From Spirochaetales bacterium (GTDB lineage: Bacteria; Spirochaetota; Spirochaetia; DSM-2461): a stretch of DNA of 32,011 nucleotides. The stretch is taken from assembly GCA_028532905.1 (NCBI GenBank), contig JAQQAM010000144.1:1-32011 (forward strand), in the 5' to 3' direction. The translations under genes were made by a program, and so were the position numbers. Under the pieces are notes generated by a model, which did no database searches, was not told where the DNA came from, and saw nothing but the letters and a program-made list of their open reading frames with translations. This document shows, in pieces, positions 1 through 32,011 of this stretch. How positions within the stretch are numbered: the first letter of the stretch is position 1; every line of letters begins with the position of its first letter.

Positions 1-58
1 GTTCAATGCTATTTTTCTATTAGTTAGTTTCTGTAAGTAATATATAAAGGAAGGAAAG

Positions 59-1483
59 ATGGAGAAGCAGAATAACGATGCCGTTGAATCCATGATTCAG
101 GAACTGGTAGAGAAAGCCAGAACCGCCCAACAGCAGGTTGCCGGATACAGCCAGCAGCAGATTGATGATGTGTGCATGGCAATCGGCTGGGAAGTATATA
201 AGGATGACAATATAAAGATTCTTGCCGAAATGGCTGTAGAAGAGACAGGCATGGGTAATGTGGAAGATAAAATAAAGAAACATAAAGGTAAGATTCTGGG
301 AGTCATGGCCGATGTCAAAGGCGCCTTGTCCGTGGGACTGATCGAAAGAGACGAAAAGCGGGGCATCAGCAAATATGCCAAGCCCGTAGGTGTTGTGGGA
401 GCCCTGACTCCTGTTACCAATCCGACTGCCACCCCCGGTTCCAATGCCGTGACCATCCTCAAGGGCCGGAATGCCGTCATCTTCGCCCCCCACCCCCGTT
501 CCAGAGCCGCATCAGCCAAAGCGGTTGAGTTTATGAGACAGGGACTTAAAAAGGTCGGTGCTCCCGAAGATCTGATCCAGATCATTGCAGAGCCCTCCAT
601 ACCCGCCACGGGAGAGCTGATGAAACAGGTGGATCTGGTTCTGGCCACAGGCGGCGGCGCCATGGTCAAAGCAGCCTATTCCAGCGGCACACCGGCCTAC
701 GGTGTAGGCCCGGGCAACTCTGTGCAGATTATAGCCGAAGATGCGGATATAGAAGATGCCATGGGAAAAGTAGCCTTAAGCAAATGCTTCGACCATGCCA
801 CCTCCTGCTCCTCTGAAAACAGCATTATTGTACACGAAAGTCTTTACGACAGGGCCTTGGAGCTTCTGGGTTCTGTGGAAGGAGGATACATATGCCGGGG
901 AGAAGAAAGGGAAACATTGAAGAACTGGATGTGGATTCCCAATAAAAAAGGCCATGTGGCTCTGAATCCCGGGATTGTTGCCAAATCGGCACAGCACATA
1001 GCAGAGCATGCGGGACTGACCATCCCTCAGGACAAGAGAATGCTGGTAGTGGAAGGGGAAATGCCCCTGGAAGAAGACCGCTTTGCAGAAGAAAAGCTCT
1101 CCCCGGTTCTGACGGTGTGGAAATATTCCGACTTTTCTGAAGGATATGAGATACTGAAACGGCTGACCGACAACTGCGGCACAGGCCACTCCTGCGGCAT
1201 CCATACAGCCAACAGGGACTATGTGGAGTTTCTGGGAGAGAACATGAAATCCAGCCGGATTATGGTCAACCAGCCCCAGGCGCCTGCAAACGGCGGCAAC
1301 TTTTTTAATGGCATGCCCTCTACAGTCACCCTGGGTTGCGGAACATGGGGGGGCAATATTACCACTGAAAACATCTATTACAAACACTTTCTGAATATCA
1401 CCTGGGTTTCCGATCTCCTTCCTGTGAACAAACCGGAGGATGAAGAGTTCTTCGCCGAGTTCTGGCAGAAGTACGGTAAGTAG
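59..1483 (+). CDS. sauS: CoA-acylating aldehyde dehydrogenase, sulfoacetaldehyde dehydrogenase (SauS/SqwD) type
   Basis: This 474-residue protein has the aldehyde dehydrogenase fold of the CoA-acylating group (N-terminal domain of AdhE, EutE, SauS). The cofactor loop PVTNPT is at 119-124 and the catalytic cysteine is C250 in the context ATSCSSEN, which I recognise from acylating sulfoacetaldehyde dehydrogenases. The family converts an aldehyde, CoA and NAD(P)+ to acyl-CoA and NAD(P)H, reversibly, in the cytoplasm. No alcohol dehydrogenase domain follows, so it is not AdhE. An AGGAAGGAAAG ribosome site lies just before the ATG. It is followed after 9 bases by two CoA-ligase subunits and then an anion transporter, which fits an aldehyde / acyl-CoA / free acid route yielding ATP. 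Other short aldehydes cannot be excluded from sequence alone. The operon may begin upstream of the window, since only 58 bases precede the gene. Confidence 0.8.
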   Translation: MEKQNNDAVESMIQELVEKARTAQQQVAGYSQQQIDDVCMAIGWEVYKDDNIKILAEMAVEETGMGNVEDKIKKHKGKILGVMADVKGALSVGLIERDEKRGISKYAKPVGVVGALTPVTNPTATPGSNAVTILKGRNAVIFAPHPRSRAASAKAVEFMRQGLKKVGAPEDLIQIIAEPSIPATGELMKQVDLVLATGGGAMVKAAYSSGTPAYGVGPGNSVQIIAEDADIEDAMGKVALSKCFDHATSCSSENSIIVHESLYDRALELLGSVEGGYICRGEERETLKNWMWIPNKKGHVALNPGIVAKSAQHIAEHAGLTIPQDKRMLVVEGEMPLEEDRFAEEKLSPVLTVWKYSDFSEGYEILKRLTDNCGTGHSCGIHTANRDYVEFLGENMKSSRIMVNQPQAPANGGNFFNGMPSTVTLGCGTWGGNITTENIYYKHFLNITWVSDLLPVNKPEDEEFFAEFWQKYGK

Positions 1484-1492
1484 GAGGCTTGT

Positions 1493-2620
1493 ATGAAGTT
1501 ATTCGAGTACCAGGCGAAAGAAGTCTTTGCCCGATACGGTCTGACTGTCCCCCCCTCTCTCACAGCCCTGACGGCGTCTGAAGCAGAACAGGCGGCCAAA
1601 GATCTGGAATGTCCTGTGGTTCTTAAATCTCAGGTCCTCAGGGGAGGACGGGGAAAGGCCGGTCTGATCCAGCTGGTCAGCTCTCCCGAAGAAGCCGGAC
1701 AAAAAGCACAGGAGCTCTTTGACAGTCCCCACGGCGTCAGACGCCTTCTGGTGGAAAAAGCAGTTGATATTGATCAGGAAATTTATATTTCTGTCACCAT
1801 CGATGCCGAAAAGGCAGAGGCCATGTTCATGCTCAGCATCGAAGGGGGTGTGGAAATAGAAACTCTGGCTGCAGAATCCCCGGAAAAGATTCACTTTGAA
1901 TATGCGGATATCACCAGAGGTCTTCTCCCCTTTCAGGCCAGAGACCTGATCTACAGAGCCGGTGTGGAGGGAGATCTTGCTAAAAAGCTGATCCCCGTGG
2001 TCATAAAGCTCTTCAGTATTTTCAAAGACTACGATGCGGAACTGGTTGAGATAAATCCCCTGTTCCTGACAAAACAGGGAGAGCTGATCGCCGGTGACGG
2101 CAAGATCATGATTGATGACAACTCTGCCCACCGCCAGGAAGAGTACAGCATTACAAGAGAGCATTTTGATTCGGATATGGATTTTGAAGCGGCTCAGGAC
2201 GGGATACCCTATCTTCAGTTTGACGGAGAAATCAGTCTGATGTGCGCCGGAGCCGGTCTTACAACAACTGTCTACGATCTGATTAATTATGAAGGCGGTA
2301 CGGTGGCCAATTATCTGGAGTTCGGCGGTCCCAACTACAAAAGAGCCAAAAGGGCTATGGAGCTCTGCCTGCGCAACAGGACGGCAAAGGTTCTTCTGGT
2401 TGTAACCTTCGGAACCATTGCCAGAGCCGATGTTATGGCAGAGGGCATTGTCAGCGCCATGCAGGAACTGAAGCCGGAGATTCCCATTGTCACCTGTATA
2501 AGAGGAACCAATGAAGAAGCCGCTCACAAGACACTGGCCGCAGCGGGTCTGGACCCCCTGACGGACACAGAAGAGGCGGTCCGGAAAGCCGTCAGTCTTT
2601 GCAGGGGAGAAAGCAGATGA
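1493..2620 (+). CDS. ADP-forming acyl-CoA ligase, beta (SucC-like) subunit
   Basis: The 375-residue protein follows succinyl-CoA synthetase beta from end to end: an ATP-grasp N-terminal domain (residues 1 to about 235, with VLKSQVLRGGRGKAG near 42-56 and VEINPLFL near 183) and a C-terminal CoA-ligase domain starting near GAGLTTTVYDLI. The usual DGKLGADDNA stretch reads DGKIMIDDNS, and the GGG turn of the ligase domain reads FGGPNYKRA, so it is not a housekeeping SucC. The likely role is nucleotide binding in a two-subunit ligase that interconverts an acyl-CoA, ADP and phosphate with the acid, ATP and CoA. With the upstream dehydrogenase, the best guess is sulfoacetate-CoA ligase (SauC/SqwK type). 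The ribosome site TAGGAGG precedes the ATG, and the alpha-subunit start overlaps the stop. Confidence 0.82.
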   Translation: MKLFEYQAKEVFARYGLTVPPSLTALTASEAEQAAKDLECPVVLKSQVLRGGRGKAGLIQLVSSPEEAGQKAQELFDSPHGVRRLLVEKAVDIDQEIYISVTIDAEKAEAMFMLSIEGGVEIETLAAESPEKIHFEYADITRGLLPFQARDLIYRAGVEGDLAKKLIPVVIKLFSIFKDYDAELVEINPLFLTKQGELIAGDGKIMIDDNSAHRQEEYSITREHFDSDMDFEAAQDGIPYLQFDGEISLMCAGAGLTTTVYDLINYEGGTVANYLEFGGPNYKRAKRAMELCLRNRTAKVLLVVTFGTIARADVMAEGIVSAMQELKPEIPIVTCIRGTNEEAAHKTLAAAGLDPLTDTEEAVRKAVSLCRGESR

Positions 2621-3510
2621 GTATTTTCATAAATAAAGACACAAAAGTGCTGATCCAGGGCATTACCGGGAAGGAAGGCAGCTACTGGACAAAGCATATG
2701 AAGGAGATGGGAACCCGTATTACCTGCGGTGTCACACCCGGAAAAAAAGGACAGCAGGTGGAAGGTATCCCTGTCTACAACTCCGTCAGAGAGGCTGCGG
2801 CTGAACACGAAGTGGAAGCCAGCATGCTCTTTGTCCCTCCCCGGTTTACAAAAGATGCTGTTTTCGAGGCCCTGGATGCGGGGATCAAAAAGATTGTCAC
2901 CATAGCTGACGGCATTCCCCTTCATGAAACCATGGAAATCCGGAAAGCCGCCCGGCAGGCAGACGCTCTGGTGATCGGGGGAAATACCTCCGGTGTCATC
3001 TCACCGGGAAAAGCCATGATGGGTTTTTTCCCCTACTGGATTGAACGGGTTTATAAGGAAGGCCGGATCGGTGTGATGACCAGAAGCGGCTCTCTGACAA
3101 ATGAAGTAACCGCCATGGTTGTCCGCGCCGGATACGGCGTGTCCACACTGGTGGGAGTGGGAGGAGATCCTGTTCCCGGAACCCGCTTTGCCGAACTGCT
3201 GCCTGCCTATCAGGATGACCCTGAAACCGATGCCGTTGTCATCATCGGAGAACTGGGAGGCACCATGGAGGAAGAGGTGGCGGATGCCATGAACAAAGGT
3301 CTGTTCACCAAACCTCTGGTAGCCTTCCTGGGAGGGCGCACGGCACCCAAAGGAAAGAGAATGGGTCATGCCGGAGCCATAGCCACCGGGGGAAAAGGAA
3401 CCGTGGAAGGTAAGGTCGCCGCCCTGGAGGCGGCGGGTGCTCTGGTTGCCCAACGCCCCCGTCTGGTGGGTGATCTGCTGAAACAGGCTTTGACAGAGGA
3501 AGGGAGATAA
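2617..3510 (+). CDS. ADP-forming acyl-CoA ligase, alpha (SucD-like) subunit
   Basis: The 297-residue protein is the alpha partner, with an N-terminal CoA-binding Rossmann domain (GITGKEGS at 15-22) and a C-terminal ligase domain carrying the phospho-accepting histidine H251 in MGHAGAI. I place the start at 2617, where ATG overlaps the beta-subunit TGA as ATGA and a GGGGAGA ribosome site precedes it. The longer version from 2599 would add six residues inside the upstream gene. The segment that reads GPNCPG in SucD is GGNTSG here (121-126), suggesting a different carboxylate substrate. Its role is CoA binding and phosphoryl transfer in the two-subunit ligase. A sulfoacetate substrate is inferred from the neighbouring dehydrogenase, not shown. 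Confidence 0.82.
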   Translation: MSIFINKDTKVLIQGITGKEGSYWTKHMKEMGTRITCGVTPGKKGQQVEGIPVYNSVREAAAEHEVEASMLFVPPRFTKDAVFEALDAGIKKIVTIADGIPLHETMEIRKAARQADALVIGGNTSGVISPGKAMMGFFPYWIERVYKEGRIGVMTRSGSLTNEVTAMVVRAGYGVSTLVGVGGDPVPGTRFAELLPAYQDDPETDAVVIIGELGGTMEEEVADAMNKGLFTKPLVAFLGGRTAPKGKRMGHAGAIATGGKGTVEGKVAALEAAGALVAQRPRLVGDLLKQALTEEGR

Positions 3511-3511
3511 T

Positions 3512-4960
3512 ATGTCCAGAGAAAACCGGAAAAAACTCTTTTACCTCTCCCTGGGGTTTGTTGTGATGATGCTTATGATGGCCCTCCCCCTGCCGGAGTC
3601 CATCAGGGATGCGGGCAAAGGGTATCTGTCTCTTCAGGGACAGATATCCATGGGAATACTGCTGTTCTGTCTGATCATGTGGATGACCGAAGCCCTGCCC
3701 TTTCATATTACAGGTATGCTGGGAGTGGTTCTTCTGTCTGTGTTCAATGTGGACAGCTTCAAGAACATTGTCAGGGCGGGATTCGGAAATCATATTATAA
3801 CCTTCTTTATCGGGGTTCTGATCCTCTCGGCTTTTATAACTAAATCAGGACTGGGAAAGAGAATCAGTGTTTTCCTCCTGTCTAGAACCGGCAACAACAC
3901 CGGCCTGATTATAGCCGGCTTTATGCTTGTGGGAGCCCTTCTGTCCATGTGGATTACCAATATGGCGGTGGCGGCCATGCTCCTGCCCCTGGGAGTGTCC
4001 ATCCTTGAGGAAGAGGGCTGTGAAAGGCAGAAAAGCAACTTCGGTAAAGCCCTGATGATCGCCTGTGTCTGGGGTCCTCTTATCGGCGGAATCGGAACTC
4101 CCGCAGGAGCCGGCCCCAATCCCATAGCCATTGGATTTCTGAAGGAGATGGCCGGTGTGGATCTGAGTTTTACCATGTGGATGCTCTACGGTGTACCTGC
4201 TGTGATTCTTCTTCTCCCCATCGGATGGGCACTGCTGATGATCATATTCAAACCTGAGGTGAAGCATCTGAAAAAAACAAGAGAAGAGCTGAGGCATGAA
4301 TTTGACAACTACCCCCCCATGGACCGTGAGGAGAAACTGACTCTTGTCATTTTTATCCTGACAGTGGTTCTCTGGCTGAGTTCGGGCTTTCTGGGTCGGG
4401 TTCTGGGAATATCCATTCCCGTCTCCATGCCTGTTCTGTTCACGGCGACCCTCTTCTTTTTTCCGGGAGTCTCGGGACTGAAATGGAAGGAGATCGAAGA
4501 GGATATTTCCTGGAGCGGCATCATACTGGTTGTCTCCGGTATATCCATCGGCATGATGCTCTATGAATCCGGAGCCGCCGGCTGGCTGAGCTTTGTTCTT
4601 CTGGGGGGCATCGGCAGCTTCTCTCCCCTCCTCCGGGTAGGAGCCATAGTGCTGATTGTCATGATCCTGAAAGTGGCATTATCAAGTAACTCTGTTACCG
4701 CCACAATCGTGATTCCCATAATGATTGCCCTGGCGGAAAATCTGGGTCTCGATGCTCTGTCCATTGCCCTTCCGGCATCAATTACAGCCTCACTGGCCTT
4801 TATTCTGGTAACATCCAGTCCCACAAACGTAATCCCCTACGCTGCCGGCTTTTTCTCGATCAGAGATTTTGCCCGGTCCGGCCTGGTCATGACTCTGTTT
4901 ACCACTGTCATTGTCTCACTGGTAATCTTTGCGGTAGGCAACATTCAGGGCTTATATTAA
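3512..4960 (+). CDS. DASS/SLC13-family anion transporter
   Basis: The 482-residue membrane protein has many hydrophobic segments spread over its full length. It carries the two paired substrate and sodium motifs of the divalent-anion:sodium symporter family: one near 147-155 (WITNMAVAA, in place of the usual SNT) and one near 389-395 (SSNSVTA), plus a late SPTNVIPYAAG. Family members carry dicarboxylates, sulfate or other small anions. It starts one base after the SucD-like stop, so it is translationally coupled to the ligase. In this operon it probably moves the acid made or used by the ligase; sulfoacetate is the leading candidate. Direction cannot be read from sequence. It is the last gene of the operon, and no clear plus-strand terminator follows. 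Confidence 0.85.
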   Translation: MSRENRKKLFYLSLGFVVMMLMMALPLPESIRDAGKGYLSLQGQISMGILLFCLIMWMTEALPFHITGMLGVVLLSVFNVDSFKNIVRAGFGNHIITFFIGVLILSAFITKSGLGKRISVFLLSRTGNNTGLIIAGFMLVGALLSMWITNMAVAAMLLPLGVSILEEEGCERQKSNFGKALMIACVWGPLIGGIGTPAGAGPNPIAIGFLKEMAGVDLSFTMWMLYGVPAVILLLPIGWALLMIIFKPEVKHLKKTREELRHEFDNYPPMDREEKLTLVIFILTVVLWLSSGFLGRVLGISIPVSMPVLFTATLFFFPGVSGLKWKEIEEDISWSGIILVVSGISIGMMLYESGAAGWLSFVLLGGIGSFSPLLRVGAIVLIVMILKVALSSNSVTATIVIPIMIALAENLGLDALSIALPASITASLAFILVTSSPTNVIPYAAGFFSIRDFARSGLVMTLFTTVIVSLVIFAVGNIQGLY

Positions 4961-5012
4961 AGGGTAATAAATGAGATCCTTGTACTGACAGAAACAGGGA
5001 GTTTTAAAAAAA

Positions 5013-5046
5013 CGGGACCGGTAGGAATGACAGCCTCCCGGTCCTG
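5013..5046 (-). terminator. hairpin oriented as a minus-strand terminator
   Basis: A 9-bp stem (5013-5021 with 5038-5046, core GGACCGG/CCGGTCC) with an inner AGG/CCT pairing is flanked on its left by AAAAAAA at 5006-5012. Read on the minus strand this is a GC stem followed by seven T, the form of an intrinsic terminator. On the plus strand no T tract follows. No minus-strand gene is annotated upstream, so it may end an antisense or small RNA. Confidence 0.5.
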
Positions 5047-5239
5047 ACCAGGCAGGGCCGACAGACTTATCAGAAGAGCACCCCTAACTACATTTTCGTA
5101 GGTCGTCATTATTTTTTATACTTTAATGTAACTTTTTTATGCATCTTTGTATTTCCAAATAATCAAAACACTTTCCTCTCCCATTCTATTTCCTTTCTAA
5201 TAAAACACTTAACTATTTTTTAATCATTTCTTACCAGAA

Positions 5240-5255
5240 TGGCACAGAACCTGCA
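5240..5255 (+). promoter_or_regulatory. sigma-54 (-24/-12) promoter of glnN
   Basis: The site reads TGGCAC-N5-CTGCA, matching the sigma-54 consensus TGGCAC-N5-TTGCA at all but one base, with exact GG-to-GC spacing. Transcription would start near 5266, about 95 bases before the gene. Sigma-54 control with NtrC-type activators is the classical mode for glutamine synthetase genes, so position and target agree. I found no clear activator-binding palindrome in the AT-rich stretch upstream. Confidence 0.78.
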
Positions 5256-5361
5256 TATAAGGTAAACAAATAATGAATCCCATATTATATGGAAACCCTG
5301 CGGCCCGTGAACTGATTCGGGCATAGTATTTAAATAACTATAGGGAATTAGGAGAAGAATG

Positions 5362-7485
5362 ATGAGCGTTGATTATTCAGAAACACCCCTGGTAAGCATT
5401 TACGGGGAGAACTGCTTCAGTGAAGCGGTAATGAAAGAAAGACTGCCCAAAAGCGTCTTTAAAGAGTTTAAAAAAGTACAGGTGGGAGAGTGTGAACTGT
5501 CTCTTGATGTTGCCGAAGTAATTGCTTCTGCCATGAAAGACTGGGCCATTGAAAAAGGCGCCACCCACTATACTCACTGGTTCCAGCCCCTTACCGGTCT
5601 TACCGCTGAAAAGCACGATGCTTTCATCTCTCCCGAAAGCGATGGAACAATCCTTATGGAGTTCTCCGGAAAAGAACTCATCCAGGGTGAGCCTGATGCC
5701 TCTTCCTTCCCCAACGGCGGATTAAGAGCGACTTTCGAAGCCCGTGGATATACAGCCTGGGATACATCATCCCCTGCATTCCTGAAACAGGACAACACCG
5801 GTCTCACACTGACCATTCCCACAGCCTTTGTTTCCTACACCGGAGAGGCTCTGGATAAAAAGACTCCCCTCCTCCGTTCAACTGATGCCATCAGCAAACA
5901 GGCCATGAGAATTCTCAAGGTAATGGGTAACACCAGCTCCAAGAGAGTCACCTGTTCTGTAGGTCCCGAGCAGGAGTACTTCCTGGTAGACAAGGATTAC
6001 TTTCTGGCCAGACCCGACCTGAAACTCACCGGAAGAACCGTTTTCGGAACCATGAGTGCCAAGGGACAGGAACTGGATGACCACTACTTCGGTGCCATCA
6101 AGGACAGAGTTGCCGATTTCATGAGAGATCTGAACACTGAGCTCTGGAAACTGGGAATCTCCGCCAAAACACAGCACAACGAAGTAGCCCCCAACCAGTT
6201 TGAAATGGCTCCCGTTTATGCCAACGCTTCAGTGGCCACAGACGGAAACCAGCTCACCATGGAAATGATGAAAAAAGTAGCCGACAAGCATGACCTGGCC
6301 TGTCTGCTCCATGAAAAACCCTTTGCCGGAGTAAACGGTAACGGTAAACACAACAACTGGTCCATCTGTACTGATGACGGCATCAACCTGCTGAACCCCG
6401 GAGACACTCCCCATGACAATGCGCAGTTCCTCCTGTTCTGTGTTGCCACCATCAAGGCTGTTGATGTATACGCTCCTCTTCTGAGAGCCTCTGCCGCCAG
6501 CTCCGGAAATGACCACAGACTGGGAGCCAACGAAGCTCCTCCTGCCATCATCTCCATCTTCCTGGGAGATCAGCTCTCTGATATCCTGGAAAAAATGGCT
6601 GCCGGCAAACCCGTAGAAGCTCTTGACGGCAAACTCATGGAAATTGGTGCCACATCACTGCCCAAGCTTCCCATGGACATGACCGACAGAAACAGAACAT
6701 CACCCTTTGCCTTCACCGGTAACAAGTTTGAGTTCAGAATGGTTGGTTCTTCCCAGTCCATCGCCGGACCCAATGTTGTTCTCAACACTGCTGTAGCGGC
6801 AATCCTGGACGAGTTCGCCACAAGACTGGAAAAAGCCTCTGATGTGAACGCTGAAATCCAGAAGATTATTGTTGAAACATACGGTGCTCATGAGAAAATC
6901 GTTTTCAACGGAAACGGATACTCTGACGACTGGGTCGTTGAAGCCGAGAAACGGGGACTTCCCAACCTGAAATCCACCGTTGCCGCCCTGCCTGTTTACA
7001 ACAGCGCACAGAGTGTGGAACTCTTCAGTAAATACGATGTTCTTTCCAAAGAAGAGCTGGAATCCAGAGTGGATATCTACCTTGAGAACTACAGCAAGCA
7101 GATCAACATCGAAGCCGGAGTGGCCCTTGAAATGGCTACACGCCTGATCTTCCCTGTTGTCAGTGCTTATGCTACATCTGTAGCTGACGGCATCACCTCC
7201 ATCAAGTCAGTTCTGCCCAAAGCAGATACAGCAGCACAGGAAGCCCTCCTTGCCGCTCTGGGTGAAAAAATGGAATGTCTGCTTAAAGTCAGCACTGTTC
7301 TGGGTAAAGAAATTGATGCAGCCCTTGAACTGGAAGAAGATCTTATGGCCCAGGCAACGGCCTACAGAGAAAAGGTTATTCCTGCCATGGACGACTTGAG
7401 AGAGTGTGCCGATGCCCTTGAAAAAATGACAGACAAGGACGCATGGCCCTATCCTTCCTACGAAGACATGCTGTTTAACCTGTAA
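5362..7485 (+). CDS. glnN: glutamine synthetase type III
   Basis: The product is about 707 residues, the size of GSIII rather than the roughly 450 of GSI. Diagnostic stretches include FGTMSAKGQELDDHYFG, KTQHNEVAPNQFEMAPVY, HEKPFAGVNGNGKHNNWS, the ATP-site region GNDHRLGANEAPPAIIS, and FAFTGNKFEFRMVGSSQS. The enzyme makes glutamine from glutamate, ammonia and ATP in the cytoplasm. Two ATGs are adjacent (5359 and 5362); GGAG at 5351-5354 is 4 and 7 bases away, so I prefer 5362. Transcription is probably from the sigma-54 promoter at 5240-5255, implying nitrogen control. It stands alone and ends in a strong terminator. Codon choice looks strongly biased by eye (CTG, GTT, AAC), as in nifJ, suggesting high expression. 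Confidence 0.96.
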   Translation: MSVDYSETPLVSIYGENCFSEAVMKERLPKSVFKEFKKVQVGECELSLDVAEVIASAMKDWAIEKGATHYTHWFQPLTGLTAEKHDAFISPESDGTILMEFSGKELIQGEPDASSFPNGGLRATFEARGYTAWDTSSPAFLKQDNTGLTLTIPTAFVSYTGEALDKKTPLLRSTDAISKQAMRILKVMGNTSSKRVTCSVGPEQEYFLVDKDYFLARPDLKLTGRTVFGTMSAKGQELDDHYFGAIKDRVADFMRDLNTELWKLGISAKTQHNEVAPNQFEMAPVYANASVATDGNQLTMEMMKKVADKHDLACLLHEKPFAGVNGNGKHNNWSICTDDGINLLNPGDTPHDNAQFLLFCVATIKAVDVYAPLLRASAASSGNDHRLGANEAPPAIISIFLGDQLSDILEKMAAGKPVEALDGKLMEIGATSLPKLPMDMTDRNRTSPFAFTGNKFEFRMVGSSQSIAGPNVVLNTAVAAILDEFATRLEKASDVNAEIQKIIVETYGAHEKIVFNGNGYSDDWVVEAEKRGLPNLKSTVAALPVYNSAQSVELFSKYDVLSKEELESRVDIYLENYSKQINIEAGVALEMATRLIFPVVSAYATSVADGITSIKSVLPKADTAAQEALLAALGEKMECLLKVSTVLGKEIDAALELEEDLMAQATAYREKVIPAMDDLRECADALEKMTDKDAWPYPSYEDMLFNL

Positions 7486-7512
7486 TTCATTTTAATAAAA
7501 CGAATTAAACAT

Positions 7513-7540
7513 GGCCGTCCGGTTTCGGGCGGCCTTTTTT
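7513..7540 (+). terminator. intrinsic terminator of glnN
   Basis: An 8-bp stem pairs 7513-7520 with 7527-7534 (GGCCGTCC with GGGCGGCC, one G-T pair) around a GGTTTC loop and is followed by six T. Confidence 0.92.
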
Positions 7541-7615
7541 CATGTTGGAGAAACAACGAAAAATCACCAGTTTTCAGGGGCCGGAAAATTAAGAAATATT
7601 TCTTTCCCGATTCTG

Positions 7616-7644
7616 TTGACACTAATCGGAAAACCATTTATATT
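7616..7644 (+). promoter_or_regulatory. promoter of tRNA-Asn
   Basis: TTGACA at 7616-7621 and TATATT at 7639-7644 are separated by 17 bases, close to the sigma-70 consensus. Transcription would start near 7651, about 11 bases before the mature tRNA. Confidence 0.88.
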
Positions 7645-7661
7645 TCTTCAAGAATTAACTT

Positions 7662-7734
7662 TCCCCTGTAGCTCAGTCGGTAGAGCGGGTGGCTGTTAAC
7701 CACCATGTCAGCAGTTCGAGTCTGTTCGGGGGAG
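7662..7734 (+). tRNA. tRNA-Asn (anticodon GTT)
   Basis: The cloverleaf closes fully. The acceptor TCCCCTG (7662-7668) pairs with CGGGGGA (7727-7733), and G7734 is the discriminator. The D arm is GCTC/GAGC, the anticodon stem GGTGG/CCACC carries loop CTGTTAA with anticodon GTT at 7695-7697, and the T arm has TTCGAGT between AGCAG and CTGTT. The 3' CCA is not encoded. It has its own promoter and terminator. A 62-residue ORF overlapping it is spurious. Confidence 0.96.
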
Positions 7735-7740
7735 CGTCCG

Positions 7741-7770
7741 ACGGAATCCGTAAGGATTCCGTTTTTTTTT
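7741..7770 (+). terminator. intrinsic terminator of tRNA-Asn
   Basis: A perfect 9-bp stem ACGGAATCC/GGATTCCGT (7741-7749 with 7754-7762) with loop GTAA runs into a long T tract ending at 7770. Confidence 0.94.
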
Positions 7771-7781
7771 ACCTTTCCGGT

Positions 7782-7810
7782 TTGATTAATGAACGATTCA
7801 GCAATATCAT
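7782..7810 (+). promoter_or_regulatory. promoter of lipoprotein gene, leaderless arrangement
   Basis: TTGATT (7782-7787), 17 bases, then TATCAT (7805-7810) is followed by the ATG at 7817 after only six bases. No Shine-Dalgarno sequence fits in that space, so the mRNA probably starts at or next to the ATG. Confidence 0.7.
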
Positions 7811-7816
7811 TTAATT

Positions 7817-8641
7817 ATGAAATACCGGAAATTTCTTCCGTTCATATTTATTCTCATCTTCTCCTGCGAGAGCAGACTCTACCCTCCCACAGACCCTCCT
7901 GTTCTTTCCAATCTGGTCCTGACCAGCACATCCTATGATGACGCCACAACAAGCACCTTCGAAGGAGATACGGTACTCTTCACCCTGGGAGTGGAAGATC
8001 CTGAGGAAGACCCTGATATTCTGACCCTCAGCATTACATCCGGCGGCACTGCTGTGCAGACTGAAGAGTACAGTGATTCAAGGATTCATGACGGAAACAG
8101 CTGGGAAGGCTGGTTTGAAACGGAGGCTTTGGCAACCGGCAGCTACACTCTTGATTTTACTGCCACCGACAAGGAAGGCAATGTCAGCGAGACCCTCAGC
8201 CAGGACTTTACGATTGAAACAGATATAAAGGGTACGGTGACTACTGCGGATTTAGCTGTTTCCAATTTCAAAGCCTATTTAGCCGGATATTACCCAGATG
8301 TATCTGTTTATGACATCGTTCCTCCCGGGTATGAAACGAATGATGAACTGTTTACAGTGGGGTTTGACCTGACAAACAACTCGATGGTCAAAATAGATCT
8401 GGTGTATGTCCCTTTTACAGTGTTTATGGAGTGGGATAATCCCAGTGATGATCCTGATGCCGGCATTGAAGACTATGAATATTCGGGTACCGCAATTGTC
8501 TCTTCCATTGATCCTGGAGAAACAGCTCAGGGAGTGCTGCACCTTAATATATTGAATGGGGATTACAACGCCGCCCATGCAACCAATATTGCCAATGAAA
8601 CCGCCTATGACGAATCGGTCTGTGCCATAGAGATTTACTGA
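7817..8641 (+). CDS. lipoprotein with Ig-like N-terminal half
   Basis: The 274-residue product starts with a short lipoprotein signal, MKYRKFLPFIFILIFSC, with the lipidated cysteine at C17. Residues about 27-130 look like an Ig-like beta-sandwich (alternating strands and an ATDKEGNVSET stretch). Residues about 135-274 are a second beta-rich domain of unknown type with FTVGFDLTNNSMVKIDLVYVPF, resembling domains that describe added or missing contacts to a partner. I do not recognise a specific family and assign no function; it is probably anchored in the periplasm or outer membrane. It stands alone between the tRNA-Asn terminator and a convergent small ORF, and is probably leaderless. Confidence 0.8.
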   Translation: MKYRKFLPFIFILIFSCESRLYPPTDPPVLSNLVLTSTSYDDATTSTFEGDTVLFTLGVEDPEEDPDILTLSITSGGTAVQTEEYSDSRIHDGNSWEGWFETEALATGSYTLDFTATDKEGNVSETLSQDFTIETDIKGTVTTADLAVSNFKAYLAGYYPDVSVYDIVPPGYETNDELFTVGFDLTNNSMVKIDLVYVPFTVFMEWDNPSDDPDAGIEDYEYSGTAIVSSIDPGETAQGVLHLNILNGDYNAAHATNIANETAYDESVCAIEIY

Positions 8642-8648
8642 TATCCCA

Positions 8649-8849
8649 TTAAGCCAGACCCTCCGCCTGCTCCTCTGCTTCCCACTCATCATGGTATCTG
8701 CTGATCTGTGTCTGAGACAGAATGTGCCTGAGAACCATTTCATCCATCAACTGATTCATATGCTCCTCGGCAATACAGCTGCGCAGCAGGTTTAAACCGA
8801 CCTGAAACGGAATGTAGTCTTTATAGACAAGGTATGTAACAAAATCCAT
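8649..8849 (-). CDS. small hypothetical protein (66 aa)
   Basis: This short minus-strand ORF encodes an acidic, helix-prone protein with a tail rich in Glu and Ala. A purine-rich AGGGGAAGG stretch sits just before its ATG, a plausible ribosome site. I see no domain, signal peptide or membrane segment. It converges on the lipoprotein gene with 7 bases between the stops. It may be real, but codon bias is too weak at this length to be sure. Confidence 0.5.
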   Translation of the reverse strand: MDFVTYLVYKDYIPFQVGLNLLRSCIAEEHMNQLMDEMVLRHILSQTQISRYHDEWEAEEQAEGLA

Positions 8850-9019
8850 TCGCCTTCCCCTAACAGTAGAATCACCGGGTGCGGATCTGCTGATACATCA
8901 ACAGACAGAATTAAGTCTTATTTAGATTATCGGCCCTGAACGGGGCTATGTATTAGAAGTTTCGCTGGAAAATCACCCCCTTTCCTGATGATTAATTCAG
9001 GATAACGGCAAACATGGCT

Positions 9020-9025
9020 TATAAT
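9020..9025 (+). promoter_or_regulatory. probable -10 box of rbsD
   Basis: A perfect TATAAT lies 18 bases before the rbsD ATG. The -35 region (TTCAGG at 8996-9001, 18-base spacer) is weak. The leader would be only about 10-12 bases and just holds the GGAGG ribosome site. Confidence 0.45.
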
Positions 9026-9043
9026 AGGAAGCAGGAGGATTAA

Positions 9044-9463
9044 ATGAAAAAGAGCATGCTGTTGAACTCGAAGATTTCAAGTGTCATAGCCTCAATGGGA
9101 CATACCGATTCAATTACAATTGCCGATGCAGGCCTTCCCATACCCGATGTGGTCGAAAGAATTGACCTGGCCGTATCCAAGGGTATCCCGTCCTTCAAGG
9201 ATGTCCTGGCGGCGGTTCTTGATGAACTGTGTATTGAAAAGGTTGTATTTGCCGAGGAGATCCGGAATGAAAACTCCGAGGGTCTGGATGAAATTCAGAA
9301 TATGCTGGTTCAGTATGAGAAAACAACCGGCTTTAAACCGGCCATGTCTTTCATTCCCCATGAGGATTTCAAGAAACTGACGGCCGAGTCCAAAGCAGTC
9401 ATCAGAACAGGAGAAGTACTTCCCTATGCCAATATAATTCTGTATTCGGGAGTCACTTTCTAG
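9044..9463 (+). CDS. rbsD: D-ribose pyranase
   Basis: The 139-residue protein matches RbsD in length and at both conserved ends: SSVIASMGHTDSITIADAGLPIP with catalytic His20, and the C-terminal segment KAVIRTGEVLPYANIILYSGVTF. RbsD converts the pyranose form of ribose to the furanose so that ribokinase can use it, in the cytoplasm as a ring-like oligomer. A strong AGGAGG ribosome site precedes the ATG. Normally it sits with rbsACBK; here no ribose transporter or kinase is nearby, so it may serve a scattered ribose regulon or have moved to a related sugar. Confidence 0.93.
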   Translation: MKKSMLLNSKISSVIASMGHTDSITIADAGLPIPDVVERIDLAVSKGIPSFKDVLAAVLDELCIEKVVFAEEIRNENSEGLDEIQNMLVQYEKTTGFKPAMSFIPHEDFKKLTAESKAVIRTGEVLPYANIILYSGVTF

Positions 9464-9497
9464 GGTTTCACTTTTTTTCAAGGGAGAAAAAATGTGA

Positions 9498-9526
9498 TTG
9501 TTGCAGGTTTGAATTCTTTGTATAAT
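9498..9526 (+). promoter_or_regulatory. promoter of the HU gene, leaderless arrangement
   Basis: TTGTTG (9498-9503), 17 bases, and a perfect TATAAT (9521-9526) are followed by the ATG at 9535 after eight bases (ATGGAAAT). No Shine-Dalgarno sequence exists, so transcription should begin at the start codon or one or two bases before it. Confidence 0.75.
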
Positions 9527-9534
9527 ATGGAAAT

Positions 9535-9810
9535 ATGAACAAGCAGGAACTTGTCAGAGAGCTTTCTCAGACACTGGACATCTCTCAGAAAACAGTGCGT
9601 CACACCCTTGATGCTCTGCTGGAAGAGGTCGTTCAGGTACTGGAAGAGGGTGAAAATTATACTCAAACCGGATTCGGAACATTCAGGACTGAAGTCTCAC
9701 AGGAACGGATAAGTTACAATCCGTCGCTCAAAAGAAGAATGCTTCTTCCCAAAAAAAGAAAGGTGAAATTCAGACCCTCTGCCAAATTAAAGGGAAGAAT
9801 CAATGAGTAG
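9535..9810 (+). CDS. HU/IHF-family DNA-binding protein
   Basis: The 91-residue protein has the length and plan of HU: an N-terminal helical dimer region (MNKQELVRELSQTLDISQKTV), the turn GFGTF at 47-51, a beta-arm region and a C-terminal basic stretch ending SAKLKGRINE. The arm is atypical. The usual RNPxTG tip is replaced by ISYNPSLKRRMLLPKKRKVKF, keeping one NP but not the TG. It binds and bends DNA as a dimer and is probably a nucleoid protein, though it may pair with the next gene product. It is the first gene of a two-gene operon; the next ATG overlaps its last codons by 8 bases. Confidence 0.85.
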   Translation: MNKQELVRELSQTLDISQKTVRHTLDALLEEVVQVLEEGENYTQTGFGTFRTEVSQERISYNPSLKRRMLLPKKRKVKFRPSAKLKGRINE

Positions 9811-11107
9811 ATTTCTGACCCCATCAAAAATGGCAGAGAGACTCGAGGACAAGGTGGAACTGGACCGGGAAATGACCGGAAGATTCACCAATGAACTGTT
9901 TGAAATCATTATCAGGGAACTTAAAAAAGAGGAAACATTCTCTCTCTTCGGATTCGGAAGTTTCAAAAAGGTGTACGTGGCTCCTGCCAAGGGACGGAAT
10001 CCACATACCGGAGAAGCCATCTACGTACCCGCCCACTATAGAATCAAATTCACAGCTGCCGGAAAACTGGCCGAAAGAATCAATGCCGAATACGCACACC
10101 TCAAACCGGTGCTTCTGGATGAAGAAGTCATCCATGAAGGGCTGCTGCTGAAAGCGGAGCGTTATATAATGACTGCCGCCGCCGAGCCTGAGCCGGAAGG
10201 GGCAGAGCAGGAAGATCCCACCGTTCCCATTATAGAAATGAACACAGCCCCTGAGGAAGGACAAACTCAGGATACATCCGCCCAGGAAGCACCTGCTGAA
10301 GAATCAGAAGCCCCGGCAGTCTCTGTAGTCGAGGAAACTTTTATACCGGAACCATCAGCAGAGGATACTACCAAAGAGGAAACAGACTCCCGGGAGCCGA
10401 TAGAAGAGCATCATGTTCCTGATTTCGGCTTTAAAAAGGACAATAGAAACAGAGTTGTAAAACTGACCCTCCTGACTCTCCTGGCCCTTCTGATCGTATT
10501 GGGACTGGGATGGCTTATATTCCGGAATATAGGAACCCCTTCCGGAACTGAAATTATTGTCACCGAAGAGAAAGCTCCGGCTCCTTCCGAAACCGCTGAA
10601 CCTGAATCCACGGCACCTGAACCGGAGTCACTGCAGGGGTCTGAAACGGCCGAAGAGAGCCCTGAACCTGTACAGGAATCAGCGACAACGGCGGAAGCAG
10701 TTCCTGCAGGACCGGAAACGAACTACTCCATAAGTCCCGGAGATTCCTTCAGTCTTCTGGCTCAGGAGAGCTGGGGAAATATCTATCTCTGGCCCTATCT
10801 GTACAGCAGGAACAGCAGTTCCTTTCCCGACCCGGATCTTGTCCGCCCGGGAGATGAAATTGTGATTCCTCCCCAGCCGGATCAGACCAGAGACCAGATA
10901 CGAATTGAGGACAGTATACTCTTCGCCTATCAGCGGTACAGAACTCTGATAGCCGAACAGAGCGACAACCCCCGGAACCCGAGAAGGACTCTCAGTGCGG
11001 GCTATGTTCTCCTGGGCGGAGAAAGAATGTATCCCAGCTTCCTGGAACGCAGGCAGTCTGAGATCAGAATTGAAGATATCAGAAGAGTCGAAGACCTGAA
11101 CCGCTGA
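9803..11107 (+). CDS. HU-domain / transmembrane / LysM-like fusion protein
   Basis: The 434-residue protein has three clear parts. Residues 1-95 are a full HU domain with GFGSF at 50-54 and the intercalating-arm motif GRNPHTG at 64-70. Residues about 125-215 are an acidic, Pro/Ala/Glu-rich linker. Residues 218-240 form one strong membrane helix (VVKLTLLTLLALLIVLGLGW), followed by a second Glu/Pro/Ala linker to about 302. Residues about 306-357 look like a LysM domain (YSISPGDSFSLLAQESWG, then LVRPGDEIVIP). With the HU part inside the cell, the LysM part would be in the periplasm, where LysM binds peptidoglycan. This suggests a nucleoid-to-envelope link. Its start overlaps the upstream HU gene, so the two are coupled and may form heterodimers. 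Confidence 0.88.
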   Translation: MSRFLTPSKMAERLEDKVELDREMTGRFTNELFEIIIRELKKEETFSLFGFGSFKKVYVAPAKGRNPHTGEAIYVPAHYRIKFTAAGKLAERINAEYAHLKPVLLDEEVIHEGLLLKAERYIMTAAAEPEPEGAEQEDPTVPIIEMNTAPEEGQTQDTSAQEAPAEESEAPAVSVVEETFIPEPSAEDTTKEETDSREPIEEHHVPDFGFKKDNRNRVVKLTLLTLLALLIVLGLGWLIFRNIGTPSGTEIIVTEEKAPAPSETAEPESTAPEPESLQGSETAEESPEPVQESATTAEAVPAGPETNYSISPGDSFSLLAQESWGNIYLWPYLYSRNSSSFPDPDLVRPGDEIVIPPQPDQTRDQIRIEDSILFAYQRYRTLIAEQSDNPRNPRRTLSAGYVLLGGERMYPSFLERRQSEIRIEDIRRVEDLNR

Positions 11108-11115
11108 AGTCTCCC

Positions 11116-12978
11116 TTAATCCTCCTGACTCAGAAAATCCTTATATGACACAAGCTGAATTCCGTTCTTTCTGGCTTTCTGCAGCTTGGAGCTGTTTCCT
11201 TCAGGGTCCTCACACAGGAGGATGGATGTGGACTTAGTCACAGAGGAAGAGAACTCATACCCCCGGGACTCAATGATTTTCTGCAGCTCCTTTCTGCCCA
11301 AAGGGCCTTTTCCGGTCATACAGACCTGACCACGGGATTCCAGGACCTCCACCTCTTTAAGCTCAACAACCTCCAGCAGATTGTCCAGGAAACTCATGTT
11401 ATCCTCATTATTCTTCCAGGCAATGATATTCTGACCTGCCACATAGCTGTCATCCTCAAAATGGAGGAACTCCTCCATACTCTTGATTCCCAGTTTCTTC
11501 AATGCCTTCTGCTGTACCAGGGGAATACCCAGCTTGCTGATCAGTTCAGGAGCCGTCATCTGACGCACCTTGTCGATCTGCTGAAAGAAGTTGCTGATCT
11601 TTTTTTCGGCAAACCCTTCCAGACCTACAAGATTCTCTGTCTGAACCCTGTAGAGATCACTCACATTGGATATGATTTTCTGTTCAAAAAGCTGACGGAT
11701 GGTGGCTTCGGCAATCTGCTCCATCCCGGACTCTTTCACCCAGTACAGAATGGTCTGAATTTTCCGTTCGGGACATTCGGTGTTGGTGCATTTCAGGTGC
11801 ACCCCTTCGGTCTTCACCTCACTTTGGCAGACAGGGCACTGACCGGGAGCCAGATCCGTAAAAAAGAGATCCCCGTCCCTGCCCTTTGAGGAGAGATTTT
11901 CTTTAACATAGGGGATGACATCATTGGCCCTTTCTATCAAAAGTTCATCCCCCAGCTGAAGAGCCATGGACTCTACAAATGCATAGTTATGAAGGGAAGC
12001 CCTGGACAGATTGGCCCCGCCCAGCTGTACTGATTCAAACAGGGCTACCGGAACAAGGGCACCCTGCCGGCTGACCTGCCAGTCCACACCGGTGAGCTTT
12101 GTTTTTTTGGCTGCCGCAGGAGGTTTGATGGCAATGGCATAATGGTGATGGTGATCGACTACCCAGCGGCTGTCAATTTCCTCATGGATGGTATTATCGT
12201 CAACCGTCAGGATCAGACCGTCTGTTTCATACAGCCACTTGTCCCTGTACGTCTCCAGATACTGATTGTAGAAGGATTCGATATCCCCTCTGGACCCGAT
12301 ATTAAAGTACTCTACCGTATGAAATCCGGCATTTGTAAGCCAGTCGATAATACCGGCTTCACTGTCGGAAGGATTCCAGCGGGCTGTCTGATAACAGACA
12401 AAACGCACATACTTCAGGTCTTCCCGGTTTTCCTTTCTGTTGACCAGACCGACACAGTTGTTCCGGAGGGGTCTCCCCTGGGTATCATATACTGTATCTT
12501 TGGGCAGATAGAGCTCTCCCCTGATTTCAATATCATGTTCTTTTTCGGATATGCTTTGGGGGATGTCTGTAATAAAGTCGGAGATGGAAGTGACATCCTG
12601 CCCTACTGTGCCGTCCCCTCTGGTGGCCACATACTGAAGCACTCCCCCGCTGTAATAACAGCTGGCAGAAAGACCGTCAATTTTAGGCTGCATGGTCCAT
12701 TTTGTATCCCGGGGCATGGCAAGCTTGTCCAGCCACTTGAATACATCCTGAGGAGACTTGGCCTTCCCCATGGAGAGCATGGGCTCCACATGGGTGATCT
12801 TACCGCTCCCGTCAGCGGCAGCTCCAACCACAGAAAAGTAGGTACTTCCGGGATTGAGTGCCCGCAGCTCATCCTCCAGCCGGTCAAACTCCGCATCCGA
12901 CAGCAGAGGGGTATCGGTATTGTAATATGCATCCTTTGCTTCGGTCAGAAGCTTGATCAGATCCTGTTCTTTCAACAT
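11116..12978 (-). CDS. ligA: NAD+-dependent DNA ligase, divergent LigA
   Basis: The product is about 620 residues, slightly shorter than typical LigA (about 670). Order of parts: a short Ia-like N-terminus, the adenylation domain with nucleotidyl lysine K99 in KIDG, TRGDGTVGQDVT, IRGELYLP, an OB region (VSRQGALVPVALF, RANDVIPYV), a four-cysteine zinc site (CPVC and, after a spacer, CTNTEC), helix-hairpin-helix repeats (LVGLEGFAEKKI, LGIPLVQQKALKKLG) and a C-terminal BRCT domain. Several usual motifs are altered: NPRNAAAGSLRQ reads RNNCVGLVNRKEN and the AYKFPA lysine motif reads AIKPPA. It may be a second ligase beside a standard LigA. The start at 12978 is preferred: GAGGTG precedes it, while the longer version from 13017 overlaps the -10 box. 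Confidence 0.87.
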   Translation of the reverse strand: MLKEQDLIKLLTEAKDAYYNTDTPLLSDAEFDRLEDELRALNPGSTYFSVVGAAADGSGKITHVEPMLSMGKAKSPQDVFKWLDKLAMPRDTKWTMQPKIDGLSASCYYSGGVLQYVATRGDGTVGQDVTSISDFITDIPQSISEKEHDIEIRGELYLPKDTVYDTQGRPLRNNCVGLVNRKENREDLKYVRFVCYQTARWNPSDSEAGIIDWLTNAGFHTVEYFNIGSRGDIESFYNQYLETYRDKWLYETDGLILTVDDNTIHEEIDSRWVVDHHHHYAIAIKPPAAAKKTKLTGVDWQVSRQGALVPVALFESVQLGGANLSRASLHNYAFVESMALQLGDELLIERANDVIPYVKENLSSKGRDGDLFFTDLAPGQCPVCQSEVKTEGVHLKCTNTECPERKIQTILYWVKESGMEQIAEATIRQLFEQKIISNVSDLYRVQTENLVGLEGFAEKKISNFFQQIDKVRQMTAPELISKLGIPLVQQKALKKLGIKSMEEFLHFEDDSYVAGQNIIAWKNNEDNMSFLDNLLEVVELKEVEVLESRGQVCMTGKGPLGRKELQKIIESRGYEFSSSVTKSTSILLCEDPEGNSSKLQKARKNGIQLVSYKDFLSQED

Positions 12979-13006
12979 GTTCACCTCAGGGTATGTTATT
13001 GAGTCT

Positions 13007-13035
13007 ATCATAATCACTATAGCCCGTTATGCGAA
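13007..13035 (-). promoter_or_regulatory. promoter of the DNA ligase gene
   Basis: On the minus strand TTCGCA (13035-13030), 17 bases, then TATGAT (13012-13007). The transcript would start near 13000 and give a leader of about 20 bases with GAGGTG before the ATG at 12978. Confidence 0.6.
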
Positions 13036-13091
13036 CAGAAAAGAGGCAGATTTCGTCATAAACATATTTGGAAAACTTTTCCCGCCGGGTA

Positions 13092-13120
13092 TAGACAAAG
13101 AAAAAGGGTTCTGCTATATT
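13092..13120 (+). promoter_or_regulatory. promoter of tRNA-Cys
   Basis: TAGACA (13092-13097) and TATATT (13115-13120) are spaced by 17 bases. The predicted start near 13127 is about 7 bases before the mature tRNA. Confidence 0.8.
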
Positions 13121-13133
13121 TTCTCACACGTTC

Positions 13134-13206
13134 GGCGCCGTACCCAAGCGGCTAAGGGAGTGGATTGCAAATCCATCATTCAGCGGTTCGAGTCCGCTCG
13201 GCGCCT
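13134..13206 (+). tRNA. tRNA-Cys (anticodon GCA)
   Basis: The acceptor GGCGCCG (13134-13140) pairs perfectly with CGGCGCC (13199-13205), and T13206 is the discriminator. The anticodon loop TTGCAAA carries GCA, and the T arm is AGCGG-TTCGAGT-CCGCT. The 3' CCA is not encoded. Its last 18 bases are the start of a 180-bp tandem repeat downstream. Confidence 0.95.
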
Positions 13207-13215
13207 ATTGTTATA

Positions 13216-13242
13216 AAGGATCAACGACAGTTGGTCCTTTTT
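13216..13242 (+). terminator. tRNA-Cys terminator, repeat copy 1
   Basis: A 10-bp stem AAGGATCAAC/GTTGGTCCTT (one T-G pair) with loop GACA is followed by a T tract. Confidence 0.92.
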
Positions 13243-13252
13243 CATTTATAAC
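13224..13252 (+). promoter_or_regulatory. possible promoter inside repeat copy 1
   Basis: ACGACA (13224-13229) and TATAAC (13247-13252) are spaced by 17 bases, in the same place in the repeat as the promoter-like pair before the GNAT gene. A transcript from here would run from about 13259 to the second terminator near 13421. Confidence 0.35.
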
Positions 13253-13394
13253 CTCGGACTCGAACTGGAAGAGCGGCGCGACGAGCAGGAGCGCAAATCA
13301 TCAGGGATGATGATTTAGTGATGGAAGAGGGCCGGGAGGGAAGAAGCAGGAGGCTGATGACCGGACGGCGAGTCCGCTCGGCGCCTATTATATT

Positions 13395-13421
13395 AAGGAT
13401 CAGCAACAGCTGGTCCTTTTT
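13395..13421 (+). terminator. terminator, repeat copy 2
   Basis: The stem AAGGATCAGC/GCTGGTCCTT with loop AACA keeps all ten pairs although one base on each arm has changed relative to copy 1, then a T tract follows. Confidence 0.9.
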
Positions 13422-13494
13422 CATTTATAACCTTCGGACTCGAACTGGAAGAGCAGCGCGACGAGCAGGAGCGCAAATCATCAGGGATGCCGGC

Positions 13495-13523
13495 GCGACA
13501 GTTGGTTCTTTTTCATTTATAAT
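13495..13523 (+). promoter_or_regulatory. promoter of the double-GNAT gene, made from a repeat remnant
   Basis: GCGACA (13495-13500), 17 bases and a perfect TATAAT (13518-13523) lie within and just past the third partial repeat copy. The start would be near 13530, leaving a short leader with AGGGGG before the ATG at 13542. Confidence 0.6.
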
Positions 13524-13541
13524 GGGTTTCCAGGGGGACCT

Positions 13542-14429
13542 ATGATAGAAAGCTTTAAACCCGGCATGGAAACAGAAATCAGTTCACTGATCACCTCTGT
13601 CTACGAAAAATACATATCCCGTGATTTTTCAGATCAGGGACGGCAGGTGTTCACAGCTTATATTACAGCACAAAATATCCGCAACCGCTACGATGCCGGT
13701 CATATCATCCTTGTCTATAAAGACGGACCGCGTATAGCAGGAATCATTGAGGCAAGAGACCATATGCATATCTGCCTCTTTTTTGTGAGAGCTGAATATC
13801 AGGGCAGGGGCATTGGCAGGATGCTGATGAACTCTCTTGTTGAAGCAATCAAGGGAAAAACGGATTTCCTGGAAGTCAATTCCTCCCCTTTTGCCGTTCC
13901 GGTCTATGAGAAACTGGGGTTTCATAAAGTATCCGAACAGAAAGAAGAGGACGGCATTCTCCATACACCCATGAAAAAAAGCATCAGTGAAAGCCGTATC
14001 CAAATACAGACAATGAAGATTTCCGATTACAGTGAAGCCAAAGTATTGTGGAACGGTACAGAGGGTATGGGACTGCGGACTATGGATGACTCGAGAGAGG
14101 GAATAGAGACATTCCTGAAAAGGAACCCGGAGACCTGTTTTATCAGCAGAACAAAGGGAAAACTGACAGGGATCATTCTCTGTGGTCATGACGGCCGAAG
14201 AGGATATATCTATCACACTGCCGTTCAAAAAGATCACAGACAACAGGGCATTGGAAAGAAACTGGTGGAAGCGGCTCTTAAAGCACTGGAAAAGGAAGGT
14301 ATAAAGAAAGCCGCTCTGGTAGTCTTTAAAGACAATGACCAGGGGAACAGATTCTGGGAGTCTATGGGTTTCACTCTCAGAGACGATCTGAACTACAGAA
14401 ACAGGGTTATAGACGAGAGAAATGTTTAA
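13542..14429 (+). CDS. tandem-GNAT N-acetyltransferase
   Basis: The 295-residue protein contains two GNAT domains. The first (about 1-145) has the acetyl-CoA loop RAEYQGRGIGRML and the ending VYEKLGFHKV. The second (about 152-290) has QKDHRQQGIGKKL, FWESMGFTLRDDL and the stretch ILCGHDGRRGYIYHTAV, typical of YpeA-like acetyltransferases. Both loops keep the Q/RxxGxG core, so both may bind acetyl-CoA. Substrates are unknown. Each half is common as a single protein; the fusion is the notable part. A strong ribosome site (CAGGGGGACCT) precedes the ATG. The next gene follows after 17 bases, so they probably share a transcript. Confidence 0.85.
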   Translation: MIESFKPGMETEISSLITSVYEKYISRDFSDQGRQVFTAYITAQNIRNRYDAGHIILVYKDGPRIAGIIEARDHMHICLFFVRAEYQGRGIGRMLMNSLVEAIKGKTDFLEVNSSPFAVPVYEKLGFHKVSEQKEEDGILHTPMKKSISESRIQIQTMKISDYSEAKVLWNGTEGMGLRTMDDSREGIETFLKRNPETCFISRTKGKLTGIILCGHDGRRGYIYHTAVQKDHRQQGIGKKLVEAALKALEKEGIKKAALVVFKDNDQGNRFWESMGFTLRDDLNYRNRVIDERNV

Positions 14430-14446
14430 ACCGGGAGGTGGGTAAT

Positions 14447-15205
14447 TTGTACAGAATAACAGCTTTAATCGGAAGTCCCAGAAAAGAGCACAGCTACAGA
14501 ACCTCAATGAACTTTCTGGAGAAGCTGGCGTCCTTGAGTGAAATTGAGTACGAGCTGGTCCAGTTCTCTGACTACAATCTGAAAACCTGCAACGGGTGTA
14601 AGCTCTGTATGGATAAGGGGGAAGAACTGTGTCCCCTGAAGGACGACAGAGACATCATAATTGAAAAGATGAAAAGTTCTGACGGAATTGTTTTTGTGAG
14701 CCCCAACTATTCTTTCCATGTGTCTGCCCATATGAAGATTTTCCTGGACCGCCTGGGATTCCTCTTTCACAGACCCCGGTTATTCGGCAAGGCGTCCACT
14801 TCCATAGTTGTGCAGGGTATCTACGGCGGGTCAAAAATCCTGAAGTACTTTCGTTTTATCGGCAATGCCCTTGGTATGAGAACCTGCAAAGGGATCACGA
14901 TTCTAACCCTGGAACCGATGACTGAGAAGGCAGTTCAGAAGATGGACAGTGCCTGTGACAAGCTGAGCCGGAGGTTTCTGAAAACTCTAAAGAAACCGGA
15001 TTTCCCGAATCCGACTCTTTTTGATCTGATGATGTTCCGGGTTTCAAGATCCAGCATGAAAAACAAACTGACCGATGAGTTCAGGGATTACAGTTATTAC
15101 AAAGACATGGGATGGTTTGAATCGGATTTTTACTACCCGGTAAAACTCACTCCCCTAAAAAGAGTTATGGGGAAACTATTCGATTCACTGGGGAGAACGC
15201 TATAA
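14447..15205 (+). CDS. flavodoxin-fold NAD(P)H-dependent FMN reductase-like protein with Cys motif
   Basis: The roughly 252-residue protein begins with the flavodoxin-like strand and phosphate loop ITALIGSPRKEHSYR. It then carries CNGCKLCMDKGEELC, as in iron-sulfur flavoproteins and related multimeric flavodoxin reductases, and the flavin-loop stretch SPNYSFHVSAHMKIFLDRLG. It probably binds FMN and transfers electrons to an unknown acceptor; whether the cysteines hold an Fe-S cluster is not visible. The C-terminal third is basic and unassigned. I choose a TTG start at 14447 because GGAGGTG (14434-14440) lies 6 bases before it. The GTG at 14438 overlaps that ribosome site and so is less likely. 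A terminator follows at 15242. Confidence 0.82.
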   Translation: MYRITALIGSPRKEHSYRTSMNFLEKLASLSEIEYELVQFSDYNLKTCNGCKLCMDKGEELCPLKDDRDIIIEKMKSSDGIVFVSPNYSFHVSAHMKIFLDRLGFLFHRPRLFGKASTSIVVQGIYGGSKILKYFRFIGNALGMRTCKGITILTLEPMTEKAVQKMDSACDKLSRRFLKTLKKPDFPNPTLFDLMMFRVSRSSMKNKLTDEFRDYSYYKDMGWFESDFYYPVKLTPLKRVMGKLFDSLGRTL

Positions 15206-15241
15206 CAGCCAGAAACACAGATTATGGTGGATTCTATTTAT

Positions 15242-15269
15242 AGAAGAGGGCCGCAAAGCCCCTTCTTTT
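15242..15269 (+). terminator. terminator between convergent flavodoxin-like and cupin genes
   Basis: The stem AGAAG-(A)-GGGC pairs with GCCC-CTTCT with one bulged A and is followed by TTT. On the minus strand the flank is weaker but may also serve the cupin gene. Confidence 0.65.
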
Positions 15270-15281
15270 GAGATGGAAAGT

Positions 15282-15629
15282 TTATTTATCACCCTCTTCC
15301 GGAACAATACAGATAAAGGAAAAGTCTTCATCACCGGCATTCTTGAACTGATGCTCTTCACCGCCTTTCACATAAGCTGTATCACCGGGAGAGACCTGTC
15401 TCTCCGCACCGTCGATAAACAGTGTACCTGATCCGCTGATAATATAATTGATATGAGGCCAGTCATGGGTATGGAAGGGTGTATATCCCTCTTTGGCAAG
15501 GGTAAAGATTCTCATGGACCACCCCTCCCAGCCCTGTTCTCCTGTAATTCCGGTCTGTTTCATAACATTTTTGGCCGCAGCCATATTGATTGCCACTCCG
15601 GGCATATCTTCTTTCTTTAAAATTGACAT
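15282..15629 (-). CDS. single-domain cupin protein
   Basis: The 115-residue protein is a small beta-barrel cupin: motif 1 HTHDWPHINYIISGSGTLFIDG holds the usual metal-ligand histidines, and motif 2 VSPGDTAYVKGGEEHQFKN has the final histidine. Such proteins bind a metal and act as small isomerases, dioxygenases or sensors; nothing here decides which. I place the start at 15629 because AAGGAGT precedes that ATG by six bases; the version from 15665 has no such site. It is divergent from the MDR oxidoreductase gene, and the region between could hold shared control. Confidence 0.85.
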   Translation of the reverse strand: MSILKKEDMPGVAINMAAAKNVMKQTGITGEQGWEGWSMRIFTLAKEGYTPFHTHDWPHINYIISGSGTLFIDGAERQVSPGDTAYVKGGEEHQFKNAGDEDFSFICIVPEEGDK

Positions 15630-15730
15630 ACAAAAACTCCTTGAAAGGGATGGTAACACAGTCATTTTATTTCATGCAATGATGAACTGCTTTTCTAAAA
15701 CAAATCAGCCCGATCTGAAAAGGAATGGAC

Positions 15731-15736
15731 TATAAT
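15731..15736 (+). promoter_or_regulatory. -10 box before the MDR oxidoreductase gene
   Basis: A perfect TATAAT, with no good -35, lies 24 bases before the ATG at 15761. It falls inside the longer ORF that starts at 15725, which argues for the later start. Confidence 0.5.
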
Positions 15737-15760
15737 CGAATAAAAAAGGGAGTCACACAA

Positions 15761-16705
15761 ATGAAAACAGTGTATTACGAAAAATATGGTTCACCGGATG
15801 TTCTGCAGCTCAGAGAAATACCGGAACCCGAACCCGGTGAGAAGGAAATGCTTGTGAAAGTTGCCGCAACCACCGTCACTGCCGGTGCCCTTCTGGCCCG
15901 GAAAGGAGCTCATCCCGACTCCCGCTTCTTTACAGTGATGCTCAGGCTCTTTTTCGGACTATTCCGTCCGAGAAAGAACATCACCGGATATGAGTTTTCA
16001 GGAATTGTTGAAAAAATCGGTTCCCGTGTATCGGCCTTCCGGCCGGGAGATGCCGTTTTCGGAACAAACACAGGACTGCCGTCCGGAGCCTATGCCGAAT
16101 ACATTTGTGTTCCCGAAAAATGGAAGCAGGGGGTTGTCGCCGGAAAACCTGAATATCTTTCATTCAGTGAAGCCGCGGCCTTGCCTGTGGGAGCCATGGC
16201 CGCGCTGCAGATTCTCCGAAAAGCAGGCATTCAGAAAGGACAGAAAGTCCTGATCTATGGAGCATCAGGCAGTGTGGGCACATATGCGCTCCAAATAGCC
16301 GGAAGTCTTGGCGCCAGGGTCTGGGGAGTCTGCAGTACAGAAAACATAGAACTGGTAAAATCTCTGGGAGCCCATGGGGTCATCGATTATAAAAAGGAGA
16401 ACTTTACAGAAACCTGCCGGGACTTTGATGTAGTCTTTGATGCGGTGGCCAAAATATCCCGGAGCAGCTGTAAAGCCGTCTTAAAGGAAAGGGGAACCTT
16501 TATCTCAATAAAATCCCCCACCAGTGAGACAGATGAAAAGCTGAACACTATTCTGGAACTTTGCCGCCGGGGAGAACTGAAGCCCTTTATTGACAGAGAA
16601 TATCCCCTCGAGCAGACGGCAGAAGCACACAGATACGCAGATACAGGGCATAAAAGGGGTAATGTTGTCATCACTGTGTCTTCCCTCCCGGCTGACAGGA
16701 CATAA
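15761..16705 (+). CDS. MDR-family NAD(P)H quinone oxidoreductase-like protein
   Basis: The 314-residue protein is a medium-chain dehydrogenase/reductase of the quinone oxidoreductase branch. It has an N-terminal GroES-like domain (KTVYYEKYGSPDVLQLREIPEPEPGEKEML) and a Rossmann domain with the coenzyme motif GASGSVGTYALQIA near 165-178. The structural and catalytic zinc cysteines of true alcohol dehydrogenases are absent, as in this branch. It probably reduces a quinone or enone with NADPH; the substrate is unknown. AAAGGGA sits before the ATG at 15761. The next gene starts four bases after its stop and a third follows closely, forming an operon to 17977. Confidence 0.87.
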   Translation: MKTVYYEKYGSPDVLQLREIPEPEPGEKEMLVKVAATTVTAGALLARKGAHPDSRFFTVMLRLFFGLFRPRKNITGYEFSGIVEKIGSRVSAFRPGDAVFGTNTGLPSGAYAEYICVPEKWKQGVVAGKPEYLSFSEAAALPVGAMAALQILRKAGIQKGQKVLIYGASGSVGTYALQIAGSLGARVWGVCSTENIELVKSLGAHGVIDYKKENFTETCRDFDVVFDAVAKISRSSCKAVLKERGTFISIKSPTSETDEKLNTILELCRRGELKPFIDREYPLEQTAEAHRYADTGHKRGNVVITVSSLPADRT

Positions 16706-16708
16706 GCT

Positions 16709-17161
16709 TTGGACTTAAGAATACACCACCTGTTTGACATGATCCGGGATTACGGCGCCGGAACGAAGCCGCATCCCCATCCCTATGGACACTCCTATCA
16801 TCTTATGGCTGCAAAATTGTATGAAAACGGTCTGGATGATATAAGGCTTGTTCTGTCCTGTGATGCTGTTTGCGCCGGTTGCAGCAAAATGAAAAACGGA
16901 CATTGTATGGATACAATAACCCACCGGAGAGACTTCACTCTCAAGGAAGAGTTCAACAATCATATAGATAAAAGGATAATGGACATAATGAATCTGCAGA
17001 TTGAAACACCCTGCCGTGTTTCTGATATTCTGATGAAAGCGGATCTCTACCTGAACAGGATACACTGGATCTATGAAGGGAATGATCCGGAACATACGGA
17101 AATGAGAAAAAAGCATGTAAGCACAGGACTTATAAAGATAAAAACCATACTTGAAAAGTGA
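16709..17161 (+). CDS. DUF1284-like Cys/His protein
   Basis: The 150-residue protein starts LRIHHLFDMIRDYGAG and has cysteines C51, C55, C58 and C66 (CDAVCAGC then C after seven residues). This is the layout of the DUF1284 family, whose members begin LRPHHLL and carry a similar Cys set thought to hold a metal or Fe-S cluster. The function is unknown. The start is TTG at 16709 with AGGA eight bases upstream. It lies between the MDR oxidoreductase and a carbamoyltransferase-like gene with almost no spacing, so it probably works with one of them. Confidence 0.72.
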   Translation: MDLRIHHLFDMIRDYGAGTKPHPHPYGHSYHLMAAKLYENGLDDIRLVLSCDAVCAGCSKMKNGHCMDTITHRRDFTLKEEFNNHIDKRIMDIMNLQIETPCRVSDILMKADLYLNRIHWIYEGNDPEHTEMRKKHVSTGLIKIKTILEK

Positions 17162-17173
17162 GGCTGAACTGTA

Positions 17174-17977
17174 ATGAATCTACTATCCATAACTGATCTT
17201 GATGAACAGCAGATAGAATCCCTCTTCGCCCTGGCGGGGTCACTGAAAAACAGTGGAGAGACTCCCCTTAAAGGCAGGACTTTTGTTTTATTCTTCCCCG
17301 AGACCAGTATCCGGACCAGAGTAACATTTGAAATGGCCGTAAAACAGCTGGGTGGCGAAGCCGTACTCTTTCCTCCCTCATCCCTGGATAAAAGGGAAGA
17401 AATTAAGGATGTTGCAGGCTATCTGGAGAACTGGTGTGACGGCATTATTGTACGGCATCCTGATTTCAATCTGATGCAGAAACTGGGCAGCTGTTGTTCC
17501 CTGCCTGTGATTAATGGAATGAGCCGGGACAATCATCCCTGTGAAATTCTGTCTGACCTGTATACTCTGAGGGAACGAAAAGAAAATTACAGGGACTTGA
17601 ACTATCTGTTTGTAGGTGCAGAGGGGAATATTTACAACTCCTGGAAGAATGCCGCTTCTGTTCTGAACCTGACACTGAAAGGCATCTGCCCCCCTGACAA
17701 CCTTGAAGCAGCCCTCCGGGAAGCAGATGTTGTTCTCACAGATCCTCTTCCGGAAAAACACAGGAATCAGGAGTACTACAAGAACTATCAGATCACTCTA
17801 AAACGGATGAAAAAGGCAAAGCCCGGGGCCCTGCTGAACCCCTGCCCTCCCTTTTACAGAGGAGAAGAAGTATCCGAAGATGTTATAGATTCTTCCTTTT
17901 TTGCAGGATACGGCTTCAAGAAGAATCTGCTGACCCTGCAGAAGGCTGTACTTCTATACTGTGTGAACACCCCCTGA
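17174..17977 (+). CDS. atypical aspartate/ornithine carbamoyltransferase-family protein
   Basis: The 267-residue protein has the two-domain transcarbamylase plan. The carbamoyl-phosphate motif is at 44-49 (TSIRTR, the family's S-T-R-T-R with I for T), with HPCE at 121-124 where ornithine enzymes have HPCQ. In the amino-acid domain the HCLP signature of ornithine carbamoyltransferase is replaced by NPCPPFYRGEEV at 222-233. It is about 40-60 residues shorter than normal OTC. Carbamoyl-phosphate binding seems kept, but the second substrate is probably not ornithine. It closes the three-gene operon with the MDR and DUF1284-like genes, with no arginine genes nearby. Housekeeping argF is unlikely. 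Confidence 0.8.
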   Translation: MNLLSITDLDEQQIESLFALAGSLKNSGETPLKGRTFVLFFPETSIRTRVTFEMAVKQLGGEAVLFPPSSLDKREEIKDVAGYLENWCDGIIVRHPDFNLMQKLGSCCSLPVINGMSRDNHPCEILSDLYTLRERKENYRDLNYLFVGAEGNIYNSWKNAASVLNLTLKGICPPDNLEAALREADVVLTDPLPEKHRNQEYYKNYQITLKRMKKAKPGALLNPCPPFYRGEEVSEDVIDSSFFAGYGFKKNLLTLQKAVLLYCVNTP

Positions 17978-17985
17978 ACTCCGCT

Positions 17986-18561
17986 TTAGATTGTCCGGCA
18001 GTATTTCAGGTACCAGTACCAGCACTGCACCATAATGGCGCTGTGGTATTCACCTGTCCCCATTTTTTCCATTATGGCGGAAGAACTCACTTCAAGACGT
18101 TCCAGAAACTCATTGTCATCAAGATCCAGATCATGGGTTTTCCGTAGGCCCCGGGCCAGATAGGTGGTTGAGGTATTATCCATAAATGCTGGATTGGGAT
18201 TGATATTGCCTATCTCGATCAATTGGTCGGCGGTATATCCTGTCTCCTCCCGGAGTTCCCGGACGGCGGCATCCAGAGAGGTCTCACCGGGATCAACCAC
18301 ACCAGCGGGAAACTCGCAGGATAAAGAACCGCTGCCGTGCCGGAACTGGCGCACCATAAGGAATGAGGGTTCCTCTTTCCCGGCAGAAGGATCTGCAGGA
18401 AGCTCGGGGATGACGGTAACCCAGTCGGGAGCCCGGCAGACAACCATGGGATGCTCCCTGCCGTCAGGAGACTGCCTGTGCACGGCATCAATATTAAAAA
18501 CAGGCCCCTTCCAGACCTGTTCCACCTTTCCTGTATCTTTCCACATCAGTTTTCTGTTCAT
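17986..18561 (-). CDS. Nudix hydrolase, ADP-ribose pyrophosphatase-like
   Basis: The 191-residue protein has a complete Nudix box from G87 to T110: GVVDPGETSLDAAV followed by RELREETGYT, keeping the catalytic glutamates of the REUxEE helix. The preceding QFRHGSGSLSCEFPAG matches ADP-ribose or nucleotide-sugar pyrophosphatases of the NUDT5 type, which cleave a diphosphate using magnesium. Its start overlaps the end of the KamA/EpmB-like gene by four bases, so the two are co-transcribed and coupled. Why a Nudix enzyme is paired with an aminomutase is not obvious from sequence. Confidence 0.88.
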   Translation of the reverse strand: MNRKLMWKDTGKVEQVWKGPVFNIDAVHRQSPDGREHPMVVCRAPDWVTVIPELPADPSAGKEEPSFLMVRQFRHGSGSLSCEFPAGVVDPGETSLDAAVRELREETGYTADQLIEIGNINPNPAFMDNTSTTYLARGLRKTHDLDLDDNEFLERLEVSSSAIMEKMGTGEYHSAIMVQCWYWYLKYCRTI

Positions 18562-19586
18562 GAATCACTCTCCCTGGGGTACTCAAACTCCCTGTTGCTG
18601 TCTTCCCGGTTTCTGAAAATATACCCTGTTTCACTTTCCCTGATCAGAAGAGACCGGGACAGGGGGATTTTACCTCCTCCTCCGGGGAGGTCGACAGCAT
18701 AGGTCGGCATGGCAAGGCCCGAAACTATCTGCCTGAGTTCATCCATGATCTGCCAGCCCCTTTCCAGGGAAACCCTGAAGTGGGATGTCCCCCGGGCCAG
18801 ATCGCCCTGAAACAGATAGTAGGGTTTAACCCCCTCTGCCAGGAGTTCCTGAAACAGCTCACCCAGAACCTGGGGATCATCATTGATTCCTTTTAAAAGG
18901 ACGGTCTGATTCACAGCGGGAATCCCCGCCTCTCTGATTTTTTGCAGTGCCTCCCGGCTTTCCGCTGTTAGTTCATCAGGATGATTGAACTGAATCACCA
19001 TCCACAGGGGGCTGCTCTTCCTGAGAACATGAAGCAGCTCACCGGTTATCCCGGCAGGAAGCACAGCCGGGATTCTCGTTGCCATCCTGAGAATCAGCTT
19101 TGTATTTTCTGCTCGGTTCCGGAACCGGTCCAGAATGGCGGCAAGATGGGACAGGGGCAGAGTGAGGGGATCGCCCCCGGTTAACAGGACTTCCTTCACC
19201 TCCGGATGTTCGTTCAGGTAGCCGATGACTCTGTCACAGTCTTCCAGACTCAGATTGTTGTTTCCGGTTCCGGTAAAAGAACGCCTGAAACAGTGGCGGC
19301 AGTGTATGGAACAGTTATCGGTCAAAAGCAGAGCCACCCGGTTCCGGTAGCGGTGAACCATCCGGGGCAGTGGAGAAAACAGCTCTTCTGAAAGAGGGTC
19401 CCGGCTCTCATACTCCCTGTAATCCAGCTCGGAAACTGTGGGGATCAGCTGATGCCTGACCGCCTCAGATTGCCGGGCCAGATCCATGTAATAGGGGTTT
19501 GATTTAAAGGTGAGCGTCTCTTGAGATGCGGCAAACCAAGCCTTCTCATTCTCTGTCAGTCTGATTGAATCCGGGATGTCCCTCAT
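18558..19586 (-). CDS. radical SAM lysine 2,3-aminomutase family protein (KamA/EpmB)
   Basis: The 342-residue protein has the radical SAM cluster motif CSIHCRHC with C92, C96 and C99, the SAM-binding glycine stretch LLTGGDPL, and the PLP lysine K306 in PGGGGK. The family moves the amino group of lysine from C2 to C3 using SAM, PLP and a [4Fe-4S] cluster. The length equals EpmB, which makes beta-lysine for EF-P, rather than the roughly 416-residue catabolic KamA. The EF-P ligase gene epmA is not in this window. The ATG follows a TATGAT box by six bases with no ribosome site, so it may be leaderless. It is divergent from cysE. Confidence 0.9.
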   Translation of the reverse strand: MRDIPDSIRLTENEKAWFAASQETLTFKSNPYYMDLARQSEAVRHQLIPTVSELDYREYESRDPLSEELFSPLPRMVHRYRNRVALLLTDNCSIHCRHCFRRSFTGTGNNNLSLEDCDRVIGYLNEHPEVKEVLLTGGDPLTLPLSHLAAILDRFRNRAENTKLILRMATRIPAVLPAGITGELLHVLRKSSPLWMVIQFNHPDELTAESREALQKIREAGIPAVNQTVLLKGINDDPQVLGELFQELLAEGVKPYYLFQGDLARGTSHFRVSLERGWQIMDELRQIVSGLAMPTYAVDLPGGGGKIPLSRSLLIRESETGYIFRNREDSNREFEYPRESDS

Positions 19587-19592
19587 GGGCCT

Positions 19593-19621
19593 ATCATACC
19601 CAAAGCTTGACTTTTGATAAA
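19593..19621 (-). promoter_or_regulatory. promoter of the KamA/EpmB-like gene, leaderless arrangement
   Basis: On the minus strand TTTATC (19621-19616), 17 bases, then TATGAT (19598-19593), followed after six bases by the ATG at 19586. The site overlaps the divergent cysE promoter, so only one polymerase can load at a time. Confidence 0.55.
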
Positions 19622-19635
19622 CTGAATTCTATGTT
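19607..19635 (+). promoter_or_regulatory. promoter of the serine acetyltransferase gene
   Basis: TTGACT (19607-19612) and TATGTT (19630-19635) have 17-bp spacing. The start would be near 19642, leaving about 13 bases with GGGGGAA before the ATG at 19655. It rules out starts at 19565 and 19631, which lie upstream of or inside the promoter. Confidence 0.72.
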
Positions 19636-19654
19636 TTACCCGGGGGAATTAATA

Positions 19655-20560
19655 ATGATCAGAGAAATTGAGCGCATCAGCAGCGATATAATTAAAACGT
19701 TCCGAGCCAAAGAGGGAATCAATCACCTGAGCGGTCCCAATCTCCCCTCCCGGCAGAGTGTCATTGATATTATTGCCACTCTGGAATCCATTATCTTTCC
19801 CGGTTTCCAGGAAAATGAGTTTCTGGATGAAGAGTACATCTCCTTCAATATCGGTGAAAAACTCCTGAAAGCAGGTCAGAGCCTGATCTGTGAAATCGGC
19901 AAAAGCCTCAATTGCCGCAGCAACCCCTGCAAAGATGAAGATGAAAAAAGCAATGACTCTGAAGCCACAGAACTCACCTTTCAATTCCTCAACAGCCTTC
20001 CTGTAATCCGGGAGCTGGCGGTGAAAGATGTGAATGCAGCTCTCAAAGGCGACCCTGCTGCCAAAAGCAGGGAAGAAGTCATCCTCTCCTACCCCGGGCT
20101 GGAAGCGGTTACTGTCCACAGAATGGCCCATGAGCTGTACCGGATGGACGTTCCCCTGATCCCCAGAATGATGAATGAGTACATCCATAGAAAAACCGGA
20201 ATTGATATCCATCCGGGAGCCTCTATCGGAGAATCCTTTTTTATTGACCACGGCACAGGGGTCGTCATCGGAGAGACAACAATCATCGGAAAAAACTGTA
20301 AAATATACCAGGGAGTCACACTGGGAGCTCTCAGTGTTAAAAAGGAAGAGGCCAATGTGAAACGCCATCCGACACTGGAAGACAATGTGACAATATATTC
20401 AGGCGCCACGATCCTGGGAGGCAATACGGTCATTGGAAAAAATACCGTTATCGGAGGGAACCTGTGGGTCACATCCTCCATACCCGAAGACAGCATCGTC
20501 TACAACCGTCCGGCTGAATTTGTTCTGAAAAACAGGTATGCCGGCCAGAACGACTCCTGA
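19655..20560 (+). CDS. cysE: serine O-acetyltransferase
   Basis: The 301-residue protein has a helical N-terminal part (to about 180) and a C-terminal left-handed beta-helix with hexapeptide repeats: GIDIHPGASIGESFFIDHGTGVVIGE, the catalytic-site stretch GVTLGALS, and KRHPTLEDNVTIYSGATILGG. These are the marks of CysE/SAT, which transfers acetyl from acetyl-CoA to serine, the first step of cysteine synthesis. It is longer than E. coli CysE (273), with an extended N-terminus, as in the longer SAT forms. It stands alone; no cysK is next to it. The start at 19655 has GGGGGAA upstream and fits the mapped promoter. Confidence 0.92.
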   Translation: MIREIERISSDIIKTFRAKEGINHLSGPNLPSRQSVIDIIATLESIIFPGFQENEFLDEEYISFNIGEKLLKAGQSLICEIGKSLNCRSNPCKDEDEKSNDSEATELTFQFLNSLPVIRELAVKDVNAALKGDPAAKSREEVILSYPGLEAVTVHRMAHELYRMDVPLIPRMMNEYIHRKTGIDIHPGASIGESFFIDHGTGVVIGETTIIGKNCKIYQGVTLGALSVKKEEANVKRHPTLEDNVTIYSGATILGGNTVIGKNTVIGGNLWVTSSIPEDSIVYNRPAEFVLKNRYAGQNDS

Positions 20561-20571
20561 CCGGTCTCCTG

Positions 20572-23067
20572 TTACTGAACAAGGCCTTCCATATTGATTC
20601 TGTAAAACTCTCCGTCGGAACCTACGGCAACAATAATACCGTCCCGGACAATGGGCCGGGCTGTAAATGAATCCTTCAGTTCCAGCTGTTTTACGATTCT
20701 GCCGCTTCCGGCATCCAGGATTTTCAGTGTTCCGGCTCTGTCAGTGACAACCAGCTGTCCCCGGTCATATCCCGGAACCGAGGTAATATCCTTCAAAGGA
20801 GCATACAGATCTTCTCCGGATGACCAGGAGAGAGCAAAGAGTTCCCGTTTGGTGGAATAGACAAAACAGCCTTCATCGGTGACCACAACATCCGCAAAAA
20901 CAGTTCGTTCCAGATCTCTTTCCCAGAGGACGGAACCATTATTCAGATCAACAGCCGCCACAATTCCCTTCCTGCTGCAGAAAACCGCTTTGTCCCCGAA
21001 AATGGCGGGAGACTGGGCTACAGCCTGAACCGCCCCAGTAGGAATGGAGGAAAGAAGAGATCCGTCTGAGGGATCAATAACCAGAAGAGCACCCTTCTTA
21101 TCGGCGATAACAGCCTTGCCGGACCAGAGGGCAGGAGACATACTGGAGCCGTTTGCAATGGGAATGCTCCTCACATCCTCTCCGCTGCTGTTTATGAGAA
21201 TCAGCTCGCCGTTAGCCGGCATAAACAGCTGGTCTCCGGCCGGCACCACCCGTCTTCCATAGATATGAGACCGGTCTTCCGGAAGGGAGACTGTGTTGAT
21301 GACAGCACCAGTGTCACGGTTCAGAACCACCAGTTCGGAACCGCCGGAAAAATAGACCCGCCCCTGATGCTCTACAGGTGAGGAGTTGGCATTGGGGGAA
21401 TTGGCGCTGCTGTGCTGCCACAGGATAGTACCTTTCTGATCAAAAGCTGTCAGTTTTCCTTTTGAATCAGCAGCCAGATAAAGGCTGCCTCTGTTCCGGA
21501 TGACTCCCACAGGAGCACTCATTCCCAGAGCTTTTTTCACTTCCACCGGCCGGGGGGTAAGCCTGATGACATGACTGGAGGATGAGGCGGTGAGGGTCAG
21601 CTGTCTGCTGACCGGCTCATATCCGTTACGGGAGGCCTCTACCTTTATAACAGTCCCCTCGGGCTCTTCACTTTGCCACACCCCTGATACCGGGTTTCCA
21701 TTTATGACGAGCCGGGCATCACCGGGTTCAACTGAGACGGTAGAACTGATAACCGCCGCTTCCGCCGGGACATCCGGAGTTTCTACAGGGGCTGCTGTCA
21801 GAAGAGCCTCTTCATCCGCCGGATTTTCTGATACTGGTTCGGAAAGGGGTATCTTTTCCAGCTCAACAGTAAAATCACCGGAGTTCTGCTCATCCACAGA
21901 GAACATCAGAGACCGGCTTTCATATCCGTCCAGACTCACTTCCAGATTCAATTCTGTCCCCTCTGTATAGAGCTTCTCAAAACGGCCGGTTCCCAGAATC
22001 CTGCCGTTCTGTATAATCTGCGCTTCAGCCGGGACAGCGGAAACCTGAACTCTGAACAATGAGGGAGCCTTTTCCTCTTTTCCGGCAGCGGCAGCCGCTA
22101 GAACAATGACATCCATCCCATCCGTTGCCTTGAGAACCTCTGCAGCCTCTTCGGAAATCTCTTTCACCTCAAGAACTTCGGGGGCTATGGCTTCAGGCGC
22201 TTTATCTAGGGAGACAAGAAGCACTTCCACCTCTTTCTCCACTTCCTGCACCAGCTGGGCAAGCTCTTCCTGCCCCGCTTCACTGTCCTCTTCCAGTAAA
22301 ACTGCCTGAGCCTGCTTTTTCGCTTCCACCTTCTGAACAACAGCTGCCACAACTTCAGTCAGCTGTTCAGCCTCTTTGAATGTCTCTTTTTCTACTTTCA
22401 GCTCTTCCGAGGCAGAGACGACAACTGCCGCCGCTTCAATTTTGGCAGCCAGGGGAGCCAGGGCTGCTTCTTCAACAGCCAGCTCACTGACTCTATCAAG
22501 GGACCGGGGTGTTACCGCAACAGAACCCTCTTTAACAGCCAGAAGAATATCCTCCTGCTGATCAGTGGACACACTGAACTGGGTTCCCCTGACACCGCAG
22601 ACAACCGTATTGGTTTTAACCTGAAAGGAATCATCGTCCAGAAGCTTTTTCACCTTGCAGAGAACTGTTCCGCTTTCCAGTTCTACACCTGTACGGCTTC
22701 CTTCACTGCTGTTGACCAGTGTCTGAATCTGGAGCAGAGAATTGGAATCCATCCTGACAACCGCAATGTTTCCCAACTGGATTTCACAGTATCCGTCTTC
22801 TTCCGTTCTGATGACATCGCTCTGGGCAACTGAGTCTCCGATATTCAGGTAGCTCTCTTCTCCCTCACGGACAAGAAAAACATCTCCCGAAAGAAAGACA
22901 ACTAATCCTTCCGCATCATCCCCGATCTCAACAGGAGCCGCAGCAGGCTGAACATCCTCCGCCGGAGCCTTCTCCTCAACGGGTGCCACCGGTACCGGCT
23001 CCATCTGCTTGGGGCCGCAGGACATCAGAACGACTGCGAACAGGGATAGAAGATATGTCTTTTTCAC
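20572..23067 (-). CDS. FecR / PEGA / beta-propeller lipoprotein
   Basis: The 831-residue protein starts with a lipoprotein signal ending in LMSC, with the lipidated cysteine at C17. Parts in order: a FecR-like domain (about 55-165, with SGDVFLVREGEE and VCGVRGTQFSV), a long Ala/Glu-rich helical stretch (about 175-330), a PEGA domain (about 340-415), a second PEGA (about 435-510) and a C-terminal beta-propeller of PQQ-like repeats (about 515-831, e.g. GSLYLAADSKGKLTAFDQKGTILWQ). It is probably a periplasmic or surface scaffold that binds other proteins or the cell wall; no enzyme site is seen. The GTG start at 23067 has AAAGGTGGG before it, and the promoter lies inside the longer ORF. It is divergent from a glycosyltransferase. 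Confidence 0.88.
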   Translation of the reverse strand: MKKTYLLSLFAVVLMSCGPKQMEPVPVAPVEEKAPAEDVQPAAAPVEIGDDAEGLVVFLSGDVFLVREGEESYLNIGDSVAQSDVIRTEEDGYCEIQLGNIAVVRMDSNSLLQIQTLVNSSEGSRTGVELESGTVLCKVKKLLDDDSFQVKTNTVVCGVRGTQFSVSTDQQEDILLAVKEGSVAVTPRSLDRVSELAVEEAALAPLAAKIEAAAVVVSASEELKVEKETFKEAEQLTEVVAAVVQKVEAKKQAQAVLLEEDSEAGQEELAQLVQEVEKEVEVLLVSLDKAPEAIAPEVLEVKEISEEAAEVLKATDGMDVIVLAAAAAGKEEKAPSLFRVQVSAVPAEAQIIQNGRILGTGRFEKLYTEGTELNLEVSLDGYESRSLMFSVDEQNSGDFTVELEKIPLSEPVSENPADEEALLTAAPVETPDVPAEAAVISSTVSVEPGDARLVINGNPVSGVWQSEEPEGTVIKVEASRNGYEPVSRQLTLTASSSSHVIRLTPRPVEVKKALGMSAPVGVIRNRGSLYLAADSKGKLTAFDQKGTILWQHSSANSPNANSSPVEHQGRVYFSGGSELVVLNRDTGAVINTVSLPEDRSHIYGRRVVPAGDQLFMPANGELILINSSGEDVRSIPIANGSSMSPALWSGKAVIADKKGALLVIDPSDGSLLSSIPTGAVQAVAQSPAIFGDKAVFCSRKGIVAAVDLNNGSVLWERDLERTVFADVVVTDEGCFVYSTKRELFALSWSSGEDLYAPLKDITSVPGYDRGQLVVTDRAGTLKILDAGSGRIVKQLELKDSFTARPIVRDGIIVAVGSDGEFYRINMEGLVQ

Positions 23068-23128
23068 TTTGCCCACCTTTAGAAAACGGAATAATTCCAA
23101 TAAAAAATAAACAGAAAATCTCATTTTA

Positions 23129-23157
23129 AGTATACCGGCAATATATTCAATAATCAA
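23129..23157 (-). promoter_or_regulatory. promoter of the FecR/PEGA lipoprotein gene
   Basis: On the minus strand TTGATT (23157-23152), 17 bases, TATACT (23134-23129). The start near 23122 leaves a leader of about 55 bases to the GTG at 23067. Confidence 0.72.
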
Positions 23158-23198
23158 CAAATGACAGTTATTTGGTCATTTATGAAAACAGGGTTTTC

Positions 23199-23227
23199 TT
23201 GCGTTACCAGGTCATTCATCCTATGAT
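23199..23227 (+). promoter_or_regulatory. promoter of the glycosyltransferase gene
   Basis: TTGCGT (23199-23204), 17 bases, TATGAT (23222-23227). The start near 23234 leaves about 23 bases, including CGGGAG, before the GTG at 23257. The same -35 hexamer is used before nifJ. Confidence 0.72.
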
Positions 23228-23256
23228 GATAGATATCAACTTTCCGGGAGACAGCA

Positions 23257-24822
23257 GTGAGTTCAGAGCAGTTCAGATTAATCATATTCCATCATCATCT
23301 TCTTCCCGGAGGTGTAACTGATGTCATCAGGCACTCGGTGAGCAGCCTCAGCACAATGGATGCAATAGAATCCATAACCATTGTCTGCGGCAGAGCTGAT
23401 AATACAGAAAAAATGGAATCCCACCTGAAGCAGCTGGAACAGAAAGGCAGGAAACTCAGAATTGAGCTTCTTCCTCAACTGGATTACAGCGGCAGACCCG
23501 CAGCGTCGGAAGATCCGGAATTCCTGAGAAAGGTACTCCTTGAAAAATATGGATCAGACCATGCCGTCTGGCTTATCCACAACTATCATCTGGGCAAGAA
23601 CTGGGCTCTCACAAAAGCCCTGAATACCATTGCCGAAACACAGAGTCAGCGGATGATCTACCAGATTCACGATTTTCCCGAATGTGCCCGCTACGGCAAC
23701 CTCAAAGAGCTGAGGACCCATATCAATGAGTCTCTGTATCCCCTGTCTCCCAGTCTGCGCTACTGCGTTATAAACGTAAGGGACTACCAGATAATGAAGA
23801 ATGCCGGTATGGGGGAGAATGTGATTCACCTTCTGGAAAACCCGGTTCCCGCCGGAGACAATCCCGCCGGGCTGAAAGTGGATAAAGAGAAACTCTTCAC
23901 TAAATTGATGCAATATAAACCTGCTGACGGACGGATTGCCGAAGGGGGAGACATCTGGCTGTATCCCGTTCGGAGCATCAGAAGAAAAAATGTACTGGAA
24001 GCCGGATTCCTGGCGGCCCTCCAGGAGAAACCGGTCAATCTGATCCTGACCCTTCCCGGAATATCCCCTCAGGAGAAAAAGTATTCCGATCTGTGTGAAA
24101 AAGCCTTTGCCCGGGGTCTGATAAAGGGGTTCTGGGGAACAGGTGCTCTGCCGGATGAGGCGGGTATCAGCTACAGGGAGATGATCAGTGCCGCGGATCT
24201 GATCTTTTCCCCTTCCGTACAGGAAGGGTTCGGCTACATGTACCTCAACTCTCTTTTATGGAGAAAACCCCTCATTGCCAGATCACTGGATATAATGGGC
24301 GGGTTCCTGCCTCTGATGAACGGCTATCCCGCCCTGTTCTACAAGTTGGTTCTGGTTCCCGGAGATTCGGGATTGAAGAAAAGGACAGAAACAGGATACA
24401 GAGAGCGCTTCTCTGAGCTGAAAAACTACCTCCTCCCGGAACTGGAGGAGAAACTGGAAAGAGAACTGGAGAACTACCTTGCCTCGGACAGCCTTGAGTT
24501 CTCCTATCTGTCACCGGAAGACCAGTACCGAATTCTGGAAAAACTGCAGGACCTGTCCTACAGAAAGGAGTGTGCAGATCTGAACCGGACAACCCTCGGG
24601 AAGATGGCAGATCTCGGGTCGATTCCTGTCCGGGACAAAGAGAAAGAACTGTACGCCTCCTATGGTGAGGAATCCTACAGGCAAAATTTCGGAAAAATAC
24701 TGAATTCCTTTTCCGGGACAGAAAGTTCCGAATTCAGCAATAACAGAAAGGACAGGAAAATCGACGGGGCTCTGCAGCTGGAATTCACAAAACTGGAGTT
24801 TCTCCGCCTTCTCTACCGCTGA
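23257..24822 (+). CDS. GT-B fold glycosyltransferase-like protein
   Basis: The 521-residue protein looks like a GT4-type glycosyltransferase of the GT-B fold. The N-terminal domain starts with a beta strand and a glycine loop (LIIFHHHLLPGGVTDVIRHSV). The C-terminal domain has the donor-site stretch LIFSPSVQEGFGYMYLNSLLWRKP, equivalent to the family's E-x7-E region, though the second glutamate is replaced (position of N in YLNSL). A region of about 130 residues after it is helical and charged, and unassigned. Donor and acceptor are unknown. The start is GTG at 23257 with GGAG six bases upstream. It is transcribed alone, divergent from the FecR lipoprotein gene. Confidence 0.78.
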   Translation: MSSEQFRLIIFHHHLLPGGVTDVIRHSVSSLSTMDAIESITIVCGRADNTEKMESHLKQLEQKGRKLRIELLPQLDYSGRPAASEDPEFLRKVLLEKYGSDHAVWLIHNYHLGKNWALTKALNTIAETQSQRMIYQIHDFPECARYGNLKELRTHINESLYPLSPSLRYCVINVRDYQIMKNAGMGENVIHLLENPVPAGDNPAGLKVDKEKLFTKLMQYKPADGRIAEGGDIWLYPVRSIRRKNVLEAGFLAALQEKPVNLILTLPGISPQEKKYSDLCEKAFARGLIKGFWGTGALPDEAGISYREMISAADLIFSPSVQEGFGYMYLNSLLWRKPLIARSLDIMGGFLPLMNGYPALFYKLVLVPGDSGLKKRTETGYRERFSELKNYLLPELEEKLERELENYLASDSLEFSYLSPEDQYRILEKLQDLSYRKECADLNRTTLGKMADLGSIPVRDKEKELYASYGEESYRQNFGKILNSFSGTESSEFSNNRKDRKIDGALQLEFTKLEFLRLLYR

Positions 24823-24842
24823 ATGACGGGCATCAAGGCGCC

Positions 24843-24867
24843 GATTGTATAGAATTTTCACACAATC
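24843..24867. promoter_or_regulatory. inverted repeat upstream of nifJ
   Basis: GATTGT (24843-24848) and ACAATC (24862-24867) form an imperfect palindrome with AT-rich centre, resembling in outline a TTGT...ACAA operator such as Rex uses. It lies about 65 bases before the nifJ -35 box. No T tract follows, so it is not a clear terminator of the upstream gene. Confidence 0.3.
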
Positions 24868-24930
24868 CTCATTAAAAATACAATTCGATAATTCTCTACC
24901 TAATTTACTCTGTAAAACCCCTTCTAACTA

Positions 24931-24959
24931 TTGCGTTCCCTTCCTATAAGCTATATCAT
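24931..24959 (+). promoter_or_regulatory. promoter of nifJ
   Basis: TTGCGT (24931-24936), 17 bases, TATCAT (24954-24959). The start near 24966 gives a leader of about 36 bases with AAAGGGA before the ATG at 25002. Confidence 0.68.
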
Positions 24960-25001
24960 AATGGGGTCAAAACTATTCTAATTTTTAAAGGGATTTCTCA
25001 T

Positions 25002-28000
25002 ATGTCTAATGAAAAGAAAATGGTTACCATTGACGGAAATACCGCTGCAGCTCATGTAGCCTATGCCTTCAGTGAAGTAGCCGCTATCTACCCCATTACT
25101 CCCTCATCAAACATGGGTGAGTATGCTGACGCCTGGGCCGCCCAGGGTCGGGAAAACGTCTTCGGCAAGAAAGTCGATGTAATCGAAATGCAGTCCGAAG
25201 CCGGTGCTGCCGGTTCCGTACACGGTGCCCTCTCCGGTGGTGCTCTGACAACTACTTTTACCGCATCTCAGGGTCTTCTTCTGATGATCCCCAACATGCA
25301 CAAGATTGCCGGTGAAATGCTCCCCACAGTATTCCACGTTTCAGCCAGATCACTTGCGGCTCAGTCTCTCTCTATTTTCGGAGACCACTCTGACGTAATG
25401 TCTACCAGAAACACCGGTTTTGCCATGACTTCCGCGGCTTCCATCCAGGAAACCATGGACCTGGCTATCGTTGCTCACCTCGCTTCACTCAAATCTCAGG
25501 TTCCCTTCCTGGCTTTCTTCGACGGATTCAGAACATCCCACGAAATTCAGAAAGTTGAAGAAGTTTCCTATGACACCATCAAGGAAATGATCGAACCCGA
25601 ATATGTTGAGCGTTTCAGAGACAGAGGAATGAGACCTGAAAAGCCCACCATCAAGGTTGCTGCACAGAACCCCGATGTTTACTTCCAGGGTCGTGAAACA
25701 ACCAACAACATCTATGACTCTGTTCCCGAAATTGTTCAGGAATACATGGATGCTCTGGCCAAGAAAGTCGGAAGACAGTATCACCTGTTCGACTATGTTG
25801 GTGCTCCCGATGCAGAAAAAGTTATTGTTATCCTCGGTTCCGCCTGTGACACAGTAGCCAAGACTGTAGACTACATGAACGCCAAGGGAGAAAAAGTCGG
25901 TGTTGTAAAAGTAAGACTTTACAGACCCTTCTCTGCCAAAGCCTTTATGGACGCCGTTCCTGCAAGCTGTAAGAAGATTGCGGTTCTGGACAGAACCAAA
26001 GAGCCCGGTTCACTGGGTGAGCCCCTGTTCCAGGATGTTGTCACTGTAATGGCCGACAAAGATGTTGAAATCATCGGCGGACGCTATGGTCTGTCTTCCA
26101 AGGAATTCACTCCTTCTCATGTTAAAGCTGTTTTTGATCACCTTGACGGTGCTGCTTTCCACAGCTTCACTGTTGGTATCAAAGACGATGTTTCCAACAG
26201 ATCCATCGAAGTGAAAGAAGAACTGAACATCTCTGCTGACGACATTGTAAGCTGTATGTTCTGGGGTCTCGGATCTGACGGTACTGTCGGAGCCAACAAG
26301 AACTCCATCAAAATCATCGGTGACAACACCGACATGAATGCTCAGGCCTACTTCGTATACGACTCCAAGAAGTCCGGTGGTATCACCACTTCTCACCTGA
26401 GATTCGGAAAGTCTTCCGTGAATATGCCCTGGCTCATCGACAAAGCCGACTTTGTTGCCTGTTCCAACCCCGCATACATCGGACGCTACGACATGCTGGG
26501 TCCCCTGAAAGAAGGCGGTACATTCCTCCTGAACTCAGAAATCCCCACATCTGAAGTATTCGAGCATCTGACAAAAGAAGAGCAGCAGATCATCATCGAC
26601 AGAAAGATCAAGTTCTACAACATCAATGCTCTCTCCATCTCTGAAGAACTGGGACTCGGAAACAGAACCAACACTGTTCTCCAGGCTGCCTTCTTTAAAA
26701 TCTCCGGTATCCTTCCCGAGCAGGAAGCGATCGATCTGATGAAAGCCTACATCAAGAAATCCTTTATCAAGAAGGGTGAAGACATCGTTAAGATGAACTG
26801 GGACGCTGTTGACAGAGCAGCTGCCATTCTTGAGCAGGTTGAAGTACCCGCATCCATCACCAAGTCTTACGTACCCGCAAGACTGATCGCCGATGATGCT
26901 GATGACTTCACTAAAAACATCATTGAAAAAATCATGCACCTCAAGGGTGATGATATCCCCGTATCTCACATGAGTTTCGACGGAACACTCCCCTCAGGAA
27001 CAACCAAGCTGGAAAAACGCGGTGTTGCTCCCAGAGTACCCCAGTGGCAGAGCGCCAACTGTATCCAGTGTAACCAGTGTGTACAGTCCTGTCCCCACGC
27101 GGCTATCAGAGCCAAACAGATTGACGGTGCTGTTCTGAAAGATGCTCCTGCAACTTTCAACGTACTGGACCTGAAACCCAACAAGAACAAAGAGCTGGAT
27201 CTGAAATACAAAGTTCAGGTTTACATCGATGACTGTCAGGGTTGTGGTGTTTGTATCGAAACATGTCCCGCCAAGGAAAAAGCCCTTATCTTCTCTACAC
27301 TTGATAAAGAAAGAGAAGCCGGACAGAGCGACAACGAAAAATTCTTTGAGCCCCTCCCCTACGGTGCTATCGACGGATCTTCCGAAGATAATGTTAAGGG
27401 AACACAGTTCAAGAGACCTCTTTTTGAGTTCTCCGGTGCTTGTGCCGGTTGTGGTGAAACACCCTACGTTAAACTGGTAACACAGATTTGTGGAGAAAAC
27501 ATGGTTGTAGCCAATGCGACCGGATGTTCTTCCATCTACGGTGGTACCTTCCCCACAATCCCCTACTGCAAAAATGAGCAGGGAAGAGGTCCCGCATGGG
27601 GTAACTCACTGTTCGAAGACAACGCTGAGTACGGTTTTGGTATGAGACTGGCTGTTGATTCAAACAGAACTCTTCTGGAAAAGAAAGTAAACGCACTGCT
27701 GGAAGCAGGAACAACTCCTGAACTGACTGCAGCTCTGAAAGCTTCACTGGAACTGTGGAAAGACACAAGCCAGAAAGCCATTGACGCACAGGATGCTGTA
27801 AAAGCAGCTCTGCCCAAGGCTCTGGATGCCGCTTCCGGCGACCTGAAAGAAGTTGTTGCCAAGATCGTTGAACTGCAGGACTACTTCGTAGACAAATCTG
27901 TATGGATCTTCGGTGGTGACGGATGGGCATACGATATCGGATTCGGCGGTGTAGACCACGTACTGGCTTCCGGTAAGAATGTGAACATCCTGGTTCTGGA

Positions 28001-28532
28001 TACCGAGGTTTACTCCAACACCGGTGGACAGGCTTCCAAAGCAACCCCCATCGCCGCTGTAGCTAACTTTGCAGCAGCCGGTATGAGACTGGGTAAAAAG
28101 AACATGAGCCTTATGGCCATGAGCTACGGTTACGTATACGTTGCCTCTGTAGCTATGGGATCTAACAGAAACCATACTCAGAAAGCTCTGCAGGAAGCAG
28201 CAGCTTACGATGGACCTTCTATCGTATTCTGTTACGCACCCTGTATCGCTCACGGTATCGATATGATGAAAACCCAGACTGAAGAGAAGAGAGCCGTTGA
28301 CTGTGGTTACTGGCCTCTGTACCGCTACAACCCCACTCTGGAAGAAGGAAAGAAGTTCAGCTGGGACTGTAAAGAACCCAGTGCAGACTTCCAGGAATTC
28401 ATCAGAAGTGAGAGACGGTACACCACTCTCCTCAAAACTGCACCCAACGAAGCGGAAGCACTGTTTGCCGAAGCCGAAGCGGATGCAAAGAACAGATGGA
28501 ATTTCTTCAAGAAAATGGGAGAAATTATGTAA
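25002..28532 (+). CDS. nifJ: pyruvate:ferredoxin (flavodoxin) oxidoreductase
   Basis: The single-chain enzyme of 1176 residues has all expected parts in order: the pyrimidine-binding TPP domain (YPITPSSNMGEYADAW, EMQSEAGAAGSVHGAL), domain II, a CoA-binding region, two [4Fe-4S] ferredoxin motifs (CIQCNQCVQSCP near 687 and CQGCGVCIETCP near 746), a third cluster site starting CAGCGETPYVK near 813, and the TPP-diphosphate motif GGDGWAYDIGFGG near 972 with SNTGGQASKATP. It oxidises pyruvate with CoA to acetyl-CoA, CO2 and reduced ferredoxin or flavodoxin in anaerobic metabolism. Codon use looks much more biased than in its neighbours, fitting high expression. It is transcribed alone and ends at the terminator at 28628. 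Confidence 0.97.
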   Translation: MSNEKKMVTIDGNTAAAHVAYAFSEVAAIYPITPSSNMGEYADAWAAQGRENVFGKKVDVIEMQSEAGAAGSVHGALSGGALTTTFTASQGLLLMIPNMHKIAGEMLPTVFHVSARSLAAQSLSIFGDHSDVMSTRNTGFAMTSAASIQETMDLAIVAHLASLKSQVPFLAFFDGFRTSHEIQKVEEVSYDTIKEMIEPEYVERFRDRGMRPEKPTIKVAAQNPDVYFQGRETTNNIYDSVPEIVQEYMDALAKKVGRQYHLFDYVGAPDAEKVIVILGSACDTVAKTVDYMNAKGEKVGVVKVRLYRPFSAKAFMDAVPASCKKIAVLDRTKEPGSLGEPLFQDVVTVMADKDVEIIGGRYGLSSKEFTPSHVKAVFDHLDGAAFHSFTVGIKDDVSNRSIEVKEELNISADDIVSCMFWGLGSDGTVGANKNSIKIIGDNTDMNAQAYFVYDSKKSGGITTSHLRFGKSSVNMPWLIDKADFVACSNPAYIGRYDMLGPLKEGGTFLLNSEIPTSEVFEHLTKEEQQIIIDRKIKFYNINALSISEELGLGNRTNTVLQAAFFKISGILPEQEAIDLMKAYIKKSFIKKGEDIVKMNWDAVDRAAAILEQVEVPASITKSYVPARLIADDADDFTKNIIEKIMHLKGDDIPVSHMSFDGTLPSGTTKLEKRGVAPRVPQWQSANCIQCNQCVQSCPHAAIRAKQIDGAVLKDAPATFNVLDLKPNKNKELDLKYKVQVYIDDCQGCGVCIETCPAKEKALIFSTLDKEREAGQSDNEKFFEPLPYGAIDGSSEDNVKGTQFKRPLFEFSGACAGCGETPYVKLVTQICGENMVVANATGCSSIYGGTFPTIPYCKNEQGRGPAWGNSLFEDNAEYGFGMRLAVDSNRTLLEKKVNALLEAGTTPELTAALKASLELWKDTSQKAIDAQDAVKAALPKALDAASGDLKEVVAKIVELQDYFVDKSVWIFGGDGWAYDIGFGGVDHVLASGKNVNILVLDTEVYSNTGGQASKATPIAAVANFAAAGMRLGKKNMSLMAMSYGYVYVASVAMGSNRNHTQKALQEAAAYDGPSIVFCYAPCIAHGIDMMKTQTEEKRAVDCGYWPLYRYNPTLEEGKKFSWDCKEPSADFQEFIRSERRYTTLLKTAPNEAEALFAEAEADAKNRWNFFKKMGEIM

Positions 28533-28627
28533 GTATTTACTTGGAAAGCCTGCCCCCGGGGGGGCTTTTCAGGAATACGAGCAAGCCGGATGGATTCAGC
28601 CTTTGGCTGATTTCATCTGTTCATATA

Positions 28628-28659
28628 AAAAAAGCAGGCCCTCCCGGGTCTGCTTTTTT
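28628..28659. terminator. bidirectional terminator between nifJ and ktrA
   Basis: A 14-bp stem (28628-28641 with 28646-28659) has A6 on the left, T6 on the right and loop TCCC. It can end the plus-strand nifJ transcript and the minus-strand ktr transcript alike. A weaker GC-rich hairpin just after nifJ (28545-28568) may act first. Confidence 0.9.
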
Positions 28660-28680
28660 ATTGACTGAATACTGATATTT

Positions 28681-29388
28681 TTACAGGCTCATGCCTTTCA
28701 GAATCTTGTAGAAACCGGAACGGGGTTCAACAGGATTATCCGAAAACTCTTTCAGATCTTCCTGATTGCCCGCTAGCAGAAGTATATCATCTTCGGAAAA
28801 TACATAATCAGGAGAAATAAAACTGTACTCCTGACCTGTCTTTTCTCCCCGGATAGCCACAACATTCAGATGGTTCCTGTCTCGAATACCCGATTCAATC
28901 AGTTTCTTACCGATAATGGTGCCGGGAGCCCGGACTTCAGCCAGAACCATTTCATTACTCAGGGGCATATAGCTGATCAGGTGGGAGGTCATCAGGATGG
29001 GAGCCAGCCGCTGAGCGGCTTCTTTATTGGGGTACAGAACATGATTGGCGCCTATCAGATCCAGAATCTCCCCGTGCTCTTCGGTCTCTGCCCGGACAAA
29101 GATCTTCTGAACCCCCAGCTTTTTCAGATAATTGGTCACCAGAATGGAGACTTCAATCCTGTCGCCGGGATCAACAATAACCGCGTCGATGTCAGGGGGA
29201 ATCAGCTGGCCGATGGTGGCTTCATTCAGAACATCCGCTATATAAGATCTGTGCACCCTGTCTTTATAGGCTTCAATGGTCTTGGGATCTTTATCGATCA
29301 GAAGGATTTCACACTCTTCCGACTCTATCTGCTCCAGAATTCTTCTGGTAAAGGAACTCAGTCCAATGATGGCAAATTGTTTTTTCAT
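28681..29388 (-). CDS. ktrA: RCK-domain potassium uptake regulator (KtrA/TrkA)
   Basis: The 235-residue protein has an RCK_N Rossmann domain (about 1-125) and an RCK_C domain (about 135-220). This is the ring-forming cytoplasmic gate of Ktr potassium channels, controlled by ATP/ADP or NAD(H). The glycine loop is degenerate: IIGLSSFTRRIL instead of GLGRFG, so two of three glycines are gone, while the acidic residue after strand 2 (LLIDKD) is kept. Nucleotide binding may therefore differ from standard KtrA. Its start overlaps the ktrB stop by four bases, making an operon with ktrB. Confidence 0.9.
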   Translation of the reverse strand: MKKQFAIIGLSSFTRRILEQIESEECEILLIDKDPKTIEAYKDRVHRSYIADVLNEATIGQLIPPDIDAVIVDPGDRIEVSILVTNYLKKLGVQKIFVRAETEEHGEILDLIGANHVLYPNKEAAQRLAPILMTSHLISYMPLSNEMVLAEVRAPGTIIGKKLIESGIRDRNHLNVVAIRGEKTGQEYSFISPDYVFSEDDILLLAGNQEDLKEFSDNPVEPRSGFYKILKGMSL

Positions 29389-30719
29389 CCTATCAATACC
29401 TCTGCTTCGGGATAACGAATATTATAAACTGTTTCCGGTGTTACCACCGGTATGATAATGGCAAACAGACCGATTCTACCGGCAAACATGGTACAGATCA
29501 AAACCAGTTGACTCAAATCACTGAGTTCAGAGGTGATGCCCATACTCAGCCCCACTGTCCCCAGGGCGGAAACGCATTCAAACAGGATCGCCTGAAAGCC
29601 GGCTGTACTGTTCCAGCTGAAGCTCTCAAATAAAGTCACCAGAAACAGGGAAACGAAGAGGATCGCCAGAGCCTTGAGAAAATACAGCCCTGCCTTACCC
29701 AGCAGATCCCTGCTGATTCTTCTTTGCAGAAAGGAGATCTCTCCCCTGTCATCAATGCCCTTGATGAAAATGAGGAGCAGAAGAAACATGGTTGTCACCT
29801 TGATTCCGCCGGCAGTGGATCCCGAACCGCCCCCGATCAGCATCAGAACTATATTCAGAAGATAGGAGGGCATGGAAAAGCCTGCCTGATCGACGGTATT
29901 GAATCCGGCGGTTCTTGTTGTGATGGACTGAAACAGAGCCGCCCCCAGAGCCTCCGGCAGGGACAGACCTGCCAAAAGCCGGTTCCGCTCCATAAAAAAG
30001 AAAATCAGAAATCCGAGCAGCAGCAGAGCGGCCGTAAAGAAAAGCATCACCTTGCTGTGGTATTTCAGCTTCCTTTTCCCGGAGGTTCTGACCATCTGAA
30101 AAAGGTTCCAGAGAACCATGAACCCCATTCCGCCGGTAATGATCAGAAAGGAGATTCCCGTCATAACCGCAGGATTGGAGGCGAAGCGGGTCAGGCTGTC
30201 TGAGTACAGAGAAAATCCGGCATTACAGAAGGCGGAGATTCCATGAAACACAGAGGCAAAAACCGGGTTTTCCACTCCCTGCCGGACCATTCCCGGATAC
30301 ATGATCAACATACCCGTCAGCTCAATAAGCAGAGTAAAGGTCAGGATTCTCCGTATGATTTTTCTGGGTTTCTGAATATTCTCAGAACCGTAGTACTCCT
30401 GAATGATGGCCCTGTTGCTGAAAGAGAGACGGCTCCCCGGAAAAAAGAGGTAGAGTGTTGAAAATGTAATGAATCCCAGCCCCCCCGCCTGAATCAGGCA
30501 GAGAAGAATAATCTGTCCCGAAAAGGAAAAATCTCCTGTGGGAACAGTGGAAAGACCGGTCACACAAACGGCGGAGACAGTGGTGAACAGGGCATCCAGA
30601 ATTCCGAGACGCCCGGTACGGAATGATGACGGAAGCAGAAGGAGACCTGTTCCTGAAGCTATGAGAAACAGAAAATACAGTAACAGTATCTGCTTGTCTG
30701 ACAGATAAGTGCGTTTCAC
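29385..30719 (-). CDS. ktrB: Ktr/Trk-type potassium channel subunit
   Basis: The 444-residue membrane protein has four M1-P-M2 repeats and the four filter stretches with conserved glycines: AVCVTGLS, FCNAGFS, TTRTAGFN and ALGTVGLS. It also has the GGGSGSTAGGIK stretch of the gating region. With KtrA it takes up potassium, usually driven by sodium. Start choice: a longer version begins with TTG at 30773 and overlaps the upstream gene by 44 bases with no ribosome site. I prefer the GTG at 30719, ten bases after the upstream stop, which gives the usual short N-terminus VKRTYLSDKQILLLYF. Neither start has a good ribosome site, so translation may depend on coupling to the upstream gene. Confidence 0.92.
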   Translation of the reverse strand: MKRTYLSDKQILLLYFLFLIASGTGLLLLPSSFRTGRLGILDALFTTVSAVCVTGLSTVPTGDFSFSGQIILLCLIQAGGLGFITFSTLYLFFPGSRLSFSNRAIIQEYYGSENIQKPRKIIRRILTFTLLIELTGMLIMYPGMVRQGVENPVFASVFHGISAFCNAGFSLYSDSLTRFASNPAVMTGISFLIITGGMGFMVLWNLFQMVRTSGKRKLKYHSKVMLFFTAALLLLGFLIFFFMERNRLLAGLSLPEALGAALFQSITTRTAGFNTVDQAGFSMPSYLLNIVLMLIGGGSGSTAGGIKVTTMFLLLLIFIKGIDDRGEISFLQRRISRDLLGKAGLYFLKALAILFVSLFLVTLFESFSWNSTAGFQAILFECVSALGTVGLSMGITSELSDLSQLVLICTMFAGRIGLFAIIIPVVTPETVYNIRYPEAEVLIG

Positions 30720-30729
30720 AGCTGAATTT

Positions 30730-31230
30730 CTATTGAAGAAGGCTGCCGATCCGGGAAAATTCGGAAGAGGCAACCGGTCCGGTCATGGTGTACACAATTG
30801 TGCCTGTCTCGTTGATAACAAGGATTCCCCCGCTTTCATCCTGGTAATTCAGTCTTTTCTGCATATTACCGTTCCAGTCTCCGTATACGGGCATTCCGGT
30901 TCGCCGGGAATGATCGATAAGGCGCTCTTCCCATATTTTCTTCAACAGCCCCACATTGGAACAGTTCACCACAGTGACGGTCTGTATCCTGTCCTTATCC
31001 AGGGAGAGGGTTTTAAGATATTCCTTAAGTTCCTCATTCAGGGTCAGCTGGGAACGGTCTTCATAAAAAAGGACAGTGGTTCTTTCACTCAGGTCATCTT
31101 TTATCAAAATCTGACCTGTTCCGGAAACAACAGAAAATCCGGGAATCTCGTCTCCCGTCTCCAGCGCAGTAAGGCTGATGCTGAAAAGAGAAAACATAAT
31201 GACTAGAGAGAAGAGGCGTACCGGATTCAT
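30730..31230 (-). CDS. exported thioredoxin-fold protein
   Basis: The 166-residue protein has a cleavable-looking signal peptide (NPVRLFSLVIMFSLFSISLTA) and then a redoxin-like body: GDEIPGFSVVSGTGQILIKDDL, TVLFYEDRSQ and the late strand GGILVINETGTIVYTMTGPV. The only cysteine in the mature part is in VVNCSNVG, so there is no CxxC redox pair. It resembles the YtfJ/redoxin-like group but probably is not a disulfide enzyme. AAAGGAAG precedes the ATG. It is the first gene of the minus-strand set with ktrB and ktrA; a link to potassium uptake is suggested only by order. Confidence 0.75.
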   Translation of the reverse strand: MNPVRLFSLVIMFSLFSISLTALETGDEIPGFSVVSGTGQILIKDDLSERTTVLFYEDRSQLTLNEELKEYLKTLSLDKDRIQTVTVVNCSNVGLLKKIWEERLIDHSRRTGMPVYGDWNGNMQKRLNYQDESGGILVINETGTIVYTMTGPVASSEFSRIGSLLQ

Positions 31231-31293
31231 TTCTACTTCCTTTTAAGTGTTATATCCTATCTTACCATATACAGATAAAAAGGGAATAGAAGA

Positions 31294-32011
31294 TCAGTCC
31301 TCCTCCCCTTCAGGCAGGGGCATGGCCGCTGCTTTTTCCTTACTGCCTGCCGAAAATTTGAAATTAGGACTCCAGTGAGCTCCTTTTGCCGGAATCGTTA
31401 TCTCTTCTCCGGTTTTGGGATTTCTTCCAAGACGTGCCTTCCTGCTGGGTTTCAGGGTCAGTGAAAAGCGCCCCAGTCTGCCGAAAGAGACATTCTTGCC
31501 CAGGAGCATTCCTGTTTCCAGCATAGAGACATAGTCGTCTGTGATTTCCCTGATTTTATCCTGGGTCAGACCGCTCTTTTTGGCCAGATAGGCAATAATA
31601 TTCTGTTTATTAAACTGATCGGCTTCCTGACTGTCCAGAGGAAGGGTCAGATCACGGTTTAAATGAATAAAAGAATTGGTCAGAAAGACAGTGGCTTCGT
31701 GGACTCTTTTTTCCTGCTCCCCTGCCGGAACATCTTCCCGGCAGACAACAATTTTATACAGAGCCGATGTATTTTTCAGGGGGCCTGCGCTGAACGCCGC
31801 AGCCCGTCCGTAAGCGGCCGGCGCCCCGAGGGTCGTTTTTTCGCAGCGGACAATATCCGGCACATCAGTTCTGAGAGAAATACTGGCATATTCAAGCCAC
31901 CGCTCTTCACCATACCCCAGAGTGACCAGAGAACCGGAAAAAGTCAGCAGTAACCCCGCCCTGGGATCATCGGCAGACAGCTCTTCCACTTCTTCCATAT
32001 CCAGCAGTTTT
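31294..32011 (-). CDS. HU-fold DNA-binding protein, 5' end outside the window
   Basis: This minus-strand gene is partial: the reading frame stays open to the window edge, and the ATG at 31998 has no ribosome site, so the true start is probably beyond 32011. The visible 238 residues comprise an N-terminal region I do not recognise and a C-terminal HU domain of about 100 residues (IIAYLAKKSGLTQDKIREITDDY, FGRLGRFSLTL, then ARLGRNPKTGEEITIPAKG with the RNPxTG arm). An HU domain after a long N-terminal region is unusual. It is the third HU-fold gene in this window. Confidence 0.82.
   Translation of the reverse strand, partial: KLLDMEEVEELSADDPRAGLLLTFSGSLVTLGYGEERWLEYASISLRTDVPDIVRCEKTTLGAPAAYGRAAAFSAGPLKNTSALYKIVVCREDVPAGEQEKRVHEATVFLTNSFIHLNRDLTLPLDSQEADQFNKQNIIAYLAKKSGLTQDKIREITDDYVSMLETGMLLGKNVSFGRLGRFSLTLKPSRKARLGRNPKTGEEITIPAKGAHWSPNFKFSAGSKEKAAAMPLPEGEED

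Follow-up and report, generated by a model that had tools for sequence, protein, structure and literature searches.

A conserved sigma-54 promoter and paired upstream dyads suggest control of type III glutamine synthetase by a NifA/AnfA-family activator in a Spirochaetales bacterium

The glnN locus and its predicted promoter

The window, meaning the whole stretch of 32,011 nucleotides analysed here, is contig C144 of a Spirochaetales bacterium whose draft genome comprises 4.98 Mb in 296 contigs and is 95% complete. It carries glnN, the gene of a type III glutamine synthetase (GSIII), preceded by an intergenic region of 398 bp. The features of this locus are the following.

5089..5100, no strand: distal dyad TACATTTTCGTA (TAC-N6-GTA), putative activator site; exact, one of a pair
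5119..5130, no strand: proximal dyad TACTTTAATGTA (TAC-N6-GTA), putative activator site; 121 bp upstream of the -24 element
5240..5255, + strand: sigma-54 -24/-12 promoter TGGCAC-AGAAC-CTGCA; one mismatch to the consensus; conserved among glnN-bearing genomes (35/46)
about 5266, + strand: predicted glnN transcript start, 12 bases past the -12 C at 5254 by sigma-54 geometry
5266..5358, + strand: predicted 5' untranslated region, from standard sigma-54 geometry
5350-5354, + strand: ribosome-binding site AGGAG of glnN, read in the sequence
5359..7485, + strand: glnN, GSIII of 708 aa, by its Pfam domains

The glnN product contains GSIII_N (257 bits), Gln-synt_C-ter and Gln-synt_C, all above the Pfam cut-offs, and the loci with names that lie closest to this GSIII are from spirochaetes. 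Ahead of glnN, positions 59-4960 encode an aldehyde dehydrogenase, a SucCD-like CoA ligase pair and a DASS-family anion symporter. The best NCBIfam match of the aldehyde dehydrogenase is the acylating sulfoacetaldehyde dehydrogenase SauS (532 bits against a cut-off of 600), and the cluster may be a sulfoacetate/organosulfonate module. Elsewhere in the window two proteins (9803-11107 and 31294-31998) have an HU/IHF-type DNA-binding domain fused to other sequence; in the former the domain is followed by a likely membrane segment (judged by eye) and a long tail, in the latter the HU domain stands at the C-terminal end.

The element TGGCACAGAACCTGCA at 5240-5255 on the forward strand reads TGGCAC-AGAAC-CTGCA and lies 104 bp 5' of the glnN ATG. 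It has GG at -24 and GC at -12 at the correct spacing and departs from the consensus TGGCAC-N5-TTGCW in a single position. A sequence-only reading of this DNA had proposed a near-consensus sigma-54 promoter here; its exact spacing and single mismatch were confirmed, and the element is conserved at glnN in relatives. Since one match with at most one mismatch was seen in the whole 32 kb and 1.02 are expected, the site alone is weak evidence, and we call it real because its position and conservation decide. When the sequence of the 398-bp intergenic region was shuffled 5000 times, TGGCAY-N6-TGC turned up in 3 of the products.

All findings given here on the sequence elements and how far they are conserved, on the links between genes, on RpoN and on the domains of the candidate activator come from computation. 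For conservation, the glnN upstream regions of 61 genomes, the host genome included, were compared; genomes and loci are cited by our own numbers (G and L). A protein match was obtained in 50 genomes, 46 of which have a real glnN, the matches in G032, G039, G041 and G057 reaching only 24 bits or less. At 33 of 50 glnN upstream loci, some genomes contributing two copies, TGGCAY-N6-TGC stands no more than 180 bp from the start of the match. Dinucleotide shuffles of the same 50 loci gave a mean of 0.06 and a largest value of 1 in 200, and control windows farther upstream gave none in 152. After two further loci had been added, the -24/-12 element is found near glnN in 35 of the 46 glnN-bearing genomes, host included, a count of genomes that are akin and hence not independent events. 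The two boxes are constant across relatives, and the bases between them vary freely. Second glnN copies in G010, G021, G025 and G030 are without the element. In G047 and G048 glnN may need no element of its own, because it lies close behind an amtB-glnB pair that has one. Concerning a wider collection of bacterial genomes, TGGCA-N7-TGC lies within 400 bp of 9 of 80 named glnN loci; 7 of the 12 with spirochaete titles are positive, against 2 of the 68 others.

RpoN, which had likewise been predicted from the promoter, is encoded in the host genome (TIGR02395, 412 bits against a cut-off of 277) and is present in 57 of the 61 genomes compared. Further sigma-54-like sites, for which the same reading had suggested a scan, were also found: TGGCAC-N5-YTGCW occurs 16 times in the host genome against once in the reversed control, and these sixteen sites (L242-L257) include those at glnN, amtB and nifH. 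Several of the others lie near sigma-54 activator genes; one precedes a gene resembling a NifV relative and another an ABC ATPase gene. Taken from the sequence comparison, the assignment of the predicted sigma-54 promoter to glnN is supported.

The glnN leader has a short hairpin-like stretch at about 5300-5330, which looks common to some relatives of the same genus. An RNA element in the leader was dropped as a candidate, there being no Rfam match near the gathering score and a weak alignment.

Paired TAC-N6-GTA dyads upstream of sigma-54 elements

The two dyads before glnN (5089-5100 and 5119-5130), which the sequence-only reading did not mention, measure 12 bp each and lie 30 bp apart; shuffling the intergenic region 5000 times never produced a dyad pair of this kind. 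In three genomes of the same genus (G001, G003, G004) an exact dyad starting with TACT stands at the same -121 position, and a fourth (G002) has TACCGATACGTA there. In an unbiased search, all gapped 3+3 words (gap length 0 to 20) were compared in the stretch that lies between 40 and 250 bp ahead of the -24 box. The glnN promoters were selected by their sigma-54 element and the nifH promoters by nifH together with a sigma-54 element; G020, with only 37 bp of upstream sequence, was left out of the glnN count.

At glnN the top two words were ACA-N4-TGT and then TAC-N6-GTA, which represent the same motif read in two ways. Of the 34 sigma-54 glnN promoters, 32 contain TAC-N6-GTA, against 1.8 expected; G055 and G046 have the sigma-54 element and no exact dyad. 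The same word ranks first at nifH (14 of 16 promoters against 0.8 expected). At amtB it is among the top three (14/16 against 0.8), a count that is partly circular because several amtB loci were fetched for their paired dyad, the set thus being partly chosen by the motif. Among the glnN dyad pairs spaced 25-50 bp, 28 of 51 are 30 or 31 bp apart. Over the 61 genomes the paired pattern is found at 87 places, against 10 for a reversed control. The host genome has it twice, at glnN and at amtB, where amtB is preceded by a sigma-54 element of its own, TGGCACAAGTTCTGCA. Across the phylum, 57 of 296 sampled genomes had the pair, with no excess over the reversed control by eye, so that it is a feature of certain families. 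Helical phasing of the dyads to the -24 element was weak at glnN and not significant at amtB, and we make no claim of it. Judged by sequence, the dyads are putative enhancers to which an AAA+ activator would bind upstream of the promoter.

In two relatives the dyad pair and a sigma-54 element precede other genes. In G003 they stand before an ABC transporter of amino-acid type (the pair also precedes a similar one in G050), and in G050 before another ABC transporter with a solute-binding protein, near nif genes (transporter loci L168 3166-4422, L176 4866-7446 and L175 4654-5717). Since the pair also precedes ABC transporters in relatives, a wider regulon is suggested.

Clade A, its paralogue and other candidate activators

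Judged from domains and gene context, the activator of glnN is likely to be a protein of the NifA/AnfA family, here called clade A, and not one of NtrC type. Clade A proteins (P0001 and P0003 were scanned) consist of a GAF domain, Sigma54_activat and a Fis-type HTH, with no receiver domain, and the two full copies scanned reach 566 and 548 bits against the cut-off of 528.85 of the NCBIfam nifA model (TIGR01817). In many relatives the genes are ordered clade A - amtB - glnB - glnN or amtB - glnB - clade A - glnN; where clade A comes first, dyads and a sigma-54 element precede both amtB and glnN. The host clade A gene is split by the ends of two contigs. On C214 lies the N-terminal portion, preceded by the neighbours that the gene has in relatives, and C167 holds the C-terminal HTH, followed by dyads, a sigma-54 element and amtB; glnN is not adjacent to clade A in this genome. 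Across the 46 genomes clade A is associated with the sigma-54 element at glnN (31/4/5/6 in a table compiled by hand, Fisher p = 0.0065), an association that is significant but modest. Clade A is present with no sigma-54 element at glnN in G035 and G059. Conversely, the element is found with no full clade A match in G046, a single contig, and with no clade A in the drafts G009, G015 and G024.

Moreover, the clade A gene appears to be a target itself. Of 39 clade A sources, 31 could be parsed for this count and 8 could not; 23 of the 31 have a dyad within the 17-bp spacer between the boxes of a sigma-70 promoter belonging to the clade A gene. The register of this composite is TTGnnn, seven bases, the dyad, and a -10 box TAnnnT overlapping the last two letters of the dyad. 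All 23 have the TTG at the -35 place and the T that ends the -10 box, neither of which was required in finding the dyad. For three genomes with two exact dyads the count took the dyad whose promoter scored better, and 23 of the 26 exact dyads listed fit the composite. A regulator bound within the spacer should block the promoter, and self-repression is predicted. The composite is the best link between dyad and clade A, because it holds also where the clade A gene does not lie near glnN.

The host genome further encodes a true nifH (456 bits, above the cut-off), which has a sigma-54 element and a pair of dyads spaced by 40 bp. It also has another NifA-like gene (clade B), which adjoins a gene resembling nifV by eye. 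A tree was built from clade A (33 proteins) and clade B (11 proteins) together with reference NifA-family proteins and other host activators; in it the two clades form sister groups with high support each. A C-x(1-4)-C pair within the first 70 residues is present in 10 of 11 clade B and 0 of 33 clade A proteins; 10 clade A/B rows were unparsed in the cysteine and tree comparison. Because nifH promoters also carry TAC-N6-GTA, clades A and B probably share a half-site. The canonical NifA site TGT-N10-ACA was rejected as the local nifH site, since 2 of the 16 nifH promoters from spirochaetes contain it and 14 of the 16 contain TAC-N6-GTA. A strict 40-bp spacing at nifH was rejected as well: exact pairs at 39-41 bp are found only in G000, G001, G030 and G048, the others being irregular, and G013 and G017 have pairs at 40-41 bp at glnN too.

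The sequence-only reading had predicted an activator of NtrC type, a part of it that was not borne out. No host protein exceeds the cut-off of the ntrC model TIGR01818 (best 427-430 against 558.6 bits), no NtrC orthologue with receiver, AAA+ and HTH was found over the cut-off in the 95% complete draft, and the ten host sigma-54 activator frames that were scanned directly all stayed below it. The genome encodes many sigma-54 activators, and nine of the complete ones scanned match from position 1 of the ntrC model, which means a receiver-type N-terminus. One of these response regulators, which at best reach 427-430 bits for ntrC and 463 for NtrX, might activate the sigma-54 promoter, with the dyads bound by another nitrogen regulator. 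This we consider unlikely: apart from the scores, none was seen adjoining glnN or amtB in the maps made, and the dyads go with the clade A gene itself and equal the known AnfA site. Weak Sigma54_activat matches in four larger or different ATPase frames (L021-L024, E 4e-8 to 5e-4, above the family cut-off) probably do not represent sigma-54 activators; all 14 control genomes also give matches.

The nif-linked clade B (P0002), for its part, would read nearly the same dyads, as their frequency at nifH promoters indicates, and could activate glnN instead of, or along with, clade A. However, genomes with no nifH over the cut-off (for example G004, G005, G027, G028 and G054) still have dyads at glnN together with the sigma-54 element, and it is clade A, not clade B, that adjoins glnN and amtB in the maps; a role of clade B at glnN is therefore very improbable. 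That the -24/-12 match is fortuitous and an ordinary sigma-70 promoter drives glnN is scarcely credible. One such match is indeed expected in the whole window, but conservation in 35 of 46 genomes stands against a shuffle expectation near zero.

Proposed mechanism and comparison with known systems

In our preferred reading, to which we assign a probability of about 0.83, glnN is transcribed from the sigma-54 element at 5240-5255 and switched on by clade A at the dyads within 5089-5130, presumably under nitrogen scarcity, and clade A also serves amtB-glnB and limits its own synthesis. The binding of clade A to the dyads, looping, autorepression and the nitrogen signal are the steps that we infer. 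Nitrogen control of glnN is strongly implied by the architecture that glnN has in common with amtB-glnB and nifH. On nitrogen shortage clade A would become active, the signal possibly arriving via its GAF domain or PII (GlnB). Clade A dimers would bind the two TAC-N6-GTA dyads and then assemble, and the assembled activator would loop to the sigma-54 polymerase at -24/-12, where ATP hydrolysis would open the promoter. The expected output is more GSIII and, at the other clade A promoters, more ammonium channel (amtB) and PII (glnB). On the single dyad in its own sigma-70 spacer, clade A would limit its own synthesis.

A more far-reaching idea, which we put forward tentatively and would rather doubt than favour, concerns the free-living Spirochaetia at large. 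There a duplicated nitrogen-fixation activator, and not NtrBC, might run ammonium assimilation. Clade A, without the cysteine pair, would drive glnN and amtB-glnB via TACA-type dyads 30-31 bp apart and repress itself via the dyad in its own sigma-70 promoter. Clade B, with the cysteine pair, would drive nif via dyads that are often of TACC type and, in several of the genomes, spaced by 39-41 bp. One half-site would thus serve both paralogues, a single base and the spacing making the distinction.

The preferred reading around clade A names a testable nitrogen-starvation regulon for environmental spirochaetes, some of them with nifH, and points to a common nitrogen-starvation switch in many free-living spirochaetes. 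It suggests that a family of nitrogenase activators either originated in general ammonium assimilation or was co-opted for it. It also offers exact sites to mutate, namely the two dyads, the -24/-12 element and the operator buried in the sigma-70 spacer, and predicts a difference in sensing, with the cysteine pair present or absent, between sister activators that would read nearly the same DNA. In the open-licence literature searched, as far as its accessible text goes, no description was found of sigma-54 control of GSIII or of a TAC-N6-GTA dyad in spirochaetes, and the regulator of GSIII there seems undescribed.

Control of glutamine synthetase by sigma-54 with upstream enhancer dyads, as proposed for glnN, is familiar from NtrC at the enteric glnAp2 promoter. 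NtrC differs from clade A in being a response regulator with a receiver domain, its operator is another one, and glnAp2 serves a GSI and not a GSIII.

The NifA proteins of Proteobacteria have the same domain order as clade A, which passes the nifA model TIGR01817 and, among the matches listed, is 38-46% identical to plasmid-borne proteins annotated as NifA. The presumed target of clade A is ammonium assimilation, however, and its predicted site is TAC-N6-GTA, whereas the canonical NifA site is given as TGT-N10-ACA in the accessible part of PMC4999443. Among spirochaetes, amtB of Leptospira interrogans, and the growth of this species when nitrogen is limiting, are under the control of EbpA together with RpoN (PMC12655853, a review). 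In the accessible text of that review EbpA resembles clade A as a GAF-bearing sigma-54 activator with control of amtB; it is described as FhlA-like with two putative GAF domains, and GSIII is not mentioned there.

The regulator VnfA of Azotobacter vinelandii recognises GT(T/A)C-N6-GTAC, according to the part of PMC9542535 at hand, a site that resembles the TAC-N6-GTA core. VnfA differs from clade A as the regulator of vanadium nitrogenase with conserved cysteines in its GAF domain (PMC9542535). AnfA and VnfA alike are marked by a cysteine motif at their GAF domain, as reported in the accessible portions of PMC7294313 and PMC9542535. As a strict AnfA, clade A would fall short in this motif, since the GAF cysteine pair is absent from 33 of 33 sequences, whereas the TAC-N6-GTA site is present at its presumed target. 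AnfA moreover controls Fe-nitrogenase, and not GSIII or amtB, and the available extract of PMC7294313 describes no autorepression by AnfA. According to the same extract, which reports gel shifts and lacZ fusions, the Rhodobacter capsulatus protein AnfA binds TAC-N6-GTA at two sites upstream of the sigma-54 promoter of anfH, and both sites are needed for full activity (PMC7294313). Likewise, glnN has two copies of TAC-N6-GTA upstream of its RpoN site, and its predicted activator is a GAF-AAA+-HTH protein.

Follow-up and report, generated by a model that had tools for sequence, protein, structure and literature searches.

Except in a few models, little is known of how bacteria hold their chromosome at the cell envelope. 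Bacteroidetes reportedly possess proteins in which HU-CCDC81_bac_1 and HU-CCDC81_bac_2 domains are followed by a membrane helix (TM) and a SPOR domain, and Burroughs et al. are said to have predicted a role in chromosome partition for them in 2017. Here, we analysed a stretch of 32,011 nucleotides, in the following called the window, which represents contig C144 of a Spirochaetales genome (4.98 Mb, 296 contigs). It encodes two overlapping HU-family genes, HU1 and HU2, and the second continues through a membrane helix into a LysM domain. A full-text literature search covering few subscription journals returned no paper on an HU-LysM protein or on the HU1/HU2 pair; the accessible part of PMC10434189 is an unrelated gene list. 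The pair may be a device tying DNA to the cell envelope, and a specialised HU heterodimer whose stalk points to the wall, kept as a pair in at least three phyla, would be a simple and genetically testable candidate for such a function. The following features were assigned in the window.

9535-9810, + strand: HU1, HU-family gene encoding 91 aa, the first of the bicistron (PF00216, E 1.9e-22, 79.8 bits with a cut-off of 22.4)
9718-9723, + strand: arm tip of HU1, N62-P63 (conservation of the arm-tip proline)
9790-9797, + strand: putative Shine-Dalgarno-like stretch AAGGGAAG within the 3' end of HU1, 5 nt ahead of the HU2 start (seen directly)
9803-11107, + strand: HU2, the HU-TM-LysM protein, 434 aa, ATG start, 8-nt overlap with HU1
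9818-10084, + strand: HU domain of HU2, residues 6-94 (PF00216, E 1.2e-19)
9995-10003, + strand: arm tip of HU2, R65-N66-P67 (read from the sequence)
10088-10120, + strand: post-HU motif EYAHLKPVLLD, residues 96-106 (alignments)
10121-10453, + strand: acidic linker, presumably cytoplasmic, residues 107-217 (residue counts over 96-217)
10454-10522, + strand: membrane helix, residues 218-240, VVKLTLLTLLALLIVLGLGWLIF (hydropathy)
10523-10717, + strand: P/A/E-rich linker, residues 241-305 (composition)
10718-10867, + strand: LysM domain, residues 306-355 (AlphaFold2 pLDDT 97.6; LysM matches in the PDB)
10868-11104, + strand: C-terminal helical domain, residues 356-434 (AlphaFold2 model)

With a probability of roughly 55%, HU1 and HU2 assemble into a heterodimer resembling IHF, which binds DNA and is fixed to the envelope across the membrane. 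HU1 would be the small, soluble subunit and HU2 the subunit on a membrane-spanning stalk with its LysM end in the periplasm, and the heterodimer would sit on the cytoplasmic side of the membrane. DNA could be bent by both arms in Spirochaetota, so that the complex would tie it through the membrane; this DNA would presumably be the chromosome, bound with little or no sequence preference. The acidic linker may serve as a flexible, DNA-repelling tether, while at the envelope end the LysM and helical domains would bind peptidoglycan or another periplasmic ligand. Sequences and models establish the order of domains, the LysM fold, the conserved bicistron with its natural fusions, and the separate origin and shared inheritance of HU1 and HU2; the heterodimer, the topology, the binding of DNA and of peptidoglycan and the role as a tether are inferences.

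The initial annotation had described in HU2 a HU domain with its arm, an acidic linker, a helix at residues 218-240 and a second linker. PF00216, hydropathy and residue counts agree with all of these parts, and their coordinates were right; overlooked were the overlapping HU gene at 9535-9810 and the C-terminal helical domain at residues 356-434. The HU domain of the window HU2 reaches 70.8 bits with PF00216 (cut-off 22.4), which places it in the HU/IHF superfamily, and all HU2 relatives (48/48) match this profile. The EYAHLKPVLLD motif is common to the HU2 proteins of Spirochaetota, candidate division KSB1 and some Bacteroidota. Residues 96-217 contain 33 D/E and 9 K/R. The complete layout is kept in relatives of the same or a near genus with 60%, 58% and 45% identity and is thus more than a product of chance.

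The LysM-like domain recognised earlier is borne out by structure, though sequence profiles stay below cut-off. An AlphaFold2 model of residues 305-434, built from a 43-row alignment, has a mean pLDDT of 97.6 and a pTM of 0.90 and consists of a beta-alpha-alpha-beta LysM fold followed by four helices. Its top match in VIA-align is the LysM domain of Kbp in 8zex (Z 6.5, 55 aligned residues, 1.3 Å), and the best rows are mostly LysM domains with Z of 5-6.5; Foldseek alone returned no match for this model at E ≤0.001. By sequence, PF23457 (E 0.015) and NCBIfam PRK11198 (E 0.0011) both remain under their cut-offs in the window protein, and the LysM profile PF01476, with which 6 of the 48 HU2 relatives are matched, gives no match to it, which leaves it outside the family as defined by sequence. 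The helical domain behind the LysM domain was found in Spirochaetota, KSB1 and some Bacteroidota and is missing from Muribaculaceae-type proteins. The same genome also encodes a 227-aa paralogue (contig C107, 4036-4719) with a helix, a LysM domain and a helical C-terminus and lacking a HU domain; it sits after a radical-SAM-like gene, an order repeated at locus L185 of genome G349. At another locus (L026), LysM and helical domain likewise occur without HU. According to the accessible part of PMC9481166, the LysM domain of Kbp partners and supports a K+-binding BON domain, so that the LysM domain of HU2 need not bind peptidoglycan, a point which counts against the DNA-anchor reading.

No N-terminal signal was found in HU2, and the window protein has five K/R before the helix and one after it. 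Together with the position of the LysM domain behind the helix, this order of parts fits the link between nucleoid and cell wall proposed by the initial annotation; HU1, which had been overlooked, changes the mechanism by which such a link would work. Among 50 proteins, including two (L091 and L105) which lack a genuine helix in the ORF considered, K/R were more frequent on the N-terminal side of the helix in 35, equal in 2 and less frequent in 13, and these 13 speak against DNA anchoring. The linkers between HU domain and membrane helix span 30-252 aa and contain more acidic than basic residues in 42 of 48 proteins.

HU1 of the window is basic (net charge +6), and a small HU gene of this kind immediately precedes HU2 in 87 of 90 distinct loci from Spirochaetota, Bacteroidota and KSB1; in the remaining three, two HU domains are fused in frame before the membrane helix. 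Chance co-location of two HU genes was rejected on these figures. The loci were collected in two sets. In the first, comprising 20 loci of Spirochaetota (the window included) and 30 others, HU1 was located directly upstream on the same strand in 50/50 cases, with overlaps from +32 to -75 nt and most often of 8, 11 or 4 nt. The second was drawn from 247 genomes of one Bacteroidales order, of which 42 had a profile match with E ≤1.1e-26; all 42 were read, and HU1 was upstream in 39 (30 and 8 loci plus that of genome G395, identical with L091 of the first set) and fused in 3. For the 87 distinct loci, two repeats (L139 of L076 and G395 of L091) were each counted once. L107 and L108, truncated at contig ends, were excluded from locus counts, while L091 (frameshift) and L105 (run of N) entered the pairing counts and were left out of the protein counts. 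This constant adjacency or fusion makes it improbable that HU2 acts as a homodimer, with HU1 being a separate nucleoid protein that has no more than the transcript in common with it, although HU proteins often homodimerise and HU2 of Spirochaetota has a full arm; moreover, a homodimer of the Muribaculaceae version would be devoid of the arm-tip proline.

A TATAAT sequence is present at 9521-9526 (+), 8 nt ahead of the HU1 start, and no Shine-Dalgarno-like stretch precedes the ATG; the HU1 transcript might be leaderless. A promoter scan upstream of HU1 found no sigma-70-type site and did not call this TATAAT.

A survey of the layout across spirochaetes, as proposed earlier, recovered the full HU-TM-LysM arrangement, but only in 16 of 392 sampled Spirochaetota genomes, among them two of the genus of the window and many Treponema-like ones; the genomes sampled represent part of larger groups. 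With this patchy occurrence, the pair is not universally needed, which weighs against the DNA-anchor reading. In named contigs, the pair was found in Treponema socranskii, Spirochaeta sp. UBA5339, Muribaculaceae, other Bacteroidales and candidate division KSB1, and the true host range is at least this wide, given that the scan relied on two peptide patterns. Non-spirochaete genomes contributed 30 of the 50 loci of the first set and all 37 further loci, so the suggestion that the protein guides chromosome position in a long spiral cell is not supported as a general function, and a spirochaete-specific function was rejected because the pair also occurs in Bacteroidota and KSB1.

Such patchiness, together with strong profile matches in just 42 of the 247 Bacteroidales genomes, is what one would expect of an accessory element for mobile DNA, acting in defence or in plasmid or phage maintenance at the membrane. 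We regard this as scarcely credible: PADLOC gave no match to HU2 and only a marginal Csa3 match to HU1 (E 0.008), none of the plasmid or phage records reaches a coverage of 80% of the protein (17-26% among the matches listed), and the flanking genes are housekeeping-like. A mobile or defence element thus found no support in the PADLOC and plasmid/phage record searches.

Beyond the pair, the closest genes vary from clade to clade, being rbsD and ligA in the genus of the window and, in other clades, genes resembling ketol-acid reductoisomerase or purB (the latter identified by eye). Only HU1 and HU2 therefore stay together, and no third conserved gene was seen among the nearest neighbours. This bears on a further alternative, a membrane-held regulator or sensor whose LysM and helical domains would respond to the wall or to a ligand in the periplasm and thereby alter transcription or the local structure of DNA. 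The long, flexible linkers flanking the helix and the Kbp-like LysM domain would suit a sensor, but HU is the sole output domain and the varying neighbours offer no fixed target operon, which renders this alternative very improbable.

Two other genes of the window may be mentioned. An NAD-dependent DNA ligase (11116-13017, -), convergent with the pair, scores 367 bits with the NCBIfam LigA profile (cut-off 444), has a weak zinc-finger match and stays beside the pair in the genus of the window or one near it. At 31294-31998 (-), a 234-aa ORF carries a C-terminal HU domain (PF00216, E 4.7e-15, residues 130-222) preceded by about 128 residues without a Pfam match; a similar, longer frame occurs in genome G397.

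The origin of the two genes was examined in a tree of 124 HU domains, comprising 41 HU1, 41 HU2 and 42 other HU proteins from these phyla, several of the latter encoded by the same genomes; 18 near-identical rows had been dropped. HU1 falls on one side of a branch with an SH-aLRT support of 89, which is moderate, and HU2 does likewise with 99, both apart from the 42 other HU proteins; tree detail is weak as only 95 columns were usable. The distance matrices of HU1 and HU2 are correlated over 49 loci (Mantel r 0.916, with 0 of 2000 permutations as high), although shared ancestry by itself raises r, too. These results suit one old pair that was inherited or transferred together.

The arms are kept to a different extent in the two proteins. 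The arm-tip proline, by which the ability to intercalate into DNA was judged, is present in both HU1 and HU2 of the window and occurs in 84 of 87 distinct loci for HU1 versus 28 of 87 for HU2. Thus, HU1 has the better-kept DNA-bending arm and usually retains the proline where HU2 has lost it. In the first set, it was found in 50/50 HU1 and 25/50 HU2, the latter made up of 18/20 in Spirochaetota and 7/30 elsewhere, while HU1 of Spirochaetota has it in 20/20. The 38 later loci have it in 35 HU1 and 3 HU2 (34/37 and 3/37 without the repeat L139). Loss of the arm residues in relatives, which the initial annotation had named as evidence against its proposal, is accordingly common in HU2 outside Spirochaetota and rare within; it does not affect the pair as a whole, since HU1 retains the proline throughout the first set. 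In three Bacteroidales loci (L164, L167 and L174), both arms are degenerate, the HU1 arm tip being L and HU2 lacking an arm, and three fused proteins described below look arm-poor; both observations argue against the DNA-anchor reading. As the unit outlives the loss of DNA-binding features in some Bacteroidales, DNA may not be its only ligand.

Heterodimer formation was approached by structure prediction. In three Bacteroidales-type pairs, both genes share one frame, and in two of these the HU1 stop alone separates them. One such pair (L075, a Bacteroidales pair and not that of the window) was folded with the stop read through and gave a pLDDT of 88.4 and a pTM of 0.81 from a shallow alignment of 13 rows, three of which cover the HU1 half. 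Such a high pTM suggests that HU1 and HU2 are fixed relative to each other, though any two HU units might pair likewise. Both halves of the model were matched by VIA-align with single-chain IHF (2iif, Z 11.2; 2iie, Z 11.1; 150-151 residues, 3.2-3.3 Å) and with tandem-HU microtubule inner proteins (Z 10.8-13.1). The model also aligns with chains of 9io5, which are subunits of the gliding G1-ATPase of Mycoplasma mobile (Z 12.9).

The matches with microtubule inner proteins would fit a trans-envelope protein scaffold in place of a DNA tether, in which HU1-HU2 recognises proteins, as eukaryotic CCDC81 does, and LysM holds the complex in the envelope. PF14908 (HU-CCDC81_euk_1) matches 5 of 48 HU2 proteins with E ≤0.001, and the persistence of the unit despite arm loss in several Bacteroidales points in the same direction. 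Against a scaffold stand the arm-tip prolines kept in Spirochaetota by HU1 and HU2 alike and in nearly all HU1 proteins, as well as the positive charge of the window HU1, and we consider it possible but doubtful.

Natural one-ORF fusions were found at three loci of the Bacteroidales set (L177, L179 and L182). The first half of L182 scores 41.6 bits as HU1, 24.2 as HU2 and 23.2 as other HU, and its second half 17.2 bits as HU2, 4.6 as HU1 and 5.8 as other HU; these profile scores identify L182 as HU1 followed by HU2. In L177 and L179, the first halves also score best as HU1, and the second halves favour no clear profile. In Pfam, L182 matches PF18175 weakly (E 0.0079) while L177 and L179 match neither PF18174 nor PF18175, so a link of the fused proteins to CCDC81 is only hypothetical. 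A spirochaete protein (L015; 1273-2673, -; Spirochaetota) has two arm-less HU-like repeats, a helix, a LysM domain (PF01476, E 2.7e-8) and a helical end, and its architecture resembles the CCDC81 type. As a HU1-HU2 fusion it was rejected, its first half scoring best as ordinary HU (23.2 bits versus 17.9 for HU1). The pair also hints at a possible route to armless tandem-HU proteins. It would be bold, and we think it unlikely, to take HU1 plus HU2-TM-LysM as an ancient and so far undescribed anchor that connects DNA across the envelope by means of its own HU heterodimer, and from which fusion and arm loss (L177, L179, L182 and perhaps L015) led to the armless CCDC81-type tandem-HU proteins.

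Compared with known systems, HU1 and HU2 share the PF00216 domain and the arm with canonical HU; they differ in falling outside the canonical rows of the tree, and HU2 adds linker, TM and LysM. Kbp/YgaU of E. coli provides the LysM domain closest in structure to that of HU2, and differs in that it teams up with a K+-binding BON domain, as far as the available part of PMC9481166 describes it. IHF alpha/beta (1ihf; single-chain 2iie) likewise consists of two distinct HU-fold subunits, gives the best PDB sequence match for both proteins (HU2 versus 2iie, E 5.5e-15) and matches the fold of both halves of the L075 pair model; its subunits, in contrast, are soluble. Like IHF subunits, HU1 and HU2 are two distinct cognate proteins, forming separate groups, being co-encoded and having correlated distances. 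In the NCBIfam IHF alpha/beta equivalog (cut-off 111 bits), HU2 scores 51.7 and HU1 50.5. Judged from these comparisons, HU1 and HU2 would work like IHF and are not members of IHF proper.

PF18174, PF18175 and PF05036 are the HU-CCDC81_bac_1, HU-CCDC81_bac_2 and SPOR domains of the Bacteroidetes proteins. The analogy with these, already drawn by the initial annotation, holds: a search of 16 genomes recovered CCDC81-type proteins from six, each of them assigned to Bacteroidota through its source search. There they are encoded elsewhere than the pair and are thus separate proteins, which coexist with HU1/HU2 in some Bacteroidota. Of two such proteins scanned, L172 has a SPOR match below the cut-off (E 0.0048) and L169 none, so SPOR is a putative label for these proteins. 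PF18174 has no match in the genome of the window; the window HU2 matches neither PF18174 nor PF18175 in Pfam, and HU1 stays below the cut-off of PF18175 (22 versus 35 bits). The SPOR profile does not match the window HU2, and the C-terminus folds as LysM plus helices. HU-CCDC81-TM-SPOR differs from the pair in being one gene, in its arm-less HU units and in having SPOR in place of LysM. Even without its defining domains in the window pair, it is the nearest analogue, with two HU-like units, one membrane helix, placed after HU as in the window HU2, and a C-terminus of the peptidoglycan-binding type.

Follow-up and report, generated by a model that had tools for sequence, protein, structure and literature searches.

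What is the repeat that follows the tRNA-Cys gene of this spirochaete, and what might it do? The window, a stretch of 32,011 nucleotides from a Spirochaetales bacterium, contains a tRNA-Cys(GCA) gene (13134..13206; detected by ARAGORN and Rfam) with a tandem repeat behind it, and the tRNA and all features of the repeat lie on the + strand. The last 18 bases of the tRNA (CGAGTCCGCTCGGCGCCT, 13189-13206) occur again, unchanged, 180 bases further on at 13369, and the tail repeat reported by the sequence-only reading of this DNA is thus real. The gap between the tRNA and the first repeat unit holds an intrinsic terminator recognised from its sequence (AAGGATCAAC-GACA-GTTGGTCCTT followed by a T run, 13216..13242), and this block recurs with 91% identity as a second terminator at 13395..13422. 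A 56-nt block at 13254-13309 likewise recurs, with 98% identity, at 13434-13489. The third fragment mentioned by the sequence-only reading is also present and is the remnant of a third terminator (13497..13522, third copy of repeat family D1) that follows an incomplete second unit. The neighbouring genes are ordinary chromosomal ones, encoding an NAD-dependent DNA ligase, a GNAT acetyltransferase, an FMN reductase and HU-type proteins.

The 55-base block of that reading turns out to be the 5' part of a folded element. The complete element, unit 1, is 128 nt long (13252..13379) and is matched by a covariance model (R1) with 115.5 bits (E 1e-25 in a search of the source genome). It begins with an antitail, CGGACTCGAAC (13255..13265), which is the reverse complement of the tRNA-Cys T arm and forms the 5' arm of stem P1; the 3' arm is the sense tail (13369..13386), in which the final 18 nt of the tRNA recur without change, and positions of about 13255-13262 pair with 13369-13376. 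The tail of the tRNA is the template for both arms. P1 is followed by P2, which carries the hairpins P2a and P2b, and then by P3. P2a (13276..13294; GCGC / GCGC, loop GACGAGCAGGA) and the P3 stem (13332..13368) are defined by covariation, and P2b (13295..13316; AAATCATC / GATGATTT) combines a covarying stem with a near-invariant loop. The P2b hexaloop of unit 1 is AGGGAT (13303-13308), an instance of the CsrA-type loop ANGGAN, and P3 contains the hairpin AGC-AGGAG-GCT (13345-13355). Unit 2 (13432..13489, 98% identical in the repeated part) ends after the P2b loop, its P3 and tail being deleted; the sequence stops after CAGGGATG and continues with the end of the third terminator, and the model matches it weakly in the source genome (13432-13544, 18.5 bits).

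The same element occurs elsewhere in the source genome. The block has seven more blastn matches there, nearly all behind other tRNAs, and the ten units that were aligned each begin with an antisense copy and end with a sense copy of their own tRNA's tail. Model R1 finds 26 matches, spread over 18 places; the genes ahead of them encode tRNAs for Leu, Gly, Cys, Met, Pro, Lys/Glu, Arg, Val and Asp, or tmRNA. A tRNA or tmRNA lies upstream of all matches except one pair and one weak match at a contig end (C40:127-261, E 0.33). An assembly artefact, which the sequence-only reading had kept in mind, is excluded because family members are found behind other tRNAs throughout the genome. Among tandem units at L008/L013 (C8), the terminators vary in the stem and keep the loop CAAATACCTCG, a divergence that looks compensatory.

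The exceptional pair consists of two units on contig C15 (G000:C15:12500-24430, L274) whose tail is that of tRNA-Leu(CAA), a gene located near the end of contig C36 (G000:C36:1-371, L273). An insertion into the tail of this gene evidently separated the array from it, and a tail copy ahead of the array (C15:13180-13193) resembles the far end of such an insertion. An open reading frame behind tRNA-Leu(CAA), cut by the contig end, was considered by eye as an integrase and discarded as such, having no Pfam or PHROGs match.

Members of the family are widespread in Spirochaetota. R1 detects them in at least 66 of 393 genomes, and a covariance model refined from 69 units (R2) in at least 84 of 393 genomes and at least 40 of 167 genera; the genome counts are lower bounds, as eight candidates were scored per genome. 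Linkage was assessed in 89 loci, which together hold 135 units. In 80 of the 89, the element directly follows a tRNA or tmRNA gene on the same strand, and in all but one of these 80 the gap to the first unit is 3-82 nt. The remaining loci, taken case by case, are accounted for by contig ends, by tRNA 3' halves that are broken or divergent, or by displacement. The block is thus tied to tRNA and tmRNA genes, and the condition under which the sequence-only reading would have been refuted, a block located mainly away from tRNA genes, does not hold. A terminator separates the RNA gene from the unit in 57/71 loci, as compared with 18/272 control stretches. At the tmRNA loci L033 and L159, the element follows the tmRNA and carries a copy of the tmRNA tail. 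At two loci (L194, upstream of unit 341-465, - strand; L223, upstream of unit 275-438, - strand), only a tRNA 3' half precedes the array, as if inserted DNA had replaced the 5' half. Three loci (L164, L206, L184; genome G203) contain four to six similar or identical units per tRNA with a period of 180-230 bp.

The proposed search of other tRNA genes, in this genome and its relatives, did reveal tail repeats together with the block. It is near certain that these belong to one large family, as yet undescribed, whose members are folded RNAs located behind many different tRNA and tmRNA genes in spirochaetes. At gathering level, only tRNA and tmRNA are matched by Rfam in the window and at the other loci; at a relaxed level, the repeat region yields chance-level matches only. 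A sequence-pattern scan of the genome contigs gave chance matches, none of them confirmed by the covariance model. The family is absent from Rfam 15, and no description of it was found in the literature searched.

The arms of P1 are tied to the host RNA. When the end of each unit is compared with the final 18 nt of the RNA upstream of it, the longest match has a median of 18; for other tRNAs, the mean is 4.6. The tail match starts at tRNA position 56 in 92 units and at position 57 in 18, and the complementarity of the antitail to its own tRNA has a median of 9 nt (123 units). The upstream RNA thus supplies, with its final 18 nt, the sequence of both arms, the 5' antitail and the 3' tail. The body between them is conserved as a fold. 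When ten units are aligned by sequence alone, compensatory changes on both sides are found in 27 of 38 pairs. Across 68 distinct units, covariation is seen in 37/39 pairs and pairing in 92% of cells, with a covariation score of 0.742 as compared with 0.07-0.09 in slid controls; because this larger alignment was fitted to the model, the ten-unit figure is the less biased one. These alignments show that the fold of the elements, about 128 nt long, is conserved across many genera of Spirochaetota. Taken jointly, the family, its tRNA linkage, the tail templating and the fold leave us with hardly any doubt.

The sequence-only reading had likened the repeat to E. coli tyrT, and this likeness is borne out. 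The tRNA-linked repeats (TLRs) of E. coli, of which there are 22 copies (Egan and Landy 1978 and Rudd 1999, as cited in PMC8144298), include tyrT/rttR (Rfam RF00391, RtT) and rrA, rrB and rrF of rrnA, rrnB and rrnD. They are mostly without known function, the rRNA-linked ones excepted. Elements of both families lie behind tRNA or rRNA genes, in tandem, with a period of about 150-180 bp, and their 3' end is identical to the final 18-19 nt of the RNA ahead of them. In the E. coli sequence, tail copies lie at +160, +338 and +516, with a spacing of 178 bp, and an antitail (GGGGAAGGAT), located 60 nt behind tyrV, closes the element. The two families differ in their inner hairpins and in the start of the tail, which lies at tRNA position 56 in spirochaetes and later in E. 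coli tyrT; the spirochaete elements, in addition, follow a wide range of RNA genes, including those of tmRNA, and occur in many genera. RF00391 has no match in the source genome at E up to 10. The best match of R2 in 99 kb of E. coli is rrB, in register and weak (14.8 bits, E 0.14), and the tyrT units receive no score there. Three further E. coli matches, at ppc-argE, were set aside since their sequences look like ordinary nested-hairpin intergenic repeats. Given the shared location, tail and tandem layout, the two families are alike in design, and they may share descent or may have converged. The spirochaete element is likewise a TLR, of a kind already known and mostly unexplained.

Of particular interest are the loops, since they point to the RNA-binding protein CsrA. 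The P2b loop is an ANGGAN hexaloop in 63 and an AGGAN pentaloop in 52 of the 135 units (115/135 together) and is closed by C-G in 131; the columns of the P2b stem, 8 bp long, vary freely (mean commonest-base fraction 0.55). GGA is found in 125/135 P2b loops and 88/135 P3 loops, and the number of GGAs per unit is 6.77, as compared with 4.96 after dinucleotide shuffling and 1.59 on the opposite strand. Some P2b loops and many P3 loops are ACGAN. Such loops should not bind CsrA. The P2b loops show the same motif as the established CsrA sites, namely CAGGA(U/A/C)G in CsrB, RUACARGGAUGU in SELEX and ANGGAN in RsmE complexes (PMC7652899), although SELEX favoured stems less stable than those of P2b (PMC7652899). 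In E. coli, rrB, which lies between the T1 and T2 terminators of rrnB and has CAGGACG in a loop, binds CsrA in vitro through its GGAs (PMC8144298); CsrA binding is predicted there for the three rRNA-linked TLRs only and not for the 19 tRNA-linked ones (PMC8144298). CsrB/CsrC and RsmX/Y/Z likewise present many GGAs in hairpin loops of the types CAGGA(U/A/C)G and ANGGAN. Unlike these RNAs, the spirochaete TLRs are tied to tRNA genes and have a tRNA-templated stem, and their CsrA sites are predicted ones. No CsrB or RsmX family of Rfam matches the window repeat at gathering level (rsmX, 20 bits as compared with a gathering threshold of 56), and no CsrA sponges of such kind in spirochaetes were found in the literature searched.

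The CsrA of the source genome is intact, with the RNA-binding residues L4 and R44 by position and a PF02599 match. Since fliW adjoins csrA (L009:1423-2111), a protein antagonist of CsrA is already present in this spirochaete, which counts against a CsrA role of the TLRs. CsrA is found in 80/84 genomes with TLRs and 254/309 others (p 0.002), a comparison confounded by lineage. In the four TLR genomes in which no CsrA was detected, GGA is kept in most loops (12/18 P2b and 16/18 P3), a further point against such a role. A complete loss of GGA loops in these genomes was entertained and dropped when more units were included, the loss being partial and confined to P2b (12/18 as compared with 120/129, p 0.004 with relatedness ignored). 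On the whole, the link to CsrA is a well-motivated proposal.

In one genome (G177), the bodies found behind tRNA-Trp and tRNA-Arg are 87% identical, while each unit carries the arms of its own tRNA, which are wholly different, and the linkers differ too. Point mutation is unlikely to have produced arms with 18 matching bases within the time available, and the arms were most likely copied from the host tRNA. Within a genome, copies would spread as bodies that acquire both arms anew from the tRNA of the new site, and recombination between tails would give rise to tandem copies. We guess that the copying step occurs by template switching at the near-palindromic T loop (TTCGAA), with tail recombination then producing arrays. 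A wider reading, which we hold to be less likely than not, is that of a phylum-wide family that colonises tRNA and tmRNA genes by such re-templating and also acts as a set of growth-coupled CsrA sponges.

Dispersal of this kind might instead serve the elements themselves. TLRs could be selfish or semi-mobile parasites of tRNA 3' ends, copied by template switching at the TTCGAA T loop or by a transposase in trans, with a fold that promotes copying or persistence and GGA loops that serve that machinery rather than CsrA. Body similarity between sister genomes is indeed indifferent to tRNA identity (0.552 for the same anticodon and 0.553 for different ones) and is higher within a genome than between genomes (0.57 as compared with 0.48), which such parasites would explain, as they would the exact re-templating of the arms, the arrays of near-identical copies and the presence of TLRs in some genomes without CsrA. 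We nevertheless consider this improbable: copy number is modest, no transposase or integrase gene is seen at the window locus, and the compensatory changes in the fold and its near-invariant loops, maintained over large distances, point to a function needed by the host or by the element. Alternatively, TLRs may act in cis, as tail decoys or 3'-extension modules that tune the 3' processing, termination or quality control of tRNA and tmRNA. The exact start of the tail copy at position 56, its nearly invariable fit to the resident RNA, the placement between terminators and the occurrence behind tmRNA agree with such a role, which leaves the conserved inner hairpins and the GGA loops unexplained; moreover, most tRNA genes of the source genome do without a TLR (about 18 loci as compared with 49 genes), and we regard a cis role as quite unlikely.

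Duplication of the tRNA tail is a hallmark of tRNA-targeted integration, and remains of repeated island or phage integration were the other origin put forward by the sequence-only reading. Besides the tail duplications, the tRNA 3' halves ahead of the two arrays at L194 and L223 and the insertion that split tRNA-Leu(CAA) from its array speak for it. That insertion, however, displaced a pre-existing array and did not create one, and an antisense arm is not a product of site-specific integration. Islands and att sites also duplicate the tRNA 3' end; unlike them, the window repeats are short, have an antisense arm and a conserved RNA fold, and lack an integrase. The suggested look for integrase remnants covered ten neighbouring proteins and revealed no recombinase gene or remains beside the repeats. 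With 37/39 pairs covarying, integration remains are a highly improbable account.

We therefore favour, with a probability of roughly 0.58, the reading that these elements form a second, spirochaetal TLR family of RNAs that are co-transcribed with tRNAs and probably titrate CsrA. Read-through of the tRNA terminator would yield a tRNA-TLR transcript, and the tail copy would provide the TLR with the 3'-processing signal of the tRNA, such that processing would release a stable small RNA whose amount follows tRNA transcription. The ANGGAN and AGGAN hairpin loops of this RNA, in P2b and often in P3, together with its other unpaired GGAs, would capture CsrA dimers and thereby reduce the pool of free CsrA, in the manner of CsrB/C and E. 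coli rrA/B/F. Titration as such is somewhat better than an even bet.

A second and much larger TLR family, with a fold supported by covariation, templated arms and CsrA-type loops, turns these repeats into testable biology. It would connect tRNA synthesis with the Csr system and would show a way in which a structured element can re-tailor itself to each new tRNA.
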